A stretch of DNA of 64,000 nucleotides from Blastopirellula sediminis (lineage in GTDB: Bacteria > Planctomycetota > Planctomycetia > Pirellulales > Pirellulaceae): positions 434,001 through 498,000 of the forward strand of contig NZ_JAJKFT010000004.1 in the NCBI RefSeq assembly GCF_020966755.1, read 5' to 3'. A model generated the notes under the pieces. The model saw nothing but the letters and a program-made list of their open reading frames with translations. It was not told where the DNA came from and made no database searches. Of this stretch, positions 1 through 64,000 are shown piece after piece; within the stretch, counting starts at the first letter, position 1, and each line of letters begins with the position of its first letter. Position numbers and translations under genes: made by a program.

Positions 1-1905
1 CGAAGTATGTATGGTTGATAGGAAAGCTTGTATTTCAACTTGTAGCTCACGAACCAGCACCTCGTTGTTGTCAGCTCGAGCGCGATCGATCTCACCTAAT
101 AGTCGCTCTGCTTCGTCGCGATATTGATCAATTGCTTGCTTGTCCGAGATGGCGCCCAACGTATCAAGAAGTGGATTGTGTTTTGACGTAAGTCCATCTT
201 CGATGGCAGTTCTTGCGACGATTAGATAGTTGCAGTATTCCGCAGCTGATCCGCACACAATTTCAACAGCACTTATTGCTTCACCAGGCCTTGAAAGCAA
301 CTGGTGAATATAACCAACCCCCTTGTGCCCAAGGACAATAAACTCCTTTCCTCCCTGAAATCGCACTTGCCATGCCTCGCCTTTCCGCCTGAACACGTTT
401 TCCGGTAGATCTTCTTTTCCAAGCTTCGCGGAAACGGTGCAGGGCAGGCGAGATTCGTACACAATCCGAAGCATCGAATCTGGTGGTAAACTACGTTGAC
501 GAATGGCCCTCCCATGCTCAGCGAGCATTTTGTCAATTACGCGATTCACCTCCCCTGAATGTTTTTTATACATGTCGAAGCATCTCGGTAATCGCGCTCC
601 AACGCTTTCATCTAGGTAAGGCAGTGCTCTAGCCACTTCCGGGAACTTCTTCAGGAATTGCAGCGGACCATCGATTAGGTCCACCTGATTGGCGCGCTCA
701 AGATAGTTGGCGAACAACGTTTTGTCTTCGTTAATATGTTCGCTCTTGGAGCGACTTTCGGTGAAGATATCCATTCGGTATTGTTCGAGCGGATCATGGT
801 TTTCCAGTCCGGCGGCAAGGATTGCAAATCGTCGATCAATGCATTGTGAGCAATAGCCGCAATGCGAATGTTGATTTGAGATCTCCCATGTGTGAGTGCA
901 ACTAATTGAATCCGCGATGAGATCGGCACACTCCGCCCTGGAGATCAGTTTTGCTATCTCACCTTTCGTGTTCCAATGAAAGGGATTATCGACACAAAAC
1001 GGCTTACCGCTGACGAGAGTCAGTAATGACTGAAATCCGTGGATTACACGTGGATGGGTCGTCCTTGTCGCATTGCCGCCGACGACATGGGCGCAAATCG
1101 GCAAATTCAAACTGATAACGCCATTCTCGTAGAACCGAACATGAGATAACCCCAGCATCTCCGCGATGGTTGCCCCCAAAGTCACGAAGAGAAACGAGCG
1201 ACTTCTTTGAGTGTATTCACGATTCATCGATTTCTTCTTGTTCACCGTGACACGAACGTGGCTCGGTAGATTATTCGTTGCCTTGGTGTTGAGTAATCGT
1301 CGCAGTTTCTCGTAGCGGATGTCGAGCTTTTGCGTCGCGCGATGATTTACAAGTAAGACTGGATTCTTCTGATTCACTACTTCTTCAACGGCGCCTCCTA
1401 CAGAATCCACGCCCCCAGAAAACATGACTACCCGCTCCGGTAAATTCCGACGAACTTCGTCATCGGTGAAGTTTAAGAAAGTCTGAAATGAAGACTGGTG
1501 TTTAATTTCCGAGAAGATAAAGTCGTAATGATCATCGGACAGGAACGAGAGCGTCTCACAAAGAACCTTCTGGGTTTCTGCTGATCGCCAAAATTCGAGG
1601 TCGCGTACTGAAATGAAAAAATGAAACCGTCGACGCCAGAAGCTGCCAAACGACTCGACGTCTCTGGCGCCGCGTGGGTTAGTTTGATCGGCTGCAAAAA
1701 CATACGTAGCGATGTCGAGTAAATCCCGAAATCGAGCCGGTACCTCCTTGTACAGCCGCTTCTGAATTTCATCGATTCGCAGATTGAGCTTGCAATCATC
1801 GTCGGAGCCATAGATATGAAGACGAGTCGTGTTAGATTCGCATTCGGTCGAGAGTTGCGGCAATGAATCGCCACATATGATGTAGCGATCAATGTCCATT
1901 GGCAT
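1..1905 (-). CDS. QueC-like PP-loop enzyme with long C-terminal extension, partial (3' end off window)
   Basis: The frame is open from an ATG at 1905 (alternative ATG at 1899) to the left edge, giving at least 635 residues; GGAG lies just upstream of 1905. A PP-loop SGGVDS is at residues 163-168. A zinc-type cluster has Cys336 and then CGYCSQC at 349-355, the arrangement of QueC, which makes preQ0 from carboxy-deazaguanine. QueC is normally about 230 residues, so the roughly 160-residue N-terminal part and at least 270-residue C-terminal part are additions. Near residues 510-635 the sequence resembles a winged-helix-like C-terminal domain with a trailing helix that I recall from other bacterial regulators; this is a resemblance only. 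The start overlaps the upstream gene by 17 bases, so the two are probably co-translated. No queuosine-pathway neighbours are visible. QueC homologues also occur in Qat and type IV CBASS defence systems, and that role fits the mobile context better. Confidence 0.85.
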   Translation of the reverse strand, partial: MPMDIDRYIICGDSLPQLSTECESNTTRLHIYGSDDDCKLNLRIDEIQKRLYKEVPARFRDLLDIATYVFAADQTNPRGARDVESFGSFWRRRFHFFISVRDLEFWRSAETQKVLCETLSFLSDDHYDFIFSEIKHQSSFQTFLNFTDDEVRRNLPERVVMFSGGVDSVGGAVEEVVNQKNPVLLVNHRATQKLDIRYEKLRRLLNTKATNNLPSHVRVTVNKKKSMNREYTQRSRSFLFVTLGATIAEMLGLSHVRFYENGVISLNLPICAHVVGGNATRTTHPRVIHGFQSLLTLVSGKPFCVDNPFHWNTKGEIAKLISRAECADLIADSISCTHTWEISNQHSHCGYCSQCIDRRFAILAAGLENHDPLEQYRMDIFTESRSKSEHINEDKTLFANYLERANQVDLIDGPLQFLKKFPEVARALPYLDESVGARLPRCFDMYKKHSGEVNRVIDKMLAEHGRAIRQRSLPPDSMLRIVYESRLPCTVSAKLGKEDLPENVFRRKGEAWQVRFQGGKEFIVLGHKGVGYIHQLLSRPGEAISAVEIVCGSAAEYCNYLIVARTAIEDGLTSKHNPLLDTLGAISDKQAIDQYRDEAERLLGEIDRARADNNEVLVRELQVEIQAFLSTIHTS

Positions 1906-2683
1906 TTGCTCCAACCCGTAACTCGTCATTGATTTTCTTCAAAGCCCAAGAGGCAAACCCCTGAACCGAATCCCGTGAGATTGCTCCATGTTCTTGGTAG
2001 ACGTGTAGTGAAAACCACTCGCCCGAGTACTGCTCGACAATCTTCGACGCTTCCCGACAATGCGTTTCTAAGGCGTTGTCGAACTCAGCCATTTGGTTCA
2101 TGGTTGCAAAGCGTTGCCCATCGCCGAGATGTGTAGCCAATGTACGACTTAGAAAGTAGTTCATGCTCTCACACGTGAGGCGGGAGTAGAATTCACGAGA
2201 GAGATGAGCAAATTCTTTCTCTTTAGAAAAGTCGGACAACGCCGCCTTTATGTCGTCCGCTCGCGTGTCAAACAGCGATTGCTGCTGAAGTTTAGGCTCC
2301 ATCCGAGTAACCACTGCGTCACAGAGGGCACGTTGCGCCAAATCGCCTAAATCCGATCGTGTAATTTCCTGATACGTGGCGTTGTCGAGCGCTTCGCTAA
2401 GTCCAACGACAACCTCGGTGATAGAACTGTTTTCAGGAATATTTACGCCGTGTTCGCGCAAATATCCGACCGGATCGGATGACCTGCCAGCTAAACCAAG
2501 TTGAGTTAGCAGCCATACTGCGTGATTGTAGCCGCAATCATCTTGAACGAACGAGAAGGATTTCTCAGCTGCCCTAATTGTGGCTTCGGCGACTTGAGCA
2601 GTATCCGCGCCTGCGGCGATCAGTTGTACAACGTCACGCCATGCTCTTGTTCGCGGAAGAGCGCCAAGTCGCGTATGTCCCAT
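1889..2683 (-). CDS. Helical protein with Met-Gly N-terminus, partner of QueC-like enzyme
   Basis: This 264-residue protein begins MGHTRLGALPRTR and is otherwise mostly helical and charged, with no signal peptide or membrane segment and no catalytic motif I can name. Its stop codon lies inside the start region of the QueC-like gene, so the two form an operon. The striking feature is the N-terminus: Gly at position 2 followed by a basic, conserved-looking segment. In QueC-containing defence systems the QueC homologue is reported to modify the N-terminus of a partner protein (nucleobase-protein conjugation; recalled, not checked). This protein is the obvious candidate substrate here. That role is inference. 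It could instead be a structural or sensor subunit. A 146-base non-coding leader precedes it. Confidence 0.8.
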   Translation of the reverse strand: MGHTRLGALPRTRAWRDVVQLIAAGADTAQVAEATIRAAEKSFSFVQDDCGYNHAVWLLTQLGLAGRSSDPVGYLREHGVNIPENSSITEVVVGLSEALDNATYQEITRSDLGDLAQRALCDAVVTRMEPKLQQQSLFDTRADDIKAALSDFSKEKEFAHLSREFYSRLTCESMNYFLSRTLATHLGDGQRFATMNQMAEFDNALETHCREASKIVEQYSGEWFSLHVYQEHGAISRDSVQGFASWALKKINDELRVGANANGH

Positions 2684-2829
2684 GTCTAGCTTTGCTTCTC
2701 ATGTAGAACGAAACGGTCCTCTGTGGGCGTGCTCGTCTCGGTATAAATCTGCAGTTGGGATGTGTGTGCTCGTGTGGTTCAAAGGATCGCATCGTTTTTT
2801 ATCGCCATGGGAATCGCGATAGTCAAACA

Positions 2830-3264
2830 TTACTCTGAAAAAACTTCCTGACGTGGTTCACTTGTCAGTTCTTTCCACATTCGCCGTTGCTTTCGCCAGT
2901 CGGGCGTCAGAGCAATGGGTTGGAGTTGACGAAGGTGCAGTGGGTCGCGCCCGCGATCGGTGTCGGGAAAGAACAGAATGGCTTCCTGGATATCGGGGGC
3001 CAGCATCCGCAGGTTCATGATTTGCGTGATGCGGGCACGAGTGACGTGCCCGAGTCGGGCGAGTTCCGCGTAGTCGGTCGCATCGCCAGCCTGGATCAAT
3101 TCGTCGAAGCGGATCGCCAGCGCCATCAGTCGTGCGACGCGTGGCACACGGCCGCTCGATTCTAGCGTTGGCGTTGGGCCATCTCCTTTATGGACGTTCT
3201 TGCGACCTCCGCGGCCGACTCGCTGAAAATGGATCTGCGACACAATCGTAATGGACTGGTTCAT
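2830..3264 (-). CDS. HTH accessory protein of the recombinase cassette
   Basis: A 144-residue basic protein. Around residues 64-97 (YAELARLGHVTRARITQIMN) there is a ParB/KorB-type helix-turn-helix, with the second helix reading like a recognition helix. The N-terminus is rich in Arg, Lys and Gly and probably unstructured. Its ATG overlaps the TGA of the recombinase gene (ATGA), so translation is likely coupled. Proteins of this kind commonly follow large serine recombinases in planctomycete and proteobacterial elements. A role as DNA-binding accessory factor or regulator of the cassette is inferred. Confidence 0.8.
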   Translation of the reverse strand: MNQSITIVSQIHFQRVGRGGRKNVHKGDGPTPTLESSGRVPRVARLMALAIRFDELIQAGDATDYAELARLGHVTRARITQIMNLRMLAPDIQEAILFFPDTDRGRDPLHLRQLQPIALTPDWRKQRRMWKELTSEPRQEVFSE

Positions 3265-4847
3265 GCAGCGCTCTCCGTTTTAGGGCCGGCGATTTTATCG
3301 GCCAAAGTCTTGATTCCACTGGGGTGAAACGTGATCGACAACTTCCCCGAAGATCCGTCATAGTCGACCCGCTCAACAATTAGTTGAACTAAGCGAGTCT
3401 GTTCTCGCGGTGTGAGCGAATCCCAAACCGGATCGAAAAGGGCCATCGCGTTGATGATCTCGGGCTGGTCAACGATCTCGCGGCCAAGCGTGATGAGCTG
3501 TGCGCGAATTTCGGCTTCCCGTTTTTCTGCACCGCGAATCCGATCCTGCAAGTCGGCAAGCCGATCGGTGGCGGGCGTGTTCTCTTCACCCGGAGCAATT
3601 TGTCCTACCACTTTACGAATCTCTCCGTTCCATCGCATCAACTCGCGATCTAGTCCTTTTAGTTCAGTCTCGAGGGTGGCGACTCGTGATTGCCCTTGTC
3701 TTTGCGCCTGGGTGATCGTTTCGTGAAGGAGCGTAGAATCGCGACCGATGCACTTGATCTGCCCGACTACGAAACGCTCGATCTCGCCTGCGGGAATTGA
3801 CTTGGAAGGACAAGAGTGCCAACCGCGTTTCTGGGCCGAGGTGCAAACGTAGTAGCGATAGCGCTTTGTCACGTTCTTCGTTGAGTGGGACGGGGACATG
3901 GCGCAACCGCAGGGTACGCAGTGGAGAATGCCTTTGAGCAACGCCCCGAATTTGTTCCGCACGGCGGCCCCGCCAGTGCGACCATTGCGAGCCAGGAGGG
4001 ACTGCACCCGCTGCCACATTTCGTTCTCGATGATGGCGACATGCTCGCCTTCATGGACCTCTTCCTTGTATTTGATTTTGCCGGCGTAGGTGACGTTGGT
4101 GAGCAGCTTGTGCAAGCTGGTCTTGGTAAAGGTCTTGCCGCCGCGCTCGTGCCCCTTGCGAGTCGTCCATCGTTTATTAAGCCATCCTCGCTTATCAATC
4201 TCCTGAACCGTGGCGATAAGTGATTGATGCTCGAGATAGAGTTCAAATATCGTCTTTACGCGAGCGGCTTCGTCTTCGTTGGCAATCTGTTTCGAGCCAC
4301 GCGGGTCTACGTCATAGCCAAGCACCGGCATGCCGCCCGACCACTTTCCCCGACGACGGGCCGCGGCGATTTTGTCCCGGGTTCGTTCGGAGATGATCTC
4401 ACGCTCGAACTGGGCGAAGGACAAGAGCACGTTGAGCATCAACCTTCCCATCGATGTGGAAGTATTGATCAGCTGCGTGACGCTAACGAACGAAATCTGA
4501 TGCCTATCAAACGTCTCGACCATTTTGGCGAAGTCGAGCAGTGACCTACTGAGGCGATCGACCTTGTAGACGACAATGCAGTCAACCTTGCCTGCCTCCA
4601 CGTCGGCCAGTAGGCGTTTTAGTGCCGGCCGTTCCATATTGCCACCGGAGAACCCGCCGTCGTCGTACCGGTCGGGCAGGCATTCCCAGCCTTCGTTGGC
4701 TTGGGATTTGATGTAGTTCTCTCCCGACTCGCGTTGGGCATCGAGCGAGTTGAACTCCTGCTCCAGCCCCTCTTCGGTCGATTTGCGGGTGTAGATGGCA
4801 CAGCGGATGGCGGGGGCGGTTGCGGACTTTCGATTTCGGTTGGTCAT
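3261..4847 (-). CDS. Large serine recombinase
   Basis: A 528-residue site-specific recombinase. The resolvase catalytic domain occupies about residues 14-165, with the likely nucleophile Ser23 in YTRKSTEEG and the VYKVDRLSRS motif near residue 100. A 'recombinase' DNA-binding domain follows (about 175-290, containing GYDVDP). A zinc-ribbon segment with Cys pairs (HCVPCGC, later YYVCTSA and SCPSK) is next, then a coiled coil (about 375-420) that usually controls the direction of recombination. The length and order match large serine integrases. The gene is overlapped by ATGA junctions on both sides, so the cassette is one transcription unit. It probably integrates or excises the left-hand island. 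No att sites could be proven within the window. Confidence 0.93.
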   Translation of the reverse strand: MTNRNRKSATAPAIRCAIYTRKSTEEGLEQEFNSLDAQRESGENYIKSQANEGWECLPDRYDDGGFSGGNMERPALKRLLADVEAGKVDCIVVYKVDRLSRSLLDFAKMVETFDRHQISFVSVTQLINTSTSMGRLMLNVLLSFAQFEREIISERTRDKIAAARRRGKWSGGMPVLGYDVDPRGSKQIANEDEAARVKTIFELYLEHQSLIATVQEIDKRGWLNKRWTTRKGHERGGKTFTKTSLHKLLTNVTYAGKIKYKEEVHEGEHVAIIENEMWQRVQSLLARNGRTGGAAVRNKFGALLKGILHCVPCGCAMSPSHSTKNVTKRYRYYVCTSAQKRGWHSCPSKSIPAGEIERFVVGQIKCIGRDSTLLHETITQAQRQGQSRVATLETELKGLDRELMRWNGEIRKVVGQIAPGEENTPATDRLADLQDRIRGAEKREAEIRAQLITLGREIVDQPEIINAMALFDPVWDSLTPREQTRLVQLIVERVDYDGSSGKLSITFHPSGIKTLADKIAGPKTESAA

Positions 4848-5341
4848 TGGGTCTGCTCCTTTCCAAGGCGGAAGAAGTGGTACCCGTTGCAGTGCTGGCC
4901 CGTAATCGCCTTGGCGACCGCGCTGAGCGACTTGTAGACCTCGCCCTCGAACTCGAATCCCTGCGGGAGCACTTTCACTTGGAGCGTTTGTCCCTTGTAC
5001 TCGCGGTTGATGATGGTGCCAGGTGGCGGCAAGCGATCGTCACTTTTGGTCACCAACGCCGCGGACCTCGTGCGTGAGGCGGGCGCTGGCTTCGCCGGTT
5101 TGGCTTTGGGAGGCGATAGTCGCACGTCGGCATCGTTGGCCAACTCGGCGGCGCGGTGGCGTGCGCGTTCCGACAGGTCGCCTTCCTCCAGCGATTGCAG
5201 CCGCCACGCGATCCGCTTGATGAGCCACGGCTTGTTGCCGGCCTTTGTTTCTTCGCCAAACACCTCGGCGTAGCGCCCTCGCAATTCGCGGACGTTCATC
5301 CGCTGCAGCGAAGCGACCTCTTTTCCGACGTTCAGATTCAT
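4844..5341 (-). CDS. DUF2924 family protein
   Basis: A 165-residue protein of the DUF2924 type. The N-terminal half (RELRGRYAEVFGEE... KRIAWRLQ) is helical and matches the family. The C-terminal half contains the signature-like INREYKGQTLQVKVLPQGFE and AVAKAITGQHCNGYHFFRL segments, with a Pro/Lys-rich linker between. DUF2924 proteins are encoded next to large serine recombinases in many bacteria, as here (ATGA overlap with the recombinase start). Their function is not established; a recombination accessory or DNA-binding role is inferred from the linkage. GGAGAGACGC lies just upstream of the ATG. Confidence 0.88.
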   Translation of the reverse strand: MNLNVGKEVASLQRMNVRELRGRYAEVFGEETKAGNKPWLIKRIAWRLQSLEEGDLSERARHRAAELANDADVRLSPPKAKPAKPAPASRTRSAALVTKSDDRLPPPGTIINREYKGQTLQVKVLPQGFEFEGEVYKSLSAVAKAITGQHCNGYHFFRLGKEQTQ

Positions 5342-5374
5342 GCGTCTCTCCTTTTCTCGGGGTCTTGGAAACCG

Positions 5375-5587
5375 TTAACCGTTGTGGACAGTGAGCACGG
5401 TTTCGTCCGAAACCTCAAGGCATGAAGAGACCGATTTCGCCAGGTTTTCAAGGGCGGAAGGTTCGGGGGCGTCGTCGGTCCATGCCGCCCGGGCGTGGAG
5501 TCGGAGAACGCCATCCGCTAGAATTTGAGCGATGGCAGTGCGACGCTCGTCAGGCGCCATGGAACAAGAATCAGCGAATGGTAGCAT
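5375..5587 (-). CDS. Small conserved-looking protein, first gene of recombinase cassette
   Basis: A 70-residue acidic protein containing MAPDERRTAIAQILADGVLRL, a helix-rich segment I associate with small proteins ahead of DUF2924/recombinase pairs. The start at 5587 is chosen because GGAG sits about seven bases upstream; an in-frame start at 5614 has no such site. It ends 33 bases before the DUF2924 gene. No enzymatic motif is present. Function unknown. Confidence 0.6.
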   Translation of the reverse strand: MLPFADSCSMAPDERRTAIAQILADGVLRLHARAAWTDDAPEPSALENLAKSVSSCLEVSDETVLTVHNG

Positions 5588-5661
5588 GGGTAATCTCCAA
5601 ATGGAGTTGCCCACAACGACCTTCGCTTGGCGACTGACGCGGTGTCTGGCAGTAACAGAAT

Positions 5662-5686
5662 GGTTAACAGCTTCTATCTGTTAACC
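5662..5686. promoter_or_regulatory. Perfect 9-bp inverted repeat between divergent genes
   Basis: GGTTAACAG (5662-5670) and CTGTTAACC (5678-5686) form a perfect inverted repeat with a seven-base spacer. It lies between the leftward recombinase cassette (start 5587) and the rightward gene at 5740, which is where an operator for both would sit. An alternative is a recombination site, because the same CTGTTAAC core recurs near and inside the tRNA-Asn gene. No T-run follows, so a terminator is less likely. Confidence 0.5.
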
Positions 5687-5739
5687 TACCCTCTTGGTGC
5701 AACAATTGACGGAAAAGTGAAAAATAGAACGGCGACGCA

Positions 5740-6375
5740 ATGATTCCAGTCGAGTTGATACCACATGACCACTCGGATCGCCTGAACCAGGTGGTGGATC
5801 AGGCGTGGCACATATTTCAATCGCATTTCATCTACAAGCGGCATCCGATACTCAAGGAGGCGCCGTTCCAGCATCATTTCGCGAACATTCTCTCCGCGTT
5901 AGGCTCACTATATTGCGTGGAACGAAGCGACATTTTCTTTGTTGACCTCGAGACGCGGTGCGAAGGCGTCAAAGGCAAATCAAAGTACGTCGATATTACT
6001 TGTTCTTTTCCGAATGCAAACGTCTCCTGCGCGATCGAATTGAAATTCAAAACCGCGCAACAAGGCGCACAAGACCATGGGCGGATTGACGCTTACGTGG
6101 ATATCGAAGCGGTCGAGTTAGTCTGCGATTCGCAGTTCACACTTGGGCGCTTCTTCATGATCACCGACAGCTCGGTGTACGTGAATCCGTCCCAAAGAGG
6201 CGTCGGTACGGTGTTTTGCATGCACGACGGATTTCAGGTGACGCCAGGGCAGGAAATTGCGTGCCCCCAGAGCAAAGGCCGAGAAACGGTCGTGGTCCAA
6301 TTGAAGAACGCACACGTGTTCGAGTGGCAGCAGCACGGTGGCTGGTACTTTCTTGAGATTTGTGTTGGCGATTGA
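5740..6375 (+). CDS. PD-(D/E)XK-like nuclease-fold protein
   Basis: A 211-residue soluble protein I do not recognise as a named family. The core looks like a PD-(D/E)XK fold: a helix with Glu40 (LKEAPFQHHF), then a strand ending in Asp85 (KYVDITCSF), then Glu100-Leu-Lys102 (CAIELKFK). Together these give the E...D...ExK arrangement. The rest of the C-terminal half is beta-rich with no further motif. It starts about 55 bases after an inverted repeat and is followed 15 bases later by the Ntn-hydrolase-like gene on the same strand, so the two probably share a transcript. Nuclease activity is inferred from the motif only; the fold also occurs in non-nucleases. Confidence 0.7.
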   Translation: MIPVELIPHDHSDRLNQVVDQAWHIFQSHFIYKRHPILKEAPFQHHFANILSALGSLYCVERSDIFFVDLETRCEGVKGKSKYVDITCSFPNANVSCAIELKFKTAQQGAQDHGRIDAYVDIEAVELVCDSQFTLGRFFMITDSSVYVNPSQRGVGTVFCMHDGFQVTPGQEIACPQSKGRETVVVQLKNAHVFEWQQHGGWYFLEICVGD

Positions 6376-6390
6376 ATCGAGTTTCAAGTC

Positions 6391-7353
6391 ATGACGCTAA
6401 TCCTTGGTCGGATATCGCAGGATCGCATAGAACTCGGGGCAGACGGGCTCAGTACCAGTTCGGGATTGAGGGGCCAGCCTGGTCGGACAACATTGCAGAA
6501 GCTCTTTCCAATGGAAAGCCACCCCATCGCTGTTGCGCAAGTCGGTGCCAACTCGGTAAAACGTAATGGTCGAGATTCAAGTCTCTCGTGCCTTCTGCGT
6601 GAGGCGCTACGACTGATCGAAACCGAAAACTCTGGGATGGCTGTCGAGCACGTAGCATCAGCGTTGGCTGGTCGCTTGTGGAGCACCTGTGAATCTGGGG
6701 ATTTCAACCTATGGGTGCTGGGGTTCGAACAAGCAAGCGGCAGTGCGCGAATATTCCGTGTTGGAATTTGCAAGTCAGCTGCCGCACATGGGCCGCTCGT
6801 TGAATCATCCGACGAAAAGGCCATCGCTGACGGTTCAGGAAAGGCATTCGTCAACTCGATATGCGGCGACCTCTATGCCGCATTCGAAACTGCGCTTAAG
6901 AGCCAGCAGGCTGCTGACGAGTTCACGTTTGGCGGACATTGGCATTCGCTAGCGATTCAAGGGCCACGGTCGCCAGCGTGGACACGTCGACCACGAACTG
7001 GGACGCTCGGCATTCAGGAATTGCTTGAACAACGCGACTTAAGCTGCGTCAGTCTATCTGCGGCCTCTCCTCAAGAGGATATCCGAGCACAGATGAAGCA
7101 GATGAAGAATGCTCTTTCCCAAAGAGCACAAACGGAAGGCGGTAAACGGCCGCGCACGATTGGTGGTTGTATGGAACACTGGGAGCGAAGCCGGCCCGAA
7201 AAGAATCCGCCCAACTGGAACAGAGTGTTTCGGCTCGTCGCGATAGGGGACGAGGCCAACATTGCTGACGCTGACGATGTTTCTGACGATGACGCAGTGC
7301 TCTACGCTACTCACGTTCAAGAGTTGACGGCATCGCTTCCCTCCCCGCTCTGA
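6391..7353 (+). CDS. Proteasome/HslV-like Ntn-hydrolase
   Basis: A 320-residue protein whose first 40 residues align with the N-terminus of HslV and proteasome beta subunits: Met1-Thr2, then RIELGADG with Asp18, then LQK with Lys37. If Met is removed, Thr becomes Thr1 and Asp becomes Asp17, as in the catalytic set. The Lys is at 36 rather than 33 because of a short loop insertion. Residues to about 170 keep an alternating strand/helix pattern (PIAVAQVG, FNLWVLGFE). The C-terminal 150 residues are unique and charged. No HslU-like ATPase is nearby. A peptidase or amidase role is inferred. It is probably co-transcribed with the PD-(D/E)XK-like gene and converges with the next gene. Confidence 0.65.
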   Translation: MTLILGRISQDRIELGADGLSTSSGLRGQPGRTTLQKLFPMESHPIAVAQVGANSVKRNGRDSSLSCLLREALRLIETENSGMAVEHVASALAGRLWSTCESGDFNLWVLGFEQASGSARIFRVGICKSAAAHGPLVESSDEKAIADGSGKAFVNSICGDLYAAFETALKSQQAADEFTFGGHWHSLAIQGPRSPAWTRRPRTGTLGIQELLEQRDLSCVSLSAASPQEDIRAQMKQMKNALSQRAQTEGGKRPRTIGGCMEHWERSRPEKNPPNWNRVFRLVAIGDEANIADADDVSDDDAVLYATHVQELTASLPSPL

Positions 7354-7370
7354 CATTGGCAATCGGGCAC

Positions 7371-8057
7371 TCAGATGGTGTCAGGAGGCAGCGTCGGCAA
7401 TAATTCCTGTGCTCTATCAAGAAGCGGGTTGCAGCGAGAGATGACGTCCGAAAGACTCTCGCTTGTTAGCCGGTTAACGGCGAGCAAACCCACAGTCGTC
7501 AGCATGAACCATATGGAGTCCGCTAGAGCAAGCTTGGCGAGGTACAGGTCGGGATCACAGGGCAGTTGGAGCAGGGTCTGAAATCGGGGGTTATTATGTT
7601 TGAATCCGCAAAGGAATCGATACTTCTGATACTCCTCCTCAGTGCGATCCGCATTCCAACCGCGCTTGCTGCCTGAAGTTTCGACCACCTTCTTCACCGA
7701 ATCCATGGAGCGATGAAGATCGGTCCAATTCAGGAATTCTTCGGCTTTGGCATCGTCGTTACTTACGTAGGTGAGGAAGTGCGACTGCTCAAAGAGATTT
7801 GCGGCACCGCTTACGGATTGAAATCCGTGTCCGTTGCACGCGAGAAGTTCAACTGCACGCAGTTCCTCGCCAAGACGGCGCAGCAGCAGCCTTTCAATGT
7901 TAAGCGATGTGCTCGGCGTCGCCTTAACAATCTCGGGATGCTGTGCGATGTCAGCAACTAACTGGTGGGTGTCAGCGATCACATCGAGCAGTGGCGACAA
8001 TTCGTCGAGGTTTTGCGAACGCCATTGCGCCTCGACTGGTTCCCAATAATTTGACAT
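7371..8057 (-). CDS. Helical hypothetical protein (DUF5677-like)
   Basis: A 228-residue, almost wholly helical protein. The stretch LLLRRLGEELRAVELLACNG and the later FLCGFKHNNP resemble DUF5677-type proteins, which often occur singly in genomic islands; the match is from memory and weak. There is no signal peptide, membrane span or catalytic motif. It faces the Ntn-hydrolase gene with 17 bases between stops. Function unknown. Confidence 0.6.
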   Translation of the reverse strand: MSNYWEPVEAQWRSQNLDELSPLLDVIADTHQLVADIAQHPEIVKATPSTSLNIERLLLRRLGEELRAVELLACNGHGFQSVSGAANLFEQSHFLTYVSNDDAKAEEFLNWTDLHRSMDSVKKVVETSGSKRGWNADRTEEEYQKYRFLCGFKHNNPRFQTLLQLPCDPDLYLAKLALADSIWFMLTTVGLLAVNRLTSESLSDVISRCNPLLDRAQELLPTLPPDTI

Positions 8058-8101
8058 GCGACGTGCCTCCGGTTGATTTCGATCATTATGCGCTGCAAAG
8101 A

Positions 8102-8218
8102 GGGGTCCGAAAGGGACCGGCCTGTTAACTTTTCGGGGTCTGTTAATCAGAGACTCAGAGAGTTTGGGCGAGAGATTTCGGGGTGCGGAAGGAACCTTGA
8201 AGGTCCCTTTCGGACCCC
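8102..8218. repeat. 17-bp perfect inverted repeat spanning 117 bases
   Basis: GGGGTCCGAAAGGGACC (8102-8118) is repeated exactly in inverted form at 8202-8218, separated by 83 bases. The spacer has two CTGTTAA motifs and TTCGGGGT repeats. The whole stretch lies between the helical hypothetical gene and tRNA-Asn, in about 315 bases (8058-8373) with no convincing gene. It could fold as one long RNA arm, be a recombination or attachment structure, or be a small mobile repeat. Confidence 0.7.
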
Positions 8219-8371
8219 GGAAGTTCTCTCTCGAACCAGAGAGCGCGACGCCGCTGGCGGGATCGTCGCAAATCCTTGCCAGAACTGGCCAAGAACGCGA
8301 AACGCCCGGCAGCCGATCTCTCGACGCCGGGCGTTAACTGGTCGGTGGTTTCTTTCCGCTGAAAAGAAACG

Positions 8372-8448
<77 letters not shown>

Positions 8449-8461
8449 AGTGAAAAGGTAT

Positions 8462-8489
8462 AATTTAGCTTCGCCGGATTGAAACGCAA
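8462..8489 (-). promoter_or_regulatory. Possible promoter of tRNA-Asn
   Basis: On the minus strand TTGCGT (8489-8484) and TAAATT (8467-8462) are 16 bases apart, with the -10-like box about 15 bases before the tRNA. This fits a sigma70-type promoter. Planctomycete promoter consensus is poorly known, so the call is tentative. The rest of 8490-8722 shows no gene. Confidence 0.35.
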
Positions 8490-8722
8490 CACCCCATCGC
8501 CGCAACTTCGGGCCCGGTCAGCGACTTTTTCGCGCGGTATTTTCCGCAGGACCGGAAGTTCTTCCAAATTTAGCTAGCGGGGCCGAGGCCGACTTCGCTG
8601 GTCGCGGCGAAATCTCGCAGGCGAATTCGGAGGTAGGGATGGAGTGCGATCGGCAGGCGGAACAGGTCGTCTGCTGCTGGAAGACTGACAGGTGGCAGTT
8701 CACGCGGTGACGCGTTGCAGCG

Positions 8723-9148
8723 TCACTGGGTGCGGACTTTTTCCATGAAGACGGAGTTGCCGCGGTCGTTGTACTGCACGACAGTCATGTAGGCGTTGAT
8801 CAGCATCACTCCACGCCCCGATTCGTTCTCCAAGTTTTCCTCCTCGGTCGGATCGGGGACGTCCATTGGATTGAAACCGGGACCTTCGTCGGTTACTCGA
8901 AGAGACACACGATCGACTCCGACGTTCATTTCAATCTGAACGTTTTTTTCTGGGTTGTAAGCGTTGCCATGCTTAATCGCATTGACGATCGCTTCTTCCG
9001 CAGCCAAATGGATGCCGAACACGTCGGACATGCCCCAAGCGTGCTCTTCCAGTTTCGAAAGGAGCTGCTTGACGAGGCGTTGACCTTCGTGCGTGTCGCT
9101 CGGAATCGTTTCCGAACAAGTCCAAAGCCAGTTGTTGTTTGCTCCCAT
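8723..9148 (-). CDS. RsbW/SpoIIAB-type serine-protein kinase, anti-sigma-like ATPase
   Basis: A 141-residue single-domain GHKL ATPase of the HATPase_c_2 type. The N box is EEAIVNAIKHGN, the G1 box is VTDEGPGFNP and the G2 region is ESGRGVMLINAYM. Such proteins phosphorylate a STAS anti-anti-sigma factor and sequester a sigma factor or other partner. The STAS gene lies 126 bases upstream on the same strand, making a partner-switch pair. No sigma factor gene is adjacent, so the final target is unknown. Length is typical. Confidence 0.9.
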   Translation of the reverse strand: MGANNNWLWTCSETIPSDTHEGQRLVKQLLSKLEEHAWGMSDVFGIHLAAEEAIVNAIKHGNAYNPEKNVQIEMNVGVDRVSLRVTDEGPGFNPMDVPDPTEEENLENESGRGVMLINAYMTVVQYNDRGNSVFMEKVRTQ

Positions 9149-9274
9149 GGTTTCTTGGGGGTTGCGGGAGTAACGGGAGTGCGACCCGATAGGAGTCGCG
9201 GGATGAGCCGCTGAGGAATGAAGAAAAGATATTAGGGCGCCGGCCGGCGGAAAATACGAGGCGAGCGTTAGTCG

Positions 9275-9634
9275 TTACGATTTGAACGCGGCCAAAGCGT
9301 CAGGAACGTCGTCACGGATGTCGAACAACTTGTTCAGCTTGGTGATCGCGAAAACTTCCATGATCTCAGGACGAATATTGCTCATGCGGAGCTTGCCGCT
9401 GTGAGCTTTGACCTGCTTTTCCAGATTGATGAGCTTGCCAAGCGCGGAACTCGACAGGAACTCAACGTGCGAAAAGTTGAGCAGGATGTTCTTTTTCTGT
9501 TCTTGTTCGACCAGCGCAGTAAATTCCTGGCCGATCTCTTGGATTTGGGAATCGTCTAGAATCTTGCGATCATTGAACTGAACGACAGTCACTCCGCTGA
9601 CTTCGGAAATCCCAAGACGCCGATTATCGGCCAT
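9275..9634 (-). CDS. STAS-domain anti-anti-sigma factor
   Basis: A 119-residue STAS protein. The phospho-acceptor loop is seen as HVEFLSSSALGKLINL, where one of the Ser residues near position 58 would be phosphorylated by the kinase partner. The tail KLNKLFDIRDDVPDALAAF is typical. It is the first gene of the pair with the RsbW-like kinase. In the known cycle, the unphosphorylated form binds the kinase and frees its target. Confidence 0.92.
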   Translation of the reverse strand: MADNRRLGISEVSGVTVVQFNDRKILDDSQIQEIGQEFTALVEQEQKKNILLNFSHVEFLSSSALGKLINLEKQVKAHSGKLRMSNIRPEIMEVFAITKLNKLFDIRDDVPDALAAFKS

Positions 9635-9806
9635 GCATCCACCTCGCTGGCAATGAGCGTGTAGCCGTCGCGTTGCCCAAAAGCGATCCGGCTATTTGAC
9701 GTAACCCGTTATTTCAAATGATATTCGTGCAAACGGTGCTGTCAACGCCTCCAAATGCTAGCAAGGGGCATCTTCTCGCAGAATTGATCCGCCTTGGGTT
9801 CCGATT

Positions 9807-10226
9807 TTACTGACGGCGACCTTTGAGCGTGACGTGCTCGATCAGCAAGTAGTTGGAACCGCGATACTCGGTCACCACCCCCGAGACGGTCCAGGTGATT
9901 TTGCTGGCCGATTGTTCCATTGATTGGGCGACCCGCTCCATCGCCAGGTTCTCCAAGACATGGAAATCCTGCGTTCCGTCGTCGCTGACGAAGTTCATCC
10001 GGTCCCCCACCCAGTCGAATTGGCCGACGCTGTCGGTAATTCGCGTCCCTTCGCGGACCCGGTTGCGACGACGTTTTTCGTCGGCCTGGGCGCTGGCGCG
10101 GTCGGTCACCACATCGATCTCGGGGGCCGAAATCGGGGGTGGCGACCCATTCTGCTGTTGGGCTTGGGCAATGAACGGGAGAGCCGCGAGGGCCAAGATG
10201 GCGAAGACGCCAAGGGTTCGTAACAT
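9807..10226 (-). CDS. Secreted hypothetical protein
   Basis: A 139-residue protein from the ATG at 10226, with a clear signal peptide (MLRTLGVFAILALAALPFIAQA, cleavage after AQA). The frame extends further upstream, but only this start puts the signal peptide at the N-terminus. The mature part has an Arg-rich segment (EKRRRNRVREGT) and then a small beta domain: FDWVGDRMNFV, ITWTVSGVVTEYRGSNYLL. The strand pattern suggests an OB-like or small barrel fold. Function unknown. Confidence 0.75.
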   Translation of the reverse strand: MLRTLGVFAILALAALPFIAQAQQQNGSPPPISAPEIDVVTDRASAQADEKRRRNRVREGTRITDSVGQFDWVGDRMNFVSDDGTQDFHVLENLAMERVAQSMEQSASKITWTVSGVVTEYRGSNYLLIEHVTLKGRRQ

Positions 10227-10492
10227 CGGAGTGACCAAGGGTAGGGATTCGCTCGAACTACTGCTACGTAGCAATTTTAGGACACGCTTTGGGGCGCGCT
10301 CGGGTTGCGTTTTGGCGACAAGGTTGCGATTTCGCAACGCTGATTTTTGTTCGCAACGAATCGAAAAGATGTGTAAGGTAATGGAGTGTAACGATTTAGG
10401 GGCGGTGGCGCTGCGGCAGGAAGCGATTTGGCGCCGAGGTTGCATTTTGGCACGGAAGACCGTTTATTCGCCAGAATTCGCCGAGCTGCACC

Positions 10493-11296
10493 ATGTTTCT
10501 TCGACTTGCCGCACTGCTGATCCTCGGAAACCTTATCGGCTCTCCGCTTCTCGCCGCTGAAGTTTCCGTCACGCTTGAAAGCGGACGAACCGTGGCTGGG
10601 GCGGTTTCGGTGAAAACCGACGACGCGCAGCTCTGGATCAACTCGGGGAGCGGCGGGATCAAAGTGGTTCGCCCGATCGACTGGGATCGGATCGTGTCGG
10701 CCACGGTCGACGGCGAAGCGATTTCGGTCGACCAGTTGCGGCAGCAGCAGTTCGCTCTCGAGGAGCCGGAAATCCGCATAAAGAGCGAGATCATTGCTCG
10801 TCCCGTGCAACAGGCCAGCTACGAGGAAGAGACCTACGTGCCGCGACTGGCTTCGCTGCAGGTCTACGCAACGCTCGAAAACTGGGACTACGACATCATC
10901 GCCGACGGGCTGCGATTGACGATCGACGCCCGGGATCAATACGGGCGAACCTTCGACTTGCAGGGGCAATACGACGCCGAGCTCTACGCCTTCAAGCGAT
11001 ATGACTTTTACACCGTTCCTTCGCAGCGAGGCGTCGTTTCGACCCGGATCGGTCGCTGGGGAGGAACGATCGATTCGCAGGCCGGGGCCAATCCGATTCG
11101 CCTGACGTATCAGGGGCAAAACCCGGAATTAGACGACTCTTTCGCGCCCGAAGGGCTGTTGAAAGTTCGCATCGTCGTGCCGGGGCAGGGAGTCTTCGAA
11201 CGTAAAGTCGATTGGGTTCGGATTCGGACCTGGTCACCCTATCGCGATTACTCGCAACTGAACCAGTCGCCCAATCTTCCCTATCACCGCCGCTAG
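10493..11296 (+). CDS. Secreted hypothetical protein, beta-rich
   Basis: A 267-residue protein with signal peptide MFLRLAALLILGNLIGSPLLAAE. The first 80 mature residues (VTLESGRTVAGAVSVK... IDWDRIVSATVDGE) resemble the small beta domains that many planctomycete secreted proteins carry. The middle contains a second beta region (YATLENWDYDIIADGLRLTI). No catalytic motif is seen. It may be an envelope protein. It converges with the next gene. Confidence 0.8.
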   Translation: MFLRLAALLILGNLIGSPLLAAEVSVTLESGRTVAGAVSVKTDDAQLWINSGSGGIKVVRPIDWDRIVSATVDGEAISVDQLRQQQFALEEPEIRIKSEIIARPVQQASYEEETYVPRLASLQVYATLENWDYDIIADGLRLTIDARDQYGRTFDLQGQYDAELYAFKRYDFYTVPSQRGVVSTRIGRWGGTIDSQAGANPIRLTYQGQNPELDDSFAPEGLLKVRIVVPGQGVFERKVDWVRIRTWSPYRDYSQLNQSPNLPYHRR

Positions 11297-11298
11297 GT

Positions 11299-11598
11299 TT
11301 AGCCGGGCTTCTGCATCGCCAGGCTATGCAGGATCAGCACGCCGCCGACCGAGATGAGCGCCCAGCCGAGCCATTCGGGCGGATTGATCGTCCGCTTGGT
11401 CGTGGAGGCTTGCGATTCGGCGGCCGGAACGAACGCGGGGGGGATGTCTCCCGATGCGGCTTGTTGTTGCACCATTCGCTTGGCGATGAACGAGCTCGCT
11501 TCTTCGGTCAGGGTCACCGAATCGATGATGCGAAATTGGATCCCGAGCGCAAGCACGATCAGGCCGATCATGAAGTATTGGTTGCGATTCAGTTCCAT
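11299..11598 (-). CDS. Small two-span membrane protein
   Basis: A 99-residue protein with a hydrophobic helix near the N-terminus (FMIGLIVLALGIQF) and another near the C-terminus (EWLGWALISVGGVLIL), separated by about 45 polar residues. The loop contains SSFIAKRMVQQQ. No family recognised. It ends two bases after the stop of the facing gene. Confidence 0.7.
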   Translation of the reverse strand: MELNRNQYFMIGLIVLALGIQFRIIDSVTLTEEASSFIAKRMVQQQAASGDIPPAFVPAAESQASTTKRTINPPEWLGWALISVGGVLILHSLAMQKPG

Positions 11599-11916
11599 TG
11601 GGGTGGCTCTCAGTCGTCGGGCACGTGAGCAGATGTATCTTTAAGTATCGAGCTAGCTGGCGCTGGATTTCAGCTGTTCCGCCTGGGGCGCGGTTGTGGC
11701 GCGAGTATCGATCGCAGGCATATTTCGGGCGAAACGGGCCCCAGAGCGGGGCGAGAGGAGGCAATTTGGCTTAATTTGGCGCCCTTTTGCCTGGTTAGGA
11801 TGCAAATCTCGCGTGAACGATAGAAGCGAGGTTCTCCGCTACCCACACTAGGTGGATTAGCTCGAATCGGCTACCTTACCGGATTAAATCGCGGTACCAA
11901 TCTGAAGCTATCCTCC
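11599..11916. other. Intergenic, no gene seen
   Basis: About 318 bases between divergent genes at 11598 and 11917. Nothing but promoters would be expected. No strong hairpin, repeat or short coding frame with a ribosome site was seen. Confidence 0.6.
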
Positions 11917-14900
11917 ATGAATTCTTACGCCGAGTCCTTGATTCAAGCTGAAGCGGAGAGCGACGCCAAACGCGACGATCTCTGGTCGACCAGCTTTCTT
12001 GGATTGGTCGTGACGCAGATGTTGGGCGCGGTCAACGACAACATCTTTCGTTGGTTCGTGATCGGCATCGGCAAAGAGCAAGCCGCACAGAACACCGCTT
12101 CGGTGCTGATGGCGGGGACCGCCTGTTTCGTGCTGCCCTATATCTTGTTCGCCGCGCATGCCGGTTACCTGGCCGATCGCTACAGCAAGCGAACGGTGAT
12201 CGTGTGGTGCAAATGGGCCGAAGTGGCGATCATGTCGCTCGGCATCTTGTTCGTCCTCACCGACAGTTTTTGGTGGTTGTTGGTGACGGTCTTCCTGATG
12301 GGCGCCCAAAGCGCGCTTTACGGCCCGGCGAAACTGGGCGCCATTCCCGAAATGTTGAAGATGAAGCACATCTCTTCGGCGAACGGGATTCTCGGTCTGG
12401 GAACGGTTGTCGCCGTCGCGGTTGGAACTTTCCTCGGGAACTCGCTGAGCGATTGGACCGATCAAGGCACGACCAACATTGGACTAGCGGCGGCGATCTT
12501 GATTGGAACGGCGCTGGTCGGCGTTGGGGCGAGCTTGCTGATTCAGCCGCTGCCGGTCGCCAACGCCAACTTGTCGTTCCCGTGGAGTCCGATCGAAGCG
12601 GTCAAAGAAACGATCCACAACCTCCGCGTGCTGGGAGAAGATCGCGCCATCTTGCGAGTCGCGCTGGGAACGGCGTTCTTCTGGTCGTTGGCAAGTCTCG
12701 CGCAGTTAAATATTGACCAATTCGCCGCCGACGGCGGAACGACGACGCAGCAGCAAGTTGGGCCGCTCTTAATCGCGCTGGTCGCCGGTACGGCGGTCGG
12801 TTGCGTGTTGGCCGGATATTGGTCGCAAGGGCACGTGGAACTCGGCCTCTTGCCGCTGGGCGCCGCAGGGATGGCGCTCAGTTCGTTGTCGCTGTCGTTC
12901 GTCCATGGCGCGATCGTCAATCCGGACGAGACGTTGAACGCCGCTTATGGCATCACGTGCGCTCTACTATTCTCGCTCGGCGTCTTCGCCGGTCTGTTCG
13001 AAGTTCCGCTGGCGGCGTTCATGCAGCACCGGAGCGACCCACGGCACCGCGGCGTCATTTTGGCGGCAAGCAACTTTTTGACGTTTAGCGGATGCATGCT
13101 GGTCGCTATTCTTTTCATGGGGATGCGTTGGCAGATCTGGGAAGGTTCGGTCAACAACATCTCCGCCGCCCAGTACGAGGGAAGCCCCGAGTTTGAGGCT
13201 CGTCTGGCCCACGCGCTGGCGGTGCAAAAGAAGGAGTGGCGCGAAGGGGATCGCTCGGAAATCACGCAGGAGCAGATTAACCAGATCGCCGAGAGCGAAG
13301 ACGAACGCCGTAAGGCGACCGCCGAGTTGCTTTGGGTCGAACTTTCGCAAAGATTCAAACTGGGAGATTCGGTTGACCGGAGCGACGTGCTCGACCGTTT
13401 TCCCGAAGATAAGCAGTTAGCGGCGGCCGTGTTTCAACAAGCGTCAGGCTTGCCGCTCTTTTCGTCTCGTTTCATTTTCCTGTTCTGCGGAATCGCGACC
13501 GTGCCGGTGCTGTGGTACATCCTGCGACTGATCCCGCAGCCGGCGATTCGTTTTCTCGTCTGGCTCGCCAGCGAAACGTGCTACCGGATCCGCGTTTACG
13601 GCCGCGAGAATCTGCCGGTCAACGGCGGGGCGCTGCTCGTCTCGAACCATGTCACGTGGCTCGACGGCATCTTGTTGTTGTTGACCAGCAGCCGTCCGGT
13701 CCGGATATTCGTCTGGGCGGGGAACTTCCAGAGCAAGTGGTTCCGCGAGTTCGCCGAATGGCATGGCGCGATCATGATCGACAACGGCCCGAAGGGAATC
13801 TTGAAGGCGCTCCGCATCGGCAAAGCGGCGATCAAGAACGGCGAATTGGTCTGCATCTTCGCCGAAGGGGGCATCACCCGCAGCGGTCAGGTGCAAGGCT
13901 TCAAACGAGGCCTGATGAAACTGGTTGAAGGGACCGACGCCCCGGTGGTGCCGGTTTACCTCGACGAGTTGTGGGGCAGCATCTTCAGCTTCTCCGGCGG
14001 CAAGTTCTTCTGGAAGTATCCGCAAGGTTGGCGGACTCCGATTTCGATTCATTTCGGCAAACCGATCGAGGCGCCATACGACGTGTTTAAGATTCGCCAA
14101 GCGGTGCAGCGACTAGGTTCCCATGCTTTCGCGGTGCGACATGATCGCGTCGAACCGCCGGTGCAGGGGTTCGTCAAGTCGTGCAAGAAGCGACTCTTTG
14201 TGCGGAAGGTCGCCGACTCGACCGGCGTCGATCTGACCGGCGGCAAGCTGCTGGCCGGCACGATGATCATGCGCCGGCTTCTCAACCGTCATGTGCTGGC
14301 CAGCCGAGAAGAAGAGCCGATGGTCGGCGTCTTGTTGCCGCCGACCGGCGCCGGGGTGATTGTAAACGCGGCGCTGGCGCTTGATCGCCGCACGACGGTC
14401 AATTTGAACTACACGGTCGGCAACGACGTCCTCAACTCCTGCATTCGCCAGGCTGGCGTCAAGCATGTGCTGACCAGCCGGAAGTTCATGGAGAAGTTCG
14501 ACTACAAGCTCGACGCCGAAGTCGTGCTGCTCGAAGATTTGAAGACGAAGCCGACGACGATGGACAAAGTCGCGTGCGGCGCCGCGGCGTTCCTGACGCC
14601 GAGCCGAATCTTGAGCTGGCAGTTTGGTCTCGACAAGATCGAGCCGGAAGACCTGGTCACGGTCATCTTCACCTCGGGTTCGACCGGCGAACCGAAGGGG
14701 GTGATGCTGACCCAGGCGAACATCGCGTCGAACGTCCAGGCGGTCGACCAGATGGGGCACTTGCAGCACACGGACGTGATGGTCGGCATCCTGCCGTTTT
14801 TCCATTCGTTCGGCTATACGCTGACGATGTGGCCGGTCTTGGCGCTTGATATCGCCGGCGCATTCCACTTCAGTCCGCTCGAACCGAAGCAGATTGGCCA

Positions 14901-15753
14901 GCTGACGAAGAAGTTCGCCGGCACGCTGATGTTCTCGACGCCGACCTTCCTGCGCGGCTTCCTCCGCCGTGTTGAACCCGATCAGTTCAAAACGCTAGAA
15001 GTGGTGATCGCCGGCGCCGAGAAGTTGCCGGCTGATCTCTGCGACGAATTCGAGCAGCGGTTTGGCGTTCGCCCGGTTGAAGGTTATGGCGCCACCGAAT
15101 GTTCGCCGCTCGTCTCGGTCAATATTCCGCCGAGCCGTTCGTTCGACAACTTCCAGCCGGACCGGAAGGAAGGGACGGTCGGACGTCCGATTCCGAACGT
15201 CTCGGCACGGATTATCGATCTCGATAGCCACGAAGAGCTCGACGTCGATCAACAAGGGATGCTGCAGATCCTGGGGCCGAACGTGATGCTCGGCTATCTC
15301 CACTTGCCGGAGAAAACGGCCGACGTCATTCATGAAGGCTGGTACACGACCGGCGACATGGCGGTGATCGACGAAGATGGTTTCATTCGCATCACGGGGC
15401 GGATCAGCCGATTCTCGAAGATCGCCGGCGAGATGGTGCCGCACATCCAGATCGAAGACGCGCTTGTCTCGACGCTAGGGCCGACCGAAGACGAACGGCC
15501 GCGGATCGTCGTTTCGGCCGCGCCTTGTCCCAAAAAGGGAGAGCGGCTGATCGTACTGCATACCGAGATCGACAAGACGCCGGAGCAACTGCGCGAAGCG
15601 CTGGTCGAACGTGGATTGCCCAACATCTTTATTCCGGCCCAAGACGCCTTTTACCAGGTGCCGGAACTGCCGGTCTTGGGAAGTGGGAAATTAGACCTGC
15701 AAGCGATTAAGCAAATGGCGCTGGCACAAGCCGCCGCTCATGCCGAGCGTTAA
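11917..15753 (+). CDS. aas: Fused lysophospholipid flippase / acyltransferase / acyl-ACP synthetase (LplT-Aas type)
   Basis: A 1278-residue protein with three parts. Residues 1 to about 550 are a major facilitator transporter like LplT (VNDNIFRWFVIGIG near the start). Residues about 555-750 are a PlsC acyltransferase with the H-x4-D motif SNHVTWLDG near 576 and the FAEGGITRSG motif. Residues about 780-1270 are an AMP-forming acyl-activating domain with TSGSTGEPKGVML near 918, GYGATECSPL, and a terminal GSGKLDLQ Lys. In Escherichia coli LplT and Aas are separate and together re-acylate lysophospholipids in the inner membrane; fusions of the three are known elsewhere. An insertion of about 100 polar residues between transporter helices (near 415-515) is notable. 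Confidence 0.9.
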   Translation: MNSYAESLIQAEAESDAKRDDLWSTSFLGLVVTQMLGAVNDNIFRWFVIGIGKEQAAQNTASVLMAGTACFVLPYILFAAHAGYLADRYSKRTVIVWCKWAEVAIMSLGILFVLTDSFWWLLVTVFLMGAQSALYGPAKLGAIPEMLKMKHISSANGILGLGTVVAVAVGTFLGNSLSDWTDQGTTNIGLAAAILIGTALVGVGASLLIQPLPVANANLSFPWSPIEAVKETIHNLRVLGEDRAILRVALGTAFFWSLASLAQLNIDQFAADGGTTTQQQVGPLLIALVAGTAVGCVLAGYWSQGHVELGLLPLGAAGMALSSLSLSFVHGAIVNPDETLNAAYGITCALLFSLGVFAGLFEVPLAAFMQHRSDPRHRGVILAASNFLTFSGCMLVAILFMGMRWQIWEGSVNNISAAQYEGSPEFEARLAHALAVQKKEWREGDRSEITQEQINQIAESEDERRKATAELLWVELSQRFKLGDSVDRSDVLDRFPEDKQLAAAVFQQASGLPLFSSRFIFLFCGIATVPVLWYILRLIPQPAIRFLVWLASETCYRIRVYGRENLPVNGGALLVSNHVTWLDGILLLLTSSRPVRIFVWAGNFQSKWFREFAEWHGAIMIDNGPKGILKALRIGKAAIKNGELVCIFAEGGITRSGQVQGFKRGLMKLVEGTDAPVVPVYLDELWGSIFSFSGGKFFWKYPQGWRTPISIHFGKPIEAPYDVFKIRQAVQRLGSHAFAVRHDRVEPPVQGFVKSCKKRLFVRKVADSTGVDLTGGKLLAGTMIMRRLLNRHVLASREEEPMVGVLLPPTGAGVIVNAALALDRRTTVNLNYTVGNDVLNSCIRQAGVKHVLTSRKFMEKFDYKLDAEVVLLEDLKTKPTTMDKVACGAAAFLTPSRILSWQFGLDKIEPEDLVTVIFTSGSTGEPKGVMLTQANIASNVQAVDQMGHLQHTDVMVGILPFFHSFGYTLTMWPVLALDIAGAFHFSPLEPKQIGQLTKKFAGTLMFSTPTFLRGFLRRVEPDQFKTLEVVIAGAEKLPADLCDEFEQRFGVRPVEGYGATECSPLVSVNIPPSRSFDNFQPDRKEGTVGRPIPNVSARIIDLDSHEELDVDQQGMLQILGPNVMLGYLHLPEKTADVIHEGWYTTGDMAVIDEDGFIRITGRISRFSKIAGEMVPHIQIEDALVSTLGPTEDERPRIVVSAAPCPKKGERLIVLHTEIDKTPEQLREALVERGLPNIFIPAQDAFYQVPELPVLGSGKLDLQAIKQMALAQAAAHAER

Positions 15754-15756
15754 TCG

Positions 15757-16800
15757 CTAGCGACGCAGGTCGGCCGTCCGTTTACGCGGGAAGGGCCCCG
15801 CGATTTCGACCGGAACGATCACCACCTCTTCCGGCTCCTCGGCCGAAAGGGGGCGAATGCCTTCGTTTCGTTGGGCGACGAAGGGGCGCGGCGAATCCTC
15901 ATCCGTTGCGACGGAGGTCGTATCCATTTCGACTGCCTGGGCGCCAACTTTTTGCTGGGCAGCCTGACTTCGCTGGTAGACGCGGTGAGTCGCCTGGACG
16001 AATTGATCTCGCAGCGCGGGATCGATTTGCGTCAGCTTCTGCGACAAGTTCTGCATCCCGGTAAAGTTCTCTTCCGAGCTCTTCGAGATCTTGCCGAGAA
16101 ACGCAGTCGTCTCGGCGAAGTTCGCGTCGGCCGTTTTGCCGATCAGCGGATGAAGCGTGCGGGCCAGCAGATCGGCGCCTTTGTGCTCAAATTTGACGAA
16201 GACGTCGAGTTGGTTCGAGACGAACGTCTTGTTCATGTCGGCCGGAGCGTAGCCAGTTTTCAGGACCAGCACGCACTTCGCATCAACTTTGCCGGGCGCC
16301 AGCGGACCTTCGTAGTAGCCGTTGGCGATCAGGATGTGCGTGTCGCGGTTGCCGTAAACCAGTTCCACATCGCTAACCGTACCGGCGCCATCTTTGGCGT
16401 GGAACGAGAACTGACCGGTTCGCTCAATCGCCACGTTGGTGATCCCCATCAAACGCCAGATGTTGACGATGATCTCGGGATAACGAACCAACAGCAAATA
16501 GAGATCGGGATCGCAATCGATCACTTGGACCGGCAAGCGGCGGAAGATGCTGGGGCTGGTGACTACATAGCGAATGTCGTCGCCGGCTTGCATCGTCAGC
16601 TTGTCGAACGGGATTTCGCGAATCGCAGCGTCTCGATCGCCTCGGTTGAAGGCGACCGTTTCGTTCGGATAGCCGGTAATTTCTTGCGCCGCCGCGACAT
16701 GGGCGCAGCTGATCAATACGGCAATCGCCGCAAACCAACGTCCTGCACGTACATATCTTTGGTTCGCGATGCAAATGGCATCTCGGACTCTGCGCGTCAT
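15757..16800 (-). CDS. Secreted hypothetical protein
   Basis: A 347-residue protein with an N-terminal hydrophobic segment (FAAIAVLISCAHVAAAQ) after a basic stretch, consistent with a signal peptide. The mature part begins with EITGYPNETVAF and is alpha/beta. One stretch is an ordered domain (VTSPSIFRRLPVQVIDCDPDLY) and the C-terminal 60 residues are acidic and Pro-rich, probably disordered. No family recognised. It is tail to tail with the acyltransferase fusion, four bases apart. Confidence 0.75.
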   Translation of the reverse strand: MTRRVRDAICIANQRYVRAGRWFAAIAVLISCAHVAAAQEITGYPNETVAFNRGDRDAAIREIPFDKLTMQAGDDIRYVVTSPSIFRRLPVQVIDCDPDLYLLLVRYPEIIVNIWRLMGITNVAIERTGQFSFHAKDGAGTVSDVELVYGNRDTHILIANGYYEGPLAPGKVDAKCVLVLKTGYAPADMNKTFVSNQLDVFVKFEHKGADLLARTLHPLIGKTADANFAETTAFLGKISKSSEENFTGMQNLSQKLTQIDPALRDQFVQATHRVYQRSQAAQQKVGAQAVEMDTTSVATDEDSPRPFVAQRNEGIRPLSAEEPEEVVIVPVEIAGPFPRKRTADLRR

Positions 16801-17010
16801 ACGTCCCCCGGAAGCAGGTCGACCTCGCCGACTGGTAATCTGTTTCGATCCTGATGGTAATTCGGCTTAGGGAGGGGGGATTCCTCAGTCAAACTCGCCG
16901 CGTGCGCCGAATCCCTATGAATGCTAGCGGCGCCAGCGCCGAATCGCCCTTGTCGCTGGCGGCGTCGGCGATATCATCTCGACTCGCATGCGCCACTTTC
17001 GGGCCCAGAT

Positions 17011-18144
17011 ATGTACCAGCTCTTATTCAGCCCACGAGGCCTCGCCTCACTATTGATCGTCGCGATCGCAATCGTCGGCGCTGCGCCCTATATCTGCGCT
17101 TCGTATCTCCAGTCCTATGCCGACGCTCAGCTTGCGCAAGCGCCGGACGATGATATTGAGTTCTATTTGCGCCGGCAGCTTGAGATTTCCAGCCATCCGG
17201 AAGAGGATTTGATCGATGCGCTTAGTAGCGAGCGGGCGCCGCTGGCGCTGGCCGCGACGAACGTATTGAAACAAAAGCGGGGACGGTGGCGAGATCAAGC
17301 GGCGATTCGCTATCGCGACGAAGCGATCGAAATCGCCGTGCAGTTGTCCGCTCGCTGGGAACAGCTATCGCCGACCGCTCGTCAGGCTGCAGTCCATTTG
17401 GCCGAAGATGTCGCAACTTGGAATCTCGGACTCGAACCGGAGGAGTCGCGGCAGTTCAACGAAGCGATCGATCAGATCCTGCGGCGGTCGGCCGCGGCAA
17501 GTCCCGCCGATGATTCGCGACCGCTACTTTCTGCGCTGACGATGTTGCCCCCGCCGCAGCAGAGCGCTCGCCCTCACGAATATGAGACGCCTGAACAGAT
17601 CGCCGCGGCGCCAGGAGGCTATTTATCGGTCGTTCCAGAGCATCCTGACGCGAAAGTCGCTCGCCAATTGCATGCCCCCAGCGGATTCCCTTCGGCCGCG
17701 GCGCTCACCAGCAAGCCGATTGATCCGCAGGGAAACAATCGCGAGCCGTTCGGCTCGACGGGAAGTATGGGGATCGCTCCAGGCGTTTTGCCAGAGTCGG
17801 CGCGTCCTAGTTTTCCGACCGATTTGACGAAACTGGCAGATGTCGACGTCATGCATTGGCTGCATGACTCGCGACCAGAAGTGATCGAGCTCGCCGAAAA
17901 GGAATTGCTCCGTCGACGGTTTCAGCCGTTTGAACTCGATATGGCCCGCAAGCTGACGAGTCCCAGCGTACAGGATCGACTTCGGCTGGCGAAAGAATTG
18001 TCGATCGAGACCGATTTCGACCGGAAGATGTGGCTGGTCGAACTAGCGCATGACGTCGACGCCGACGTACGGATCGTCGCTCAAAAACAGCTCATGCAAT
18101 TGCGCATCACGGATCGCGGCGCCCCTGCTGAAACGCCGCGATAA
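17011..18144 (+). CDS. Membrane-anchored protein with HEAT-like C-terminus
   Basis: A 377-residue protein from the ATG at 17011, chosen because it places a membrane anchor (SLLIVAIAIVGAAPYICASY) at the N-terminus. The frame is open upstream but that part is Arg-rich and out of character. Two helical blocks flank a Pro-rich low-complexity linker (about 180-270). The C-terminal block (DSRPEVIELAEKELLRRRF... DVDADVRIVAQKQLM) reads like HEAT repeats, which usually bind proteins. Function unknown. Confidence 0.75.
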   Translation: MYQLLFSPRGLASLLIVAIAIVGAAPYICASYLQSYADAQLAQAPDDDIEFYLRRQLEISSHPEEDLIDALSSERAPLALAATNVLKQKRGRWRDQAAIRYRDEAIEIAVQLSARWEQLSPTARQAAVHLAEDVATWNLGLEPEESRQFNEAIDQILRRSAAASPADDSRPLLSALTMLPPPQQSARPHEYETPEQIAAAPGGYLSVVPEHPDAKVARQLHAPSGFPSAAALTSKPIDPQGNNREPFGSTGSMGIAPGVLPESARPSFPTDLTKLADVDVMHWLHDSRPEVIELAEKELLRRRFQPFELDMARKLTSPSVQDRLRLAKELSIETDFDRKMWLVELAHDVDADVRIVAQKQLMQLRITDRGAPAETPR

Positions 18145-18182
18145 ACGTTCGTTCGATATCAAGAAGCGGACGCGCGTCGAGA

Positions 18183-18479
18183 TTAGGTTAGCTTGACCAG
18201 CTTCTCGAGCGCTTCTTTCGCGCGGGCGACGCCGCCGATTTGTTCGACGAATTCCTTGGTCTTCATCAGGTCGTCGATGGTCAACGCGCCGGTCTTGGTT
18301 GCGCCGCTCTTCCGTTTATCCATCGAGAGGATGGTGCTGACGTACTGCGGGGTGACGCCGGGGAGTTGCTTTTTGAGCGCTTCGGAAATTGCGGAAGGTC
18401 CGGCCGAAGGATTCTCGGCTTTATATTTACGAATGGCATTCGCTTTGTTGCCTTTGGCGGCGGCGGCTTTTTTCGCCAT
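18183..18479 (-). CDS. Small basic protein, possible DNA-binding
   Basis: A 98-residue protein starting MAKKAAAAKGNKANAIRKYK, very Lys/Ala-rich at the N-terminus. The middle (GPSAISEALKKQLPGVTPQYVSTIL) has the spacing of a helix-turn-helix. The C-terminus is a helix (ARAKEALEKLVKL). It resembles nucleoid-type or regulatory proteins in overall make-up, but no family was recognised. AAGGAGG-like sequence lies upstream of the ATG. Confidence 0.75.
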   Translation of the reverse strand: MAKKAAAAKGNKANAIRKYKAENPSAGPSAISEALKKQLPGVTPQYVSTILSMDKRKSGATKTGALTIDDLMKTKEFVEQIGGVARAKEALEKLVKLT

Positions 18480-18621
18480 GACGAAGGAGGCTCCGAGTTG
18501 ATGTGCGAGTATCGAAGGAGAAGATAAGTCTGCCAGTCGTCAAACCGAGAGGTGACCTAAGTTAGGTCTAACTGACTCATACGTATCGTTCTAACACAAC
18601 ATATTATGTAGTATGTGCAAG

Positions 18622-18670
18622 CAGCTATCTACCGCCCCTCGGTAGATACTGGCGACCCCTCAGATAGCTG
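18622..18670. promoter_or_regulatory. Overlapping alternative hairpins
   Basis: ATCTACCG (18628-18635) pairs with CGGTAGAT (18641-18648) across a five-base loop. The outer CAGCTATCT (18622-18630) pairs with AGATAGCTG (18662-18670). The two stems share bases, so only one can form at a time. This is a switch-like layout in the 325 bases between the small basic gene and tRNA-Leu, which otherwise hold no gene. Confidence 0.5.
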
Positions 18671-18804
18671 TACGCCAAGTGGAGTGTACCAATCAATTCA
18701 AAAGATGTGCTTTTGACGATAGGTGTCGCCGGCGCTCGAGTGGACTTACCCCCTCTGTCGGCGCAAGAAAAAAGGCTGGCGAGCGGTCGCCAGCCGTAGC
18801 GTAG

Positions 18805-18886
18805 TGGGGATGACAGGAATCGAACCTGCACTCCGTGAGGAACTAGAACCTAAATCTAGCGCGTCTGCCAATTTCGCCACATCCCC
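18805..18886 (-). tRNA. tRNA-Leu (anticodon TAG)
   Basis: An 82-base tRNA with a long variable arm, as expected for Leu. The acceptor is GGGGATG/CATCCCC with discriminator A. The anticodon stem CTAGA/TCTAG holds loop TTTAGGT (anticodon TAG). The T arm is GCAGG/CCTGT with loop TTCGATT. CCA is not encoded. Confidence 0.94.
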
Positions 18887-19065
18887 ATACTCTGATGTCA
18901 GCGTTTCCCTTCAGGGAAGCTTTGAATTCTAGCATTCTCGCGACTGCGCACAACTCCGCCCTGGCGTTCAGCTCCCCTATGTTCCAAGGGAGATAAAGTC
19001 GACAATAGTCGATTCGGAACCGGCGCTACGGCGTACGTTTGCAGAATAGGCGTTAGGAAAATAGC

Positions 19066-19746
19066 ATGAGTTTGCGCGCAAAAAGTAACATCGACGCTGT
19101 CGTATTTGACATGGATGGCCTGATGTTTAACACCGAACTCTTATACCCCCAGGTATCCTACGAATTGCTAAGACGGCGCGGGCACAAACTGGAGCCGGAA
19201 CTCACCAATGCGATGATGGGACGCCCCAGTCGGGACGCGTTTCGCATCATGATTGAGTGGCACCAGCTCGAAGATACGCCCGACAATCTGGCGGAAGAAT
19301 CGGATCAGATCTTCGTCAAGATTCTGGACGAACATCTCGCGCCGATGCCGGGGCTGATGGCGCTGCTCGGCGCTTTGGAACAGGCCGCCGTTCCCAAGGG
19401 AGTCGCCACGAGTTCAGGACGTCCGATGGCGGAGAAGATCTTGGGGACGTTCGACATTCTCCCCCGACTCAAATTCCTGCTCTGCGGAACGGACGTCGAG
19501 AACGGCAAGCCGAATCCCGAGATCTATCTGCTAGCAGCCGAGAAGATGGGAGTCGCGCCAGATCGCATGCTCGTGCTTGAGGATAGTCATACCGGCAGTC
19601 GCGCGGCGATCGCCGCCGGCGCGTTTGTAGTCGCTACGCCGGGAGATCATAGCCGCCATCATGATTTCTCCGGGACGCGGTTCGTCGCCGACACGCTGGC
19701 TGATCCGCGGATCTATGAAGCTCTAGGAATGCCACGTGCTATCTAG
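19066..19746 (+). CDS. HAD-family hydrolase, beta-phosphoglucomutase-like
   Basis: A 226-residue subfamily I HAD protein. Motif I is VVFDMDGLMFNTE with nucleophile Asp15 and acid/base Asp17. Motif II is ATSSG, motif III Lys is in NGKPNPEIY, and motif IV is LEDSHTGSRAA. The helical cap between motifs I and II is of the beta-phosphoglucomutase/phosphatase type. The substrate is probably a sugar phosphate but cannot be told from sequence. Confidence 0.9.
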   Translation: MSLRAKSNIDAVVFDMDGLMFNTELLYPQVSYELLRRRGHKLEPELTNAMMGRPSRDAFRIMIEWHQLEDTPDNLAEESDQIFVKILDEHLAPMPGLMALLGALEQAAVPKGVATSSGRPMAEKILGTFDILPRLKFLLCGTDVENGKPNPEIYLLAAEKMGVAPDRMLVLEDSHTGSRAAIAAGAFVVATPGDHSRHHDFSGTRFVADTLADPRIYEALGMPRAI

Positions 19747-19849
19747 CCGTTCTGTTTCTCTTGACCCATTTTTCCTGGGGGTGCTACATTAGTCGCACGG
19801 ATGACGGTCTCAAATAATCTTGCCGGCAAAAACTTCCAAGGACGCCGAA

Positions 19850-20614
19850 ATGCTGAAAAACCTCGCCATTCTTCAGATTGATACCGTCAACCAAGAGGGC
19901 GCTTCAGCACGAAGTCGAATAGTGCCGTCTCGCTTGGCGCAGCGGATGATCGGCGGCAAGCCGTTGATCGAATGGCTGATTCGGCGTTTGGGAGAAGCGC
20001 ACGTTGACGGCGTGATGGTGGTTTTGCCGGAGGACGCCGATACCAATGCGTTGCTACCGCTGATTCCGAGCGATACGCCGGTTCATATCAGCCGCAAACA
20101 AGATTCGCTCGGTCGATTGGCCGATGCGATTCGCGAATATCAGCCGCGCGGAGTCGTTCGCATCCCGGTCGAAAACCCGTTTGTCGATCCGGCTCTGATC
20201 GATCGCCTGCTCACGAACGCCGCGATGTTTGAGAAATGCGACTATGTCGCCTATCGCTGCGAAAACGGCAGCGCCGCCGCCGCCTCGCCAGTTGGTCTGT
20301 TCGCCGAATGGTATCGCGCCAAAGCGATCCTGAAGGCGGATGAAATTGTCGAAGACGCCTCAGAGCGAGAAAACGTCAGCGCGGCGATTGCGGCCCAACC
20401 TGACTGGTTCCCGCAGCACTTGTTGCCGGTTCCGAGCCAACTGGAAGGCGCTGACGTTCGCTTGTCGGTGATCGACGAAGAAGACTGGGAAAACGCCCTG
20501 GTGATCGTCGATGCGATGCGTTGTCACGATCTGGCTTGGCAAGATGTCGTGCGATTCATTCGCGAAACGCCTCATCTGCGGCAGCGGATGGAGACGATGA
20601 ATCAAGTTGGCTAA
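19850..20614 (+). CDS. SpsF-like nucleotidyltransferase
   Basis: A 254-residue protein from ATG 19850, preceded by AAGGA at a good distance; a TTG 30 bases upstream is less likely. The Rossmann-like GT-A fold of cytidylyltransferases is seen: SRLAQRMIGGKPLIEWLIRR, GVMVVLPEDADTN, and VVRIPVENPFVDPALIDRLL (the last normally contains a metal Asp; here it reads PVENP). The N-terminal nucleotide loop (usually R-x-G-S-x-R-L-P) is changed to ASARSRIVPSRL. A CMP-sugar type reaction is likely, but the altered loop leaves activity uncertain. Confidence 0.75.
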   Translation: MLKNLAILQIDTVNQEGASARSRIVPSRLAQRMIGGKPLIEWLIRRLGEAHVDGVMVVLPEDADTNALLPLIPSDTPVHISRKQDSLGRLADAIREYQPRGVVRIPVENPFVDPALIDRLLTNAAMFEKCDYVAYRCENGSAAAASPVGLFAEWYRAKAILKADEIVEDASERENVSAAIAAQPDWFPQHLLPVPSQLEGADVRLSVIDEEDWENALVIVDAMRCHDLAWQDVVRFIRETPHLRQRMETMNQVG

Positions 20615-20707
20615 GCGTTCGCGGACGCCGCTGCGTGGTCCCGTGAAATAGCTGGATAAGTTTCGCCAGGCTCGGGTAAGGCCGGCGACTTTGTCAAAAC
20701 GGAGCGA

Positions 20708-21451
20708 ATGGAGTCGCTCGCGATGGAAGACGGAGAAGGGTACGCCGACGAGTGGATCGTCTCAGCCGGCGCCGGGCTAGCAAGCCGTTTAACGATCGTC
20801 GTTGACCCGAAAAACTCGCTGTTTGACGCCACCGTCGGACAGCGATGGCTTTTTCAATTGATCGGCGCTCAGCGTGAAGAGGCCGATTTCGCCGCCTTCT
20901 TTGCGCAGTGGTCGTCCGACTATGCGCCTGCCATCTGGCGCGGCGAGCGTCCTTATTGGGACGCGATGAAAGAGTATCTGTGCGGCAAAGGTCTCTCCGG
21001 CGGGCACGTCGACGAACTTTGGCGGGCCGCTTCGCGCAAATTCCCCGAGTTGGAATTCGGCGGGAAGACTTCCCCCGAAATCTTGCAGATCCTCGACAAA
21101 GTTCGGGAGTACGGCGTGCAGCTCATTGCGCTGTGGGAGACGACGCAAGCGGTCGATTCCCGACTGCGGGAACAGGCCTGGGTAAAAACATTCGACCAGG
21201 TCATGGCGACGCATGAGTTGGGCTGCGACGCCGGCGATATCGCGGCGTATCAGCGACTGCGTGGGCAGATCGGCGATTCGGTTTGCGTGATGCATAGCGC
21301 CGACGCACGCTGTATCACCGCCGCTGCAAAGGCAGGTTGGCTGACGCTAGCAATCGGCCGCAATGTTCCCGCTGCGGCGTCGGTCTCGCTGATGACCTGG
21401 GCCGATCTGATCTCGTGGGCGGCGCTGCGAGGCAATTGTCAGGCCGCGTAG
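20708..21451 (+). CDS. Degenerate HAD-like protein
   Basis: A 247-residue protein with the outline of a HAD hydrolase. TIVVDPKNSLFDATVGQ is the place of motif I, but the second Asp is Lys. LIALWETTQ fits motif II, and HSADARCITAAAKAGWLTLAIG fits the final Rossmann strand with motif IV acids weakened. It follows the nucleotidyltransferase by 93 bases on the same strand. Loss of the acid/base Asp suggests a non-catalytic role. This reading is inference from pattern. Confidence 0.6.
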   Translation: MESLAMEDGEGYADEWIVSAGAGLASRLTIVVDPKNSLFDATVGQRWLFQLIGAQREEADFAAFFAQWSSDYAPAIWRGERPYWDAMKEYLCGKGLSGGHVDELWRAASRKFPELEFGGKTSPEILQILDKVREYGVQLIALWETTQAVDSRLREQAWVKTFDQVMATHELGCDAGDIAAYQRLRGQIGDSVCVMHSADARCITAAAKAGWLTLAIGRNVPAAASVSLMTWADLISWAALRGNCQAA

Positions 21452-21596
21452 TAGCATCGCTGTCGTCGAATATTCCGGAAAATCGGTACAACCGGAATAA
21501 GTTCTCTAATTTCCACAATCGGAAACTGCCGATCGTGTTGGTACGGGCGCATAGCAATGCGCTCCTTCGCCAGTTTCGATTCGTGGAAGTAACGCA

Positions 21597-21842
21597 ATGA
21601 AAAAATTGCTCGCTATCCTGTTGGCCGCGACTACTATCAGCGCCGGACTTGGGTGCACGATGTGCGCTCATCCCAACGACTATTGCTACGCTGTCTACGA
21701 CGAAGCCCACGCGTATGGTCATCGAGCCGGCTCGGCTTTTAGCCCGGTCTCGTATAGCAGCGGCGAAACGACCGAGTCGGTGCTGGAAACGGTCGATACC
21801 GACGCCGTTTATGATGAAGAATACTACGAAGTGGGAAGTTAG
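21597..21842 (+). CDS. Small lipoprotein
   Basis: An 81-residue protein with a lipoprotein signal (LLAATTISAGLGC, lipid Cys20) followed by the Cys/Tyr-rich segment CTMCAHPNDYCYAVYDEAH. This resembles many small planctomycete lipoproteins. The tail is acidic. Function unknown. Confidence 0.75.
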   Translation: MKKLLAILLAATTISAGLGCTMCAHPNDYCYAVYDEAHAYGHRAGSAFSPVSYSSGETTESVLETVDTDAVYDEEYYEVGS

Positions 21843-21980
21843 CTTCCTTAATATGCCTGTGTGGCATTTTATTCTTCCCAAGCCGGGGCGCATGCGTTAG
21901 TCTCGTAGGTTCGCAGCCGTCGCAATTCTTTGCGCGCGGTGGTCACCTCTTGATTCACGCCCCAATTAGTCAGTCCCCGC

Positions 21981-23738
21981 TTGAGTACCACCCTCCCCGA
22001 AACCTCTTCCCAGCTGGAAGAGGATCTGCTTCGTATTGAAACGCCCCCAGAAACTCTCGGCGCCACTTTGCGCCGGATTGGGCCGGGTTTGATCGTCGCT
22101 GGCTCGATTGTTGGATCGGGCGAACTGATCGCGACCACCAAAGCAGGCGCGGAAGCCGGCTTCTGGCTGCTCTGGCTGATCATGATCGGCTGCGTGATCA
22201 AGGTCTTTGTGCAAGTCGAGTTCGGCCGCTACACGATCTACAGCGGCAAAACGGCGTTGTACGGCATGAATGAAGTTCCCGGCCCGGCGATCTCGTATCG
22301 GCTGGTGACGCCGGCGCGGGTCAACTGGTTGATGATCTATTGGTTCATCATGACCGCCGCCAGCATCGCCCAGTTGGGCGGCATCGTCGGCGGCGTCGGC
22401 CAAGCGCTGCAGATGGGGCTGCCGCTCACCGAAAAAGGACGTTACTACAACGAGTTCGGCGATTTGCAGACCCGGATTCGGGTGACCGAAACGTTGATCG
22501 GCCGCGCCGCGGAGCGAAGCGATGCGGAAGAAGAAGCCGCTCAAAAAGCGACGCTGGCGAAACTGGAAGGCGAACTTGATGAGCAGGGGGCTCGCTATTT
22601 GGCGCTGCGACTCGCGATCCAAGAGGAGAGCAGGACGTTGGCCGCGCTCGATCCGGCCAGCGCTGAAGCGGAGAATCTGCAAGCCGAATTGAAGGCGCAG
22701 AAAGACGAGCGGAAAGCGATTCAGAATAACATCGAACCGATCGATGATGAGATCTGGGCGGCAGTCTTGGGGATTGGGACCGCCATTCTCTTGCTGGTCG
22801 GACGCTATCGTTTCATCGAATCGATTTCGACCGCGCTGGTTGCGTCATTCACGTTGGTCACCGTCGGCAATCTGCTCGCGCTGCAGCTCAATCCTGACTG
22901 GGCGGTGACGCCGCAGGAGTTTTTGCGGGGGCTCAGCTTCCGCTTTACGCCGGAGTCGGAAGCGATCGGCGTTTCGCCGCTGATGACGGCGCTGGCGACC
23001 TTCGGCATTATCGGGGTCGGCGCTACGGAGCTGATCGCCTATCCCTATTGGTGTCTGGAAAAAGGTTACGCCCGCTTTACCGGTCCACGCGACGATTCGC
23101 CCGAGTGGGGCGAGCGCGCCGCAGGCTGGATGCGGGTGATGCGCTGCGACGCGTGGTGTTCGATGATCGTCTACACCTTTGCGACGCTCGCCTTCTACCT
23201 GCTGGGAGCGGCGATTCTGGGGCGGATTCACTTGATTCCGGAAAGCTCCGAAATGATCCGTTCGCTCAGCGTGATGTATGAGCCGGTCTTCGGCGCGTAC
23301 GCGCCGCCGATCTTCCTGTTCGGCGCGTTCGCGGTCCTCTACTCCACGTTCTTTGTGGCGAACGCATGTCACGCGCGGGTGAACGCCGACGGCTTACAGA
23401 TCTTCGGCATGCTGGGACAAGGAGACGCGACCTATCGCGCCGGCGTGAAGTTTTTGTGCGGCTTCTTTCCGCTGATCTGCATTGTGATTTACATCGTTTA
23501 TCCCCATCCGACCTTTCTGGTAATTTTCAGCGGGATGATGCAGGCGATCATGTTGCCGATGCTCTCGGCGGCTGCGTTGTACTTCCGCTATTACCACTGC
23601 GACAAGCGAATCGCTCCCGGCATCGCGTGGGACATCTGCTTGTGGCTGTCAGCGATCGGAATGTTGATCGCCGGCGGCTATCTGGCCTATGCGAAGACGC
23701 CGGAGCTGGTCAGCAACATCGTCAATCTGTGGAATTAG
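21981..23738 (+). CDS. Nramp-related transporter with coiled-coil insertion
   Basis: A 585-residue membrane protein with about eleven spans. The first span reads GPGLIVAGSIVGSGELIATT, the place of the Nramp DPGN metal-binding motif, here changed to GSGE. Between residues about 150 and 255 a charged, heptad-like segment (LEGELDEQGARYLALRLAIQ) interrupts the membrane region and probably forms a coiled coil in the cytoplasm or periplasm. A TTG start is used; no in-frame ATG lies near. Transport of a divalent ion is the family role, but the altered motif makes the substrate uncertain. Confidence 0.75.
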   Translation: MSTTLPETSSQLEEDLLRIETPPETLGATLRRIGPGLIVAGSIVGSGELIATTKAGAEAGFWLLWLIMIGCVIKVFVQVEFGRYTIYSGKTALYGMNEVPGPAISYRLVTPARVNWLMIYWFIMTAASIAQLGGIVGGVGQALQMGLPLTEKGRYYNEFGDLQTRIRVTETLIGRAAERSDAEEEAAQKATLAKLEGELDEQGARYLALRLAIQEESRTLAALDPASAEAENLQAELKAQKDERKAIQNNIEPIDDEIWAAVLGIGTAILLLVGRYRFIESISTALVASFTLVTVGNLLALQLNPDWAVTPQEFLRGLSFRFTPESEAIGVSPLMTALATFGIIGVGATELIAYPYWCLEKGYARFTGPRDDSPEWGERAAGWMRVMRCDAWCSMIVYTFATLAFYLLGAAILGRIHLIPESSEMIRSLSVMYEPVFGAYAPPIFLFGAFAVLYSTFFVANACHARVNADGLQIFGMLGQGDATYRAGVKFLCGFFPLICIVIYIVYPHPTFLVIFSGMMQAIMLPMLSAAALYFRYYHCDKRIAPGIAWDICLWLSAIGMLIAGGYLAYAKTPELVSNIVNLWN

Positions 23739-23854
23739 GCCGGCTTCCCCCGGACAACCGCTACAACCGGACATTCGCGAGAATCCCCCCAGCGCCGCAC
23801 CGGATGGATTCTATATTTTGGTGGACGATTGTTTTCTCCCCCGGAATGCTCGCG

Positions 23855-25051
23855 ATGGACAGCCCCACCAGTTCGCCCTCGGCTGACAACTTTCACAGCG
23901 TTTACGTCGACGCAGTACCGCCGACGTTGCCTGCGCAGAAGGCGGAAGTTGGTCTGAAGAAAGTGCTCCATCTGATCAATGGCGAGCACTACTCCGGCGC
24001 CGAGCGCGTGCAAGATTTACTGGGGCTTCGTTTGCCGGAATTCGGCTACCACGCCGACTTCGCCTGCGTCAAACCGGGGAAGTTCGCCACGTCGCGACGT
24101 GCGACGGAGTGTCAGGTTTTTGAATTGGCGATGCGACATCGCTTTGATCTATGGCGATCGCGCGACGTCGTGGGGCTTGTTCAAGAACATGGTTATCAAA
24201 TCATTCACGCGCACACGCCCCGGACCGCCCTGTTGGCAATGTTGGCGGCACGTTCGTGCGACGCGCAGTTCGTCTATCATGTTCACAGTCCGACTTCGCG
24301 CGATTCGACCCGCCGTCTGACCAACTGGATGAATCAGCAAGTCGAATCTTGGGCGATGTTCCAAGCGGCTCGCCTGATCACTGTTTCCAACAGCCTGAGT
24401 CGTCACCTCGCGCAGCTTCATGTTCCAATGACGAAAGTCCGCGTCGTCCATAATGGCGTTCCGTCGCTATCTGACGTTCCACAGCGCGATGCGCCTAACG
24501 GATCGTGGACGATTGGCTGCGTCGCGCTCTTCCGGCCTCGGAAGGGAATTGAGGTCTTGCTGCACGCTCTCGCCAATTTGCGTGGGCAAGGTCACGACGT
24601 TCGTTTGCGAGCGGTCGGGCCATTCGAGACGCCTGAGTACCAGCGCGAAATCGAAACGCTGGTCGCCAAATTGAATTTGCAGCACGCGATCGACTGGGTT
24701 GGTTTCACCCAGGATGTGAATCGCGAATTGTTTCAGATGGATCTGTTCGTCCTCCCCAGCCTGTTTGGGGAAGGGCTGCCGATGGTGGTGCTGGAAGCGA
24801 TGGCGGCCGGCGTGCCGGTGATCGCATCAGACGTCGAAGGCGCCTGTGAGGCGATTCAGCCAGGATTCGATGGTTTGTTGGCGATTCCGGCCGATGTCGA
24901 CGACCTGACGATGAAGATTTCGTCGGTCGTTTCGGGAGAAGTTGATTGGCTATCGCTCCGTCAGACGGCTCTTCTGCGACAGCGCGAATCTTTCTCGGAC
25001 CGGAGCATGGCGGGTGGAACCGCCGCCGTTTACGACGAACTGCTCGGCTAG
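23855..25051 (+). CDS. GT4 glycosyltransferase
   Basis: A 398-residue GT-B glycosyltransferase. The N-terminal domain starts KKVLHLINGEHYSGAERV, and the nucleotide-sugar domain has VHNGV, FRPRKGIEVLLHAL and LPSLFGEGLPMVVLEAMAAG with the E-x7-E motif. ATG 23855 is preceded by GGA nine bases upstream; in-frame ATGs at 23804 and 23846 are alternatives. It probably acts in surface polysaccharide synthesis; the acceptor is unknown. Confidence 0.88.
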   Translation: MDSPTSSPSADNFHSVYVDAVPPTLPAQKAEVGLKKVLHLINGEHYSGAERVQDLLGLRLPEFGYHADFACVKPGKFATSRRATECQVFELAMRHRFDLWRSRDVVGLVQEHGYQIIHAHTPRTALLAMLAARSCDAQFVYHVHSPTSRDSTRRLTNWMNQQVESWAMFQAARLITVSNSLSRHLAQLHVPMTKVRVVHNGVPSLSDVPQRDAPNGSWTIGCVALFRPRKGIEVLLHALANLRGQGHDVRLRAVGPFETPEYQREIETLVAKLNLQHAIDWVGFTQDVNRELFQMDLFVLPSLFGEGLPMVVLEAMAAGVPVIASDVEGACEAIQPGFDGLLAIPADVDDLTMKISSVVSGEVDWLSLRQTALLRQRESFSDRSMAGGTAAVYDELLG

Positions 25052-25080
25052 ACTCCCGTTTTTCTCGCAATTTGCTCGCT

Positions 25081-25167
25081 GCGCGTGACCAAACGTGTCA
25101 CGCGCCATTCGTACGCTCGACCTTTGGGAAAAGCTCCTGCGGCTTTTCCCTGCCGCCTTCGGCGGGT
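25081..25167. promoter_or_regulatory. Three successive stem-loops ahead of the addB operon
   Basis: GCGCGTGAC/GTCACGCGC (25081-25105), GGGAAAAGC/GCTTTTCCC (25126-25150) and a small CCGCC-TTC-GGCGG hairpin follow one another in the gap between the glycosyltransferase stop and the addB-like start at 25199. The first is palindromic enough to be a repressor operator; the second could be a terminator or an mRNA leader structure. Confidence 0.5.
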
Positions 25168-25198
25168 ATCTTGAGCTTTTCCAGAGCAAAGGCGAGCC

Positions 25199-28015
25199 AT
25201 GTCAGGACGACCAAACGACTTAGCGCGATTTTTTCTCGGCTGGGATCGCCCTGCGCTCCTAGCGGCTGCTGATCATCTGGCCGGTCTGGCTCGCCGCGAC
25301 GGACCGCTGCTCGATCTGAGCCAGTATGCCCTGATTCTTCCCGGCGCCCAGGCGGGACGTCGTCTCCGCGATCTACTAATCGAGCGGGCCGAAAGCGAAG
25401 GCGCCTCGCTGGTTCCCCCCATGCTTTGTGGGGTGGGGCAAACGCCAGAGCTGCTCTACGAACAAAAACGCCCTTTCGCCAGTCAGCTGACCCAGCAATT
25501 GGCTTGGGCCGAAACGCTCCGTCTCTGCAAGCCACAGCAGCTCAAGCACCTAATTCCGTTTCCGCCGTCGTCTGACGATCTGTCGCAGTGGCGCGAATAT
25601 GGCGAAATCATTCGCAAAACGCACCGTGAGTTGGCGAGCGAAAAGCTCGACTTTGCCGCCGTCGCCAAGCGGGCGATCGAAATGCCCGAGTTCGCCGAAG
25701 TCGATCGCTGGACGACGCTCGCTCACCTGCAGCAAGATTACTTGGCGCGACTCGATCGGGTGGGCGTCTGGGATAAAGAGACGGCCCGCTTGTTCGCGTT
25801 GCAGTACGACGAGTGCCGCTGCGAGCGGAAGATCGTCCTCATCGGCACGGTCGACTTGAACCAAACGTTGCGGTCGATGCTCGATCAGGCGGCGTCGCAT
25901 GGCGCCGAGGTCTCCGCCTTGATCGCCGCTCCGCCCGAACTGGCCGATTCGTTTGACGCCCATGGCTGTTTGAAGCCGGATGCATGGTCCGATCGCCGCC
26001 CGGCGGTTGATTCGAGCCGCGTTTACCTGGTTGAAGGTCCGGCCGATCAGTCTGAGCAAGCGGTCGCGTGCCTGGCGAACTACGCCGGACGTTACGCTCC
26101 GGAAGAAGTGGTGATCGGCGTGCCGGACGAGGCGCTGGTGCCGGAACTGAAACAACGGTTGGCGGAACATCAGCTCGACAGCCGCTTCGGCCCTGGCTCG
26201 CCGGTCGTCGAAACGTTGCCGTGCCGATTGCTCCGTACCTTCTCGGAATATATGCGACGTCGCAGTTTCGCCGCATTGGCCGAAGCGCTTCGTCATCCCG
26301 ACGTCTGGCGCATGATCGAGTCGGAACGCGATCCGCTCGAAACGCTCGATCTCTTCTTCGGCGAGCATCTCCGTGATGCACTCGACGCGACCGAACTCGA
26401 AGGGGAAACGATCGCCGACCTGATGGCGCAGATGGATCGGCTCGCGATGCCGCTTTCGCAGCCGGTCTGTCCCTTGGTGCAGTGGCGGCAGCCGATCAGC
26501 GAACTGTTGCAGTCGATCTACGGCGATCGCGAACTGACGCCGGGGAGCGTCGACTATCGCTCGATCTATCTGCCGATTGAGGCGATCCAGAACGCCATGG
26601 CGACTTGGGAAGAGATCCCAGACACGCTCCAGCCGCTGATGTCGGCGAGCGAAGCGATCGACATTCTGTTGCGACCGTTACGGTCGGAGCTGATCCCCGA
26701 AGAACCGCGCGACGGCGTGATCGAACTGCTTGGTTGGCTCGAACTTCCGCTACAAGACGCGCCGGCCCTGATTCTGACCAGCTTCAACGACGGTCTCACT
26801 CCCAGCTCGGCGAACGCCGACCTGTTTTTGCCGAACTCGCTGCGAGAGCGACTTGGGATCGAAGACAACGCGCGACGCTTGGCTCGTGACGCTTACGCCT
26901 TTGAACTGCTGCTCAACAGTCGACAAGATCTTGATGTGATCGTCGCCAAGCGAACGTCGGCGGGAGATCCGCTCGCGCCGAGTCGCCTGCTCTTCGGCTG
27001 CGATGACAAAACGCTACCGGCGGCGGTCGAACGAATGTTCGGCGATCCAGAGCCGATCGAGAACACGGCGGTTCAATTCCAAGAGGGCGAAACCGAACTC
27101 TTCCGCCAGGCGATCGAGATCCCGCTGCCAGAGCCGGGCCCCTATCAGGTCGACAAGATTACGGCGAGCGACATTCGCCGCTACCTGTTTTGTCCCTATC
27201 GCTATTACCTGGAAAAGATCCTGCGGTTGCATTCGTATTCCGACAGCGCTCGTGAGCTCGACGCCGCCCAGTTCGGTAACTTGGCGCATGACTCGCTCGA
27301 AAAGTTCGGTCGGAGCGAAATTCGCAACTCGGTCGACGAGAAAGCAATTCGCGATTATCTCGAGCAGGCGCTCAGCGAGATCGTGAAAGAAAAGTTTGGC
27401 GCCCGCGTCTTGCCGGCCGTTCGCATTCAGGTTGAGCAACTACGGCTTCGACTGCAATGGTTCGCCGGCGCACAAGCGCGTCGCGCGGAAGAAGGTTGGA
27501 AGATCTACCGGACCGAAACCAACAACGATGATCATCAACCGATCCTGATGGTCGATGACGTGCCGGTTCGGCTGAGAGGGCGCATCGACCGGATCGACCA
27601 TCATCCTGACACGAACCGCTGGGCGGTTATCGACTACAAAACGGCCGACACCGCGAAAAAGCCGGAGGCGGATCACCACAAAGGGAAGTTCGAAGAGCGG
27701 GAGTGGTTCAACGTGCAGTTGCCCTTCTATCGCTTGATTGCCCGCGAACTGGGGATCGGCCAGCATGTCGAAGTCGGCTACTTCACGCTGCCGGCCAAAC
27801 GCGAAGATACCCGCTATCGCCCCGCGGCGTGGGAAGACGCCGATTTTGATCAAGCGGAAGGGGTGATCGCGGAAGTGGTCCGCCGGATTCGTCGCGGCGA
27901 GTTCTGGCCTCCCGCCGACGTCGGACAAAACAGCGACGACTACTCGCGGATCTGTCAGGACGGCGTACTCGGACGTTGGGTTCTGGCGTCCGAAGCGGAG
28001 GAGGTCGCCCCATGA
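25199..28015 (+). CDS. addB: AddB-like nuclease subunit
   Basis: A 938-residue subunit of a RecBCD/AddAB-type double-strand-break resection enzyme. The C-terminal PD-(D/E)XK nuclease has CPYRYYLEKIL near 665, GNLAHDSLEKFG, RIDRID, VIDYKT with Asp and Lys, and QLPFYRLI. The N-terminal helicase-like region has no Walker A loop. Bacillus AddB binds an iron-sulfur cluster with four Cys; here only one Cys is in CPYRYY and one near the end (YSRICQDG), so a full cluster looks absent. Its stop overlaps the AddA-like start (ATGA). First gene of a five-gene coupled operon. Confidence 0.85.
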   Translation: MSGRPNDLARFFLGWDRPALLAAADHLAGLARRDGPLLDLSQYALILPGAQAGRRLRDLLIERAESEGASLVPPMLCGVGQTPELLYEQKRPFASQLTQQLAWAETLRLCKPQQLKHLIPFPPSSDDLSQWREYGEIIRKTHRELASEKLDFAAVAKRAIEMPEFAEVDRWTTLAHLQQDYLARLDRVGVWDKETARLFALQYDECRCERKIVLIGTVDLNQTLRSMLDQAASHGAEVSALIAAPPELADSFDAHGCLKPDAWSDRRPAVDSSRVYLVEGPADQSEQAVACLANYAGRYAPEEVVIGVPDEALVPELKQRLAEHQLDSRFGPGSPVVETLPCRLLRTFSEYMRRRSFAALAEALRHPDVWRMIESERDPLETLDLFFGEHLRDALDATELEGETIADLMAQMDRLAMPLSQPVCPLVQWRQPISELLQSIYGDRELTPGSVDYRSIYLPIEAIQNAMATWEEIPDTLQPLMSASEAIDILLRPLRSELIPEEPRDGVIELLGWLELPLQDAPALILTSFNDGLTPSSANADLFLPNSLRERLGIEDNARRLARDAYAFELLLNSRQDLDVIVAKRTSAGDPLAPSRLLFGCDDKTLPAAVERMFGDPEPIENTAVQFQEGETELFRQAIEIPLPEPGPYQVDKITASDIRRYLFCPYRYYLEKILRLHSYSDSARELDAAQFGNLAHDSLEKFGRSEIRNSVDEKAIRDYLEQALSEIVKEKFGARVLPAVRIQVEQLRLRLQWFAGAQARRAEEGWKIYRTETNNDDHQPILMVDDVPVRLRGRIDRIDHHPDTNRWAVIDYKTADTAKKPEADHHKGKFEEREWFNVQLPFYRLIARELGIGQHVEVGYFTLPAKREDTRYRPAAWEDADFDQAEGVIAEVVRRIRRGEFWPPADVGQNSDDYSRICQDGVLGRWVLASEAEEVAP

Positions 28016-31000
28016 GAACGTTCCAGCATCGTCTAATCCGCGCGTCGGCCGGTTCCGGCAAAACGTTCCAGCTTTCCAATCGCTTCCTCGGCGTATTAGC
28101 GGCGGGGGACGCGCCGGCTGAAATCTTGGCGACGACCTTTACCCGTAAAGCGGCCGGCGAAATCCTCGACCGGATCATGATCCGTCTGGCCGAAGCGGCG
28201 CGTGATCCGAAAAAGCTGGCCGAGCTGAACAGTTTCATCGAAGCGGCGCCGGTTACCCAAGAGGCGTGCGTCGCGACGCTCCGCGATTTGACGCGGCAGT
28301 TGCATCGCCTGCGCGTGCAGACGCTCGACAGCTTTTTCATTCAGGTCGCGCAGTGCTTCAGCTTCGAGATGGGCTTTCCGCCGGGGTGGTCGATCGCCGA
28401 CGAAGTCGATGACTCGGAACTGCGCGTCAACGCGATCGAAGAGCTGCTCCGCGAACATGAAGCGAAGCTGGTGCTGGAAATCGTCCACCTGATGAGCAAG
28501 GGAGAGACGACCCGTGGCGTCAGCCAATTGATGTTGGACGCGGCGAGCCAATTGTACGGGCTGTTCCAGGAAACGCCGGGGGACGTCTGGACGGCGCTGA
28601 AGACCCTGAAGCCGCCGAAACAGGAAGAAATCGACGCAGCCAGAAAGTTGCTGCTGGAAGCGCCGCTCGACAAGCGGATGACGAAGGCTCGCACGGAAGA
28701 CTTGGCCCGCTTCGCCGAAGGAGACTTCGGCGGGTTCCTTGAAAAGGGGCTCGCGAAGAAGGTCATTGAAGACGACCTGACGTTCTACCGCGCGGAGATT
28801 CCGGCCGATGTCGCTCGCGCGTATCAAACGTTGATCGACGCCGCCGCGTGCGAACCGTACAACCTGTTGGTTCGGCAAACCGAAGGCGCCTTTCAACTGC
28901 TCGAGCGATTCGACGCAATCTATCGCCGCTTGAAGTTCCAGTCGCAAGCCTATCGTTTTGACGACGTGACTCGGTTCCTGTCGCGACAAGCCAACGCCGA
29001 CACGCCGACTCGCGTCGCCTATCGTCTCGACGGCCATATCAACCATCTGCTGCTCGACGAGTTCCAAGATACTTCGCCGGCCCAGTGGAGCGTCTTGCGT
29101 CCGGTCGCACGCCGCGTCAAAGCGCAGCCGAACGGCAGCTTCTTCTGCGTCGGCGACGTGAAGCAGGCGATCTACGGTTGGCGCGGCGGCGTGGCCGAGA
29201 TCTTTGAAGAGGTCGTCTCCGAACTGGGAGAACTGGACGAAGCGGAATTACAGGTCAGCTTCCGCTCTTCGCCGGTGGTGATCGACTTCGTCAATCTGGT
29301 TGCTCGCAATCTCCATCGGCACCCGGGGCTCGATCGCTACGAAGATGGGGTCAAGCGTTGGCAGACCCTCTTCGCCGATCATTCGACCGCCAAGACCAAC
29401 TTGCCCGGCTACGTGAGCGTCGAAACGGCGCCGTACGACGAAGATGGCGATCCAAGCGATGAGGCGCTCTTCGTCGCGGCGGCCGAGCGAGTTTGCCGCA
29501 GCTTGGAGAATTCGCCGGGGAGCGAGGTGGGCGTGCTCGTTCGGACCAACTCCGCCGTGCGGAAGATGATCTTCGAGCTGCGTCAACGTGGCGTGACGGC
29601 GAGCGAAGAAGGGGGCGGTACGCTGACCGACTCGGCGTCAGTGCAGTTGATGATGTCCCTCTTGCAGTGGATCGATCATCCGGCCGACACGGTCGCTCGG
29701 TTCCATGTGCAGAACAGCCCGATCGCCGAGACGATCGGTTTGACGCCGCAGATGGGAACGCACCGAGCGTCCGAACTGGCGCAGACGCTGCGGGGCGAAT
29801 TGTTGACCGCCGGCTACGGCGCTACGCTCCGCCGCTGGTCGCGGGTGCTGGTTGAAATCGGCAACTCGCGCGAACGACGGCGGATTGAACAGTTGATCCG
29901 GCTCGCGCATGGCTATCAAGGGAAGTCGACGCTCCGAACCAGCGACTTCATCGAGTTCGTCGAAACGCAGCGGGTCGCCGATCCGCAAGCTTCGGCGGTT
30001 CGCGTGATGACGATCCATCAAGCGAAGGGCTTGCAGTTTGACGTCGTGGTGCTGCTCGACTTGGATCACAATTTTCCCGGTCATCCGCCAGGGTTTGTGA
30101 TTGAACGCTCGGCTCCGCTGGCGCCGGTGACTGGCATCGTCCGCTACGCGAACAAGGATGTGCAAAAGATATTGCCGCCGCGACTGCAGCGGATGTTTTC
30201 GAGCGCCAGTACGCAACAAGCGGTCGAAGAACTGTGCGTGCTGTATGTCGCCATTACCCGCGCCGTCCATGCGATGCATATCGTGATCAAGCCGCCGTCC
30301 GCTCGCGAAAAGAACACGCCCCGGACGATGGCCGGGCTAGTGACCGAGGCGCTGGAGGTCAATCGCCAACCGCAAGGGAACGAAGTGGTCTACGAGATGG
30401 GAGACCGCGAGTGGTACGCCCATCTGTCTCCGGCCGACGCTCCGCAGTCGCATCGCACGCCAGCGATCGCGCGACGTTTGCCAATCGCCATGGCGCCGGC
30501 CAAACGACAGCGCGGCGAGGCGCTCTCGCCATCGAAGCTGGAAGGGGGACCGCGACTGAAGGTCGCCAATCTGCTCGAGACGACCGATTCGACCGGGCGA
30601 CTGGTCGGTTCGGTAACGCATGCCTGGCTCGAGCGAATCGAGTGGTTAGATGATTTCGAGCTGGACGAAGAACGCTTCCGCGCGGTTGCGCGGGCGATTG
30701 TCGGGGACGCCTTGAACATCGACCACCTCCTGTCGCGGTTCCGCAAGATCATCGTGCAGCCGAACTTGCAGCAGTTGCTCGGCCAAGCGACGACGCCGCG
30801 ACCGAAGGGAGTGAGTGTGACGGCGACCGCCGAAGTCCGTCAGGAGCAAACCTTCGCGATTGCGGTCGAGGGTGGCATTCAGAATGGCTCGATCGATCGA
30901 CTGGTGTTGTGGAAAGAGGGAGACAAGGTGGTAGCTGCCGACGTGATCGACTTCAAGACCGATCGCCTGGCGGCGGAAGAGACCGACGCGCTCACGCAGC

Positions 31001-31134
31001 GCGTTGCGTTCTATCGTCCACAGGTGAACGCTTACCGTCGCGCGGTGCAGCAGATGTGGAAACTGCCGGAGAAGTCGGTGTCGGGGCATCTTTACTTCGC
31101 CTCACTGGATGCTGTTGTGGAGGTGAAATCATGA
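28012..31134 (+). CDS. addA: AddA-like UvrD-type helicase-nuclease
   Basis: A 1040-residue SF1A helicase. ASAGSGKTFQLS (Walker A) starts near residue 10. LLLDEFQDTS is motif II, VGDVKQAIYGWRGG motif III, VMTIHQAKGLQFDVVVL motif V, and YVAITRA motif VI. A C-terminal nuclease domain has VIDFKTDRL with the catalytic Asp and Lys. It pairs with AddB to unwind and trim DNA ends before RecA loading. The ATG overlaps the addB stop and its own TGA overlaps the sbcD ATG. All motifs look intact. Confidence 0.9.
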   Translation: MRTFQHRLIRASAGSGKTFQLSNRFLGVLAAGDAPAEILATTFTRKAAGEILDRIMIRLAEAARDPKKLAELNSFIEAAPVTQEACVATLRDLTRQLHRLRVQTLDSFFIQVAQCFSFEMGFPPGWSIADEVDDSELRVNAIEELLREHEAKLVLEIVHLMSKGETTRGVSQLMLDAASQLYGLFQETPGDVWTALKTLKPPKQEEIDAARKLLLEAPLDKRMTKARTEDLARFAEGDFGGFLEKGLAKKVIEDDLTFYRAEIPADVARAYQTLIDAAACEPYNLLVRQTEGAFQLLERFDAIYRRLKFQSQAYRFDDVTRFLSRQANADTPTRVAYRLDGHINHLLLDEFQDTSPAQWSVLRPVARRVKAQPNGSFFCVGDVKQAIYGWRGGVAEIFEEVVSELGELDEAELQVSFRSSPVVIDFVNLVARNLHRHPGLDRYEDGVKRWQTLFADHSTAKTNLPGYVSVETAPYDEDGDPSDEALFVAAAERVCRSLENSPGSEVGVLVRTNSAVRKMIFELRQRGVTASEEGGGTLTDSASVQLMMSLLQWIDHPADTVARFHVQNSPIAETIGLTPQMGTHRASELAQTLRGELLTAGYGATLRRWSRVLVEIGNSRERRRIEQLIRLAHGYQGKSTLRTSDFIEFVETQRVADPQASAVRVMTIHQAKGLQFDVVVLLDLDHNFPGHPPGFVIERSAPLAPVTGIVRYANKDVQKILPPRLQRMFSSASTQQAVEELCVLYVAITRAVHAMHIVIKPPSAREKNTPRTMAGLVTEALEVNRQPQGNEVVYEMGDREWYAHLSPADAPQSHRTPAIARRLPIAMAPAKRQRGEALSPSKLEGGPRLKVANLLETTDSTGRLVGSVTHAWLERIEWLDDFELDEERFRAVARAIVGDALNIDHLLSRFRKIIVQPNLQQLLGQATTPRPKGVSVTATAEVRQEQTFAIAVEGGIQNGSIDRLVLWKEGDKVVAADVIDFKTDRLAAEETDALTQRVAFYRPQVNAYRRAVQQMWKLPEKSVSGHLYFASLDAVVEVKS

Positions 31135-32390
31135 GCTTTCGTTTCATTCATGCCGCGGATTTGCACATCGATAGCCCGCTGCAAGGGCTCGGACGAATCG
31201 ATCCGGCGATGATGCAGCGCGTGCAGTTGGCGACGCGGACGGCGTTTGAAAACGTCGTCGATCTGGCGATCAAAGAAGAAGCGGCGTTCGTCTTGATCGC
31301 CGGCGACTTGTTCGACGGGCAGTGGCAAGACATGCGAACCGGGCAATGGACGATCGCCCAATTTCGCCGTCTGGAAACGCAAGGGATTCGCGTTTTCTAC
31401 ATTCGCGGGAACCACGACGCCGAGAGCAAGCTGCAAAAATCGATCCGCTGGCCAGACAACGTCAGCGAACTGTCGGCGAAGAAGGCGGAAACGATTAAGC
31501 TCGATGATATCCAGGCGGCGATCCATGGCCGCGGATTTGCACGGCCGGACGTGCTCGAAGATCTGGCCGCCGGATATCCCGCCGCACTGCCGGGCTATTT
31601 CAACGTCGGCATGCTCCATACCAGCTTACAAGGTTACGACGAACACGATCCGTACGCGCCGACGACGATCGACACGCTGCGCGGCAAAGGGTACGACTAT
31701 TGGGCGCTGGGGCATATTCATCTGCGGGAAGAGGCGCCTCTCTGCGAACATCCGTACGTCGCGTATAGCGGCAATACCCAGGGGCGCCATATTCGCGAAC
31801 AAGGCGCCAAGGGTTGCCTGGTCGCTTCGGTCAGCGATGGGCACTTGGAAGAGGTTCGTTTTGAACCGACCGATGTGCTCCGCTGGAACGAAGTCGAAAT
31901 TGCGGTGCCTGCGACGGCTGATGCGCAGCAGCTCGACGAACAAATTCGAGACGCTTTATCAGCGGCCCATGAGGCGAACGATGGTCGGTTCACCGTCGCG
32001 CGGGTTCGATTGACCGGCAGTTGCCAATTGCATGGGGAACTGAATGATCCGCTGAAGCAAGGGAGCTGGATCGGCCGCGTTCGGGACGCAGCGGCGGCGA
32101 TCAGCGACGACTTGTGCATTGAAAAGGTGAAGATCCGTACCCGGGCCGAACGGGCTCCTCTGTCACGTGGCGAAGCCGATCTGCTGGGCGAATTGGCGCG
32201 CGAAGTGGAGCAGTTGCGGCAAGATCCGGAGGCCCTGGCCGCAATGTCGCCGGAGCTGAAATCGTTGTTTGAAAAGCTGGGCGCCGCCCAAGCCGATCTG
32301 AGCGACCAGCGGGAAACGAGCGAGCGGTTGGAAGAGTGGCTCGCTGCCGCCGAGCAAATTGTGTTGACCGGATTGGAGGGCGCCGCGTGA
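31131..32390 (+). CDS. sbcD: SbcD/Mre11-like exonuclease
   Basis: A 419-residue calcineurin-fold nuclease. Metal ligands are visible: HAADLHIDSP, LIAGDLFDG, YIRGNHDAESK, MLHTSLQG and WALGHIHLRE. The C-terminal 130 residues are helical and probably bind the partner ATPase. Mre11/SbcD proteins cut hairpins and blocked ends with SbcC. The ATG at 31131 overlaps the AddA stop (ATGA) and its TGA overlaps the GTG of the next gene. Confidence 0.9.
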   Translation: MSFRFIHAADLHIDSPLQGLGRIDPAMMQRVQLATRTAFENVVDLAIKEEAAFVLIAGDLFDGQWQDMRTGQWTIAQFRRLETQGIRVFYIRGNHDAESKLQKSIRWPDNVSELSAKKAETIKLDDIQAAIHGRGFARPDVLEDLAAGYPAALPGYFNVGMLHTSLQGYDEHDPYAPTTIDTLRGKGYDYWALGHIHLREEAPLCEHPYVAYSGNTQGRHIREQGAKGCLVASVSDGHLEEVRFEPTDVLRWNEVEIAVPATADAQQLDEQIRDALSAAHEANDGRFTVARVRLTGSCQLHGELNDPLKQGSWIGRVRDAAAAISDDLCIEKVKIRTRAERAPLSRGEADLLGELAREVEQLRQDPEALAAMSPELKSLFEKLGAAQADLSDQRETSERLEEWLAAAEQIVLTGLEGAA

Positions 32391-35300
32391 AGATTCAAGC
32401 GATTCAATCCGAGAACTTCGGGGTCTTCGCAGATCGCCGCTTCGACTTCGGCGACCGGTTGCAGATCATCTACGGCCCTAACGAAGCGGGCAAGTCGACG
32501 CTGCTGCAGCTGATCCGCGAAGCGATCTTCGGTTTTAAGGTTCGCAATCCGTACGCCTTCGGCGACAGCGGCAAGATGGCGGTCGAAGTTGGCGCCTCGC
32601 TGGCCGATGATCGCGAGTTGCAATTCCGCCGCACCAAGTCGACCAAGTCGGCGCTGACTGGGCAATTCGTCGGTAGCGATGAGACGTTCGACGAAGCGAC
32701 CTGGATTAACCTGCTGGGCGGAATGGAGCAATCGGCGTATGAGCAACTGTTCGGCTTTTCGCTGACTGAACTCGCTTCCGGCGAGGCTGGGCTGAAAGCG
32801 GCGAGCTTGGACGAGGCGCTGTATGGGGGAAGTCTTGGCGGGCTTGGTCAGCTGCAAACGCTCAAAAAGACGCTGGAGACGGAAGGGAACGCCCTGTTCC
32901 TGCCCTCCGGACGCAAGCCGCGGATTAACGAACTGCTGGGGCAGATCAAAGACGCGCGGCAGCGACTGCGGAACGCGCCGCTGCGGCCTGCTCAATATGA
33001 CGAGAAGCTGCGGGAGATTGATCAGCTGGTCGAGAAGCGGGATCAGCTTTACCAACAGCATGAAGAAGCGTTCCGACGGCAACGGCATTTGGATCGGATC
33101 GAAAAGGCGTATCCGGTCTGGCGGGAGATTCTGGTTCTGAACGAACAGATCGCGTCCCTCTCTGGCGAGAAGCAACCGCCGCGCGAAGCGATCGAAAAGT
33201 TTGGGGAACAGCGAACGCGGCTGCAATCGCTCGAGGAAGAGCTGTCGCGGTATCGGTCGCAGCTGGAGCTGCTCGCGAAAGAACAAGCCGAAAGCGCCGC
33301 CGCGATCAGCGAAGATTTGCTCCGCCAGGAAGATACGATTCATCGCCTGGTGCAGACGGTCGGCGAGATTCGGAGCTTCCGCAATCACATTCCGCTTCGT
33401 CAACAAGAGCAAATGGCCGCGCTGGCCGACGCTGATCGAGCGATGCGTGAACTGCACCCGGAGTGGAGCGTCGCCACGTTGTCGCAGTTCGCCCTGTCGC
33501 ATCCGCAGCGGAAAGAGGTGGAGCAAGCGGCTGCGACCGAAAGCGATTTGCGTAGCCAACTGAAAGTGAAGGAAGACGACCTTCAACGTTTGCAGCAGAA
33601 ATGCGAACGAGCGGAAGAGCGTCTGGCCGAACTTCCGGCCGTCAGCGAGATCGACTTCGCGCCGCTGCTGCGCGAATCGACCGCTTGGAATCGTCGGGCC
33701 GAACGAGAAGGCGATCTCCGCCGCGATTTGCAACAACTGACGCAGTCGGCCAAGCCGCTCAAGAGTAGCGCCGCGGCGCTTGCTGATTACGAGAAGGTCT
33801 CGGTCACGCAGTTGCCAAGCGATGGCGAGATCGAACGCTTTGGCGACGCATTGCAGCAAGGGGAGCGGAAGCGTCAGGAAGCGGCTGACCGATTGGCGAG
33901 CGAAGAAGAGACGCTGGCCGAACGTCAGGCCGAGATTGAGTTGCTCGATCAACGTCATGCCCTGGTCCCGCGTGAACAACTGCAGCAAGCTCGCCAGGAG
34001 CGAGACGCCGCGTGGAACGAACTTCGAAATTCCCTTGGCTCGGTAGCGCCGGACGCCGAGAAGATTGCCGAATTCGAACAGCTGCTGAAGAAGCCGGATG
34101 AATTAGCCGATCGCCGCCAAGAGCAAGCGGAGCTGCTCGCACGGCGCGACAAGCTGACGGATGATCTCGATCTGACGTTGCGGCGAATGGAACGTTGCCG
34201 AGAGGCGGCGCAAGCGGCGGAGACGCAGCTAGAATCGCTTCGCAAAGAGTGGTTGGCGTTGTGGAGCCCGCTGCAGGTCGTCCCTCTTTCGCCTAAAGAA
34301 ATGCTCACGTGGTGCGACAAGTTCCGCCGGTGGCGCGAAGTGCAAGACCGTATCGCCGATGTCGAAACGTCCTTGGCCGAAATGTCGGTGGCGAATCAGG
34401 TATTTTTGCAGCAGCTTGGCGAAGCGCTGCCGGAAGCCAAAGACTTAAACGACATCGCCGCCGCAGTCGATAACTTGCAAAAAGCTGCCGCCGGAGCCGC
34501 GAAACTGCGTGACGAACATGCCCAGGCCGCGGCCGAAGCGAAGAAGCTGGCGGCGGATCGAGACGCGGCGATCGACTTGACGCAGCAGCTGAAGCAGCGC
34601 CAGCTCGCCGCGATGGAGACGATCCGCACGCTGCTCGCCGCTGCGCCCGATCTCGGTTCGTCCGATGCGCAGATCATTATCGACTTGCTCTCGCGGATCG
34701 ACGCCGTTCGCGGCATGCGAGATTCGGCGGCGAGCTTGCAGACCCGCGTCTCCGACATGCAGCAAGGGATCGCCGCGTTTGAGCAGGAAGTGGCCACGTG
34801 TTGGACTGCCGCTGGGTTTCCGGCCAGCGATCTTTCTGCCGAAAGCCAGGCGATTGAACTCGATCGACGCCTTAAAGACGTCGTCGCCGCCAGCCACCAG
34901 AAGGCGAATGCGGAGAAGCAGCTTTCGCGGCTCCAGCAGCAGATTGCCGAGTGCGAAGCGCAGCAAGGAACGATCCAGACGCAACTGGCCGCATGGCGCG
35001 AAGCGTCTGGCGTCGCCGATGACGCTGGGCTTGAAGAAGCGACGCATAAGGCTCGCGAGCTGGCCGACCTCGAAACCGAGCGACGGACGCTGCAGGCGCA
35101 GCTGACTGGCATTCGCCAATCGGAAGACGCTGCTGCGTTTGAAGCGGCGTTGGCCGCCGCCGATCTCGACCAGGTGCAACTCGCTCTCCAAGAGAGCGAA
35201 GCGGAGGCGGTGAGCCTGCAGAAGCAACTGGACGAAGTGAAGGAGTCGCTCGGCCGCACGCGGCAGCAGCAAGAGTCGCTGGAAGGCTCCGACAAGTCGA

Positions 35301-35905
35301 TCGCGATCGCGTCGGAACTGGAGAGCCTGAAGGGGGAACTGCAGGAGAAGGTCGACCAATACGCGCCGCTGGTGTTGGCCCGAGCGATGATCGATCGCGC
35401 CGTCGCCAAGCATCGGGCGAAGACCCAGGGAGACATGTTGGAAGCGGTCGGGCGGATTTTCCGCGAAATGACCGCCGGGCAATACCTGGGGATCGAACGG
35501 CAACTCGACGAAAACGGCACATTGATCGTCATTCCCCGCGAAGGGAAACCGAAGACGGCCGAAGAGCTGAGCACCGGTACGCGGGAACAGTTGTATCTCT
35601 CCATTCGTCTCGCCTATATCGAAAGCTACGCGACCAGTAGCGAGCCGTTGCCGGTGGTGATGGATGATATCCTGGTGAACTTTGATGACGAGCGGCAGCG
35701 TCGCACCTTGGCGGTGCTGAGCGACTTTGATCCGCGGGTGCAGATTCTATTTTTGACCTGTCATCAGACGGTGGTCGAAAAGGCACATGGCATCTCCGCT
35801 TCGATTCCTGTTCTGTCGCTCAATGACATGCCGATCGAAACGTCTTCGCCGGCGCCGAAGTCTCGCAAACGTTCCAAATCGCAAACCCCCACGCTGTTTA
35901 ACTGA
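32387..35905 (+). CDS. YhaN/SbcC-like SMC-type ATPase
   Basis: A 1172-residue ABC ATPase split by long coiled coils. Walker A is YGPNEAGKSTLLQL near residue 28. The C-terminal half contains ELSTGTREQLYLSIRLAY (signature) and VVMDDILVNFDDER (Walker B) near 1090. Between them lie several hundred residues of heptad coiled coil. The CxxC zinc hook of SbcC/Rad50 is not present, as in YhaN-type proteins. It starts with GTG overlapping the sbcD stop (GTGA), and the partner is surely the SbcD-like nuclease. Confidence 0.87.
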   Translation: MKIQAIQSENFGVFADRRFDFGDRLQIIYGPNEAGKSTLLQLIREAIFGFKVRNPYAFGDSGKMAVEVGASLADDRELQFRRTKSTKSALTGQFVGSDETFDEATWINLLGGMEQSAYEQLFGFSLTELASGEAGLKAASLDEALYGGSLGGLGQLQTLKKTLETEGNALFLPSGRKPRINELLGQIKDARQRLRNAPLRPAQYDEKLREIDQLVEKRDQLYQQHEEAFRRQRHLDRIEKAYPVWREILVLNEQIASLSGEKQPPREAIEKFGEQRTRLQSLEEELSRYRSQLELLAKEQAESAAAISEDLLRQEDTIHRLVQTVGEIRSFRNHIPLRQQEQMAALADADRAMRELHPEWSVATLSQFALSHPQRKEVEQAAATESDLRSQLKVKEDDLQRLQQKCERAEERLAELPAVSEIDFAPLLRESTAWNRRAEREGDLRRDLQQLTQSAKPLKSSAAALADYEKVSVTQLPSDGEIERFGDALQQGERKRQEAADRLASEEETLAERQAEIELLDQRHALVPREQLQQARQERDAAWNELRNSLGSVAPDAEKIAEFEQLLKKPDELADRRQEQAELLARRDKLTDDLDLTLRRMERCREAAQAAETQLESLRKEWLALWSPLQVVPLSPKEMLTWCDKFRRWREVQDRIADVETSLAEMSVANQVFLQQLGEALPEAKDLNDIAAAVDNLQKAAAGAAKLRDEHAQAAAEAKKLAADRDAAIDLTQQLKQRQLAAMETIRTLLAAAPDLGSSDAQIIIDLLSRIDAVRGMRDSAASLQTRVSDMQQGIAAFEQEVATCWTAAGFPASDLSAESQAIELDRRLKDVVAASHQKANAEKQLSRLQQQIAECEAQQGTIQTQLAAWREASGVADDAGLEEATHKARELADLETERRTLQAQLTGIRQSEDAAAFEAALAAADLDQVQLALQESEAEAVSLQKQLDEVKESLGRTRQQQESLEGSDKSIAIASELESLKGELQEKVDQYAPLVLARAMIDRAVAKHRAKTQGDMLEAVGRIFREMTAGQYLGIERQLDENGTLIVIPREGKPKTAEELSTGTREQLYLSIRLAYIESYATSSEPLPVVMDDILVNFDDERQRRTLAVLSDFDPRVQILFLTCHQTVVEKAHGISASIPVLSLNDMPIETSSPAPKSRKRSKSQTPTLFN

Positions 35906-36312
35906 TGGCTAACGAAATCGCGGCGATGTTCGCTTACGGCACGCTTAAGCGGGGCGAAGAGCGGGAAAAGTTCTGGCCAGCTCGACCATTGACCGTGGTG
36001 ACCGCGTTTACCCAAGGGCGGCTCTACGAACTCGGCGAATTCCCTGGCCTGATCCGCGGTGAGGACCGGATTCAGGGGGAACTCTGGATCTTCAAGCATC
36101 GCGACATCGTGCGCGTGATCGAAGCGCTGGATGTGGTTGAAGACTATCCGCGGCTCTATCTGCGGGAAGAGTTCGCGTGCGAGACGTTTGATGGACAGCC
36201 GATCTCGGCGACGGCGTACGTTTACGCCCAGCCAGCGAAGCTGACCGACGCGATGCGGATCCTGCCGAACGAGCAGGGCGTCGTTAACTGGAAGCCTCAG
36301 TCACGGCTGTAG
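35905..36312 (+). CDS. Gamma-glutamylcyclotransferase-fold protein (AIG2-like)
   Basis: A 135-residue GGCT/AIG2-type protein. The N-terminal MFAYGTLKRGEER is the substrate-binding loop of the family, and YRGE-type Glu appears as IQGELWIF. Its ATG shares a base with the stop of the YhaN-like gene (TGATG), so it is the fifth gene of the operon. The family includes cyclotransferases and gamma-glutamylamine enzymes. Why it sits with DNA-end enzymes is unclear. Its 3' end overlaps the facing WYL gene by 16 bases. Confidence 0.82.
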   Translation: MANEIAAMFAYGTLKRGEEREKFWPARPLTVVTAFTQGRLYELGEFPGLIRGEDRIQGELWIFKHRDIVRVIEALDVVEDYPRLYLREEFACETFDGQPISATAYVYAQPAKLTDAMRILPNEQGVVNWKPQSRL

Positions 36313-37316
36313 ATCTGGGCGAGTCGTTTGACCCGCTCGGCGACCGCTTTGCGACACGAGGCCGGCGATAACACCTCCGCTTCGGGGCCAAGGGCCAAAA
36401 CGCGCGGAATGATTTCCAGGTCGTTGGCCGCTTTGACCGTCAGGATCACGCTGCCGTCCTCTTGCGGTTCGATCTTCTGTTCCGGGTGCCAAGGATCTTC
36501 TCGCACCCAGGCCGCCGCGAAACTGCTGATCCGAATCTTGAAGTTCTGCGGCTTCTCCGACGCGAAGATGCCGATCGATTGGGCCAGGTGCTGTTCGAGA
36601 TCAAAGTCCTTCGGCGGTTTGAAGTAATCGTCGAGCGCTTCGGCCTTCTTGAAGCGGTCGAGCTTCCAGTGCCGCACGCGGGTCTCGGGATCTTCCACTT
36701 CGCGAGCTGCGGCGACGATGTAGATGCTCGATTGATAGAGGACTACGCCGTACGGTTCGATCTCGCGTTGTTTGGGCGTCGGTTGGCCGAGCGTTTGATA
36801 GGAGATCTGCACCACGCGATGTTGCTGAATCGCGCGGTTGATCGTCTTCAGAACCCCTTCCTGATCTTTGTACGACTTCGGCGTGATGCCGCTGACGTGC
36901 AGCACTTGGCGATACTTGTGATAGTGATCCCAGATCGAGCCTGGGAGCTCTTCCTGGATCTTGTTCCAGAACGATTCGATGCCGATCCAGAACGGCGTGC
37001 CGGCCAAGGGCAACATCAGATCGCGGCCGAGCGACAGGGCGATCAGCTCCGTCGCCGACGCATTGATCTTGTGCATGCCGCGGGCGCCCGATCCCATTTT
37101 CCAGACGCGACCGCGGGGCGATTCGTGACTGTCGACGTCGACGCCTGCCGCTTGCAGCGCTTCCAGATCGCGCCGCACCGTCCGCACGTGTAGCGACGTC
37201 AGGCCCAACTGCGTGACCAGATCGTCCCGAATTTCTTCGAGCAGGTACCCGTACCGCGAAGGTTCGAGGATCTGCAAGATTTTGTGCTGTCGAATCAGCT
37301 GTTCGTTGCGTGCCAC
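36297..37316 (-). CDS. WYL-domain transcriptional regulator
   Basis: A 339-residue regulator with an N-terminal winged helix (LHVRTVRRDLEALQAAGVDV), a WYL domain (IEPYGVVLYQSSIYIVAAAR... VRHWKLDRFKKAEAL), and the WCX C-terminal extension. The GTG at 37316 is taken because the protein then begins VARNEQLIRQHKIL as in the family; the frame is open further. WYL proteins often repress or activate DNA-damage or antiphage genes and sense nucleic-acid-type ligands. The next upstream genes on the same strand encode a DUF932 protein and a helicase. Confidence 0.88.
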   Translation of the reverse strand: MARNEQLIRQHKILQILEPSRYGYLLEEIRDDLVTQLGLTSLHVRTVRRDLEALQAAGVDVDSHESPRGRVWKMGSGARGMHKINASATELIALSLGRDLMLPLAGTPFWIGIESFWNKIQEELPGSIWDHYHKYRQVLHVSGITPKSYKDQEGVLKTINRAIQQHRVVQISYQTLGQPTPKQREIEPYGVVLYQSSIYIVAAAREVEDPETRVRHWKLDRFKKAEALDDYFKPPKDFDLEQHLAQSIGIFASEKPQNFKIRISSFAAAWVREDPWHPEQKIEPQEDGSVILTVKAANDLEIIPRVLALGPEAEVLSPASCRKAVAERVKRLAQIYSRD

Positions 37317-37432
37317 CGGATCAGGTTCTTCCGTGAACGAATGGGGAGAATCGCACCACGCGCCAGCAGCGAACAGCGCCGCTGGACTGGCAGTGTAACC
37401 CGACGCCGCCCCGCTCGGCAACGGTCGCGCGG

Positions 37433-38497
37433 CTAATTGAGCGCGGCGCTCGCTCCGGACAGCAGCAAATCAGCGAATTCGGTCGAATCGGTCGCCGTTC
37501 CCTCCATGTCGTATTCGTCGGAAATGAGCGTGCCGATAAAGGCTTGCAGGCTCCGATTGGCGTCGGCGTCGGCATGATGGGTCGCTACTTCGCTGGCGAA
37601 ATTGACCAGGTCGTAAATCCGACAGCGGGCCGGCAAAATACGTTGCCGCTTTTCGGAGAGTGCGTCGAGATTCGCCATGCCGTACAGCTCGTGCAGCCGC
37701 CCCGTCATTTTGTGGAAGTCGGGCATCACCGTGTCGATCGAGATCGATTTCCCACGCTCGAACTTGCACAGAATCTTGTAAAGGGAGTTGCACTCGTGCA
37801 GCGACGCCCACGACGTCTGGGCGCTTTCAAATCGCTGCCGCAGCGCGGCGTAACCTTCGCCGTTGTCGTAGCTGTCTAGGGCGCGGCTGATGCAGTGGCC
37901 GATGTCCTTGCCGAGGCTGACGTCGCTGCGAAAGGCGCGGCTGTAGCCGATCGCCCCGTTGGAGCAAACCATGCGCAGGAACGAAAGAAAGATCCGAGGC
38001 TGGCTGAAGCCGTCGATCGGCGTTTCCATCACAAAGCGATGTTTGAAATGATCGCCGCCGATCTGGAACGTGCAGTCGCCGCTGCGCGGGCGATGCGTGC
38101 TGGTGATGATCCCGTCGGCGTAGTTGACGTCGGATCCGTCGTAACGCTCGACCAGGTCAGTCACCTCTTCGTGGGTAATCACGGGACGCTTTGGATTGCT
38201 GATTGAGAGCAATCGCGATTTCCCTTGCGGCGAACGTTCGACGCAGTAGCGAACCGTGTCGCTTGGCGTACAAGCCGCGATCCGCTGGAAGACTTCGCCA
38301 TGGTCGAAGTAACGGAAGACGCTTTCGGAAAAACCGAACCGTTGGAACATCGAACGCCAGAAGCGGGGCGTCGGCGTCAGCTTTTCGCCGTGCAAATCGA
38401 CCGACTTCACATCGACCTTGCCGCTGCGCGTATCGCGCTCGGCGGTGACTTGAAAATCTTTGATCCGAGCCTGTCCGTATTCGAAGTTCCATTTCAT
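37433..38497 (-). CDS. DUF932-like protein
   Basis: A 354-residue protein from ATG 38497, with GGGAG eight bases upstream. It matches the DUF932 phage/plasmid-like family in outline: FGFSESVFRYF, YADGIITSTHRPRSG, RMVCSNGAIGYSRAFRS, and CRIYDLVNFASEVATHH near the end. The family is common on mobile elements and phages; its function is not established. It lies 170 bases downstream of the SF2 helicase gene. Confidence 0.8.
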   Translation of the reverse strand: MKWNFEYGQARIKDFQVTAERDTRSGKVDVKSVDLHGEKLTPTPRFWRSMFQRFGFSESVFRYFDHGEVFQRIAACTPSDTVRYCVERSPQGKSRLLSISNPKRPVITHEEVTDLVERYDGSDVNYADGIITSTHRPRSGDCTFQIGGDHFKHRFVMETPIDGFSQPRIFLSFLRMVCSNGAIGYSRAFRSDVSLGKDIGHCISRALDSYDNGEGYAALRQRFESAQTSWASLHECNSLYKILCKFERGKSISIDTVMPDFHKMTGRLHELYGMANLDALSEKRQRILPARCRIYDLVNFASEVATHHADADANRSLQAFIGTLISDEYDMEGTATDSTEFADLLLSGASAALN

Positions 38498-38550
38498 CGC
38501 GTCGTCTCCCGTGCATGGGTTGAAGGAATGAATGTCGTTCTCATTGTTGG

Positions 38551-38584
38551 CATGCTCTTGCGACGTCTTCATCGGATGAGCATG
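38551..38584. repeat. Dispersed palindromic repeat, copy 1
   Basis: CATGCTCTT (38551) and GATGAGCATG (ending 38584) bracket a GTCTTCATCG core. The same arrangement is found inverted at 59746-59789 and in variant form at 38613-38651. REP-like intergenic repeat; may act as a terminator. Confidence 0.75.
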
Positions 38585-38612
38585 ACTTTGAGTTTTTGAA
38601 AGGCGTTGAAGA

Positions 38613-38651
38613 CATGCTCTTCTCGCGAAGACGCGGCAAGAGCATGGCGCC
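38613..38651. repeat. Dispersed palindromic repeat, copy 2
   Basis: CATGCTCTTCTCGCG...AAGAGCATGGCGCC forms a stem of CATGCTCTT/AAGAGCATG with a 16-base centre that includes GAAGACGCG. It lies just after the helicase stop and is a second, opposite-oriented variant of the same family. Confidence 0.75.
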
Positions 38652-38667
38652 AGGCCTTGCGGCGTTG

Positions 38668-39885
38668 TTAAAACCGTTCTTGAACCTGCTGCCAAAACGG
38701 CTTTGACGTTCGGGCGGCGGCGACGATTTTCGGCAGCTTCACTTCGGCGCCGGCGATCAGTTGTCGCGTCCGATTGCTGATCTTGCTGATTTCGCGGTTC
38801 ATTTTCAGGCTGCGCCACGCTTCGCCGTTCCAGACGTATTGCTCGGCCGCCGAGGCCGTTTTCAAAATCGGATGCGGCGTGTTGCGGCACTGCACGACTT
38901 GCTTGAAGGGATGGGCCGCATGTTTGCGGAAGACGCGGCCGCACATTTGAATTGTGCAGGCGCGGCTCGAAGGGCGACAAAAGACCGTTTGCAGGTCGGG
39001 GCAATCGAATCCTTCGGTCAGGATCGACATATTGATCAGCACCTGGGTGCGGCCGGCGATAAAGTCGGCCAGTTGGCGTTCGCGATCGCTGGTCGCCGTC
39101 ACCACTTCGCTGCGAATGCCGTAACCGGCCAAGGCGACCTGGGCGGCGTCGCATTGTTGGCGACGATGGAAGAACATGATCGACTTGCCCCAATGCTTCG
39201 GGCTGCGAGCGTAATGCTCGGCGACCGCTTCCGGCGTATATTCCGGAATGGTGAAGTGATGGAAGCGGCTCAGGTAGTCGTCTTGAATCAGCTGATGAAT
39301 TCCGGCGTCTTTGATCACCGTGTCGAAGCAAAGCTTCACGCGGTCGCTGCGAAACGGCGTCGCCGTCAGTCCGAGGATGTATTGCGGGCGAACCGAGCAG
39401 TGGAGATTCGCCATGCTGCTGGCGGCGTCATGCTGGGCTTCGTCGACGATCAGCATGTCGACTTTCGGCGGATTCTTGTCGAACATCGAAATCAGCTCGA
39501 GCTTCACGTCGAAGCCGCGACGCAGGTTTTCTTCCTGCGCCTGTTGCAGCAGATTGCGACGCATCGCGACCCAGCCGACGCTCAGCCCGTAATGCTTTTG
39601 CATCCACTGGGCGATTCCCAGTCCCATCACCGTCTTGCCGCTGCCGGTCGGGCTTTCGATCAGCACCGAAGCCGCCGAAGCGGAGAGTTCGGAGAAGGGA
39701 TCGGCTCGATGCTGTTCAAACGCCGATATCGCTTTCGAGGCGATCCGCAGTTGATAGGGACGCGGATCGACCAAGGCGCCCTCGAACAGATCGTCCAGAC
39801 AGTTCTCCTCAAACGGCGCCGCCGGCAGCGAAAGAACGTCGTCATACAGCGGAGCAGGGGAGAGGAGAGCTTCGTGCTGAATCAT
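38668..39885 (-). CDS. SF2 DEAD/DEAH-type helicase
   Basis: A 405-residue superfamily 2 helicase of the RadD/ERCC3 type. Motif I is ESPTGSGKTVMG, motif II is IVDEAQHDA, motif III is LGLTATP, motif V is NMSILTEGFDCPDLQ and motif VI is IQMCGRVFR. All motifs look intact. The N-terminus carries RPYQLRIASKAI (Q-motif-like). It leads the helicase, DUF932 and WYL run. Substrate unknown. Confidence 0.9.
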   Translation of the reverse strand: MIQHEALLSPAPLYDDVLSLPAAPFEENCLDDLFEGALVDPRPYQLRIASKAISAFEQHRADPFSELSASAASVLIESPTGSGKTVMGLGIAQWMQKHYGLSVGWVAMRRNLLQQAQEENLRRGFDVKLELISMFDKNPPKVDMLIVDEAQHDAASSMANLHCSVRPQYILGLTATPFRSDRVKLCFDTVIKDAGIHQLIQDDYLSRFHHFTIPEYTPEAVAEHYARSPKHWGKSIMFFHRRQQCDAAQVALAGYGIRSEVVTATSDRERQLADFIAGRTQVLINMSILTEGFDCPDLQTVFCRPSSRACTIQMCGRVFRKHAAHPFKQVVQCRNTPHPILKTASAAEQYVWNGEAWRSLKMNREISKISNRTRQLIAGAEVKLPKIVAAARTSKPFWQQVQERF

Positions 39886-40023
39886 GGGAAATTTCCTTTT
39901 CGCCGAGGGGCTTGGGTTTCACTTCTTGCGGTCGCCTCGTTGCGACAGGAGAGATCTTCGCCCAGGGCTGTGACACGATTGGTCCCACCTCGGAAAAATT
40001 TTTTTGAGGAGCCAATCTTCACC

Positions 40024-40542
40024 AGCCCGCAGCGTCAGCAAGGGAATGCGGCCGCAGGAAAAATGGGACCGGACCCCCTTCATTTTTTTTCAATTCACGT
40101 AACGTTGACTCGCCGCATGCTTGGGGCGACGAGGTAAGTCCAAACCGCTTCCCGATTTGCGATCCAAGGGTATCGGGCGGGACCACTCCCGAAACGGCGG
40201 ACCGAAAAGTAGGACCGGACCGCGGTCCCTTTTTTGGGGCTGTCCGCCTGATGCGATGGTAAGTTGGGCGCTTTTGAGAGCAGGCCAGTGGAGTGGACCG
40301 GGCCGCGATTTTTTTTCCCTACGTTCACCGGCGCCGCCGACAGCCCGGCTCCAACTCAAGGTAGATCGCGTCTTGGAGGAACGCGGCGATCTAGCAAGTG
40401 GATAGGGAAATCGACCACGAATCTGTGCGCTTTGTCAATCGACAACGTTGCGTGGAGAGAGGGCGAGAAACGACGCCTCGCGGTGATGAGGTTGGTTGCG
40501 TCCCAAGGGGGCAACCGCATTCCCTTGCTTGCGCTGCGGGCT
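40024..40542. repeat. 519-base non-coding element bounded by imperfect 32-bp inverted repeats
   Basis: The arms at 40024-40055 and 40511-40542 match in inverted orientation at 28 of 32 positions; the shared core is AGCAAGGGAATGCGG. Inside, two GGACCGGACC motifs (40067, 40212) are each followed by a T-run. The whole gap 39886-40629 holds no convincing gene. A MITE-like or RAYT-associated element is likely. Confidence 0.65.
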
Positions 40543-40568
40543 AGTATTGCATTTGATTCGCATGAAAA

Positions 40569-40600
40569 AAGGCCGCCGCGAAATCGTTCGCGGCGGCCTT
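40569..40600 (-). terminator. Rho-independent terminator of flotillin gene
   Basis: AAGGCCGCCGCGAA pairs with TTCGCGGCGGCCTT around a four-base loop, and on the minus strand the stem is followed by a run of T. It lies 30 bases after the flotillin stop. Confidence 0.9.
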
Positions 40601-40629
40601 ATTGATTTTGGCGTTAGAGCTTCGCCGAC

Positions 40630-42246
40630 TTACGCGTCGGCTTCTTTGCTGGCTGCGCCGTTCGACTTGGCCAGGCTTTCCGGGCCGTCGTCGACGTAGC
40701 GGATCAGCGCTTCGGGGAGCTCGACGCCGCCGATGTCTTTGAGGACCTGCATCATCGGAGGCAAGGTCTTCGACATGCCGGAGAGCCAATCGGCGGTGCT
40801 GCTGCGGCCATCCTTGCCATTGCCGCCACCTTCCCAGACGACCACCTTGTCGAACTTGATGTTCGAGATCGCCTTGGCGGACGATTCGGCCAGGTTGTCG
40901 AGGTGTTCGAGCAGGAGCATCTGGAACGCTTCCTTCGAGCTGCCGCACGCTTCGACGATCTGCTTGAGACCTTCACCCTTCTTGGCCAGCTTTTCGTATT
41001 CACCGCGAGCTTCCGCTTCCAACTTGGCGTAGATCGCATCGGCGTCGGCCTGGGCCAGGATGCGACGCTTGGCCGCTTCGGCCGCCGCGTCGACTTCCAT
41101 CTTCGCCTTTTCGGCCTTGGCCGGAGCTTCGAGCAACGCACGCTTTTCGGCTTCCACACGTTCCGCTTCGGCGAGCGCGGCCTTGGCCATCGCGCGGTTT
41201 TGGGCTTCGAGAACCGCCGCTTCCGCTTCTTTCTTGCGGGTTTCGCCGACCTGGTACGCTTCGGCTCGCTTCACCGCGAGGGCCGCTTGCGACGCGGCGA
41301 TCTTGGCGTTCGAGAGGTTTTCCCCTTCGATCGCAGTCGCGTCGGCTTCGGCGATCCGAACGCGCTTTTCCCGCTCGGCGTCTTTCACCCGCGCTTCCCG
41401 TTCGTATTCGGCGGTGCGTTCGCCGATCGTTTGTTCTTTCTGCATTTCCGCGACGCGAATCGCCTGATCGCGTTCCGCTTCGCGGGTACCGATGATCTGT
41501 TCCTTCTGGGCGAGGGCAACCGAGATCAACTTCGCCTTGTCGGCTTCGGCGACGCGGATTTCGCCCATCTTCAAGTTTTCGGCGACGTCGCCGCGGGCAT
41601 TTTGAATCGCGAGCGAGGCGGCCTTCTGACCGATCGCGTCGATGTAGCCTGACTCGTCGGTGATGTCGGTAATGTTGACGTTGATCAGGATCAAACCGAT
41701 CTTGTTCAGTTCCGGTTCAAGCGACGATTGAATGTGTTCGAGCAGCTTGTCGCGGTCGCGGTTAATTTCTTCAATCTGCATCGACGCGATCACCTGGCGG
41801 AGCTGGCCGAAGATCAATTCTTCGGCTTGCTTGCGAATTTCGCCGACGGTCAAGCCGAGCAGACGAACCGCGGCGTTGTCCATAACGCCTGGCGAAGTGC
41901 CGATGGCGACGGTGAAGCAGCTCGGCACGTTGACGCGGATGTTTTCCGACGACAAGGCGCCGCGGAGCGGAATGTCGATCTGGATCGGTTCCAAGCTGAG
42001 ATAGGCGTAGTCCTGAATCAGCGGAACGACGAGCGAAGCGCCGCCGTGAATCGTTTTCGCGGCGGTTCCTTTGCCAGTGCGACCGTAGATGACCAACACG
42101 CGGTTCGACGGACAGCGTTTGTACTGCTTCGCGATGAAAATCATCATCGAGAAGAGGAACATGACGAAGATGCCGACGCCGACGAGCGTCCAGAACATCG
42201 TCGAACTGGGGAACTGGCCTAATACCAGCGGAATGTGAGTTAGCAT
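40630..42246 (-). CDS. Flotillin-family protein
   Basis: A 538-residue SPFH/flotillin protein. An N-terminal membrane helix (LVGVGIFVMFLFSMMIFIA) is followed by an SPFH domain (about 45-200; ILINVNITDITDESGYIDAIGQKAA). Next comes a long Ala/Glu coiled-coil (about 215-425, AEAER-type repeats) and a C-terminal Gly-rich stretch. Flotillins scaffold membrane microdomains. The NfeD-like gene 137 bases upstream on the same strand is the usual partner. Confidence 0.92.
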   Translation of the reverse strand: MLTHIPLVLGQFPSSTMFWTLVGVGIFVMFLFSMMIFIAKQYKRCPSNRVLVIYGRTGKGTAAKTIHGGASLVVPLIQDYAYLSLEPIQIDIPLRGALSSENIRVNVPSCFTVAIGTSPGVMDNAAVRLLGLTVGEIRKQAEELIFGQLRQVIASMQIEEINRDRDKLLEHIQSSLEPELNKIGLILINVNITDITDESGYIDAIGQKAASLAIQNARGDVAENLKMGEIRVAEADKAKLISVALAQKEQIIGTREAERDQAIRVAEMQKEQTIGERTAEYEREARVKDAEREKRVRIAEADATAIEGENLSNAKIAASQAALAVKRAEAYQVGETRKKEAEAAVLEAQNRAMAKAALAEAERVEAEKRALLEAPAKAEKAKMEVDAAAEAAKRRILAQADADAIYAKLEAEARGEYEKLAKKGEGLKQIVEACGSSKEAFQMLLLEHLDNLAESSAKAISNIKFDKVVVWEGGGNGKDGRSSTADWLSGMSKTLPPMMQVLKDIGGVELPEALIRYVDDGPESLAKSNGAASKEADA

Positions 42247-42383
42247 GACGGTCGATCCAATCTGATGGGTGTGAACTTCGTGCCTTAGTAGATGTACGTT
42301 GTGCTAAGCGGCGCGCAATCCGATCCCCACGGAAATCGTTCGCGCCAAAGGGCCGTCTGAGCCGATTGTTCCAGCTGCGCCGC

Positions 42384-42971
42384 CTATGCCGACAAGCGGG
42401 CTACTTCCAGGGTCGAGTCGTCGATGACGCGGACCACCCGAACCGAGGTTCCGGTCGCCAGCTTTTCCGTTTCGGAAGTCATCGCCGCGTATTCGACGAT
42501 CTGGTTATTCAGTTGCATCTGGATCTTGCCTTGGCCCCCGTTTTCTCCGGGGATCGGCACATAGACCTTGGCGGCCTGACCGACGGCGTCGCTGATTTTG
42601 GTCGTGCCGTCGACGCCCAACTTGTAGATGAACAACATCAGCCAATGGACGACATACATCGCCGCGATTCCAAAAACAATTGCGACGACCAGCGAAGCGG
42701 CGTCGCCGATGTTGGCCGACTCGGCAGCGAGTCCGGCGATGCCGAAGAAGGCGATCGCGGCGACGATCGTCTTGAACGAGAGGACGCCGAAAAGCCAGGT
42801 CGAGTGATGTGCCGTCGCGGAGAAGTCGGTGTCATCCGGCAGGTCGAGATCGTCAGGAATGTCCCCTTCCAATTCGAGCGCTTCGCCGCCGATTCCAATC
42901 AGCGTTAGCAGGAACTGAATGACGAAAATCGAACCGCCCAAGACGGCGCAAATCAAAAACATGGTGCTCAT
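42384..42971 (-). CDS. NfeD-like membrane protein
   Basis: A 195-residue protein with an N-terminal hydrophobic span (ICAVLGGSIFVIQFLLTLIG), a second and third span near 60-120, and a C-terminal beta domain (DAVGQAAKVYVPIPGENGGQGKIQMQLNN) of the OB-like NfeD type. NfeD and flotillin are typically encoded together. Located directly upstream of the flotillin gene. Confidence 0.88.
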   Translation of the reverse strand: MSTMFLICAVLGGSIFVIQFLLTLIGIGGEALELEGDIPDDLDLPDDTDFSATAHHSTWLFGVLSFKTIVAAIAFFGIAGLAAESANIGDAASLVVAIVFGIAAMYVVHWLMLFIYKLGVDGTTKISDAVGQAAKVYVPIPGENGGQGKIQMQLNNQIVEYAAMTSETEKLATGTSVRVVRVIDDSTLEVARLSA

Positions 42972-43187
42972 TTTCCGCCCCTTTCATGAGGAACGAATCT
43001 GGTGATGCTTGATAGTCACCTGATATTCGTTTTGGCGGGCCGAATATTGCGGCAATTCCTGTCCGCGGCAGACCCCCCGTATCTTGGGTTTCTCGCCAGC
43101 GGTTGTCAAACCAAACGAGCGGGAAATGCCGAATATTCGGGAGATACCGGGACCGTAGAGGGGGAGCCTAAGCCGTTAAAGGTTAGC

Positions 43188-43256
43188 CCCGAAAGGTTCC
43201 CTTTCGGGCGAGTCTACTGGGCGCCATGGCCACGGCTTTGCGTGGCCATGGCGCCC
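43188..43256. repeat. Two hairpins in the gap after the NfeD-like gene
   Basis: CCCGAAAGG/CCTTTCGGG (43188-43208) has a three-base loop. A 16-bp stem beginning GGGCGCCATGGCCACG (43219-43234) pairs perfectly with 43241-43256 across a six-base loop. The second shares the GGCGCCATG ends of the dispersed repeats. The rest of 42972-43272 holds no gene. Confidence 0.7.
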
Positions 43257-43272
43257 GCGAGATCAGTTGGAA

Positions 43273-43422
43273 CTATTCCGCGTTCGGCGGGGACTGGTCC
43301 GAATCGGAGCGACCGAAGCAAAAGCGACTCGCGGCGATAATCATGTTGACGAGGAACATGAAGAAGTCGAAGACGAGCTCAAACAGGCGTTCGACTTGTT
43401 CGATCAGAAATTCGTAGCGCAT
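43273..43422 (-). CDS. Tiny single-span membrane protein 1
   Basis: A 49-residue frame from ATG 43422 reading MRYEFLIEQVERLFELVFD, then a hydrophobic span (FFMFLVNMIIAASRFCF) and an acidic, Pro-containing tail. It lies 15 bases beyond the stop of the next tiny membrane gene on the same strand. Layout (short amphipathic start, hydrophobic helix, acidic tail) is shared with its two neighbours. No family recognised. Confidence 0.55.
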   Translation of the reverse strand: MRYEFLIEQVERLFELVFDFFMFLVNMIIAASRFCFGRSDSDQSPPNAE

Positions 43423-43437
43423 CGCGGACTCGTCGCG

Positions 43438-43653
43438 TTAGGCCGGGGGATCGTCCCCGGATCGATTCCGCCGCAAGTTGTCGGCGATTTCGGCGGCCCC
43501 TTCGACGGTGGATGAAATCCCGTCAGGGACATCGATGTTCGGCAGTTCGGGAAGGAGGTTGGCGGCGAGTTCGAAGATCGCGCCAAGTACCAGAAATACG
43601 CCGCGAATCATCAGGCCAAAGAACTGGATCACCAGTTCGGCAAGTTCGAGCAT
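43438..43653 (-). CDS. Tiny membrane protein 2
   Basis: A 71-residue protein from ATG 43653: MLELAELVIQFFGLMIRGVF, then LVLGAIFELAANLLPEL and an acidic tail (EIADNLRRNRSGDDPP). It shares the GAIFEL motif with the next tiny protein and, 33 bases upstream of its start, a 25-base element repeated at that gene. An upstream extension of the frame is Pro/Ser-rich and unlikely. Confidence 0.65.
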   Translation of the reverse strand: MLELAELVIQFFGLMIRGVFLVLGAIFELAANLLPELPNIDVPDGISSTVEGAAEIADNLRRNRSGDDPPA

Positions 43654-43685
43654 AAACGTCTCCGCATCGGGTGGCGAAACGGGGT

Positions 43686-43710
43686 TCGCCGAGAGATTCG
43701 TCGCCGGGAG
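43686..43710 (-). repeat. Duplicated upstream element, copy A
   Basis: TCGCCGAGAGATTCGTCGCC and five more bases; 23 of 25 identical to 44019-44043. It sits 32 bases before the start of tiny membrane gene 2, a constant distance with copy B, so it is probably part of a duplicated promoter or leader. Confidence 0.7.
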
Positions 43711-43753
43711 CGGAAGATTGGAGGTTGGCGAGATTTTTTTTCCAAGCGTCTGG

Positions 43754-43987
43754 TCAGGCGCCCAGTTCGTCTTCGGACGGCGGCGGAAAGGAAGGGCCGC
43801 GGGGGAAGTCGACGTCCGGCGAATCTTTTTCGATGGCGACGTCGTTGGATGCCGGCTTGGAGCGTGAGAAACTAATCGACAATATGAGATTAAATAGTAA
43901 TTCGAAGATAGCTCCAACAATTATCGCGACCAATTGGACGAACGCTACGAAAAGTCCAATTACAGGTTCGATGAGCGCTTCGATCAT
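43754..43987 (-). CDS. Tiny membrane protein 3
   Basis: A 77-residue protein: MIEALIEPVIGLFVAFVQLV and IIVGAIFELLFNLILSI form one or two spans, followed by an acidic Pro/Asp-rich tail. The GAIFEL motif and layout match tiny protein 2, indicating a tandem duplication. Follows the leucyl aminopeptidase gene region on the same strand. Confidence 0.7.
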   Translation of the reverse strand: MIEALIEPVIGLFVAFVQLVAIIVGAIFELLFNLILSISFSRSKPASNDVAIEKDSPDVDFPRGPSFPPPSEDELGA

Positions 43988-44018
43988 CGTGCGATCTCCA
44001 CCTCGCCTTGGAAAGTAC

Positions 44019-44043
44019 TCGCCGAGAGGTTCGTCGCAGGGAG
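44019..44043 (-). repeat. Duplicated upstream element, copy B
   Basis: TCGCCGAGAGGTTCGTCGCA and five more bases, two mismatches to copy A, located 31 bases before the start of tiny membrane gene 3. Confidence 0.7.
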
Positions 44044-44080
44044 TCCAGTATTGGCCCCCCGCGACGTTTTTCTCTCTAAG

Positions 44081-45538
44081 TTACTTGCAAAGCGTCTTCG
44101 CGACTTCGACCAGAGTACGAACGCCGAAGCCGGAGGCTCCGCCGTCCATCCACGGCTTCGCTTTTTCGAGGAAGGCGGGGCCGGCGATGTCGATGTGGGT
44201 CCAGGGAGTTCCTTCGACGAACTCTTCCAGGAACTTCGCCGCGGTGATCGCGCCACCCCAGCGACCTTCGCCGACGTTCTTGATGTCGGCGACCTGGCTT
44301 TTGATCTGCTCGCCAAATTCCGAGAACATCGGCAGCGGCCACATCGGTTCTCCCATCCGCTTTGAGCACTCGAAGATCATGTCTTGCATCGGCTCGTCGT
44401 TGGTCATCAGGCCGGCGACATCGAGTCCGAGCGCCACGACGCAAGCGCCGGTCAAGGTCGCCAGGTCGATGATGCGGGTCGGCTTTTCTTCGAGCGCGAC
44501 GTTCAGCACGTCGGCCAAGACCAAACGCCCTTCGGCGTCGGTGTTCAGCACTTCGATCGTCTTGCCGCTACGGGCGGTCAGCACGTCGCCGAGCTTGTAG
44601 CTATCGCCGGAGACCATGTTCTCGACCAGGCCGACCAGGGCGACGACGTTCAGCGGAAGCTGCAGCGCGGCGATCGCTTTGATCGCGCCGAGCACGGTCG
44701 CGGCGCCGGCCATATCGCACTTCATCGTCTTCATGCCGTCGCTCGGTTTCAGCGAGAGACCGCCGGAGTCGAAGGTGACCCCTTTGCCGACCAGCGCCAG
44801 CGGCGATTCGCCCAGCTTGCCGCCGCTGTAGCGAATGATCACCAGGCGAGGATCACGCGTCGAAGCTTGCGAGACGGCGAGCAACGACCCGCAGCGTTCG
44901 TCTTCCAGCTTCTTCTTGTCCCAGACTTCGATCGACAAGTTGTAGTCTTCGGCGACGACCGACGCTTCTTCGGCGAAGGTGGCCGGATAGATGTCGGCGG
45001 CGGGACGATTGACCAGGTTGCGAGTCAGATTGATCGCGTTGCCGTAAGCGGCGCCTTTTTCGATCGTCGCTTCATCGACGCCGTACCAGAAGATTTCTTC
45101 CGGCGTGGTGAGCGCTTTTTCTTTGCGGTAGAGATCTTGTCCCTGGACGCCGACGCAGAGCCCGGCGATCGCTTGTTCGGAAAGCTCTTTCGGCCAGAAG
45201 TCGTCGAGGAAGAAGCCGACCTTCTTCCGCTTCTTGCTGGCGACCAACCTGGCGGCGGTGGCGGCGGCGCCGTAGACCGTTTCGGCGCAGAGATCGGCTT
45301 TGGCGCCGAGACCGACGACGACCACTTCGATGGTCGGCACGCCGGCCGGGGCCAGGATGCGGGTCGTCTCGTACTTCTTTCCGGTGATTTCGCCGGCGGT
45401 TTTCAAACGCTCAATCGCGCCGCTGATCGCCGGGTCAAGCTGTTCGGCGGTCGGCGACAGTCCGTCGGAATAGGCGCCGACGATGATGGCGTCTCCGTCG
45501 AAGTCCTTGACCGATTGTTTCGTAGATTGAATCTTCAT
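44081..45538 (-). CDS. pepA: Leucyl aminopeptidase (M17)
   Basis: A 485-residue M17 aminopeptidase. The di-metal active site is complete: VGKGVTFDSGGLSLKPS, MKTMKCDMAGAATVLGAI, and the signature NTDAEGRLVLADVL. The N-terminal macro-like domain is present (IVGAYSDGLSPTAEQ). It removes N-terminal residues from peptides in the cytoplasm as a hexamer. Divergent from the UbiD-family gene. Confidence 0.95.
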   Translation of the reverse strand: MKIQSTKQSVKDFDGDAIIVGAYSDGLSPTAEQLDPAISGAIERLKTAGEITGKKYETTRILAPAGVPTIEVVVVGLGAKADLCAETVYGAAATAARLVASKKRKKVGFFLDDFWPKELSEQAIAGLCVGVQGQDLYRKEKALTTPEEIFWYGVDEATIEKGAAYGNAINLTRNLVNRPAADIYPATFAEEASVVAEDYNLSIEVWDKKKLEDERCGSLLAVSQASTRDPRLVIIRYSGGKLGESPLALVGKGVTFDSGGLSLKPSDGMKTMKCDMAGAATVLGAIKAIAALQLPLNVVALVGLVENMVSGDSYKLGDVLTARSGKTIEVLNTDAEGRLVLADVLNVALEEKPTRIIDLATLTGACVVALGLDVAGLMTNDEPMQDMIFECSKRMGEPMWPLPMFSEFGEQIKSQVADIKNVGEGRWGGAITAAKFLEEFVEGTPWTHIDIAGPAFLEKAKPWMDGGASGFGVRTLVEVAKTLCK

Positions 45539-45776
45539 GTCGGCGTCTTTCTGAGCGTGAAAACAGAGCGGGAACCGAATTTCCTCCGCTCAGTTTAATG
45601 CGCTGCGTTGGCTCTTTACAGGAGCCCCCGGCTGTTAAGGCTGCGAATACGGGGTACGATTTTGGTCGGTTGTCGCTAGCGGCGCAATTCCGGTCGAATT
45701 GGTAATAGTTTCGCAGCCTGTTTTCGGCCGATAGCTGAAAATCTCCCTTTCCTCCTTTTTTTGCTCCTTCGCCAAC

Positions 45777-47600
45777 ATGGGTTATCGAAATCTCCGGCAA
45801 TGCGTCGAGGACCTGCGCAAGCATGGTCGCTTGATCCAGATCGACGACTGCATCGACGCACGCTTGGAAGCGGCCGAGATCCAGCGACGCGTGTACGCCA
45901 GCGGGGGACCGGCCGTTTATTTCGCCAACGTCAAGGATTGCCGGTTTCCGATGGTTTCGAACCTGTTCGGCTCGCTCGACCAGGCGCGGTTCCTCTTTCG
46001 CGATACGATCGACCAGGTCAAACGGCTGATCGAGCTGAAGATCGATCCCAACGAACTCTGGAAGCGGCCGCTGCGGTACGCGGGGGCGCCGTTCTGGGCG
46101 ATGAAGATGTTGCCGGCCAAGCGGCGCGGCGGCCCGGTCCTGAAGAACCAGACGAAGATCACCGACTTGCCGCAGCTCGTCTCGTGGCCGGACGACGGCG
46201 GCGCCTATGTGACGCTGCCGCAGGTTTATACCGAGGATGTCCGTCACCCGGGGGCGATGAAGTCGAACCTCGGTATGTATCGGGTGCAGCTGACCGGCAA
46301 CGACTACGTGCCGAACGAAGAGATTGGTCTGCACTATCAAATCCATCGCGGCATCGGCGTGCATCATGCGGCCGCGCTGGAGGCGGGCAAGCCATTTCAC
46401 GCGAATATCTTTGTTGGCGGTACGCCTGCGATGTCGCTGTCGGCGGTGATGCCGCTGCCGGAAGGTTTGAGCGAATTGCAGTTTGCCGGCGCATTGGCGG
46501 GACATCGGATTCCGCTCGCCTATGGCGCGACGGCGCTCCCCCTCTATGCGGAAGCGGACTTCTGCATCGCCGGGACGATTGAGCGGCAAACGAAGCCGGA
46601 AGGTCCGTTCGGCGATCACTTGGGCTATTACAGTCTGACGCATCCCTTCCCGGTGCTGAAGGTCGAGAAGGTGTTTCATCGCGATGATGCGATCTGGCCC
46701 TTCACCGTGGTCGGGCGACCTCCGCAGGAAGACACGACGTTCGGCGCGCTGATCCATGAAATTACCGGTCCGATCATCCCGACGGTGTTGCCCGGCGTGA
46801 AAGCGGTTCATGCGGTCGACGCGGCCGGCGTGCATCCGTTGATGCTCGCGATCGGCAGCGAACGCTATGTGCCGTACGACGAACGAACGCGTCCGAAGGA
46901 ATTGCTGACGCAGGCCAATGCGATTCTTGGACAAGGGCAGATGTCGCTGGCGAAGTACCTGATGATCATCGCCGGCGAAGATGACCCGAGCCTGGAGATT
47001 CATGACATCGATCGGTACTTCATGCACTTGCTGGCCCGGATCGATTGGCGGCGCGATCTTCATTTCCAGACCGAAACGACGATCGACACGCTCGACTACA
47101 GCAGCGGACAATTCAATCATGGCTCGAAGCTGGTGATGGCGGCGGTTGGCAAACCGATTCGCGAACTACCGACTGAACTGCCGGCGAATCTATCGCTGCC
47201 AGACGGTTTCCATACGCCGCAGGTCGCGCTGCCGGGCGCAATGGTGGTGCAAGGGCCGAAGTATAGTGACGCGAACGAGATGGAACGCTTCTGCGCGGCG
47301 TTTGACGCGGCGGCGCCGATCAACCGGTTCCCGCTGATCGTGATCGCCGACGATAGCCCGTTTGCGGCGGCGTCGCTGAATAACTTTGCCTGGATGTTGT
47401 TCACGCGGAGCAATCCGGCGGCCGACGTGCATGGGATCGAGTCGTTCACCCACGAGAAGCATTGGGGATGTCGCGGTTCGCTGGTGATCGACGCTCGATT
47501 GAAGCCGTGGAACGCGCCGCCGCTGATTGAGGATCCGGCGGTGACCGCGAAGGTCGACGCCTTAGCGGCGCGTGGCGGAGCGATTGCGAAATACCTGTAG
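45777..47600 (+). CDS. UbiD-family decarboxylase
   Basis: A 607-residue UbiD-like enzyme that uses prenylated flavin for non-oxidative decarboxylation. N-terminal MGYRNLRQCVEDLRKHGRLI is typical. The Glu/Arg/Glu active site lies around EGPFGDHLGYYS and IERQTKPEG. Long forms like this are the ones linked to menaquinone (futalosine route) or ubiquinone synthesis. No UbiX-like flavin prenyltransferase is adjacent. Quinone use fits the cytochrome bd genes that follow. Confidence 0.88.
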   Translation: MGYRNLRQCVEDLRKHGRLIQIDDCIDARLEAAEIQRRVYASGGPAVYFANVKDCRFPMVSNLFGSLDQARFLFRDTIDQVKRLIELKIDPNELWKRPLRYAGAPFWAMKMLPAKRRGGPVLKNQTKITDLPQLVSWPDDGGAYVTLPQVYTEDVRHPGAMKSNLGMYRVQLTGNDYVPNEEIGLHYQIHRGIGVHHAAALEAGKPFHANIFVGGTPAMSLSAVMPLPEGLSELQFAGALAGHRIPLAYGATALPLYAEADFCIAGTIERQTKPEGPFGDHLGYYSLTHPFPVLKVEKVFHRDDAIWPFTVVGRPPQEDTTFGALIHEITGPIIPTVLPGVKAVHAVDAAGVHPLMLAIGSERYVPYDERTRPKELLTQANAILGQGQMSLAKYLMIIAGEDDPSLEIHDIDRYFMHLLARIDWRRDLHFQTETTIDTLDYSSGQFNHGSKLVMAAVGKPIRELPTELPANLSLPDGFHTPQVALPGAMVVQGPKYSDANEMERFCAAFDAAAPINRFPLIVIADDSPFAAASLNNFAWMLFTRSNPAADVHGIESFTHEKHWGCRGSLVIDARLKPWNAPPLIEDPAVTAKVDALAARGGAIAKYL

Positions 47601-47703
47601 CGACGATGGTTTCTGCGTCAAATTGTCGCATTGCGACATTTCGACTCATCGGCCAAACTAGGGGCTACGTTGCTGCCAGCTCGCTCGAATTTTGGACCGC
47701 CTG

Positions 47704-49041
47704 ATGTTGCTACTAGCGGACAGCGCGAATCTTCTGCCGGCGCGCCTGCAAATGGCCTTTACGCTCGGCTTTCATATTATTTTCGCCTGCATCGGGATGG
47801 GGTTGCCGATCCTGATCGTCTTGGCGGAATGGCTCTCGCTGAAGAAGCAGGACCCGGTCTGGCGGACGATCGCCCAGCGGTGGAGCAAAGGGTTCGCGGT
47901 GCTCTTCGCCGTCGGCGCGGTATCAGGAACGGTGTTGTCGTTTGAGTTGGGGCTGCTCTGGCCCGAGTTCATGGGAACGTACGGCCCGGTCGTCGGTCTG
48001 CCGTTCACGATGGAAGGATTCGCCTTCTTTACCGAAGGGATCTTCGTCGGCATTTACTTGTACGGCTGGAATCGACTCTCGCCGTTTCATCACTGGCTTT
48101 GCGGAATTCCGATCGCGATCGCTGGAACGACGTCGGCCTGGTTTGTCGTGACGACCAACTCATTCATGAATTGCCCGCAAGGGTTTGAGCTCGACGCTGA
48201 CGGCAAGCTACTGAACGTGCAGCCGTGGACGGCGATGCTCAACCCGGCGACTGGCGCGCAGACGACGCATATGATCGTCGCGGCCTACATGGTGACCGGT
48301 TTCCTGGTGGCGGCGTTCTATGCGTGGGAGATCTTACGCGGGCGGAACACCATCTATCAGCGACGGGCGCTCACCCTCGGCATTTTGATGGGAGGGATCT
48401 TTGCAATCGTGCAGGGACCGGTCGGTCACTGGGCCGGACATGCGGTCGCCGTCACCCAGCCGATCAAACTGGCGGCGATGGAAGGGCAGTGGGAAACCGA
48501 AACCTACGCGCCGCTCCGGATCGGCGGACTGCCCGATCCAGAAACGAAAACGACTCCGTACTCGATCGAGATTCCGGCAATGCTCAGCGTCTTGGCGTAC
48601 GAAGATCCGGCCGCCGAAGTGAAAGGGCTCAACGCGTTTCCGGAGGATCTCCATCCGCCAGTCGTGATCGTGCACATCGCGTTTCAGATCATGGTTGGGA
48701 TCGGCACGCTGCTGATCTTGGTGGGACTCTGGTCAGGCTATCTGCTGAAGTGGGGAAAGTCGGATTGGGGTTCGCGGCGGTTGTGGCTGTGGACTTTGTT
48801 CCTAAGCGGGCCGGCGACGGTGCTCGCCATGGAAGCTGGCTGGACGGTGACCGAAGTGGGACGTCAGCCGTGGATCGTACATGGCTTTTTGCGCACGGCT
48901 GATGCGGTCACCAAGGCGCCTGGCGTCTGGACGATCTTTTGCGTGACGATGTTGATTTACCTGGTGCTCTCGACCGGTTGCATCCTGGTGCTGCGAATCT
49001 TGGCGAAACGTCCCTTGCCGGAGTTTACCGATGTCGCCTGA
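47704..49041 (+). CDS. cydA: Cytochrome bd quinol oxidase subunit I
   Basis: A 445-residue CydA from ATG 47704; an in-frame TTG 12 bases upstream is less likely. Haem ligands are visible: AFTLGFHIIF (His of haem b595), THMIVAAYMVTGF (His of b558) and AMEAGWTVTEVGRQPW (Met of b558, plus the GRQPW signature). The Glu pair in FTMEGFAFFTEGIF is kept. The Q loop is short, as in the cyanide-insensitive type. It reduces oxygen at low concentration using quinol. Confidence 0.93.
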   Translation: MLLLADSANLLPARLQMAFTLGFHIIFACIGMGLPILIVLAEWLSLKKQDPVWRTIAQRWSKGFAVLFAVGAVSGTVLSFELGLLWPEFMGTYGPVVGLPFTMEGFAFFTEGIFVGIYLYGWNRLSPFHHWLCGIPIAIAGTTSAWFVVTTNSFMNCPQGFELDADGKLLNVQPWTAMLNPATGAQTTHMIVAAYMVTGFLVAAFYAWEILRGRNTIYQRRALTLGILMGGIFAIVQGPVGHWAGHAVAVTQPIKLAAMEGQWETETYAPLRIGGLPDPETKTTPYSIEIPAMLSVLAYEDPAAEVKGLNAFPEDLHPPVVIVHIAFQIMVGIGTLLILVGLWSGYLLKWGKSDWGSRRLWLWTLFLSGPATVLAMEAGWTVTEVGRQPWIVHGFLRTADAVTKAPGVWTIFCVTMLIYLVLSTGCILVLRILAKRPLPEFTDVA

Positions 49042-50050
49042 GCTAATTGTCGGAATTGTATTGGGAGCGGCGACGACGCTCTACTTGTTGTTGGGTGGAG
49101 CGGACTTCGGCGCCGGCATCTGGGAAATCAACACCGGGTTTCAGTCGGACGAGCGCGAGCGGAATCTCCTCTACCACGCGATCGGTCCGGTCTGGGAAGC
49201 GAATCACATCTGGTTGATCTTCGTGCTGGTCGTCTTGTTCGCGGCGTTTCCGTTGGCGTTTCAGGCGCTCTGCTCGGCGTTCATCATTCCGGCGTTTTTG
49301 GTTCTCGCGGGGATTGTCTTTCGTGGGGCTGGGTATGTATTCCGCGCTTATTCCATTGACTCCGGATCGCATCAACGGGTTTGGCGAATGTTGTTCGCCG
49401 CGGCGTCGGCGGCGGCGCCATTCTTTTTGGGAGCGATTGCCGGGACGCTCGCATCGGGGCAATCGAAGATCAACGCAGAAGGAGTTTATGAAGGAAACTT
49501 CTTGACCGACTGGATCACGCCGATGGGACTGTACACCGCGTTCTTTACGGTCGGGCTTTGTTCTTATCTGGCGGCGGTTTTCCTGGCGCGCGAAGCGGAT
49601 CAAGAAGGGGAAGTCGAGTTGACGCTCGTTTGGCGTCAGCGCTCGTTGGCGACTGGAATTTGGATGGGCGTACTTGCGGCGGTCGGGCTAGTGTTCGTAG
49701 CGCTCGAAACGCCGGAACTGGCGCGGGGGTTCGCAACGCGGGCCTGGCCGCTGGTGGCGCTGTCGGCGATCTGCGGCACGGGTTCGCTGTTGTTTCTGTT
49801 TCTCAAGAAGTACACGCCGGCGGCTGCCTGTACGATGTTGGCGGCCGGCAACATCATCTGGGGCTGGGGAATCGCCCAGTATCCGGTGATTGTTCCCCCC
49901 TATCTGACGCTCGCCGAATCAAAATCGCCAGACTCGGTTTTGTGGGCGATGATCGGCGCCGTCGGGGTCGGCGCGTTGATTTTGGGGCCAAGTCTCGCGC
50001 TCCTCTTCTATCTGTTCAAGCTGAAGCCGACCGGCGGCGCCGAGTATTGA
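49031..50050 (+). CDS. cydB: Cytochrome bd quinol oxidase subunit II
   Basis: A 339-residue membrane protein with about eight spans. The start overlaps cydA by 11 bases. LGGADFGAGIWEI and HAIGPVWEANHIWLIFVLVVLFAAFP are classic CydB segments. It stabilises subunit I and its haems. No CydX or CydCD genes are seen nearby. Confidence 0.93.
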   Translation: MSPELIVGIVLGAATTLYLLLGGADFGAGIWEINTGFQSDERERNLLYHAIGPVWEANHIWLIFVLVVLFAAFPLAFQALCSAFIIPAFLVLAGIVFRGAGYVFRAYSIDSGSHQRVWRMLFAAASAAAPFFLGAIAGTLASGQSKINAEGVYEGNFLTDWITPMGLYTAFFTVGLCSYLAAVFLAREADQEGEVELTLVWRQRSLATGIWMGVLAAVGLVFVALETPELARGFATRAWPLVALSAICGTGSLLFLFLKKYTPAAACTMLAAGNIIWGWGIAQYPVIVPPYLTLAESKSPDSVLWAMIGAVGVGALILGPSLALLFYLFKLKPTGGAEY

Positions 50051-50138
50051 TGCGGCTGGTCCCGCGCTGCGGGACGCTCTACAATTGGGCCACCTCTGTA
50101 CCGCATCATGACCCGCGCGAAGGATCGAAGCGAACCGT

Positions 50139-51527
50139 ATGGCGAGAATTACTTTTTACGGCGCTGCCGGAACGGTAACCGGCTCAAAATATCTTGTCGA
50201 AGCGGGCCAGGCGAAAGTCCTGGTCGACTGCGGCTTGTTTCAAGGGCTTAAAGAGCTCCGTCTCCTCAACTGGAAGAAGCTGCCGTTCGAGGCCAACTCG
50301 GTCGACGCAGTCGTCCTGACGCATGCTCATATTGACCATACCGGGTTTCTGCCGCGATTCGTTCGAGACGGCTTTCGGCACAAGATCGTTTGCACGCCGG
50401 CGACCAAAGAACTGACCAAGCTGCTGCTGCTCGACTCGGCGAAGAACCAAAAGCGGGACGCCGACTACCTCAATCGCAAGCATCTGTCGAAGCACTCGCC
50501 GGCGTTACCGCTGTACGACGCGCAAGACGCGCGGCGAGCGCTCAAGCGTTTGAAGTCGGTCCCACGCGGCGAGTGGTACGAACTGGCGGATCCGATCTGG
50601 ATCCGCTTTCATGACGCGGGGCACTTGCTCGGCTCGAACATGATCGAGATGGAAATCCGCGATCGCGATCCGGCGCTGCGGATTTTGTTCTCCGGCGACG
50701 TCGGACGTTACGACGCTCCCCTTTATTTCGATCCGTCCCCGCCGACTCCCTGCGACTATCTGATCTGCGAAAGCACCTACGGCGACCGCGATCACCCGGA
50801 CGAGGACGTGATGGACATTCTCGCCGATCGGGTCAACAAGGCGTACCAGCGCGGCGGCGTGATGCTGTTCGCGGCGTTCGCCGTCGGCCGTAGTCAGCAG
50901 CTGATTTACTTGCTGCAACTGCTGATGCATGACGGCCGCATTCCGAAGATTCCGATCTATCTCGACAGTCCGATGGCGGTCGACGCGACCAAGATTTTCC
51001 GCACTTTTTCGCAAGACCACGATCTGAGCGAAGGTCAGCTCGCGCCGCCGAATAGCGTGCTCGACGGTCCGAGCGTCGAATTGGTCCGCGATCACAATCG
51101 ATCGAAGCAACTCAACAACGTCAAAGGTCCCGCGGTGATCATTTCGTCTTCCGGCATGATGACCGGCGGGCGCATTTTGTTCCACTTGAAGCGGCGGCTG
51201 CCTGATCCGAAGAACACGATCCTACTTGGCGGCTTCATGGCTGCCGGCACCCGCGGTCGCGATTTGCAGGAAGGACGCCCCTTCATTCGGATTCACGGCC
51301 AGGACGTCCCGGTTCGGGCGGCGATCGATAGCGTTTCGGGACTGAGCGGTCACGCGGGGCGAAGCGAACTATTGCGTTGGCTGAAGGATCTGCCGAAGCC
51401 GAAAAAGGTCTTCATCACGCATGGCGAGCCCGATAGCGCCGCATCGTTCGCCAAGGCGCTGGAGGAACAATACCATTTTGATACGGTCATCCCGCAATTG
51501 GGCGACTCGTTTGAGTTAGGAGAGTAG
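50139..51527 (+). CDS. MBL-fold beta-CASP nuclease (RNA-processing type)
   Basis: A 462-residue protein. The metal motif THAHIDHTGFLPRF is near residue 65, with FHDAGHLLGSNMI and FSGDVGRYDAPLY following. The beta-CASP region (AFAVGRSQQLIYLL, SSSGMMTGGRILFHLKR) and the last His in GLSGHAGRSELLRWL and FITHGEPDSA are present. This fits YSH1/CPSF-type exonucleases. Four bases separate it from the next gene. Confidence 0.92.
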   Translation: MARITFYGAAGTVTGSKYLVEAGQAKVLVDCGLFQGLKELRLLNWKKLPFEANSVDAVVLTHAHIDHTGFLPRFVRDGFRHKIVCTPATKELTKLLLLDSAKNQKRDADYLNRKHLSKHSPALPLYDAQDARRALKRLKSVPRGEWYELADPIWIRFHDAGHLLGSNMIEMEIRDRDPALRILFSGDVGRYDAPLYFDPSPPTPCDYLICESTYGDRDHPDEDVMDILADRVNKAYQRGGVMLFAAFAVGRSQQLIYLLQLLMHDGRIPKIPIYLDSPMAVDATKIFRTFSQDHDLSEGQLAPPNSVLDGPSVELVRDHNRSKQLNNVKGPAVIISSSGMMTGGRILFHLKRRLPDPKNTILLGGFMAAGTRGRDLQEGRPFIRIHGQDVPVRAAIDSVSGLSGHAGRSELLRWLKDLPKPKKVFITHGEPDSAASFAKALEEQYHFDTVIPQLGDSFELGE

Positions 51528-51531
51528 CGAC

Positions 51532-52392
51532 GTGGAAGGAATGGGGATTCACGACAATTTGGCGATGATTTTGAAGTCGCCGACCTACAAGATGGCGGAG
51601 CTCGATACCGACTTCTTGCAGCGCGACGAAATGCGAGCCGTCCGGTTGCAACTTGAGTATCTAAAGCCGGAACTGGCGTTTCGACGGTTGAACATTCGTT
51701 CGACGGTGATCGTTTTCGGCGGAACGCAAATTGTCGAAACGCACGTTGCGGAAGAGCGTTTAGAGCAAGCGAAGAAGATGCTTGCGGCGTCGCCGACCGA
51801 TCCGAAACGCATGCGTGACCTCGCCCGCGCCGAGCGGATCCTCGCGAAGTCGCACTATTACGAAGAAGCGCGGCAGTTCGCTCACATCTGCTCTACCAAT
51901 TGTCACATTGACGGCGAGTGCGAATACGTCGTCGTGACCGGCGGCGGCCCCGGCGTGATGGAAGCGGCCAATCGCGGTTCGTACGAAGCGGAAGCGCCGA
52001 CCGTCGGGCTCAACATCACGCTCCCCGAAGAACAGCATCCCAATCCGTACATTACGCCGGACCTTTGTTTCCTGTTCCACTACTTCGCCATGCGTAAGAT
52101 GCACTTCTTGGTGCGGGCCAAGGCGCTGGTCGTCTTTCCGGGCGGGTTCGGCACGCTCGACGAATTGTTTGACGCCCTCACGCTCCGGCAGACCGGGTGC
52201 ATGCAGGAGATTCCGATCATCCTGTATGGAACGGAATACTGGAAGAACGTCGTCGATTTCCAGTTTCTCGCCGACGAAGGAGTGATTCGGGACGAGCATC
52301 TCGACCTGATCAGCTTCGCCGATTCTCCGTCGCAAGCGTGGGACATCATCGCGGAGTTTCACCGCCATCCCGAAAAGGGAGCGAAGCGGTAA
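51532..52392 (+). CDS. LOG-family protein (TIGR00730-like)
   Basis: A 286-residue protein with the LOG motif PGGFGTLDELFDALTLRQ and a nucleotide-binding TGGGPGVMEAANRGS. LOG proteins release bases or cytokinin-like products from nucleotide monophosphates. The GTG at 51532 has AGGAG upstream; the ATG nine bases later has a Shine-Dalgarno too close. The last base of its stop is shared with the SDR start (TAATG). Confidence 0.87.
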   Translation: MEGMGIHDNLAMILKSPTYKMAELDTDFLQRDEMRAVRLQLEYLKPELAFRRLNIRSTVIVFGGTQIVETHVAEERLEQAKKMLAASPTDPKRMRDLARAERILAKSHYYEEARQFAHICSTNCHIDGECEYVVVTGGGPGVMEAANRGSYEAEAPTVGLNITLPEEQHPNPYITPDLCFLFHYFAMRKMHFLVRAKALVVFPGGFGTLDELFDALTLRQTGCMQEIPIILYGTEYWKNVVDFQFLADEGVIRDEHLDLISFADSPSQAWDIIAEFHRHPEKGAKR

Positions 52393-53198
52393 TGCCGTCG
52401 ACGCAAGAAAAACTGCTCGACCTGTTCGGCAATCCCGCGCCGGTTGCGGTGGTGACCGGCAGCGGCGCTGATCGGGTTGGCAAGACGGTCGCCCTCTACC
52501 TGGCCGAGCATGGCTACCGCATCGCGCTGCATGCCAACGGCTCGATCGACGAAGCGGAAGCGACGGCGGCCAATTTGTGCGACCAGGGGATTGAAGCGAA
52601 GGCGTTCGCCGCCGACCTGGCCGAGGAAGCGGAGATTCAGACGCTGTTCGACAGCATCCATTTCTACTTTGGGCGAATCGACGTCCTGGTCAACACGGCG
52701 GCGATCTGGGAGTCAAAGCGGTTCGACAAAGTGACCGCCGCCGATCTCCGCCGGCAATTTGACGTGAACGCGGCGGGGACGTTTTTCTGCTGTCAGGCGG
52801 CCGGCCGCCGGATGATCGATCAGCCGAAAGGGGGCGCAATCGTGAACATCGGCGATTGGTCGATCGCACGGCCTTACCCAGACTACGCGGCCTATTTCGT
52901 CTCGAAGGGAACGTTGCCGACGATGACCCGCAGCCTGGCAGTCGAGCTGGGAACGCGAAATCCCGGCGTGCGCGTCAACGCAATCTTGCCCGGTCAGGTG
53001 ATGCAGCCGGAGGAAGCGACCAGCGAGAAAATCGGCCGTGACGTCGAGCGGACGCTGGTTAAGCGCAAAGGGGACCCGGCGTATTTAGCGCATGCGGTGC
53101 TGTTTTTGATCGAAAACCCGTTCGTCACCGGAGTTTGCCTGCCCGTGGACGGGGGACGCTCGATCTTCGCGAGCGGCGATTTTAGTGCTAGCGGTTAG
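52392..53198 (+). CDS. SDR-family reductase, pteridine-reductase-like
   Basis: A 268-residue short-chain dehydrogenase. The cofactor loop is TGSGADRVGKTVALYLAEHG and the NTAA motif is VNTAAIWES. The Ser is in NIGDWSI, with YxxxK in YAAYFVSKG. The atypical TGS-x-A-D-R-V-G loop and HANGS after strand 2 are like pteridine reductases (FolM/PTR1 type), so NADPH use is likely. Overlaps the LOG gene by one base. Substrate not certain. Confidence 0.83.
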   Translation: MPSTQEKLLDLFGNPAPVAVVTGSGADRVGKTVALYLAEHGYRIALHANGSIDEAEATAANLCDQGIEAKAFAADLAEEAEIQTLFDSIHFYFGRIDVLVNTAAIWESKRFDKVTAADLRRQFDVNAAGTFFCCQAAGRRMIDQPKGGAIVNIGDWSIARPYPDYAAYFVSKGTLPTMTRSLAVELGTRNPGVRVNAILPGQVMQPEEATSEKIGRDVERTLVKRKGDPAYLAHAVLFLIENPFVTGVCLPVDGGRSIFASGDFSASG

Positions 53199-53366
53199 CC
53201 ATTTCACCGCGAAATAGGGGTGAATTCGGCGAAAATCGGCGCTGCTTTCATGACGCCATTCTCATAGAATTCCGCACGATTAGTTTGCAAAGGTACGACC
53301 CGACGGTCGCACTCACCCAACGGATGCGGATACGACTCCCGCCGCGACTAAATTAAGGCATGTTCG

Positions 53367-55085
53367 ATGCGAAAGCTTCATTTCCTTCCTTGGCTTCCCA
53401 CCTTGGCCATTAGCGGCGCCGCTTGCGCCGTTTTGAGTTTCACCGGTTGCGGCGGCGGCGGAGACGCGCCGGCCGCGAGCGTGCCGGCCCCCGCTTCGAC
53501 CACCACCGCGGATCAAGGCGCCGCGCCGGCTGCGGTTAGCCCGGCGCAAGTTTCCGCTCCGGCGACCGGCAATCCGGCCGCGACCGGAAATCCGAACGCC
53601 GGCGGAACGAATCAATTGGCGATGAAGCAGCCCGATGGGACCGCCGCTCCGCAGATGCCGGCGCCGATTTCGGCGGCCGAACTCGACGCTCAGGTCGACA
53701 TCAACAAGGTGCCGCAGAACGATCCGGTCGAACTGCTGCGATACATGAAAGCGGTTGGCGAAACGAACTTCCCGAACACCGCTTCGCAGAAAGACCTGCA
53801 CGAGTTCGCCAACAAGGTTTACACGAACATCATGGAAGCGGCCGATCGTTTGTTGGCTCTTCCGGGCGCTACCTCGGAACAACGCCGCGACGCGCTGCAG
53901 TTCAAGTTCCACGCTTACGAAGTGTTGGCGTCGATCAATCCGATGCAAGCCGAGCAGCTGATCGCCGATCGAACCGCGCTGGCCCAAAAGCTGACGCAAG
54001 ATCCTGATCGGGCGATTCGCACCTTCGGCATGCTGTACATGTTTGAATACATGCTGCAGGATTTCGCTTCCGGCAAGCAAGAACTGGGAACGATGGTCAA
54101 AGAAGACGCCTTGGCGATCATCGGCGACCCGGGCGCTTCGACGCAGCACTTGGAAGTGGCGATGAACGCCGCCAACGTTTTTGGCCAGATGGGGCACTCT
54201 GACGTGGCGGTTGAGATCCTGACGACCGCTCGCCAGACGTTCGCCAAGAGCCAAAATAAGGAACTGGCCGACGCTTCGGTCGGTTTGGACGACCACATCC
54301 TGCAATGGAAGATTTTCGGCGCGATGATGGACGCCGCCAACGGCGACGAAGTCCGCGGCCAGGAGATGTTGCAGCTGATTCAGCAACTGGTCGATTCGTT
54401 CGGCAAAGAGTCGCTCGAGCCGGTCTCGACGATCCAAGCGATCGAACAAAAGATGGAGGAGTTCAACCGCATGGCGCTCGCCAAGTCGGTCAACGATCTG
54501 CTGCTGAAGAACTATAGCGACCATCCGAACGAGCAGGTCGCCGCTGCGATTCGCGAAAGCGCGCAGAGCGCCAACAAGCGTCTGGCCCTGATCGGCAGTC
54601 CGCTGCCGCTGGTCGGTTCGAATCTGGACGGCACGCCGTTCAACTGGGCCGACTATCGCGGTCGTTACGTGCTGGTCGACTTCTGGGCGACCTGGTGCGG
54701 GCCGTGCCTGGCGGAGATTCCGAACATTCAGGAAAACTTTGTGAAGTATCGCGAAAAGGGATTTGAAGTGGTCGGCGTCAACCTGGACGAAGATCCGAAG
54801 TCGCTCGAAGCGTTCTTCACCAAGCGTCAGCTTCCCTGGACCACCGTGATCAGCAACGATCCGAACGCGACCGGGTTTAACAACGTGAACGCGGTCCACT
54901 GCGGCGTCGACGGGATCCCGTTCCTGGTCCTGGTCGATCCGGAAGGGAAGGTTGTCGAGATCAACCCGCGCGGCGAACGCCTGGGAGAAGTGCTCGATAG
55001 CATCTTCTCGCAGCAAGCTCCGGCCGGAGCCGGCGCAGCCGCCGCCAATGCGAACGCCAACGGCGGCGCCATGCCGCTGCGTTAA
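53367..55085 (+). CDS. Lipoprotein with TlpA-like thioredoxin domain
   Basis: A 572-residue lipoprotein: signal with lipid Cys in VLSFTGCGGGG, then an Ala/Pro/Gly-rich linker (about 34-95), a helical region (about 100-400) and a C-terminal TlpA-like thioredoxin domain with WATWCGPCLAEIP near residue 443. The helical region may be TPR-like but no repeats could be counted. Reduces disulfides in the periplasm-like space, or acts in cytochrome maturation. Followed by a good terminator. Confidence 0.85.
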   Translation: MRKLHFLPWLPTLAISGAACAVLSFTGCGGGGDAPAASVPAPASTTTADQGAAPAAVSPAQVSAPATGNPAATGNPNAGGTNQLAMKQPDGTAAPQMPAPISAAELDAQVDINKVPQNDPVELLRYMKAVGETNFPNTASQKDLHEFANKVYTNIMEAADRLLALPGATSEQRRDALQFKFHAYEVLASINPMQAEQLIADRTALAQKLTQDPDRAIRTFGMLYMFEYMLQDFASGKQELGTMVKEDALAIIGDPGASTQHLEVAMNAANVFGQMGHSDVAVEILTTARQTFAKSQNKELADASVGLDDHILQWKIFGAMMDAANGDEVRGQEMLQLIQQLVDSFGKESLEPVSTIQAIEQKMEEFNRMALAKSVNDLLLKNYSDHPNEQVAAAIRESAQSANKRLALIGSPLPLVGSNLDGTPFNWADYRGRYVLVDFWATWCGPCLAEIPNIQENFVKYREKGFEVVGVNLDEDPKSLEAFFTKRQLPWTTVISNDPNATGFNNVNAVHCGVDGIPFLVLVDPEGKVVEINPRGERLGEVLDSIFSQQAPAGAGAAAANANANGGAMPLR

Positions 55086-55113
55086 ACGCGAAAAAATCGA
55101 ACTGCCGTACGGA

Positions 55114-55140
55114 AAAACGGAGCCTTTGCGGCTCCGTTTT
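55114..55140 (+). terminator. Rho-independent terminator
   Basis: AAAACGGAGCC and GGCTCCGTTTT form an 11-bp stem with a five-base loop, followed by TTCTTTTTT. It lies about 30 bases after the thioredoxin lipoprotein stop. Confidence 0.93.
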
Positions 55141-55245
55141 TCTTTTTTCGAACAGGGCGGTCCCAATCGCGTAGAATAAGAAGATAAGGACAGCGGATGG
55201 ATTTCGACGCGTGCCGGATTAATTCACGTAACTGGGGAGCGGATC

Positions 55246-55743
55246 ATGAAGACCTTTTCACTACTAGCCTCTCTGTTGTTTGCGACGTTGATTGTCGGAG
55301 CGTTGTCGGCCGAAGAGTTGAAGGTTGGCGCCATGGCCCCCAACTTTGAAGTCGAAACGGTCAACGAGGGAATGATCAAGCTCGGGGACTTCCGCGGTAA
55401 GAAGTTGGTGCTGGCGTTCAACCGAGCCCATTGGTGCCCCGCTTGTATGAAGCAGATCAAGGACATCCAGGACAACTACGCCAAAATCAAAGAAGCTGGC
55501 GCCGAAGTGCTGGTGATCTTCCGCGAAGAGGAAGATGGCGAAAGTGGGTTGGAGCAAGTCAGGAAGATCACCGGCGCCGAGTTTCCGCTCGGGTTGGATC
55601 TAACCGCCGTGCAAACTCGCGAGTACAGTCAGGATGGCTACTCGACCTATGTCATCGACGCCAAAGGATCGATTAGCCAGGTCCTGACCGGAACCGATCC
55701 TGAACGCCCGCTGGCGGGCAAAATTTTGTCGGCGCTGAAGTAG
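55246..55743 (+). CDS. Secreted peroxiredoxin/thioredoxin-fold protein
   Basis: A 165-residue protein with signal peptide (LLASLLFATLIVGALSA). The redoxin domain has FNRAHWCPACMKQI (CxxC-type CPAC), then ILVIFREEEDGE and a Pro-cis loop region (DGYSTYVIDAKG). It resembles AhpC/TSA proteins. With two Cys in CxxC form it may act as a thiol-disulfide or peroxide-reducing enzyme outside the cytoplasm. Confidence 0.85.
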   Translation: MKTFSLLASLLFATLIVGALSAEELKVGAMAPNFEVETVNEGMIKLGDFRGKKLVLAFNRAHWCPACMKQIKDIQDNYAKIKEAGAEVLVIFREEEDGESGLEQVRKITGAEFPLGLDLTAVQTREYSQDGYSTYVIDAKGSISQVLTGTDPERPLAGKILSALK

Positions 55744-55885
55744 GCGGCAATTCGTTGTAGAGTGGGTGGAGCAAACGCGGAGAAGCTTGTTTTCGTGAAA
55801 GACGTCGTTCGCTTGCGTAACCCACCTTGCGCTTGCAAACGCATTGTCGCCTTGCGTTTCGCTGCAGCCCACCCACGGCCGTCGG
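55744..55885. repeat. Possible degenerate dispersed repeat
   Basis: The gap between two converging genes has GTGGGTGG (55762) and inverted CCCACC copies at 55821 and 55869, with two GTTTCG/CTTGCG-type segments. This resembles dispersed 'GGGTGG...CCACCC' repeats. Weak evidence. Confidence 0.3.
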
Positions 55886-56860
55886 TTAGTTCGCAGCGCC
55901 GTTCGGCTCGACGCCCGGCGGCGGAAACCACTGCACGACCGGCGGCGTGCTGCTTTCATAGTTCTTGATTGACATCGTCGGTTTGACGTAGTGCTCTGGT
56001 CGCCGACTTCCCTGGACTCGGAAGTTATCCCCTTTTTGCAAAATGGGACGGGTCTCCGGCGACTCCCCAATCGGGAATTGGTTGGTCATTTCGGCGATGA
56101 CCCAGCGGGGATCGCCGACGGCAGGCTTTAGATAGACCTCGGGATAGCAATGTCCCGGCACCCAGACGGTACGAGCCGGAATCTTGGCGGCTCGGCTGAG
56201 GGCGACGAACAGGGCGGTCATCTCTTCACAGTCCCCGCGACCTTCTTCGAGCGCCGCGACAGCGCCCTTGAGCGGGCCGTTCTCGTACTGGACGTTCTGG
56301 TGAATGTAGTCGTAGAAGGCGGAGAGCTTGTCCCAGTCGTTTCCGCCGGGCGGCGTTAGCTCGGCGGCTAGCTTGGTAATCTTCGAGTGGTTGCTCTCGA
56401 TCGCCGGACCGGGGCTGAGGTAAACCCGCATGTTGCGATCGAGATCACGGAGCGGCGGCGCGGTCATCTTCTCGGGCTCCGACGGCTTGGTGACGCCGCG
56501 GCGAGCGACTTCGTAGACCAGGATCGCCTCGGCGTCTTCATGCGGCGAGAGGGCGCGGATCAAGACCGAGGCCTGCTTCGTCTCGCCGAGCATATCGAAC
56601 GTGATGTCCGACTCTTTGACGTTGACCAGGCGTTTCTCGACCAGCCGGACCGTCTGCTCCGGCCAGTCAGTCGGAACAGGGAAGGTGGCGACGATTCCTT
56701 GGGCGAGCCCGGCGACGTCAAGCTTGAAACCGACTTCGATCTTTTGCAGCGTGACGTCGTCGCCGGTCAGCATCTTTCGCTCGCCCGCCTTCTCGAATTG
56801 CGCAGCAGCGGTCGCCGTCAGGGCAATCCAGGCAATCAGTCCTAGCGCAAGCGTACGCAT
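55886..56860 (-). CDS. Secreted transglutaminase-like cysteine protein (active-site Cys present)
   Basis: A 324-residue protein with signal peptide (LALGLIAWIALTATAAAQ) and a C-terminal transglutaminase-like (papain-fold) domain. GRGDCEEMTALFVAL holds the catalytic Cys211 and GHCYPEVY the His237. The third residue of the triad, usually Asp in a W-x-x-D motif, reads WVIAEMT. The N-terminal 130 residues form a beta-rich domain (ATFPVPTDWPEQTVRL). The next upstream gene is its paralogue. Likely a peptidase or cross-linking enzyme of the envelope. Confidence 0.85.
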   Translation of the reverse strand: MRTLALGLIAWIALTATAAAQFEKAGERKMLTGDDVTLQKIEVGFKLDVAGLAQGIVATFPVPTDWPEQTVRLVEKRLVNVKESDITFDMLGETKQASVLIRALSPHEDAEAILVYEVARRGVTKPSEPEKMTAPPLRDLDRNMRVYLSPGPAIESNHSKITKLAAELTPPGGNDWDKLSAFYDYIHQNVQYENGPLKGAVAALEEGRGDCEEMTALFVALSRAAKIPARTVWVPGHCYPEVYLKPAVGDPRWVIAEMTNQFPIGESPETRPILQKGDNFRVQGSRRPEHYVKPTMSIKNYESSTPPVVQWFPPPGVEPNGAAN

Positions 56861-56865
56861 TCCTC

Positions 56866-57831
56866 TTAGCTCCCCGGCTCTTCGCGAATGAACGTCACTT
56901 GAGGCTTGCCGCCGTTGGGGCTCTTCTTACCGGTCAGGTACTCGGCGACGAAGCGAACGGGATCGGTTTTTTCGGGAACGCGGAAGCTATCTCCCTTTTG
57001 CAGGATCGGACGCGGGTCAGGCATGTAGCCGAACGCACGCGGTCCCGTGACTTGCGCCGGATACCAGTGGCCTTCTTCGTTGGCGTCTTCCAAGTAGAAC
57101 TCGGCGTAGCTGCTTCCCGGCACCCAGACGGTGCGAGCCGGAATGTCTGACGCACGGCAGAGGGCGATGAACAAGCCGGTCAGATCTTCAAAGTCGCCGC
57201 TTCCTTTGCGGAGCGCGGTGACGGCGGTCGTCGACTTCTGACTTTCGTACGAGATGTTGTCGCGCACCCAGTCGTAGAGAGCCTCGACCTTCTGCCAATC
57301 GCCGTCGACGCCGTCGAGGATCTCGCGGGCCTTCTTGCGAACGGAGCTATGACGCGATTCGATGCTGGGGCTGGAGCCGAGGTAGCGGCGGATGTCGCTC
57401 GGCGGACGCTTCGGGATTTTCACGCCGGTCAGATCTTCCGGCGGCTTGGCCGAACGGGTTTCGACTTCGAGCGTGATCACGGCGCGAGCCGTTTGGCCGC
57501 GACGCAGCGACGGCACGCTGACCATCAGCTGTTTGACGGAGTTCTCGAGCATCCGATAGCCGATGCGCGATTCGTTCGAGACGTCTTCTTCCATCAGGCG
57601 AACGGTCTGTTCGGGCCAGTCGGCCGGAACGGGAATCGTGCCATAGAGTCCAACGCAATCGCCCCCGACCGCTTCAATCTCGATCCCTACGCGATATTTG
57701 CTAGTTCGAGCGTCGCCGAGAATCGGAGCGTTTTTTGATTCCGAAGGTTGGACCGCTTCGAATTGAGCCAGCAATTGCGAACTGCATAGCAGCAACAGGG
57801 CGACGACGGCGAAGGGGGTGAGTTGTCGCAC
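56866..57831 (-). CDS. Transglutaminase-like paralogue lacking catalytic Cys and His
   Basis: A 321-residue secreted protein (signal LLLLCSSQLLA) that aligns with its downstream neighbour along its length (PVPADWPEQTVRL, ARTVWVPG, RPILQKGD). The catalytic Cys is Phe214 (GSGDFEDLTG) and the His is Ser240 (VPGSSYAEFY). It lies five bases before the active paralogue's start, so they are co-transcribed. Probably a pseudoenzyme that binds the same substrates or partners. Confidence 0.85.
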   Translation of the reverse strand: MRQLTPFAVVALLLLCSSQLLAQFEAVQPSESKNAPILGDARTSKYRVGIEIEAVGGDCVGLYGTIPVPADWPEQTVRLMEEDVSNESRIGYRMLENSVKQLMVSVPSLRRGQTARAVITLEVETRSAKPPEDLTGVKIPKRPPSDIRRYLGSSPSIESRHSSVRKKAREILDGVDGDWQKVEALYDWVRDNISYESQKSTTAVTALRKGSGDFEDLTGLFIALCRASDIPARTVWVPGSSYAEFYLEDANEEGHWYPAQVTGPRAFGYMPDPRPILQKGDSFRVPEKTDPVRFVAEYLTGKKSPNGGKPQVTFIREEPGS

Positions 57832-58164
57832 CAGTACACCTCTTGGGGTAAGAAAAACGGAACGGGGACGCGCGCACGATCAGACAGGCGGGGACTATTT
57901 AATTGTAATTCAGAGAATCTGGAGGCCCAAAAAAGGCCTGTTGTCGGGCTTTGTTTCCGCCAAAACGTAGCGCGCTAATAGCGATCGTGCAGAATGCGCG
58001 GTAGAAACGGCCCAAGAGGACCAGATGCGCAGAAGTATGGACGCTTCGAAATGAAAAGCGCCTCCGCGACGCATATATAGCGCATCGCGAAGGCGAAGTT
58101 GAACGGGGAGGCTTGGTAGGGGCGTGTCGATCGCTCAGCAGCCTGTTGATTTTTCAACAGGAAG
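57832..58164. other. Intergenic, no gene seen
   Basis: About 330 bases upstream of the transglutaminase-like pair and after the small lipoprotein gene. It contains a CCTGTTGA/TCAACAGG palindrome (58142-58161) and an AGGCC/GGCCT short stem around 57923, but no supported gene. Confidence 0.55.
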
Positions 58165-58377
58165 TTAGCGAGGCGACGGCAGGATTTGCGTGGTCGGTCC
58201 GGACGGCTGCACCAATACGGCGTCATCGTACGAAGGGTACGACGAAATCGAGGGGCCGGAGAATTCGGCGCCACCGCAGCAGGCCGGTTCGGACTGACGC
58301 CAACCCATACCGCTGCGACAGCCAACAACCGCCACTACCAGCATCGCACTGGCAAGCAACAGCATGGAACGTTTCAT
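58165..58377 (-). CDS. Small lipoprotein
   Basis: A 70-residue protein with lipobox VVGC (LLLASAMLVVAVVGCRSG), preceded by GGAGG eight bases upstream of the ATG at 58377. The mature part is short, with Cys-Cys-Gly-Gly and a Ser/Tyr/Pro-rich tail. No known family. The palindrome at 58142 lies just beyond its stop. Confidence 0.7.
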   Translation of the reverse strand: MKRSMLLLASAMLVVAVVGCRSGMGWRQSEPACCGGAEFSGPSISSYPSYDDAVLVQPSGPTTQILPSPR

Positions 58378-58593
58378 TGCAGAAGTCCTCCGCAAATGGA
58401 ATGTTGGCGAGTCGGGAAAAACTGATTCGAAACTGTGGGTACGCAACACTACATCAGGAACCATGATGTGCAAACGCAACACGAGAAAAATTCGCAACAT
58501 TCAAGTTGCGACTTTACGACAAGCCGCTTGCTAGCCGACAAAGGGACCTTAGTCGGATTAGTTTCACAGCCATGCAACGAATGTTGGACCGCG

Positions 58594-59739
58594 ATGCCCC
58601 CCTTACGATCCTTCCAACCGCGCTTACCGTTACGATCGATTCTTTGCCTCGTGATCTTGGCGATGTGCGCGTATGCGCTGCCGGCGAAGGCCGATTATCG
58701 CGATAGCGCTGGCGGCTATTGTTGTCCGAACTATCACGAAGCGATTCGCCCCGGCGATGAGATCTACCTGGTCTCGACTCGCTGCTTGCCCGGCGGTTGC
58801 GGTTATCAGTTGCCGGTCGAACAGATGTCGGTGATGCGCTATGACGGCGAAGCGGGTTGGCTGCAGTCTTCGATCGAAGAAGCGACCGCCGACGCGCCGG
58901 TCGATTGCACGTCGATCTTCGTTCATGGCAACTGGATGGATAGCGGTTGGGCCAAACGTCGCGGTTGGGCGATGTATCACGAACTGACCCGCGACTGGAC
59001 GCCGGATCGTCATATTCGTTACATCATCTGGTCGTGGCCGACGCAGCGCAACGGAAAGGCGCTCGCCAGCATTCGCGTCAACAATGCGCGAGCCGACGCC
59101 GAGGCGTACTATCTTGGGTGGTTCCTGTCGCAAATGCCGGCCGGCGAAAAGGTGAGCCTGTCTGCGTTCAGTCTGGGGGCGAGCGTCATCGCAGGGGCGA
59201 TGCAATTGCAGGCCGGCGGCATGGTCGCTGGTCGGACGCTCGATGAACTGTCGACCGGCTCCTATCGGCTCGTCTTCTTTGCGGCCGCGACGTCGAGCGG
59301 CGCGTTTTCTCCCTATTGCCGTAATGGAGATGGACTGGCCCGCGTCGAACGCTTCGTCAACTACTTCAACTGCGCCGACCCGGCGCTCAAGCGATTTTGG
59401 ATGCTGGAAGGGAAAGGGGTCAAAGCGATGGGCTACGTCGGCGCCGGGGGGCTCTCCAGCGACGGCCGGGCCAAGACGACGCAGTACAACGTCTCTGGGA
59501 TGATGGGGCGTGAACATGACTGGAACACGTACGGCTGCAACCGCTGCATCATGACGACGTCGCGGGAGACGCTGCGATATGACGATTCGCCGGTCGCGGC
59601 CCAAGTTGAAGCGGTGAAGACCGAAGCGGCGGAAGAGAACGCGGCGGAAGAGCAAGCGGCCGAGAGCCAGGTCGAAGGGAAAGAAGCGTCGAAACCGGAA
59701 GTCGAGCCGGCCAAGGAAGAGGAAGCGGTCGACGTGTAG
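58594..59739 (+). CDS. Secreted alpha/beta hydrolase
   Basis: A 381-residue protein from ATG 58594 (the frame is open upstream but lacks a signal). A signal peptide is seen: LRSILCLVILAMCAYALPAKA. The oxyanion loop IFVHGNWMDSGW and nucleophile Ser193 in SAFSLGAS fit a DUF900-like alpha/beta hydrolase. The last 50 residues are Glu/Ala-rich and disordered. Probably a lipase-type or peptidase-type envelope enzyme; substrate unknown. Confidence 0.8.
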   Translation: MPPLRSFQPRLPLRSILCLVILAMCAYALPAKADYRDSAGGYCCPNYHEAIRPGDEIYLVSTRCLPGGCGYQLPVEQMSVMRYDGEAGWLQSSIEEATADAPVDCTSIFVHGNWMDSGWAKRRGWAMYHELTRDWTPDRHIRYIIWSWPTQRNGKALASIRVNNARADAEAYYLGWFLSQMPAGEKVSLSAFSLGASVIAGAMQLQAGGMVAGRTLDELSTGSYRLVFFAAATSSGAFSPYCRNGDGLARVERFVNYFNCADPALKRFWMLEGKGVKAMGYVGAGGLSSDGRAKTTQYNVSGMMGREHDWNTYGCNRCIMTTSRETLRYDDSPVAAQVEAVKTEAAEENAAEEQAAESQVEGKEASKPEVEPAKEEEAVDV

Positions 59740-59745
59740 ATAGCT

Positions 59746-59789
59746 GGCGCCATGCTCATCCGGTGAAGACGCGATAAGAGCATGGCGCC
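59746..59789. repeat. Dispersed palindromic repeat, copy 3
   Basis: GGCGCCATGCTC and its inverted GAGCATGGCGCC bracket the core ATCCGGTGAAGACGCGATAA. Reverse-complemented it matches the repeat at 38551 in most positions. It follows the hydrolase stop directly, so it may terminate transcription. Confidence 0.8.
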
Positions 59790-59814
59790 CTTAACTAACT
59801 AGCGCGCAGCAAAA

Positions 59815-59843
59815 CGCCGTGCTGCGAGTTTTCCAGCACGGCG
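59815..59843. terminator. Hairpin between converging genes
   Basis: CGCCGTGCTG and CAGCACGGCG form a ten-base stem with loop CGAGTTTTC, in the gap between two converging genes. Likely bidirectional terminator without a long T-run. Confidence 0.6.
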
Positions 59844-59871
59844 CCAGTTGTTCGATTTTGAGCGTGGGCTA

Positions 59872-60108
59872 TTAGAAGCCTTCGCCGTGCAGTTCGGCTT
59901 GTTCGGCCAGCGTCTTTTGCATCTGGTCCGATTCGCGCTGCAGGATGAATTCCGGGCCCTTCGGATAGTACTGGACGTCGTCCGTCATGTAGTACGGGCT
60001 CGGGAGGGTTTGACCGCCGATGTCGATCTGGCAGCCGGTAGCCGCAGCGGCCATGACCGTCATTCCGCCAACCAAGGCGAACTTCATCCAGGCTTGTCGT
60101 TTGACCAT
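59872..60108 (-). CDS. Small lipoprotein
   Basis: A 78-residue protein: signal with lipobox ATGC (ALVGGMTVMAAAATGCQID), then GQTLPSPYYMTDDVQYYPKG and a helical tail. It resembles the small planctomycete lipoproteins found at other sites in this window in length and layout. Function unknown. Confidence 0.75.
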   Translation of the reverse strand: MVKRQAWMKFALVGGMTVMAAAATGCQIDIGGQTLPSPYYMTDDVQYYPKGPEFILQRESDQMQKTLAEQAELHGEGF

Positions 60109-60426
60109 TGTAGGAATACTCCGCTGGTATTGCGGTCCGTTGGAACGGGACTGTCGTGGTCCCGGTAGTGAATCTGGCTAATGGGAGTTTCCGAGCTGCT
60201 TCTCGGTAAAATCGCCACTATCCGTATCGTCCGAACTGGATGGGATACTTAAACCGATTAACCCGAAAAACCGGTCCATTTTCCCAGCTGTCTGGTTGGT
60301 GCGACCTAGATTTGAAGTCCGTCCGGCCTCAATTGCCGCATTTTTGTGAGGTGGGGATAGGTAATTGTTTATAATAAAACCACTTGCGCACTCCTCCCCA
60401 ATCTGCTAGCTACCGGAATCCTCTTC
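60109..60426. other. Intergenic, no gene seen
   Basis: About 318 bases between divergent genes. Two-base symmetrical GAGCTGCTTCTCGGT and a TATAAT-like TTATAATAAAAC near 60370 could belong to promoters of the plus-strand gene; no gene or clear hairpin. Confidence 0.5.
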
Positions 60427-63400
60427 ATGACATCACGGCCCGCAACCGGTTGGCTGATAGCCTTCGTCTTGTTTCTTGCTGTCATGACGCCTGCTAGCGC
60501 GCTCTATGCGCAGCGTGGTCAGGACGCGACGAAACCGAACAACGCGTTCTATCTCGGTTTCGGTCCGCTCTACGCGGGCGAGTACTCCGAAGCGCTCAAC
60601 GTCTTTGACAACGTTTCGTCGAGCGCTCTCGTCTCCGCGAACGGTCGCTGGGTCGATTCGATCTGCTACGCGACGATGAAAGGGGAGTGCTATTACCATA
60701 TGGGCGCCAATGCGAAGGCGCTAGAACAATACAACGCAGCCGTCCTGCTCTACATCCAACACTCCGACTGGTTGATGCGGATCAGCACGGACACCGTGGT
60801 GGCGATCGGCCCGGTCACGACTGATCCCCGTACGTCGATCACGTGGGGCCCTTCCGCTCGTACGACTGCAATTGGCAAGTTTCCTGATACGATGCTTTCG
60901 CTGCAGGGGAACAGCAACGCCGAGAACCAGGCGGTCCTCAACAAGGGCGGAACTTTCATGTCGCAGCAATACCATCCGGTGCGTGTGGGAGAAATCGCAC
61001 GCTGTCTGGCGCTCGCGATCAGTCGCCGTCGCCAACTGCTCGGTCCGCTCGGCGAAAGCGATCCGATCAACAAAAACTTGATCTCGGCGCTAAGTCGTCG
61101 CTCGGCGCCGCCGAATCACTGGCTCGGCGTCTGGGTCGAATTGCAATTGGGACTCGCCTACGCGACCGCCGGCAAGTTGCAGGAAGCGATCCCGGCGATT
61201 CAGCGCAATCTGACGATCGGTGGACAATACGACCATCCGCTGACGGCGATCGGTTTGATGACGCTAGGACGCTTGGCGCTGGAGCAGAAAAACCTGGAAG
61301 CGGCCGAAACCTATTTCGCCGAAGCGACCTTCCCAGCGATCGCATTCGGCCAGTATGACGTGGCCGCCGAAGCGTTCGCCGAACTTGGCAGCGTGCAGAT
61401 GGTCAGTAAGCCGAATCTCGTTTCCAAGCAATTGGCGACGGCCGCCGCCTGGCGTAACTTCGGCAAGTACAACGTCCTGAAAGCGTCGGTGATGATCGCG
61501 CTGGCCGAGCATTACTCGTGCGCCGGCGATCCAGTCAAAGCCGGCGCCGCGCTCAACGAAGCGCGACGTTCGATGACGCGAAACGACATGAGCACCAGCC
61601 GGATCGGTGCTCGATACGCTTATCAACTCGCGCTGATGGAGTATCAGCGGGGGAACATGATCGCCGGCAGCGCCGCGCTGAACGATGCGGTCAAGATCCA
61701 ACGCGTCGCTTCTCCCCGGATCTTCCAAACGATCCTGACCAACGAGTGGTTCGCCGCCGGCGTGTTGACCGAACGGGGCGCCCAACTGTTGTACGACAAT
61801 CTGCTCCGCGAGCCGACCGACTCCGATTGGGCGACCGATCCGCTCGATACGATTACCTATCAGCTGACTCCCAATAGCATCGCGCTGGAACGTTGGTTCT
61901 ATTCGGCGCTCGAACGGAAACAGCCGGAACTGGCGCTGGAGATCGCCGACCGGATTCGCCGGATTCGCTACTTCGCGACGTTGCCTCTCGGCGGCCGCGA
62001 GATGGCGCTGCGCTGGATTCTCGATTCGCCCGAAACTAGTTTGACGACCGACGCCCGCTTGCAGCGTCAGGATTTGCTCACGAAGTATCCGGTCCTCAAG
62101 ACGGCGCTCGACAAAGCGGATGAAATCCGTGGACAGTTAAAAGAGTTGCCGGCGCAAGCGATCGAGAAAGAACAATTCATCGAGCAGGAAAAGCTGGTCC
62201 AGCAATTGGCGGAAACGGTCGCTGTGATGGAGACCAAATTGGGAGAAGTGGCGCTCCGTCGCGATCGAAGCACATTCCTCTTTCCGCCGTTGAGGACGAC
62301 CAAAGAGCTGCGTGAAAAGATGCCCGAGAAGCAGGTGGTTCTCGCCTTCTTTAATTCGACCGGAGGCGTCTTCGCGTTTCTGTTTACGAAAGAAGATTAC
62401 GTCTATTGGAAGGTCGAGAATCCGAATGCGCTGAAGAAAGAGGTCGTCGAACTGTTTCGTTCGATGGGGCTGTTGAAAAAAGATGGGCCGATTGACGTCG
62501 AGACGCTGAAAGACGAAGCGTGGAAAGCGAACTCGGCCAAGTTGCTGACCACTCTGATGCCGACCTTGAAGCCGACCTTTTTCGACAACTATGACGAGCT
62601 GGTCGTCGTGCCGGATGGCCCGATCTGGTACGTGCCGTTCGAGATGCTCCAGATGGACGACGGGGCAGGGGGATCGGTCTCGCTGACCGACAAGATCCGG
62701 ATTCGGTACGCACCGTTGGCTTCTCTTTCGGTTCCTGAAATCGACAAACGCCGTCGACCGCTGTTGTCGGCGATCGTGTCGGGACGACTTTACGTGCGAG
62801 ACGACGCCGAAGCGACCGACCATTACTACAAGCAACTGGAACCCGCCTTCGCGGCGTCGGCGCGATTGGATAAGAAGACGCCGGGACCGACCAGCTTGCT
62901 CGGCAAGACTTGGGACAACCTGGTCGTGATGGACGACATGGAAGATATCGAGTATCTGCCGTACGGCTGGTCTTTGGCGCAGATCGACAAAGGGAAGCCG
63001 GGGAGCGATCTCGGCAGTTGGTTCCCCTTGCCGCTAGAGACCCCGCAAGCGATTTATCTCCCCGGGTTTCATACCGCCGCGGAAGAAAGTCTGAAGCGGG
63101 GCGGCAACGGCGACGAAATCTTCGCCGCCGTCATGGGAACCTTTTCGGGCGGAACGCAGACGTTGGCCCTCAGTCGGTGGCATAGCGGCGGCGACGCTGC
63201 GATTCGCATGACGGCCGGGATTGGCGCTCGCATCGATCAGATGCCTGCCAGCCAAGCCTGGCAGGAGGCGATCGCCGAAGTGCGGAATTCGCCGCTTGAC
63301 GCCGCTCACGAACCGCGAGTCCGCGTGTTGGGCGAGCTGAAGGCGCCCGAGAAAGCAGACCATCCGTTCTTCTGGGCCGACATGATGTTGATCGATACCG

Positions 63401-63432
63401 GTATTGTGCCGGTCGAAGAAGATTCGCCGTAG
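60427..63432 (+). CDS. Secreted TPR/CHAT-like protein lacking catalytic Cys
   Basis: A 1001-residue protein with signal peptide (LIAFVLFLAVMTPASALYAQ). Residues about 35-560 are TPR-like helical repeats (GPLYAGEYSEALNVFD; GLAYATAGKLQEAIPAI; LALEQKNLEAAETYF). The C-terminal part reads like a CHAT (caspase-like) domain: VVVPDGPIWYVPFEML near 726, GFHTAAEES near 881 at the His position, and FSGGTQTLALSRW. The usual cysteine region (LSAC) between His and GTQ is shortened and has no Cys. It is therefore probably a non-proteolytic CHAT domain, exported or membrane-associated. Confidence 0.75.
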   Translation: MTSRPATGWLIAFVLFLAVMTPASALYAQRGQDATKPNNAFYLGFGPLYAGEYSEALNVFDNVSSSALVSANGRWVDSICYATMKGECYYHMGANAKALEQYNAAVLLYIQHSDWLMRISTDTVVAIGPVTTDPRTSITWGPSARTTAIGKFPDTMLSLQGNSNAENQAVLNKGGTFMSQQYHPVRVGEIARCLALAISRRRQLLGPLGESDPINKNLISALSRRSAPPNHWLGVWVELQLGLAYATAGKLQEAIPAIQRNLTIGGQYDHPLTAIGLMTLGRLALEQKNLEAAETYFAEATFPAIAFGQYDVAAEAFAELGSVQMVSKPNLVSKQLATAAAWRNFGKYNVLKASVMIALAEHYSCAGDPVKAGAALNEARRSMTRNDMSTSRIGARYAYQLALMEYQRGNMIAGSAALNDAVKIQRVASPRIFQTILTNEWFAAGVLTERGAQLLYDNLLREPTDSDWATDPLDTITYQLTPNSIALERWFYSALERKQPELALEIADRIRRIRYFATLPLGGREMALRWILDSPETSLTTDARLQRQDLLTKYPVLKTALDKADEIRGQLKELPAQAIEKEQFIEQEKLVQQLAETVAVMETKLGEVALRRDRSTFLFPPLRTTKELREKMPEKQVVLAFFNSTGGVFAFLFTKEDYVYWKVENPNALKKEVVELFRSMGLLKKDGPIDVETLKDEAWKANSAKLLTTLMPTLKPTFFDNYDELVVVPDGPIWYVPFEMLQMDDGAGGSVSLTDKIRIRYAPLASLSVPEIDKRRRPLLSAIVSGRLYVRDDAEATDHYYKQLEPAFAASARLDKKTPGPTSLLGKTWDNLVVMDDMEDIEYLPYGWSLAQIDKGKPGSDLGSWFPLPLETPQAIYLPGFHTAAEESLKRGGNGDEIFAAVMGTFSGGTQTLALSRWHSGGDAAIRMTAGIGARIDQMPASQAWQEAIAEVRNSPLDAAHEPRVRVLGELKAPEKADHPFFWADMMLIDTGIVPVEEDSP

Positions 63433-63442
63433 GCGGACTCGA

Positions 63443-64000
63443 CTATTCGAGCGATTCCGGCGTTGGGTTGCGGCGGAACTTCAGCCAGCGATGCAAACGG
63501 AGCGCCTGGGCTCGCAACATCCATTGCGAGTGATGGCAGATGCGGTAGCTCATCGCCAGGCTCGTACGCCAGCCCGCTTTCGTTTCAAGATGGTTCGGGC
63601 CGAGGTCTAGTCGGCGCTCGCCGAGCGAGATGCTGTCCATCAGCCCGTGAGCGTATTGCAGCGTTCCCAGACCAAGATTCTGCAGGTCCGGGTCATGCCC
63701 GACTCGCATCGCTTGGATTTCGCCTTGATGGTGGTACTTGTAGCCGAAGGCGATCATGCGTCCGTCCTGCTTCAAGTAGCCGATATCGAGCATTCCGAGC
63801 CGGGTCGCCGCTTCGTGGGAATCGTGGAAGAAGTCGCGGACCGATGCATGCGACAGCGTGGTGCCGGTTTCGGAAGATCCTTGCCAACTGCGGGCGGCGA
63901 GCTGCATGCAGTCTTCCAACAGAGACCAGCTTTCCTCCATCGAGCCGTTAGGAGAGGCTTCCGGGCGAAATCGATGGAAGGTAATCCCCGAAGTTTCGCC
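63443..64000 (-). CDS. GNAT/FemAB-like acyltransferase, partial (5' end off window)
   Basis: The frame is open from the right edge (64000) to the stop at 63443, 185 residues seen. The part MIAFGYKYHHQGEIQAMRV... and LGLGTLQYAHGLMDSISLG is the acetyl-CoA-binding half of a GNAT fold as found in BioF2/CelD- and FemAB-like proteins. The N-terminal half lies outside the window. A role in polysaccharide or cell-surface acylation is plausible. Confidence 0.75.
   Translation of the reverse strand, partial: GETSGITFHRFRPEASPNGSMEESWSLLEDCMQLAARSWQGSSETGTTLSHASVRDFFHDSHEAATRLGMLDIGYLKQDGRMIAFGYKYHHQGEIQAMRVGHDPDLQNLGLGTLQYAHGLMDSISLGERRLDLGPNHLETKAGWRTSLAMSYRICHHSQWMLRAQALRLHRWLKFRRNPTPESLE

Follow-up and report, generated by a model that had tools for sequence, protein, structure and literature searches.

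A QatC-type enzyme gene overlapping a conserved Met-Gly protein gene: a candidate two-gene relative of the Qat core in Blastopirellula

At the left end of the window (the whole 64,000-nucleotide stretch of Blastopirellula DNA that was analyzed), two overlapping genes lie beside a recombinase cassette:

1..1929, minus strand: gene of a QatC-like enzyme, in-window part (643 codons in view, residues 1-643)
1..468, minus strand: beginning of its C-terminal accessory domain (residues 488 onward)
841..900, minus strand: zinc-type cysteines C344, C357, C360 and C363 (invariant in 54/54 aligned homologues)
1051..1068, minus strand: TRTTHP active-site loop (residues 288-293, at the position of QatC T278/T280)
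1402..1419, minus strand: SGGVDS pyrophosphate-binding loop (residues 171-176)
1889..2683, minus strand: gene of the MGH partner, an all-helical protein of 264 aa that is proposed to be the enzyme's substrate or partner
2639..2683, minus strand: conserved N-terminal motif MGHTRLGALPRTRAW at the start of the 264-aa partner
2830..5341, minus strand: recombinase cassette of three genes
2830-3264, minus strand: 144-aa recombinase-associated protein (PHROG 'recombinase')
3261-4847, minus strand: serine recombinase (Resolvase, Recombinase and Zn-ribbon domains)
4844-5341, minus strand: DUF2924 protein of the recombinase cassette
8373..8446, minus strand: tRNA-Asn at the right edge of the island

The enzyme reading frame runs out of the window; its full length is 715 aa (L002:15782-17929, minus strand), the last 72 codons lying to the left. 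An earlier note on this DNA had described a QueC-like PP-loop enzyme with SGGVDS and a cysteine cluster, overlapping an upstream Met-Gly gene. Both motifs are present, and the overlap amounts to 41 nt if the enzyme begins at its first ATG, at 1929. In homologues, the earliest possible enzyme start precedes the end of the partner gene by a median of 11 nt (n = 120), which favors the in-frame ATG at 1899 as the start codon. Measured from this earliest possible start, the genes overlapped in 119 of the 120 loci and lay within -41 to +3 in 102.

The left-edge gene encodes a QatC-type enzyme rather than the QueC of queuosine synthesis. PADLOC assigned it to QatC (1.3e-53), the QatC structure 9vlk was matched in the PDB (9.2e-30), and the NCBIfam QatC model gave E 2.1e-62 at 211.3 bits, which is below its equivalog cut-off of 280. 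For a homologue with 58% identity, the AlphaFold2 model had the solved QatC 9y01_B as its top fold match (E 5e-20; TM 0.75 on the target), with weaker matches to QueC (3bl5, 5.4e-6) and Cap9 (9nto, 6e-4). With QueC, the preQ0 synthase, the enzyme has the PP-loop fold, SGGxDS and four cysteines in common, but it lies outside a que operon and is surrounded by mobile-element genes; an ordinary queuosine operon was looked for, and in the loci examined the neighbors of the module were not queuosine genes. Canonical QueC had also been tried as an identity for the enzyme and was rejected (21.6 bits versus a cut-off of 150.3 for TIGR00364).

The active site is strongly conserved. S, G, G, D and S of the SGGVDS loop were invariant in 54/54 aligned homologues, and [ST]R[ST]THP, SGGxDS and the cysteine cluster occurred in 127 of 128 homologues of at least 540 aa, the sole exception to [ST]R[ST]THP being SRATHP in L054. 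As in QatC, a T-R-T loop stands where QueC and Cap9 have their deazaguanine-reading Tyr/Asp; according to the available text of PMC13279940, these base-reading residues are kept in Cap9, whereas QatC has T-R-T. Cap9, of type IV CBASS, is likewise a QueC-derived enzyme acting on the N-terminal glycine of its partner. However, it has a median length of about 185 aa and Tyr/Asp base-reading residues that are absent from the module enzyme (available text of PMC13329287 and PMC13279940), and CD-NTase and Cap10 were not recognized near the module.

The first 15 residues of the partner are among the best-conserved parts of the protein. In representatives sharing <60% identity, Gly2 was found in 25/25 (partner starts having been chosen with a pattern that demands Gly at position 2) and His3 in 24/25, which bears out the conserved N-terminus that the earlier note had made its test, and L9 (23/25), P10 (21/25), T12 (19/25) and W15 (20/25) followed. 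The chosen start was the first possible start codon in 87/118 loci overall and in 58/73 loci of the viral-contig scan described below. Because their search patterns include MGH, loci found with MGH-containing peptide patterns gave no representative for this count. The 137 module loci overlap, some contigs having been fetched twice, and yielded 102 distinct full partner sequences, 100 of which begin with MGH, one with MGT and one with MGN.

In its AlphaFold2 model (mean pLDDT 89.1), the partner has ∼12 residues ahead of the first helix. It had no Pfam or NCBIfam match, and a fold search with the model returned nothing at E <= 0.001; QatB was not among the matches listed (50 of 222 PDB fold matches), in a library that includes the QatC chain paired with QatB and may lack the QatB chain itself. 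By hhalign, the similarity of partner and QatB was weak (27% probability, score 33.0; column-shuffled profiles reached no more than 18.2 in 40 trials, and the reversed profile scored 17.3). Since no QatB fold match was listed and the profile score is weak, the partner and QatB may not be homologous. Two other candidates were discarded, DpdH as a relative (a weak, partial PADLOC match, E 0.0082) and the PHROG 'DNA binding protein' as an identity (E 0.084). As in QatB-QatC, the enzyme gene of the module is overlapped by an upstream gene whose product is helical, begins with Met-Gly and has a conserved Pro and Trp near its start.

Homologous pairs occur as two-gene modules across several phyla; one copy, L034, comes from Caldimonas manganoxidans. 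In a scan of viral contigs (IMG/VR) with the enzyme, the partner being unused as a query, 80 of 157 relatives were read, and an intact Met-Gly partner was present at 73 of the 74 testable loci (71 with MGH). The single miss, L118, has a partner with a broken N-terminus; L104, L122, L123, L132, L148 and L149, in which the contig ends before or within the partner, were left out of the 74. An MGH partner also stood beside 7/7 Planctomycetota QatC matches of 158-195 bits. Of the three outcomes named in the earlier note as refuting its idea, none was observed: the neighbors are not queuosine genes in the loci examined, the Met-Gly start is conserved and the genes are linked. There is therefore good support for that note's proposal of an undescribed variant with this pair at its core, the variant being related to QatBC. 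The partner of the L024 module had no match in 50,697 phage records, and the window enzyme matched two Listeria phage records (26% identity over 43%); among plasmids, the window and L024 partners matched only a Leptospira record. No description of the two-gene module was found in the library of papers that was searched, and 'MGH', 'planctomycet' and 'winged' are absent from the main text of PMC13279940.

The module shares the fold and the active-site signature of QatC, and it could simply be Qat that has lost qatA and qatD or carries them elsewhere, with nothing new about it. The enzyme does fall within the QatC family, and qatA adjoins only 34.3% of QatC-cluster genes in one survey (available text of PMC13329287). 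This explanation is nevertheless quite unlikely. In the enzyme tree, the 36 module-type enzymes (552-903 aa; the partner is out of view for two, L123 and L132) form one clade with UFBoot 100, separate from 15 canonical QatC, they have variable C-termini, and the NCBIfam QatC cut-off is missed. The partner begins MGHxRLGxLPRT and has a short tail, whereas all 13 aligned canonical QatB begin with MGTS, and tails of 30-90 residues are seen in many QatB proteins (available text of PMC13279940). Finally, homologues of QatA or QatD were detected at 0 of the 137 module loci (E 1e-5), whose flanks vary (both ends were measured for 121, and 85 of these offer 2.2 kb of upstream and 0.9 kb of downstream sequence), whereas the same test on canonical Qat controls detected QatD in 9/9 and QatA in 8/9. 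The pair looks like a stripped-down, undescribed Qat relative.

The enzymes differ in their C-terminal domains. The type seen in the window enzyme is common to 15/36 representatives and is also C-terminal in actinobacterial ATPase-type proteins. One of the others is a DpnII-MboI-type nuclease (PF18742 in L018, 1e-10) and one a wHTH (Trans_reg_C in L139, 4.8e-7), both over the Pfam cut-off; 7/9 other C-terminal segments had no Pfam family over cut-off.

The recombinase cassette was correctly noted before, and the same recombinase family was found in 33 of the 48 module loci whose upstream sequence spans 3.5 kb or more; these 48 include the locus of the window, which is not counted as recombinase-positive because L002 ends before its recombinase. 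The low G+C noted for the left-end DNA was also confirmed: 48-52% over window positions 1-3000 versus 53-60% over 3001-14000 (54-61% over L002 1-15000). The genes to the left of the window, which the earlier note had wanted inspected, encode a primase-like protein and a ParB-methyltransferase fusion, the latter matching methyltransferase models in PADLOC. The Qat ATPase/TatD pair and a CD-NTase, which that note did not see on the side in view, were not found to the left either: PADLOC found no QatA, QatD or CD-NTase among the enzyme and seven left-flank proteins, and no CD-NTase or Cap10 in those seven or the right-hand ORFs scanned. Farther left, at 5 kb, a protein of 182 aa gave a sub-threshold Pfam hint of a nucleotidyltransferase (Polbeta, E 0.0096).

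Rightwards, sister genomes are collinear with the window from about 8261 (G333) or 8372 (G389). At the same tRNA-Asn, one sister species carries a type I restriction-modification system, and the other a type III system, an Avs-like NTPase and a recombinase cassette similar in kind to that of the window. A defense role of the module is likely, because restriction systems and an Avs-like gene occupy this tRNA-Asn in sister species. A search with exact words of at least 14 across L002 1-16000 and the window showed no attachment repeat matching the end of the tRNA-Asn, and the left flank was not found in 19 kb from each sister genome.

Two overlapping genes, often on elements with a serine recombinase (33/48 loci), would also suit a module that resembles toxin-antitoxin pairs and makes the host dependent on the mobile element, an addiction module rather than phage defense. 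This is improbable, given that the full catalytic QatC signature is kept, that the locus is a defense hotspot in sister species and that QatBC is known to defend: QatBC alone protects against lambda, and defense is abolished by QatB G2D and by QatC active-site mutants (available text of PMC13279940). Ideas of addiction and of phage defense can overlap. Equally hard to credit is a moron or anti-host function, in which a gene pair of the phage or element would modify a host protein to the element's own advantage. The 157 enzyme relatives on IMG/VR contigs (80 of them read), genes read as replication genes beside several copies, and the primase-like left neighbor in the window speak for it; in four Rhodobacterales loci, however, the pair directly adjoins a putative tyrosine integrase and chromosomal-looking genes, a placement that fits a small defense island.

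Judged from sequence and predicted structure, the pair is probably an anti-phage module complete in itself, which forms a sister type distinct from the QatB-QatC core of Qat. In such a module, Met1 of the partner would be removed and the freed Gly2 tail, (M)GHxRLGxLPRT, would enter the QatC-type active site, where the enzyme would activate a carboxylate with ATP and join it to the Gly2 amine. The variable C-terminal domain (regulator-type, wHTH or DpnII-MboI-type nuclease in some relatives) would serve in DNA targeting or as effector, a role possibly held by separate proteins in Qat.

The donor may well differ from 7-carboxy-7-deazaguanine (CDG), the donor of Cap9. The same module could instead carry out Cap9-type deazaguanylation (NDG) with that compound, seeing that fold and ATP site are common with QueC and Cap9 and that queC is over its family cut-off in 37/40 host genomes, as a separate gene elsewhere in the genome (G000:C10 in the Blastopirellula host). 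We consider this somewhat unlikely. The deazaguanine-reading Tyr/Asp are replaced by T-R-T, as in QatC (available text of PMC13279940), and hosts G393, G395 and G417 keep tgt and an intact module but lack both a queC over cut-off and a convincing queE (with an insensitive model, over cut-off in 2/40 genomes), and show no queD or only a weak match. That 3/40 hosts are seemingly unable to make CDG is modest evidence against this donor; it is possibly compatible with salvage, recent arrival or an inactive module. Because of the T-R-T loop and these hosts, the deazaguanine conjugation in the earlier interpretation is in some doubt, and that interpretation as a whole is supported in part. As a tentative possibility, the MGH module may be a separate, widespread two-gene immune system that places a carboxylate other than 7-carboxy-7-deazaguanine on the partner glycine and carries an exchangeable C-terminal domain (wHTH, regulator domain or DpnII-MboI nuclease) for DNA recognition or killing.

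The chemistry of QatC is posed as an open question in the available text of PMC13279940, whose authors were unable to reconstitute the reaction. A two-gene version with a sharply conserved tail motif offers a simpler handle on it, and the few hosts that keep the module without recognizable de novo deazaguanine genes make the question of a CDG donor testable. The exchangeable C-terminal domains hint at a coupling of QueC-type protein modification to DNA.

The left edge of the window carries an overlapping gene pair, the MGH module, followed by a recombinase cassette:

1-1929 (start of the gene; its end lies 72 codons left of the window), minus strand: enzyme gene, 715 codons
1889-2683, minus strand: partner gene (264 aa, starting MGHTRLGALPRTRAW), upstream of the enzyme gene and overlapping it
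2830-5341: serine recombinase cassette, next after the partner gene

These coordinates, and a G+C content of 48-52% for the module DNA vs 53-61% around it, agree with the earlier note, which had described such a pair beside a serine recombinase in a low-G+C left end. Phage-family matches were seen for the left neighbors, a primase-like protein and a fusion of ParB with a methyltransferase. That the Qat ATPase/TatD pair and a CD-NTase were absent on this side was borne out to the left, where PADLOC found no QatA, QatD, or CD-NTase among seven flank proteins. A 182-aa protein 5 kb left of the module (L002, the window's own left flank, 10042-10590, minus strand) gave sub-threshold matches to Polbeta (nucleotidyltransferase; E 0.0096) and to a PADLOC candidate (E 0.0055). 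Three accessory genes without PADLOC matches (5740-6375, 6391-7353, and 7371-8057) lie between the recombinase cassette and tRNA-Asn; the first gave a weak PDDEXK hint (E 0.17).

As judged from its matches, the window enzyme is QatC-like. It matched the PADLOC QatC model at 1.3e-53 and the NCBIfam QatC model with 211 bits, under the cut-off of 280; assignment as QueC was rejected (TIGR00364, 21.6 bits vs a cut-off of 150.3). In the PDB, good sequence matches were QatC structures 9vlk and 9zee, the sole other being neuroglobin (0.006). An AlphaFold2 model of the L071 homologue (58% identical to the window enzyme, which itself was not modelled; pLDDT 84) matched QatC 9y01_B best (TM 0.75 on target), with QueC and then Cap9 behind. 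The QatC-cluster motifs given in PMC13329287 are, on our reading, largely present. S161, G162, G163, D165, S166, R279, T281, H282, P283, and four cysteines are invariant in 54 of 54 aligned homologues; position 278 is threonine in 46 and serine in 8, and T280 is conserved in 53. According to PMC13279940, the loop with T278 and T280 carries these two threonines in place of the deazaguanine-reading Tyr/Asp of QueC and Cap9, and their mutation abolishes Qat defence.

The two genes travel together, as the earlier note had supposed. When a viral-contig scan was done with the enzyme alignment (best 80 of 157 relatives kept, 74 with enough sequence), an intact partner was present in 73 of the 74 testable loci (71 MGH, one MGN, and one MGT). 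Conversely, a partner-based genome scan yielded 40 loci, with an SGGxDS frame directly after the partner in 37 (short in L051, running off the contig in L021); the other three lie at a contig edge (L047), are broken (L055), or are truncated, with no recognised enzyme (L057). The partner-based viral-contig scan gave 11 loci, 10 with an SGGxDS frame next and one running off the contig (L065). Genome G029 has a truncated partner and no enzyme. With the enzyme gene counted from its earliest possible start codon, it overlaps the partner gene in 119/120 loci. Among 392 Planctomycetota genomes, 31 matched the QatC model: nine full-length hits of at least 303 bits had an MGTS-type QatB upstream (the MGTS start sitting within a longer frame in L152 and L158) and a QatD homologue downstream, seven of 158-195 bits each had an MGH partner, one genome (G096) had a partial hit with an MGTS partner, one (G109) had a hit of 139 bits belonging to a third type, and the remaining 13 had only weak hits (<26 bits). 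A Rhodobacteraceae plasmid (L019:7968-9224) carries a partnerless enzyme remnant near IS3 transposases, beside a 1245-aa repeat protein.

The MGH module is not canonical Qat, from which it is set apart because it lacks an MGTS partner and recognizable QatA and QatD: canonical Qat has an MGTS-type QatB and QatD downstream, whereas the module has an MGH partner, and BLAST searches using six proteins each of QatA and QatD as queries found homologues in 0 of 137 module loci (flank lengths vary, with at least 2.2 kb upstream and at least 0.9 kb downstream in 85 of 121 measured loci). The same search recovered QatD in 9/9 and QatA in 8/9 canonical control loci with short flanks. When 52 enzymes (15 canonical, 36 module-type, and one third-type; 426 columns) were placed in a maximum-likelihood tree, the module-type enzymes formed one clade (UFBoot 100), including L123 and L132, for which the contig stops short of the partner. 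The third-type enzyme, from genome G109, is sister to this clade (support 99). It is a 470-aa protein (L168:1249-2661, minus strand; QatC-model hit 139 bits) with a 177-aa upstream partner not starting with Met-Gly and, downstream, a protein that is, on our reading, of the XRE-HTH kind and carries a metallopeptidase motif.

The partner start is conserved, a check that the earlier note had set for the Met-Gly N-terminus. The comparison covered 25 representatives sharing less than 60% identity, of which enzyme searches had recovered 22 and partner searches 3. Gly2 occurs in 25, a count to be read with caution since starts were picked by a pattern requiring it, His3 in 24, Leu9 in 23, Pro10 in 21, and Trp15 in 20. 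Mean relative entropy of columns 1-15 was 2.95 bits, above every other non-overlapping 15-column window (maximum 2.79, average 2.04). In the QatB tail, Gly2 is essential and Pro16 and Trp18 are conserved (PMC13279940); the layout is thus like that of the module partner, with different letters. The partner matched the QatB profile weakly (27%, score 33.0; 40 column-shuffled controls ≤18.2, reversed 17.3), and QatB was absent among the 50 PDB matches listed for the partner model (pLDDT 89).

The enzymes differ in their C-terminal domains: beyond residue ∼482, the 36 representatives fell into groups of 15 (including the window protein) and 7, three pairs, and 8 singletons. Three actinobacterial plasmid records contain relatives of the group of 15, each forming the C-terminal end of longer proteins that we read as ATPase- or STAND-type. 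Among nine segments scanned, that of L018 matched DpnII-MboI nuclease (1e-10) and that of L139 Trans_reg_C (4.8e-7), both passing the Pfam cut-off; the other seven had no Pfam family over cut-off. Further C-terminal domains are, on our reading, putative winged helices. One 903-aa module enzyme (L059:8752-11460, from a MAG titled Candidatus Sulfopaludibacter) has a 438-aa C-terminal part without a Pfam match.

Two sister species are collinear with the window right of tRNA-Asn (8373-8446) and differ left of it. There, one carries type I restriction (HsdR, S, M). In the other, a cassette of the window's recombinase kind (68% over 1.3 kb, in the opposite orientation) is accompanied by a type III methyltransferase, a ResIII-type helicase, and a large NTPase that gave both Avs-like and nuclease matches. 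Because of these restriction systems and the Avs-like NTPase, the tRNA-Asn locus (sister loci L192 and L193) appears to be a defence-cargo hotspot in the genus. Among the 48 module loci that have 3.5 kb of upstream sequence, 33 carry the recombinase family, the window's own not counted, and in four Rhodobacterales loci (L048, L049, L050, and L053) the pair directly adjoins what we read as a tyrosine integrase. SIR2-domain genes lie upstream of two module copies (L013:2498-6928 and L017:10058-12145, minus strand), one encoding a SIR2-TPR-PIN protein of 1476 aa.

A candidate donor for Gly2 is 7-carboxy-7-deazaguanine (CDG). Of 40 host genomes scanned for queC, queD, and queE (14 + 26; one plasmid record left out), 37 had queC over cut-off, the exceptions being Maritimibacter alkaliphilus (G393; neither queD nor queE match), Tepidicella xavieri (G395; no queD, queE partial match only, 1.6e-6), and Fluviibacterium aquatile (G417; no queE, queD match 2e-7); the queE model exceeded its cut-off in only 2/40 genomes. 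All three exceptions keep tgt, as expected for salvagers of later bases, and their module motifs are intact. Two other genomes have queC without queD or queE matches (G402) or queC and queE without a queD match (G419); que-gene absences can therefore be assembly gaps. The three hosts with no queC over cut-off argue modestly against CDG, still a possible donor.

Family, motifs, co-occurrence, conserved start, the lack of QatA/QatD homologues found, and the defence-hotspot setting are taken as established. In the proposed mechanism, enzyme and partner would form a complex, Met1 of the partner would be removed, Gly2 would be modified in an ATP-driven ligation, the C-terminal domain would act in a DNA-directed manner, and the pair would counter phage. 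This full scheme, a QatBC-like anti-phage pair with Gly2 ligation and a DNA-directed C-terminal domain, is reasonably probable; a QatBC-like defence module as such is more probable still. The earlier note's proposal of an undescribed variant is well supported by the conserved Met-Gly start and the linkage of the two genes, and no published description of such a two-gene module was found in literature open without subscription. The MGH module is a variant related to QatBC, outside qatABCD.
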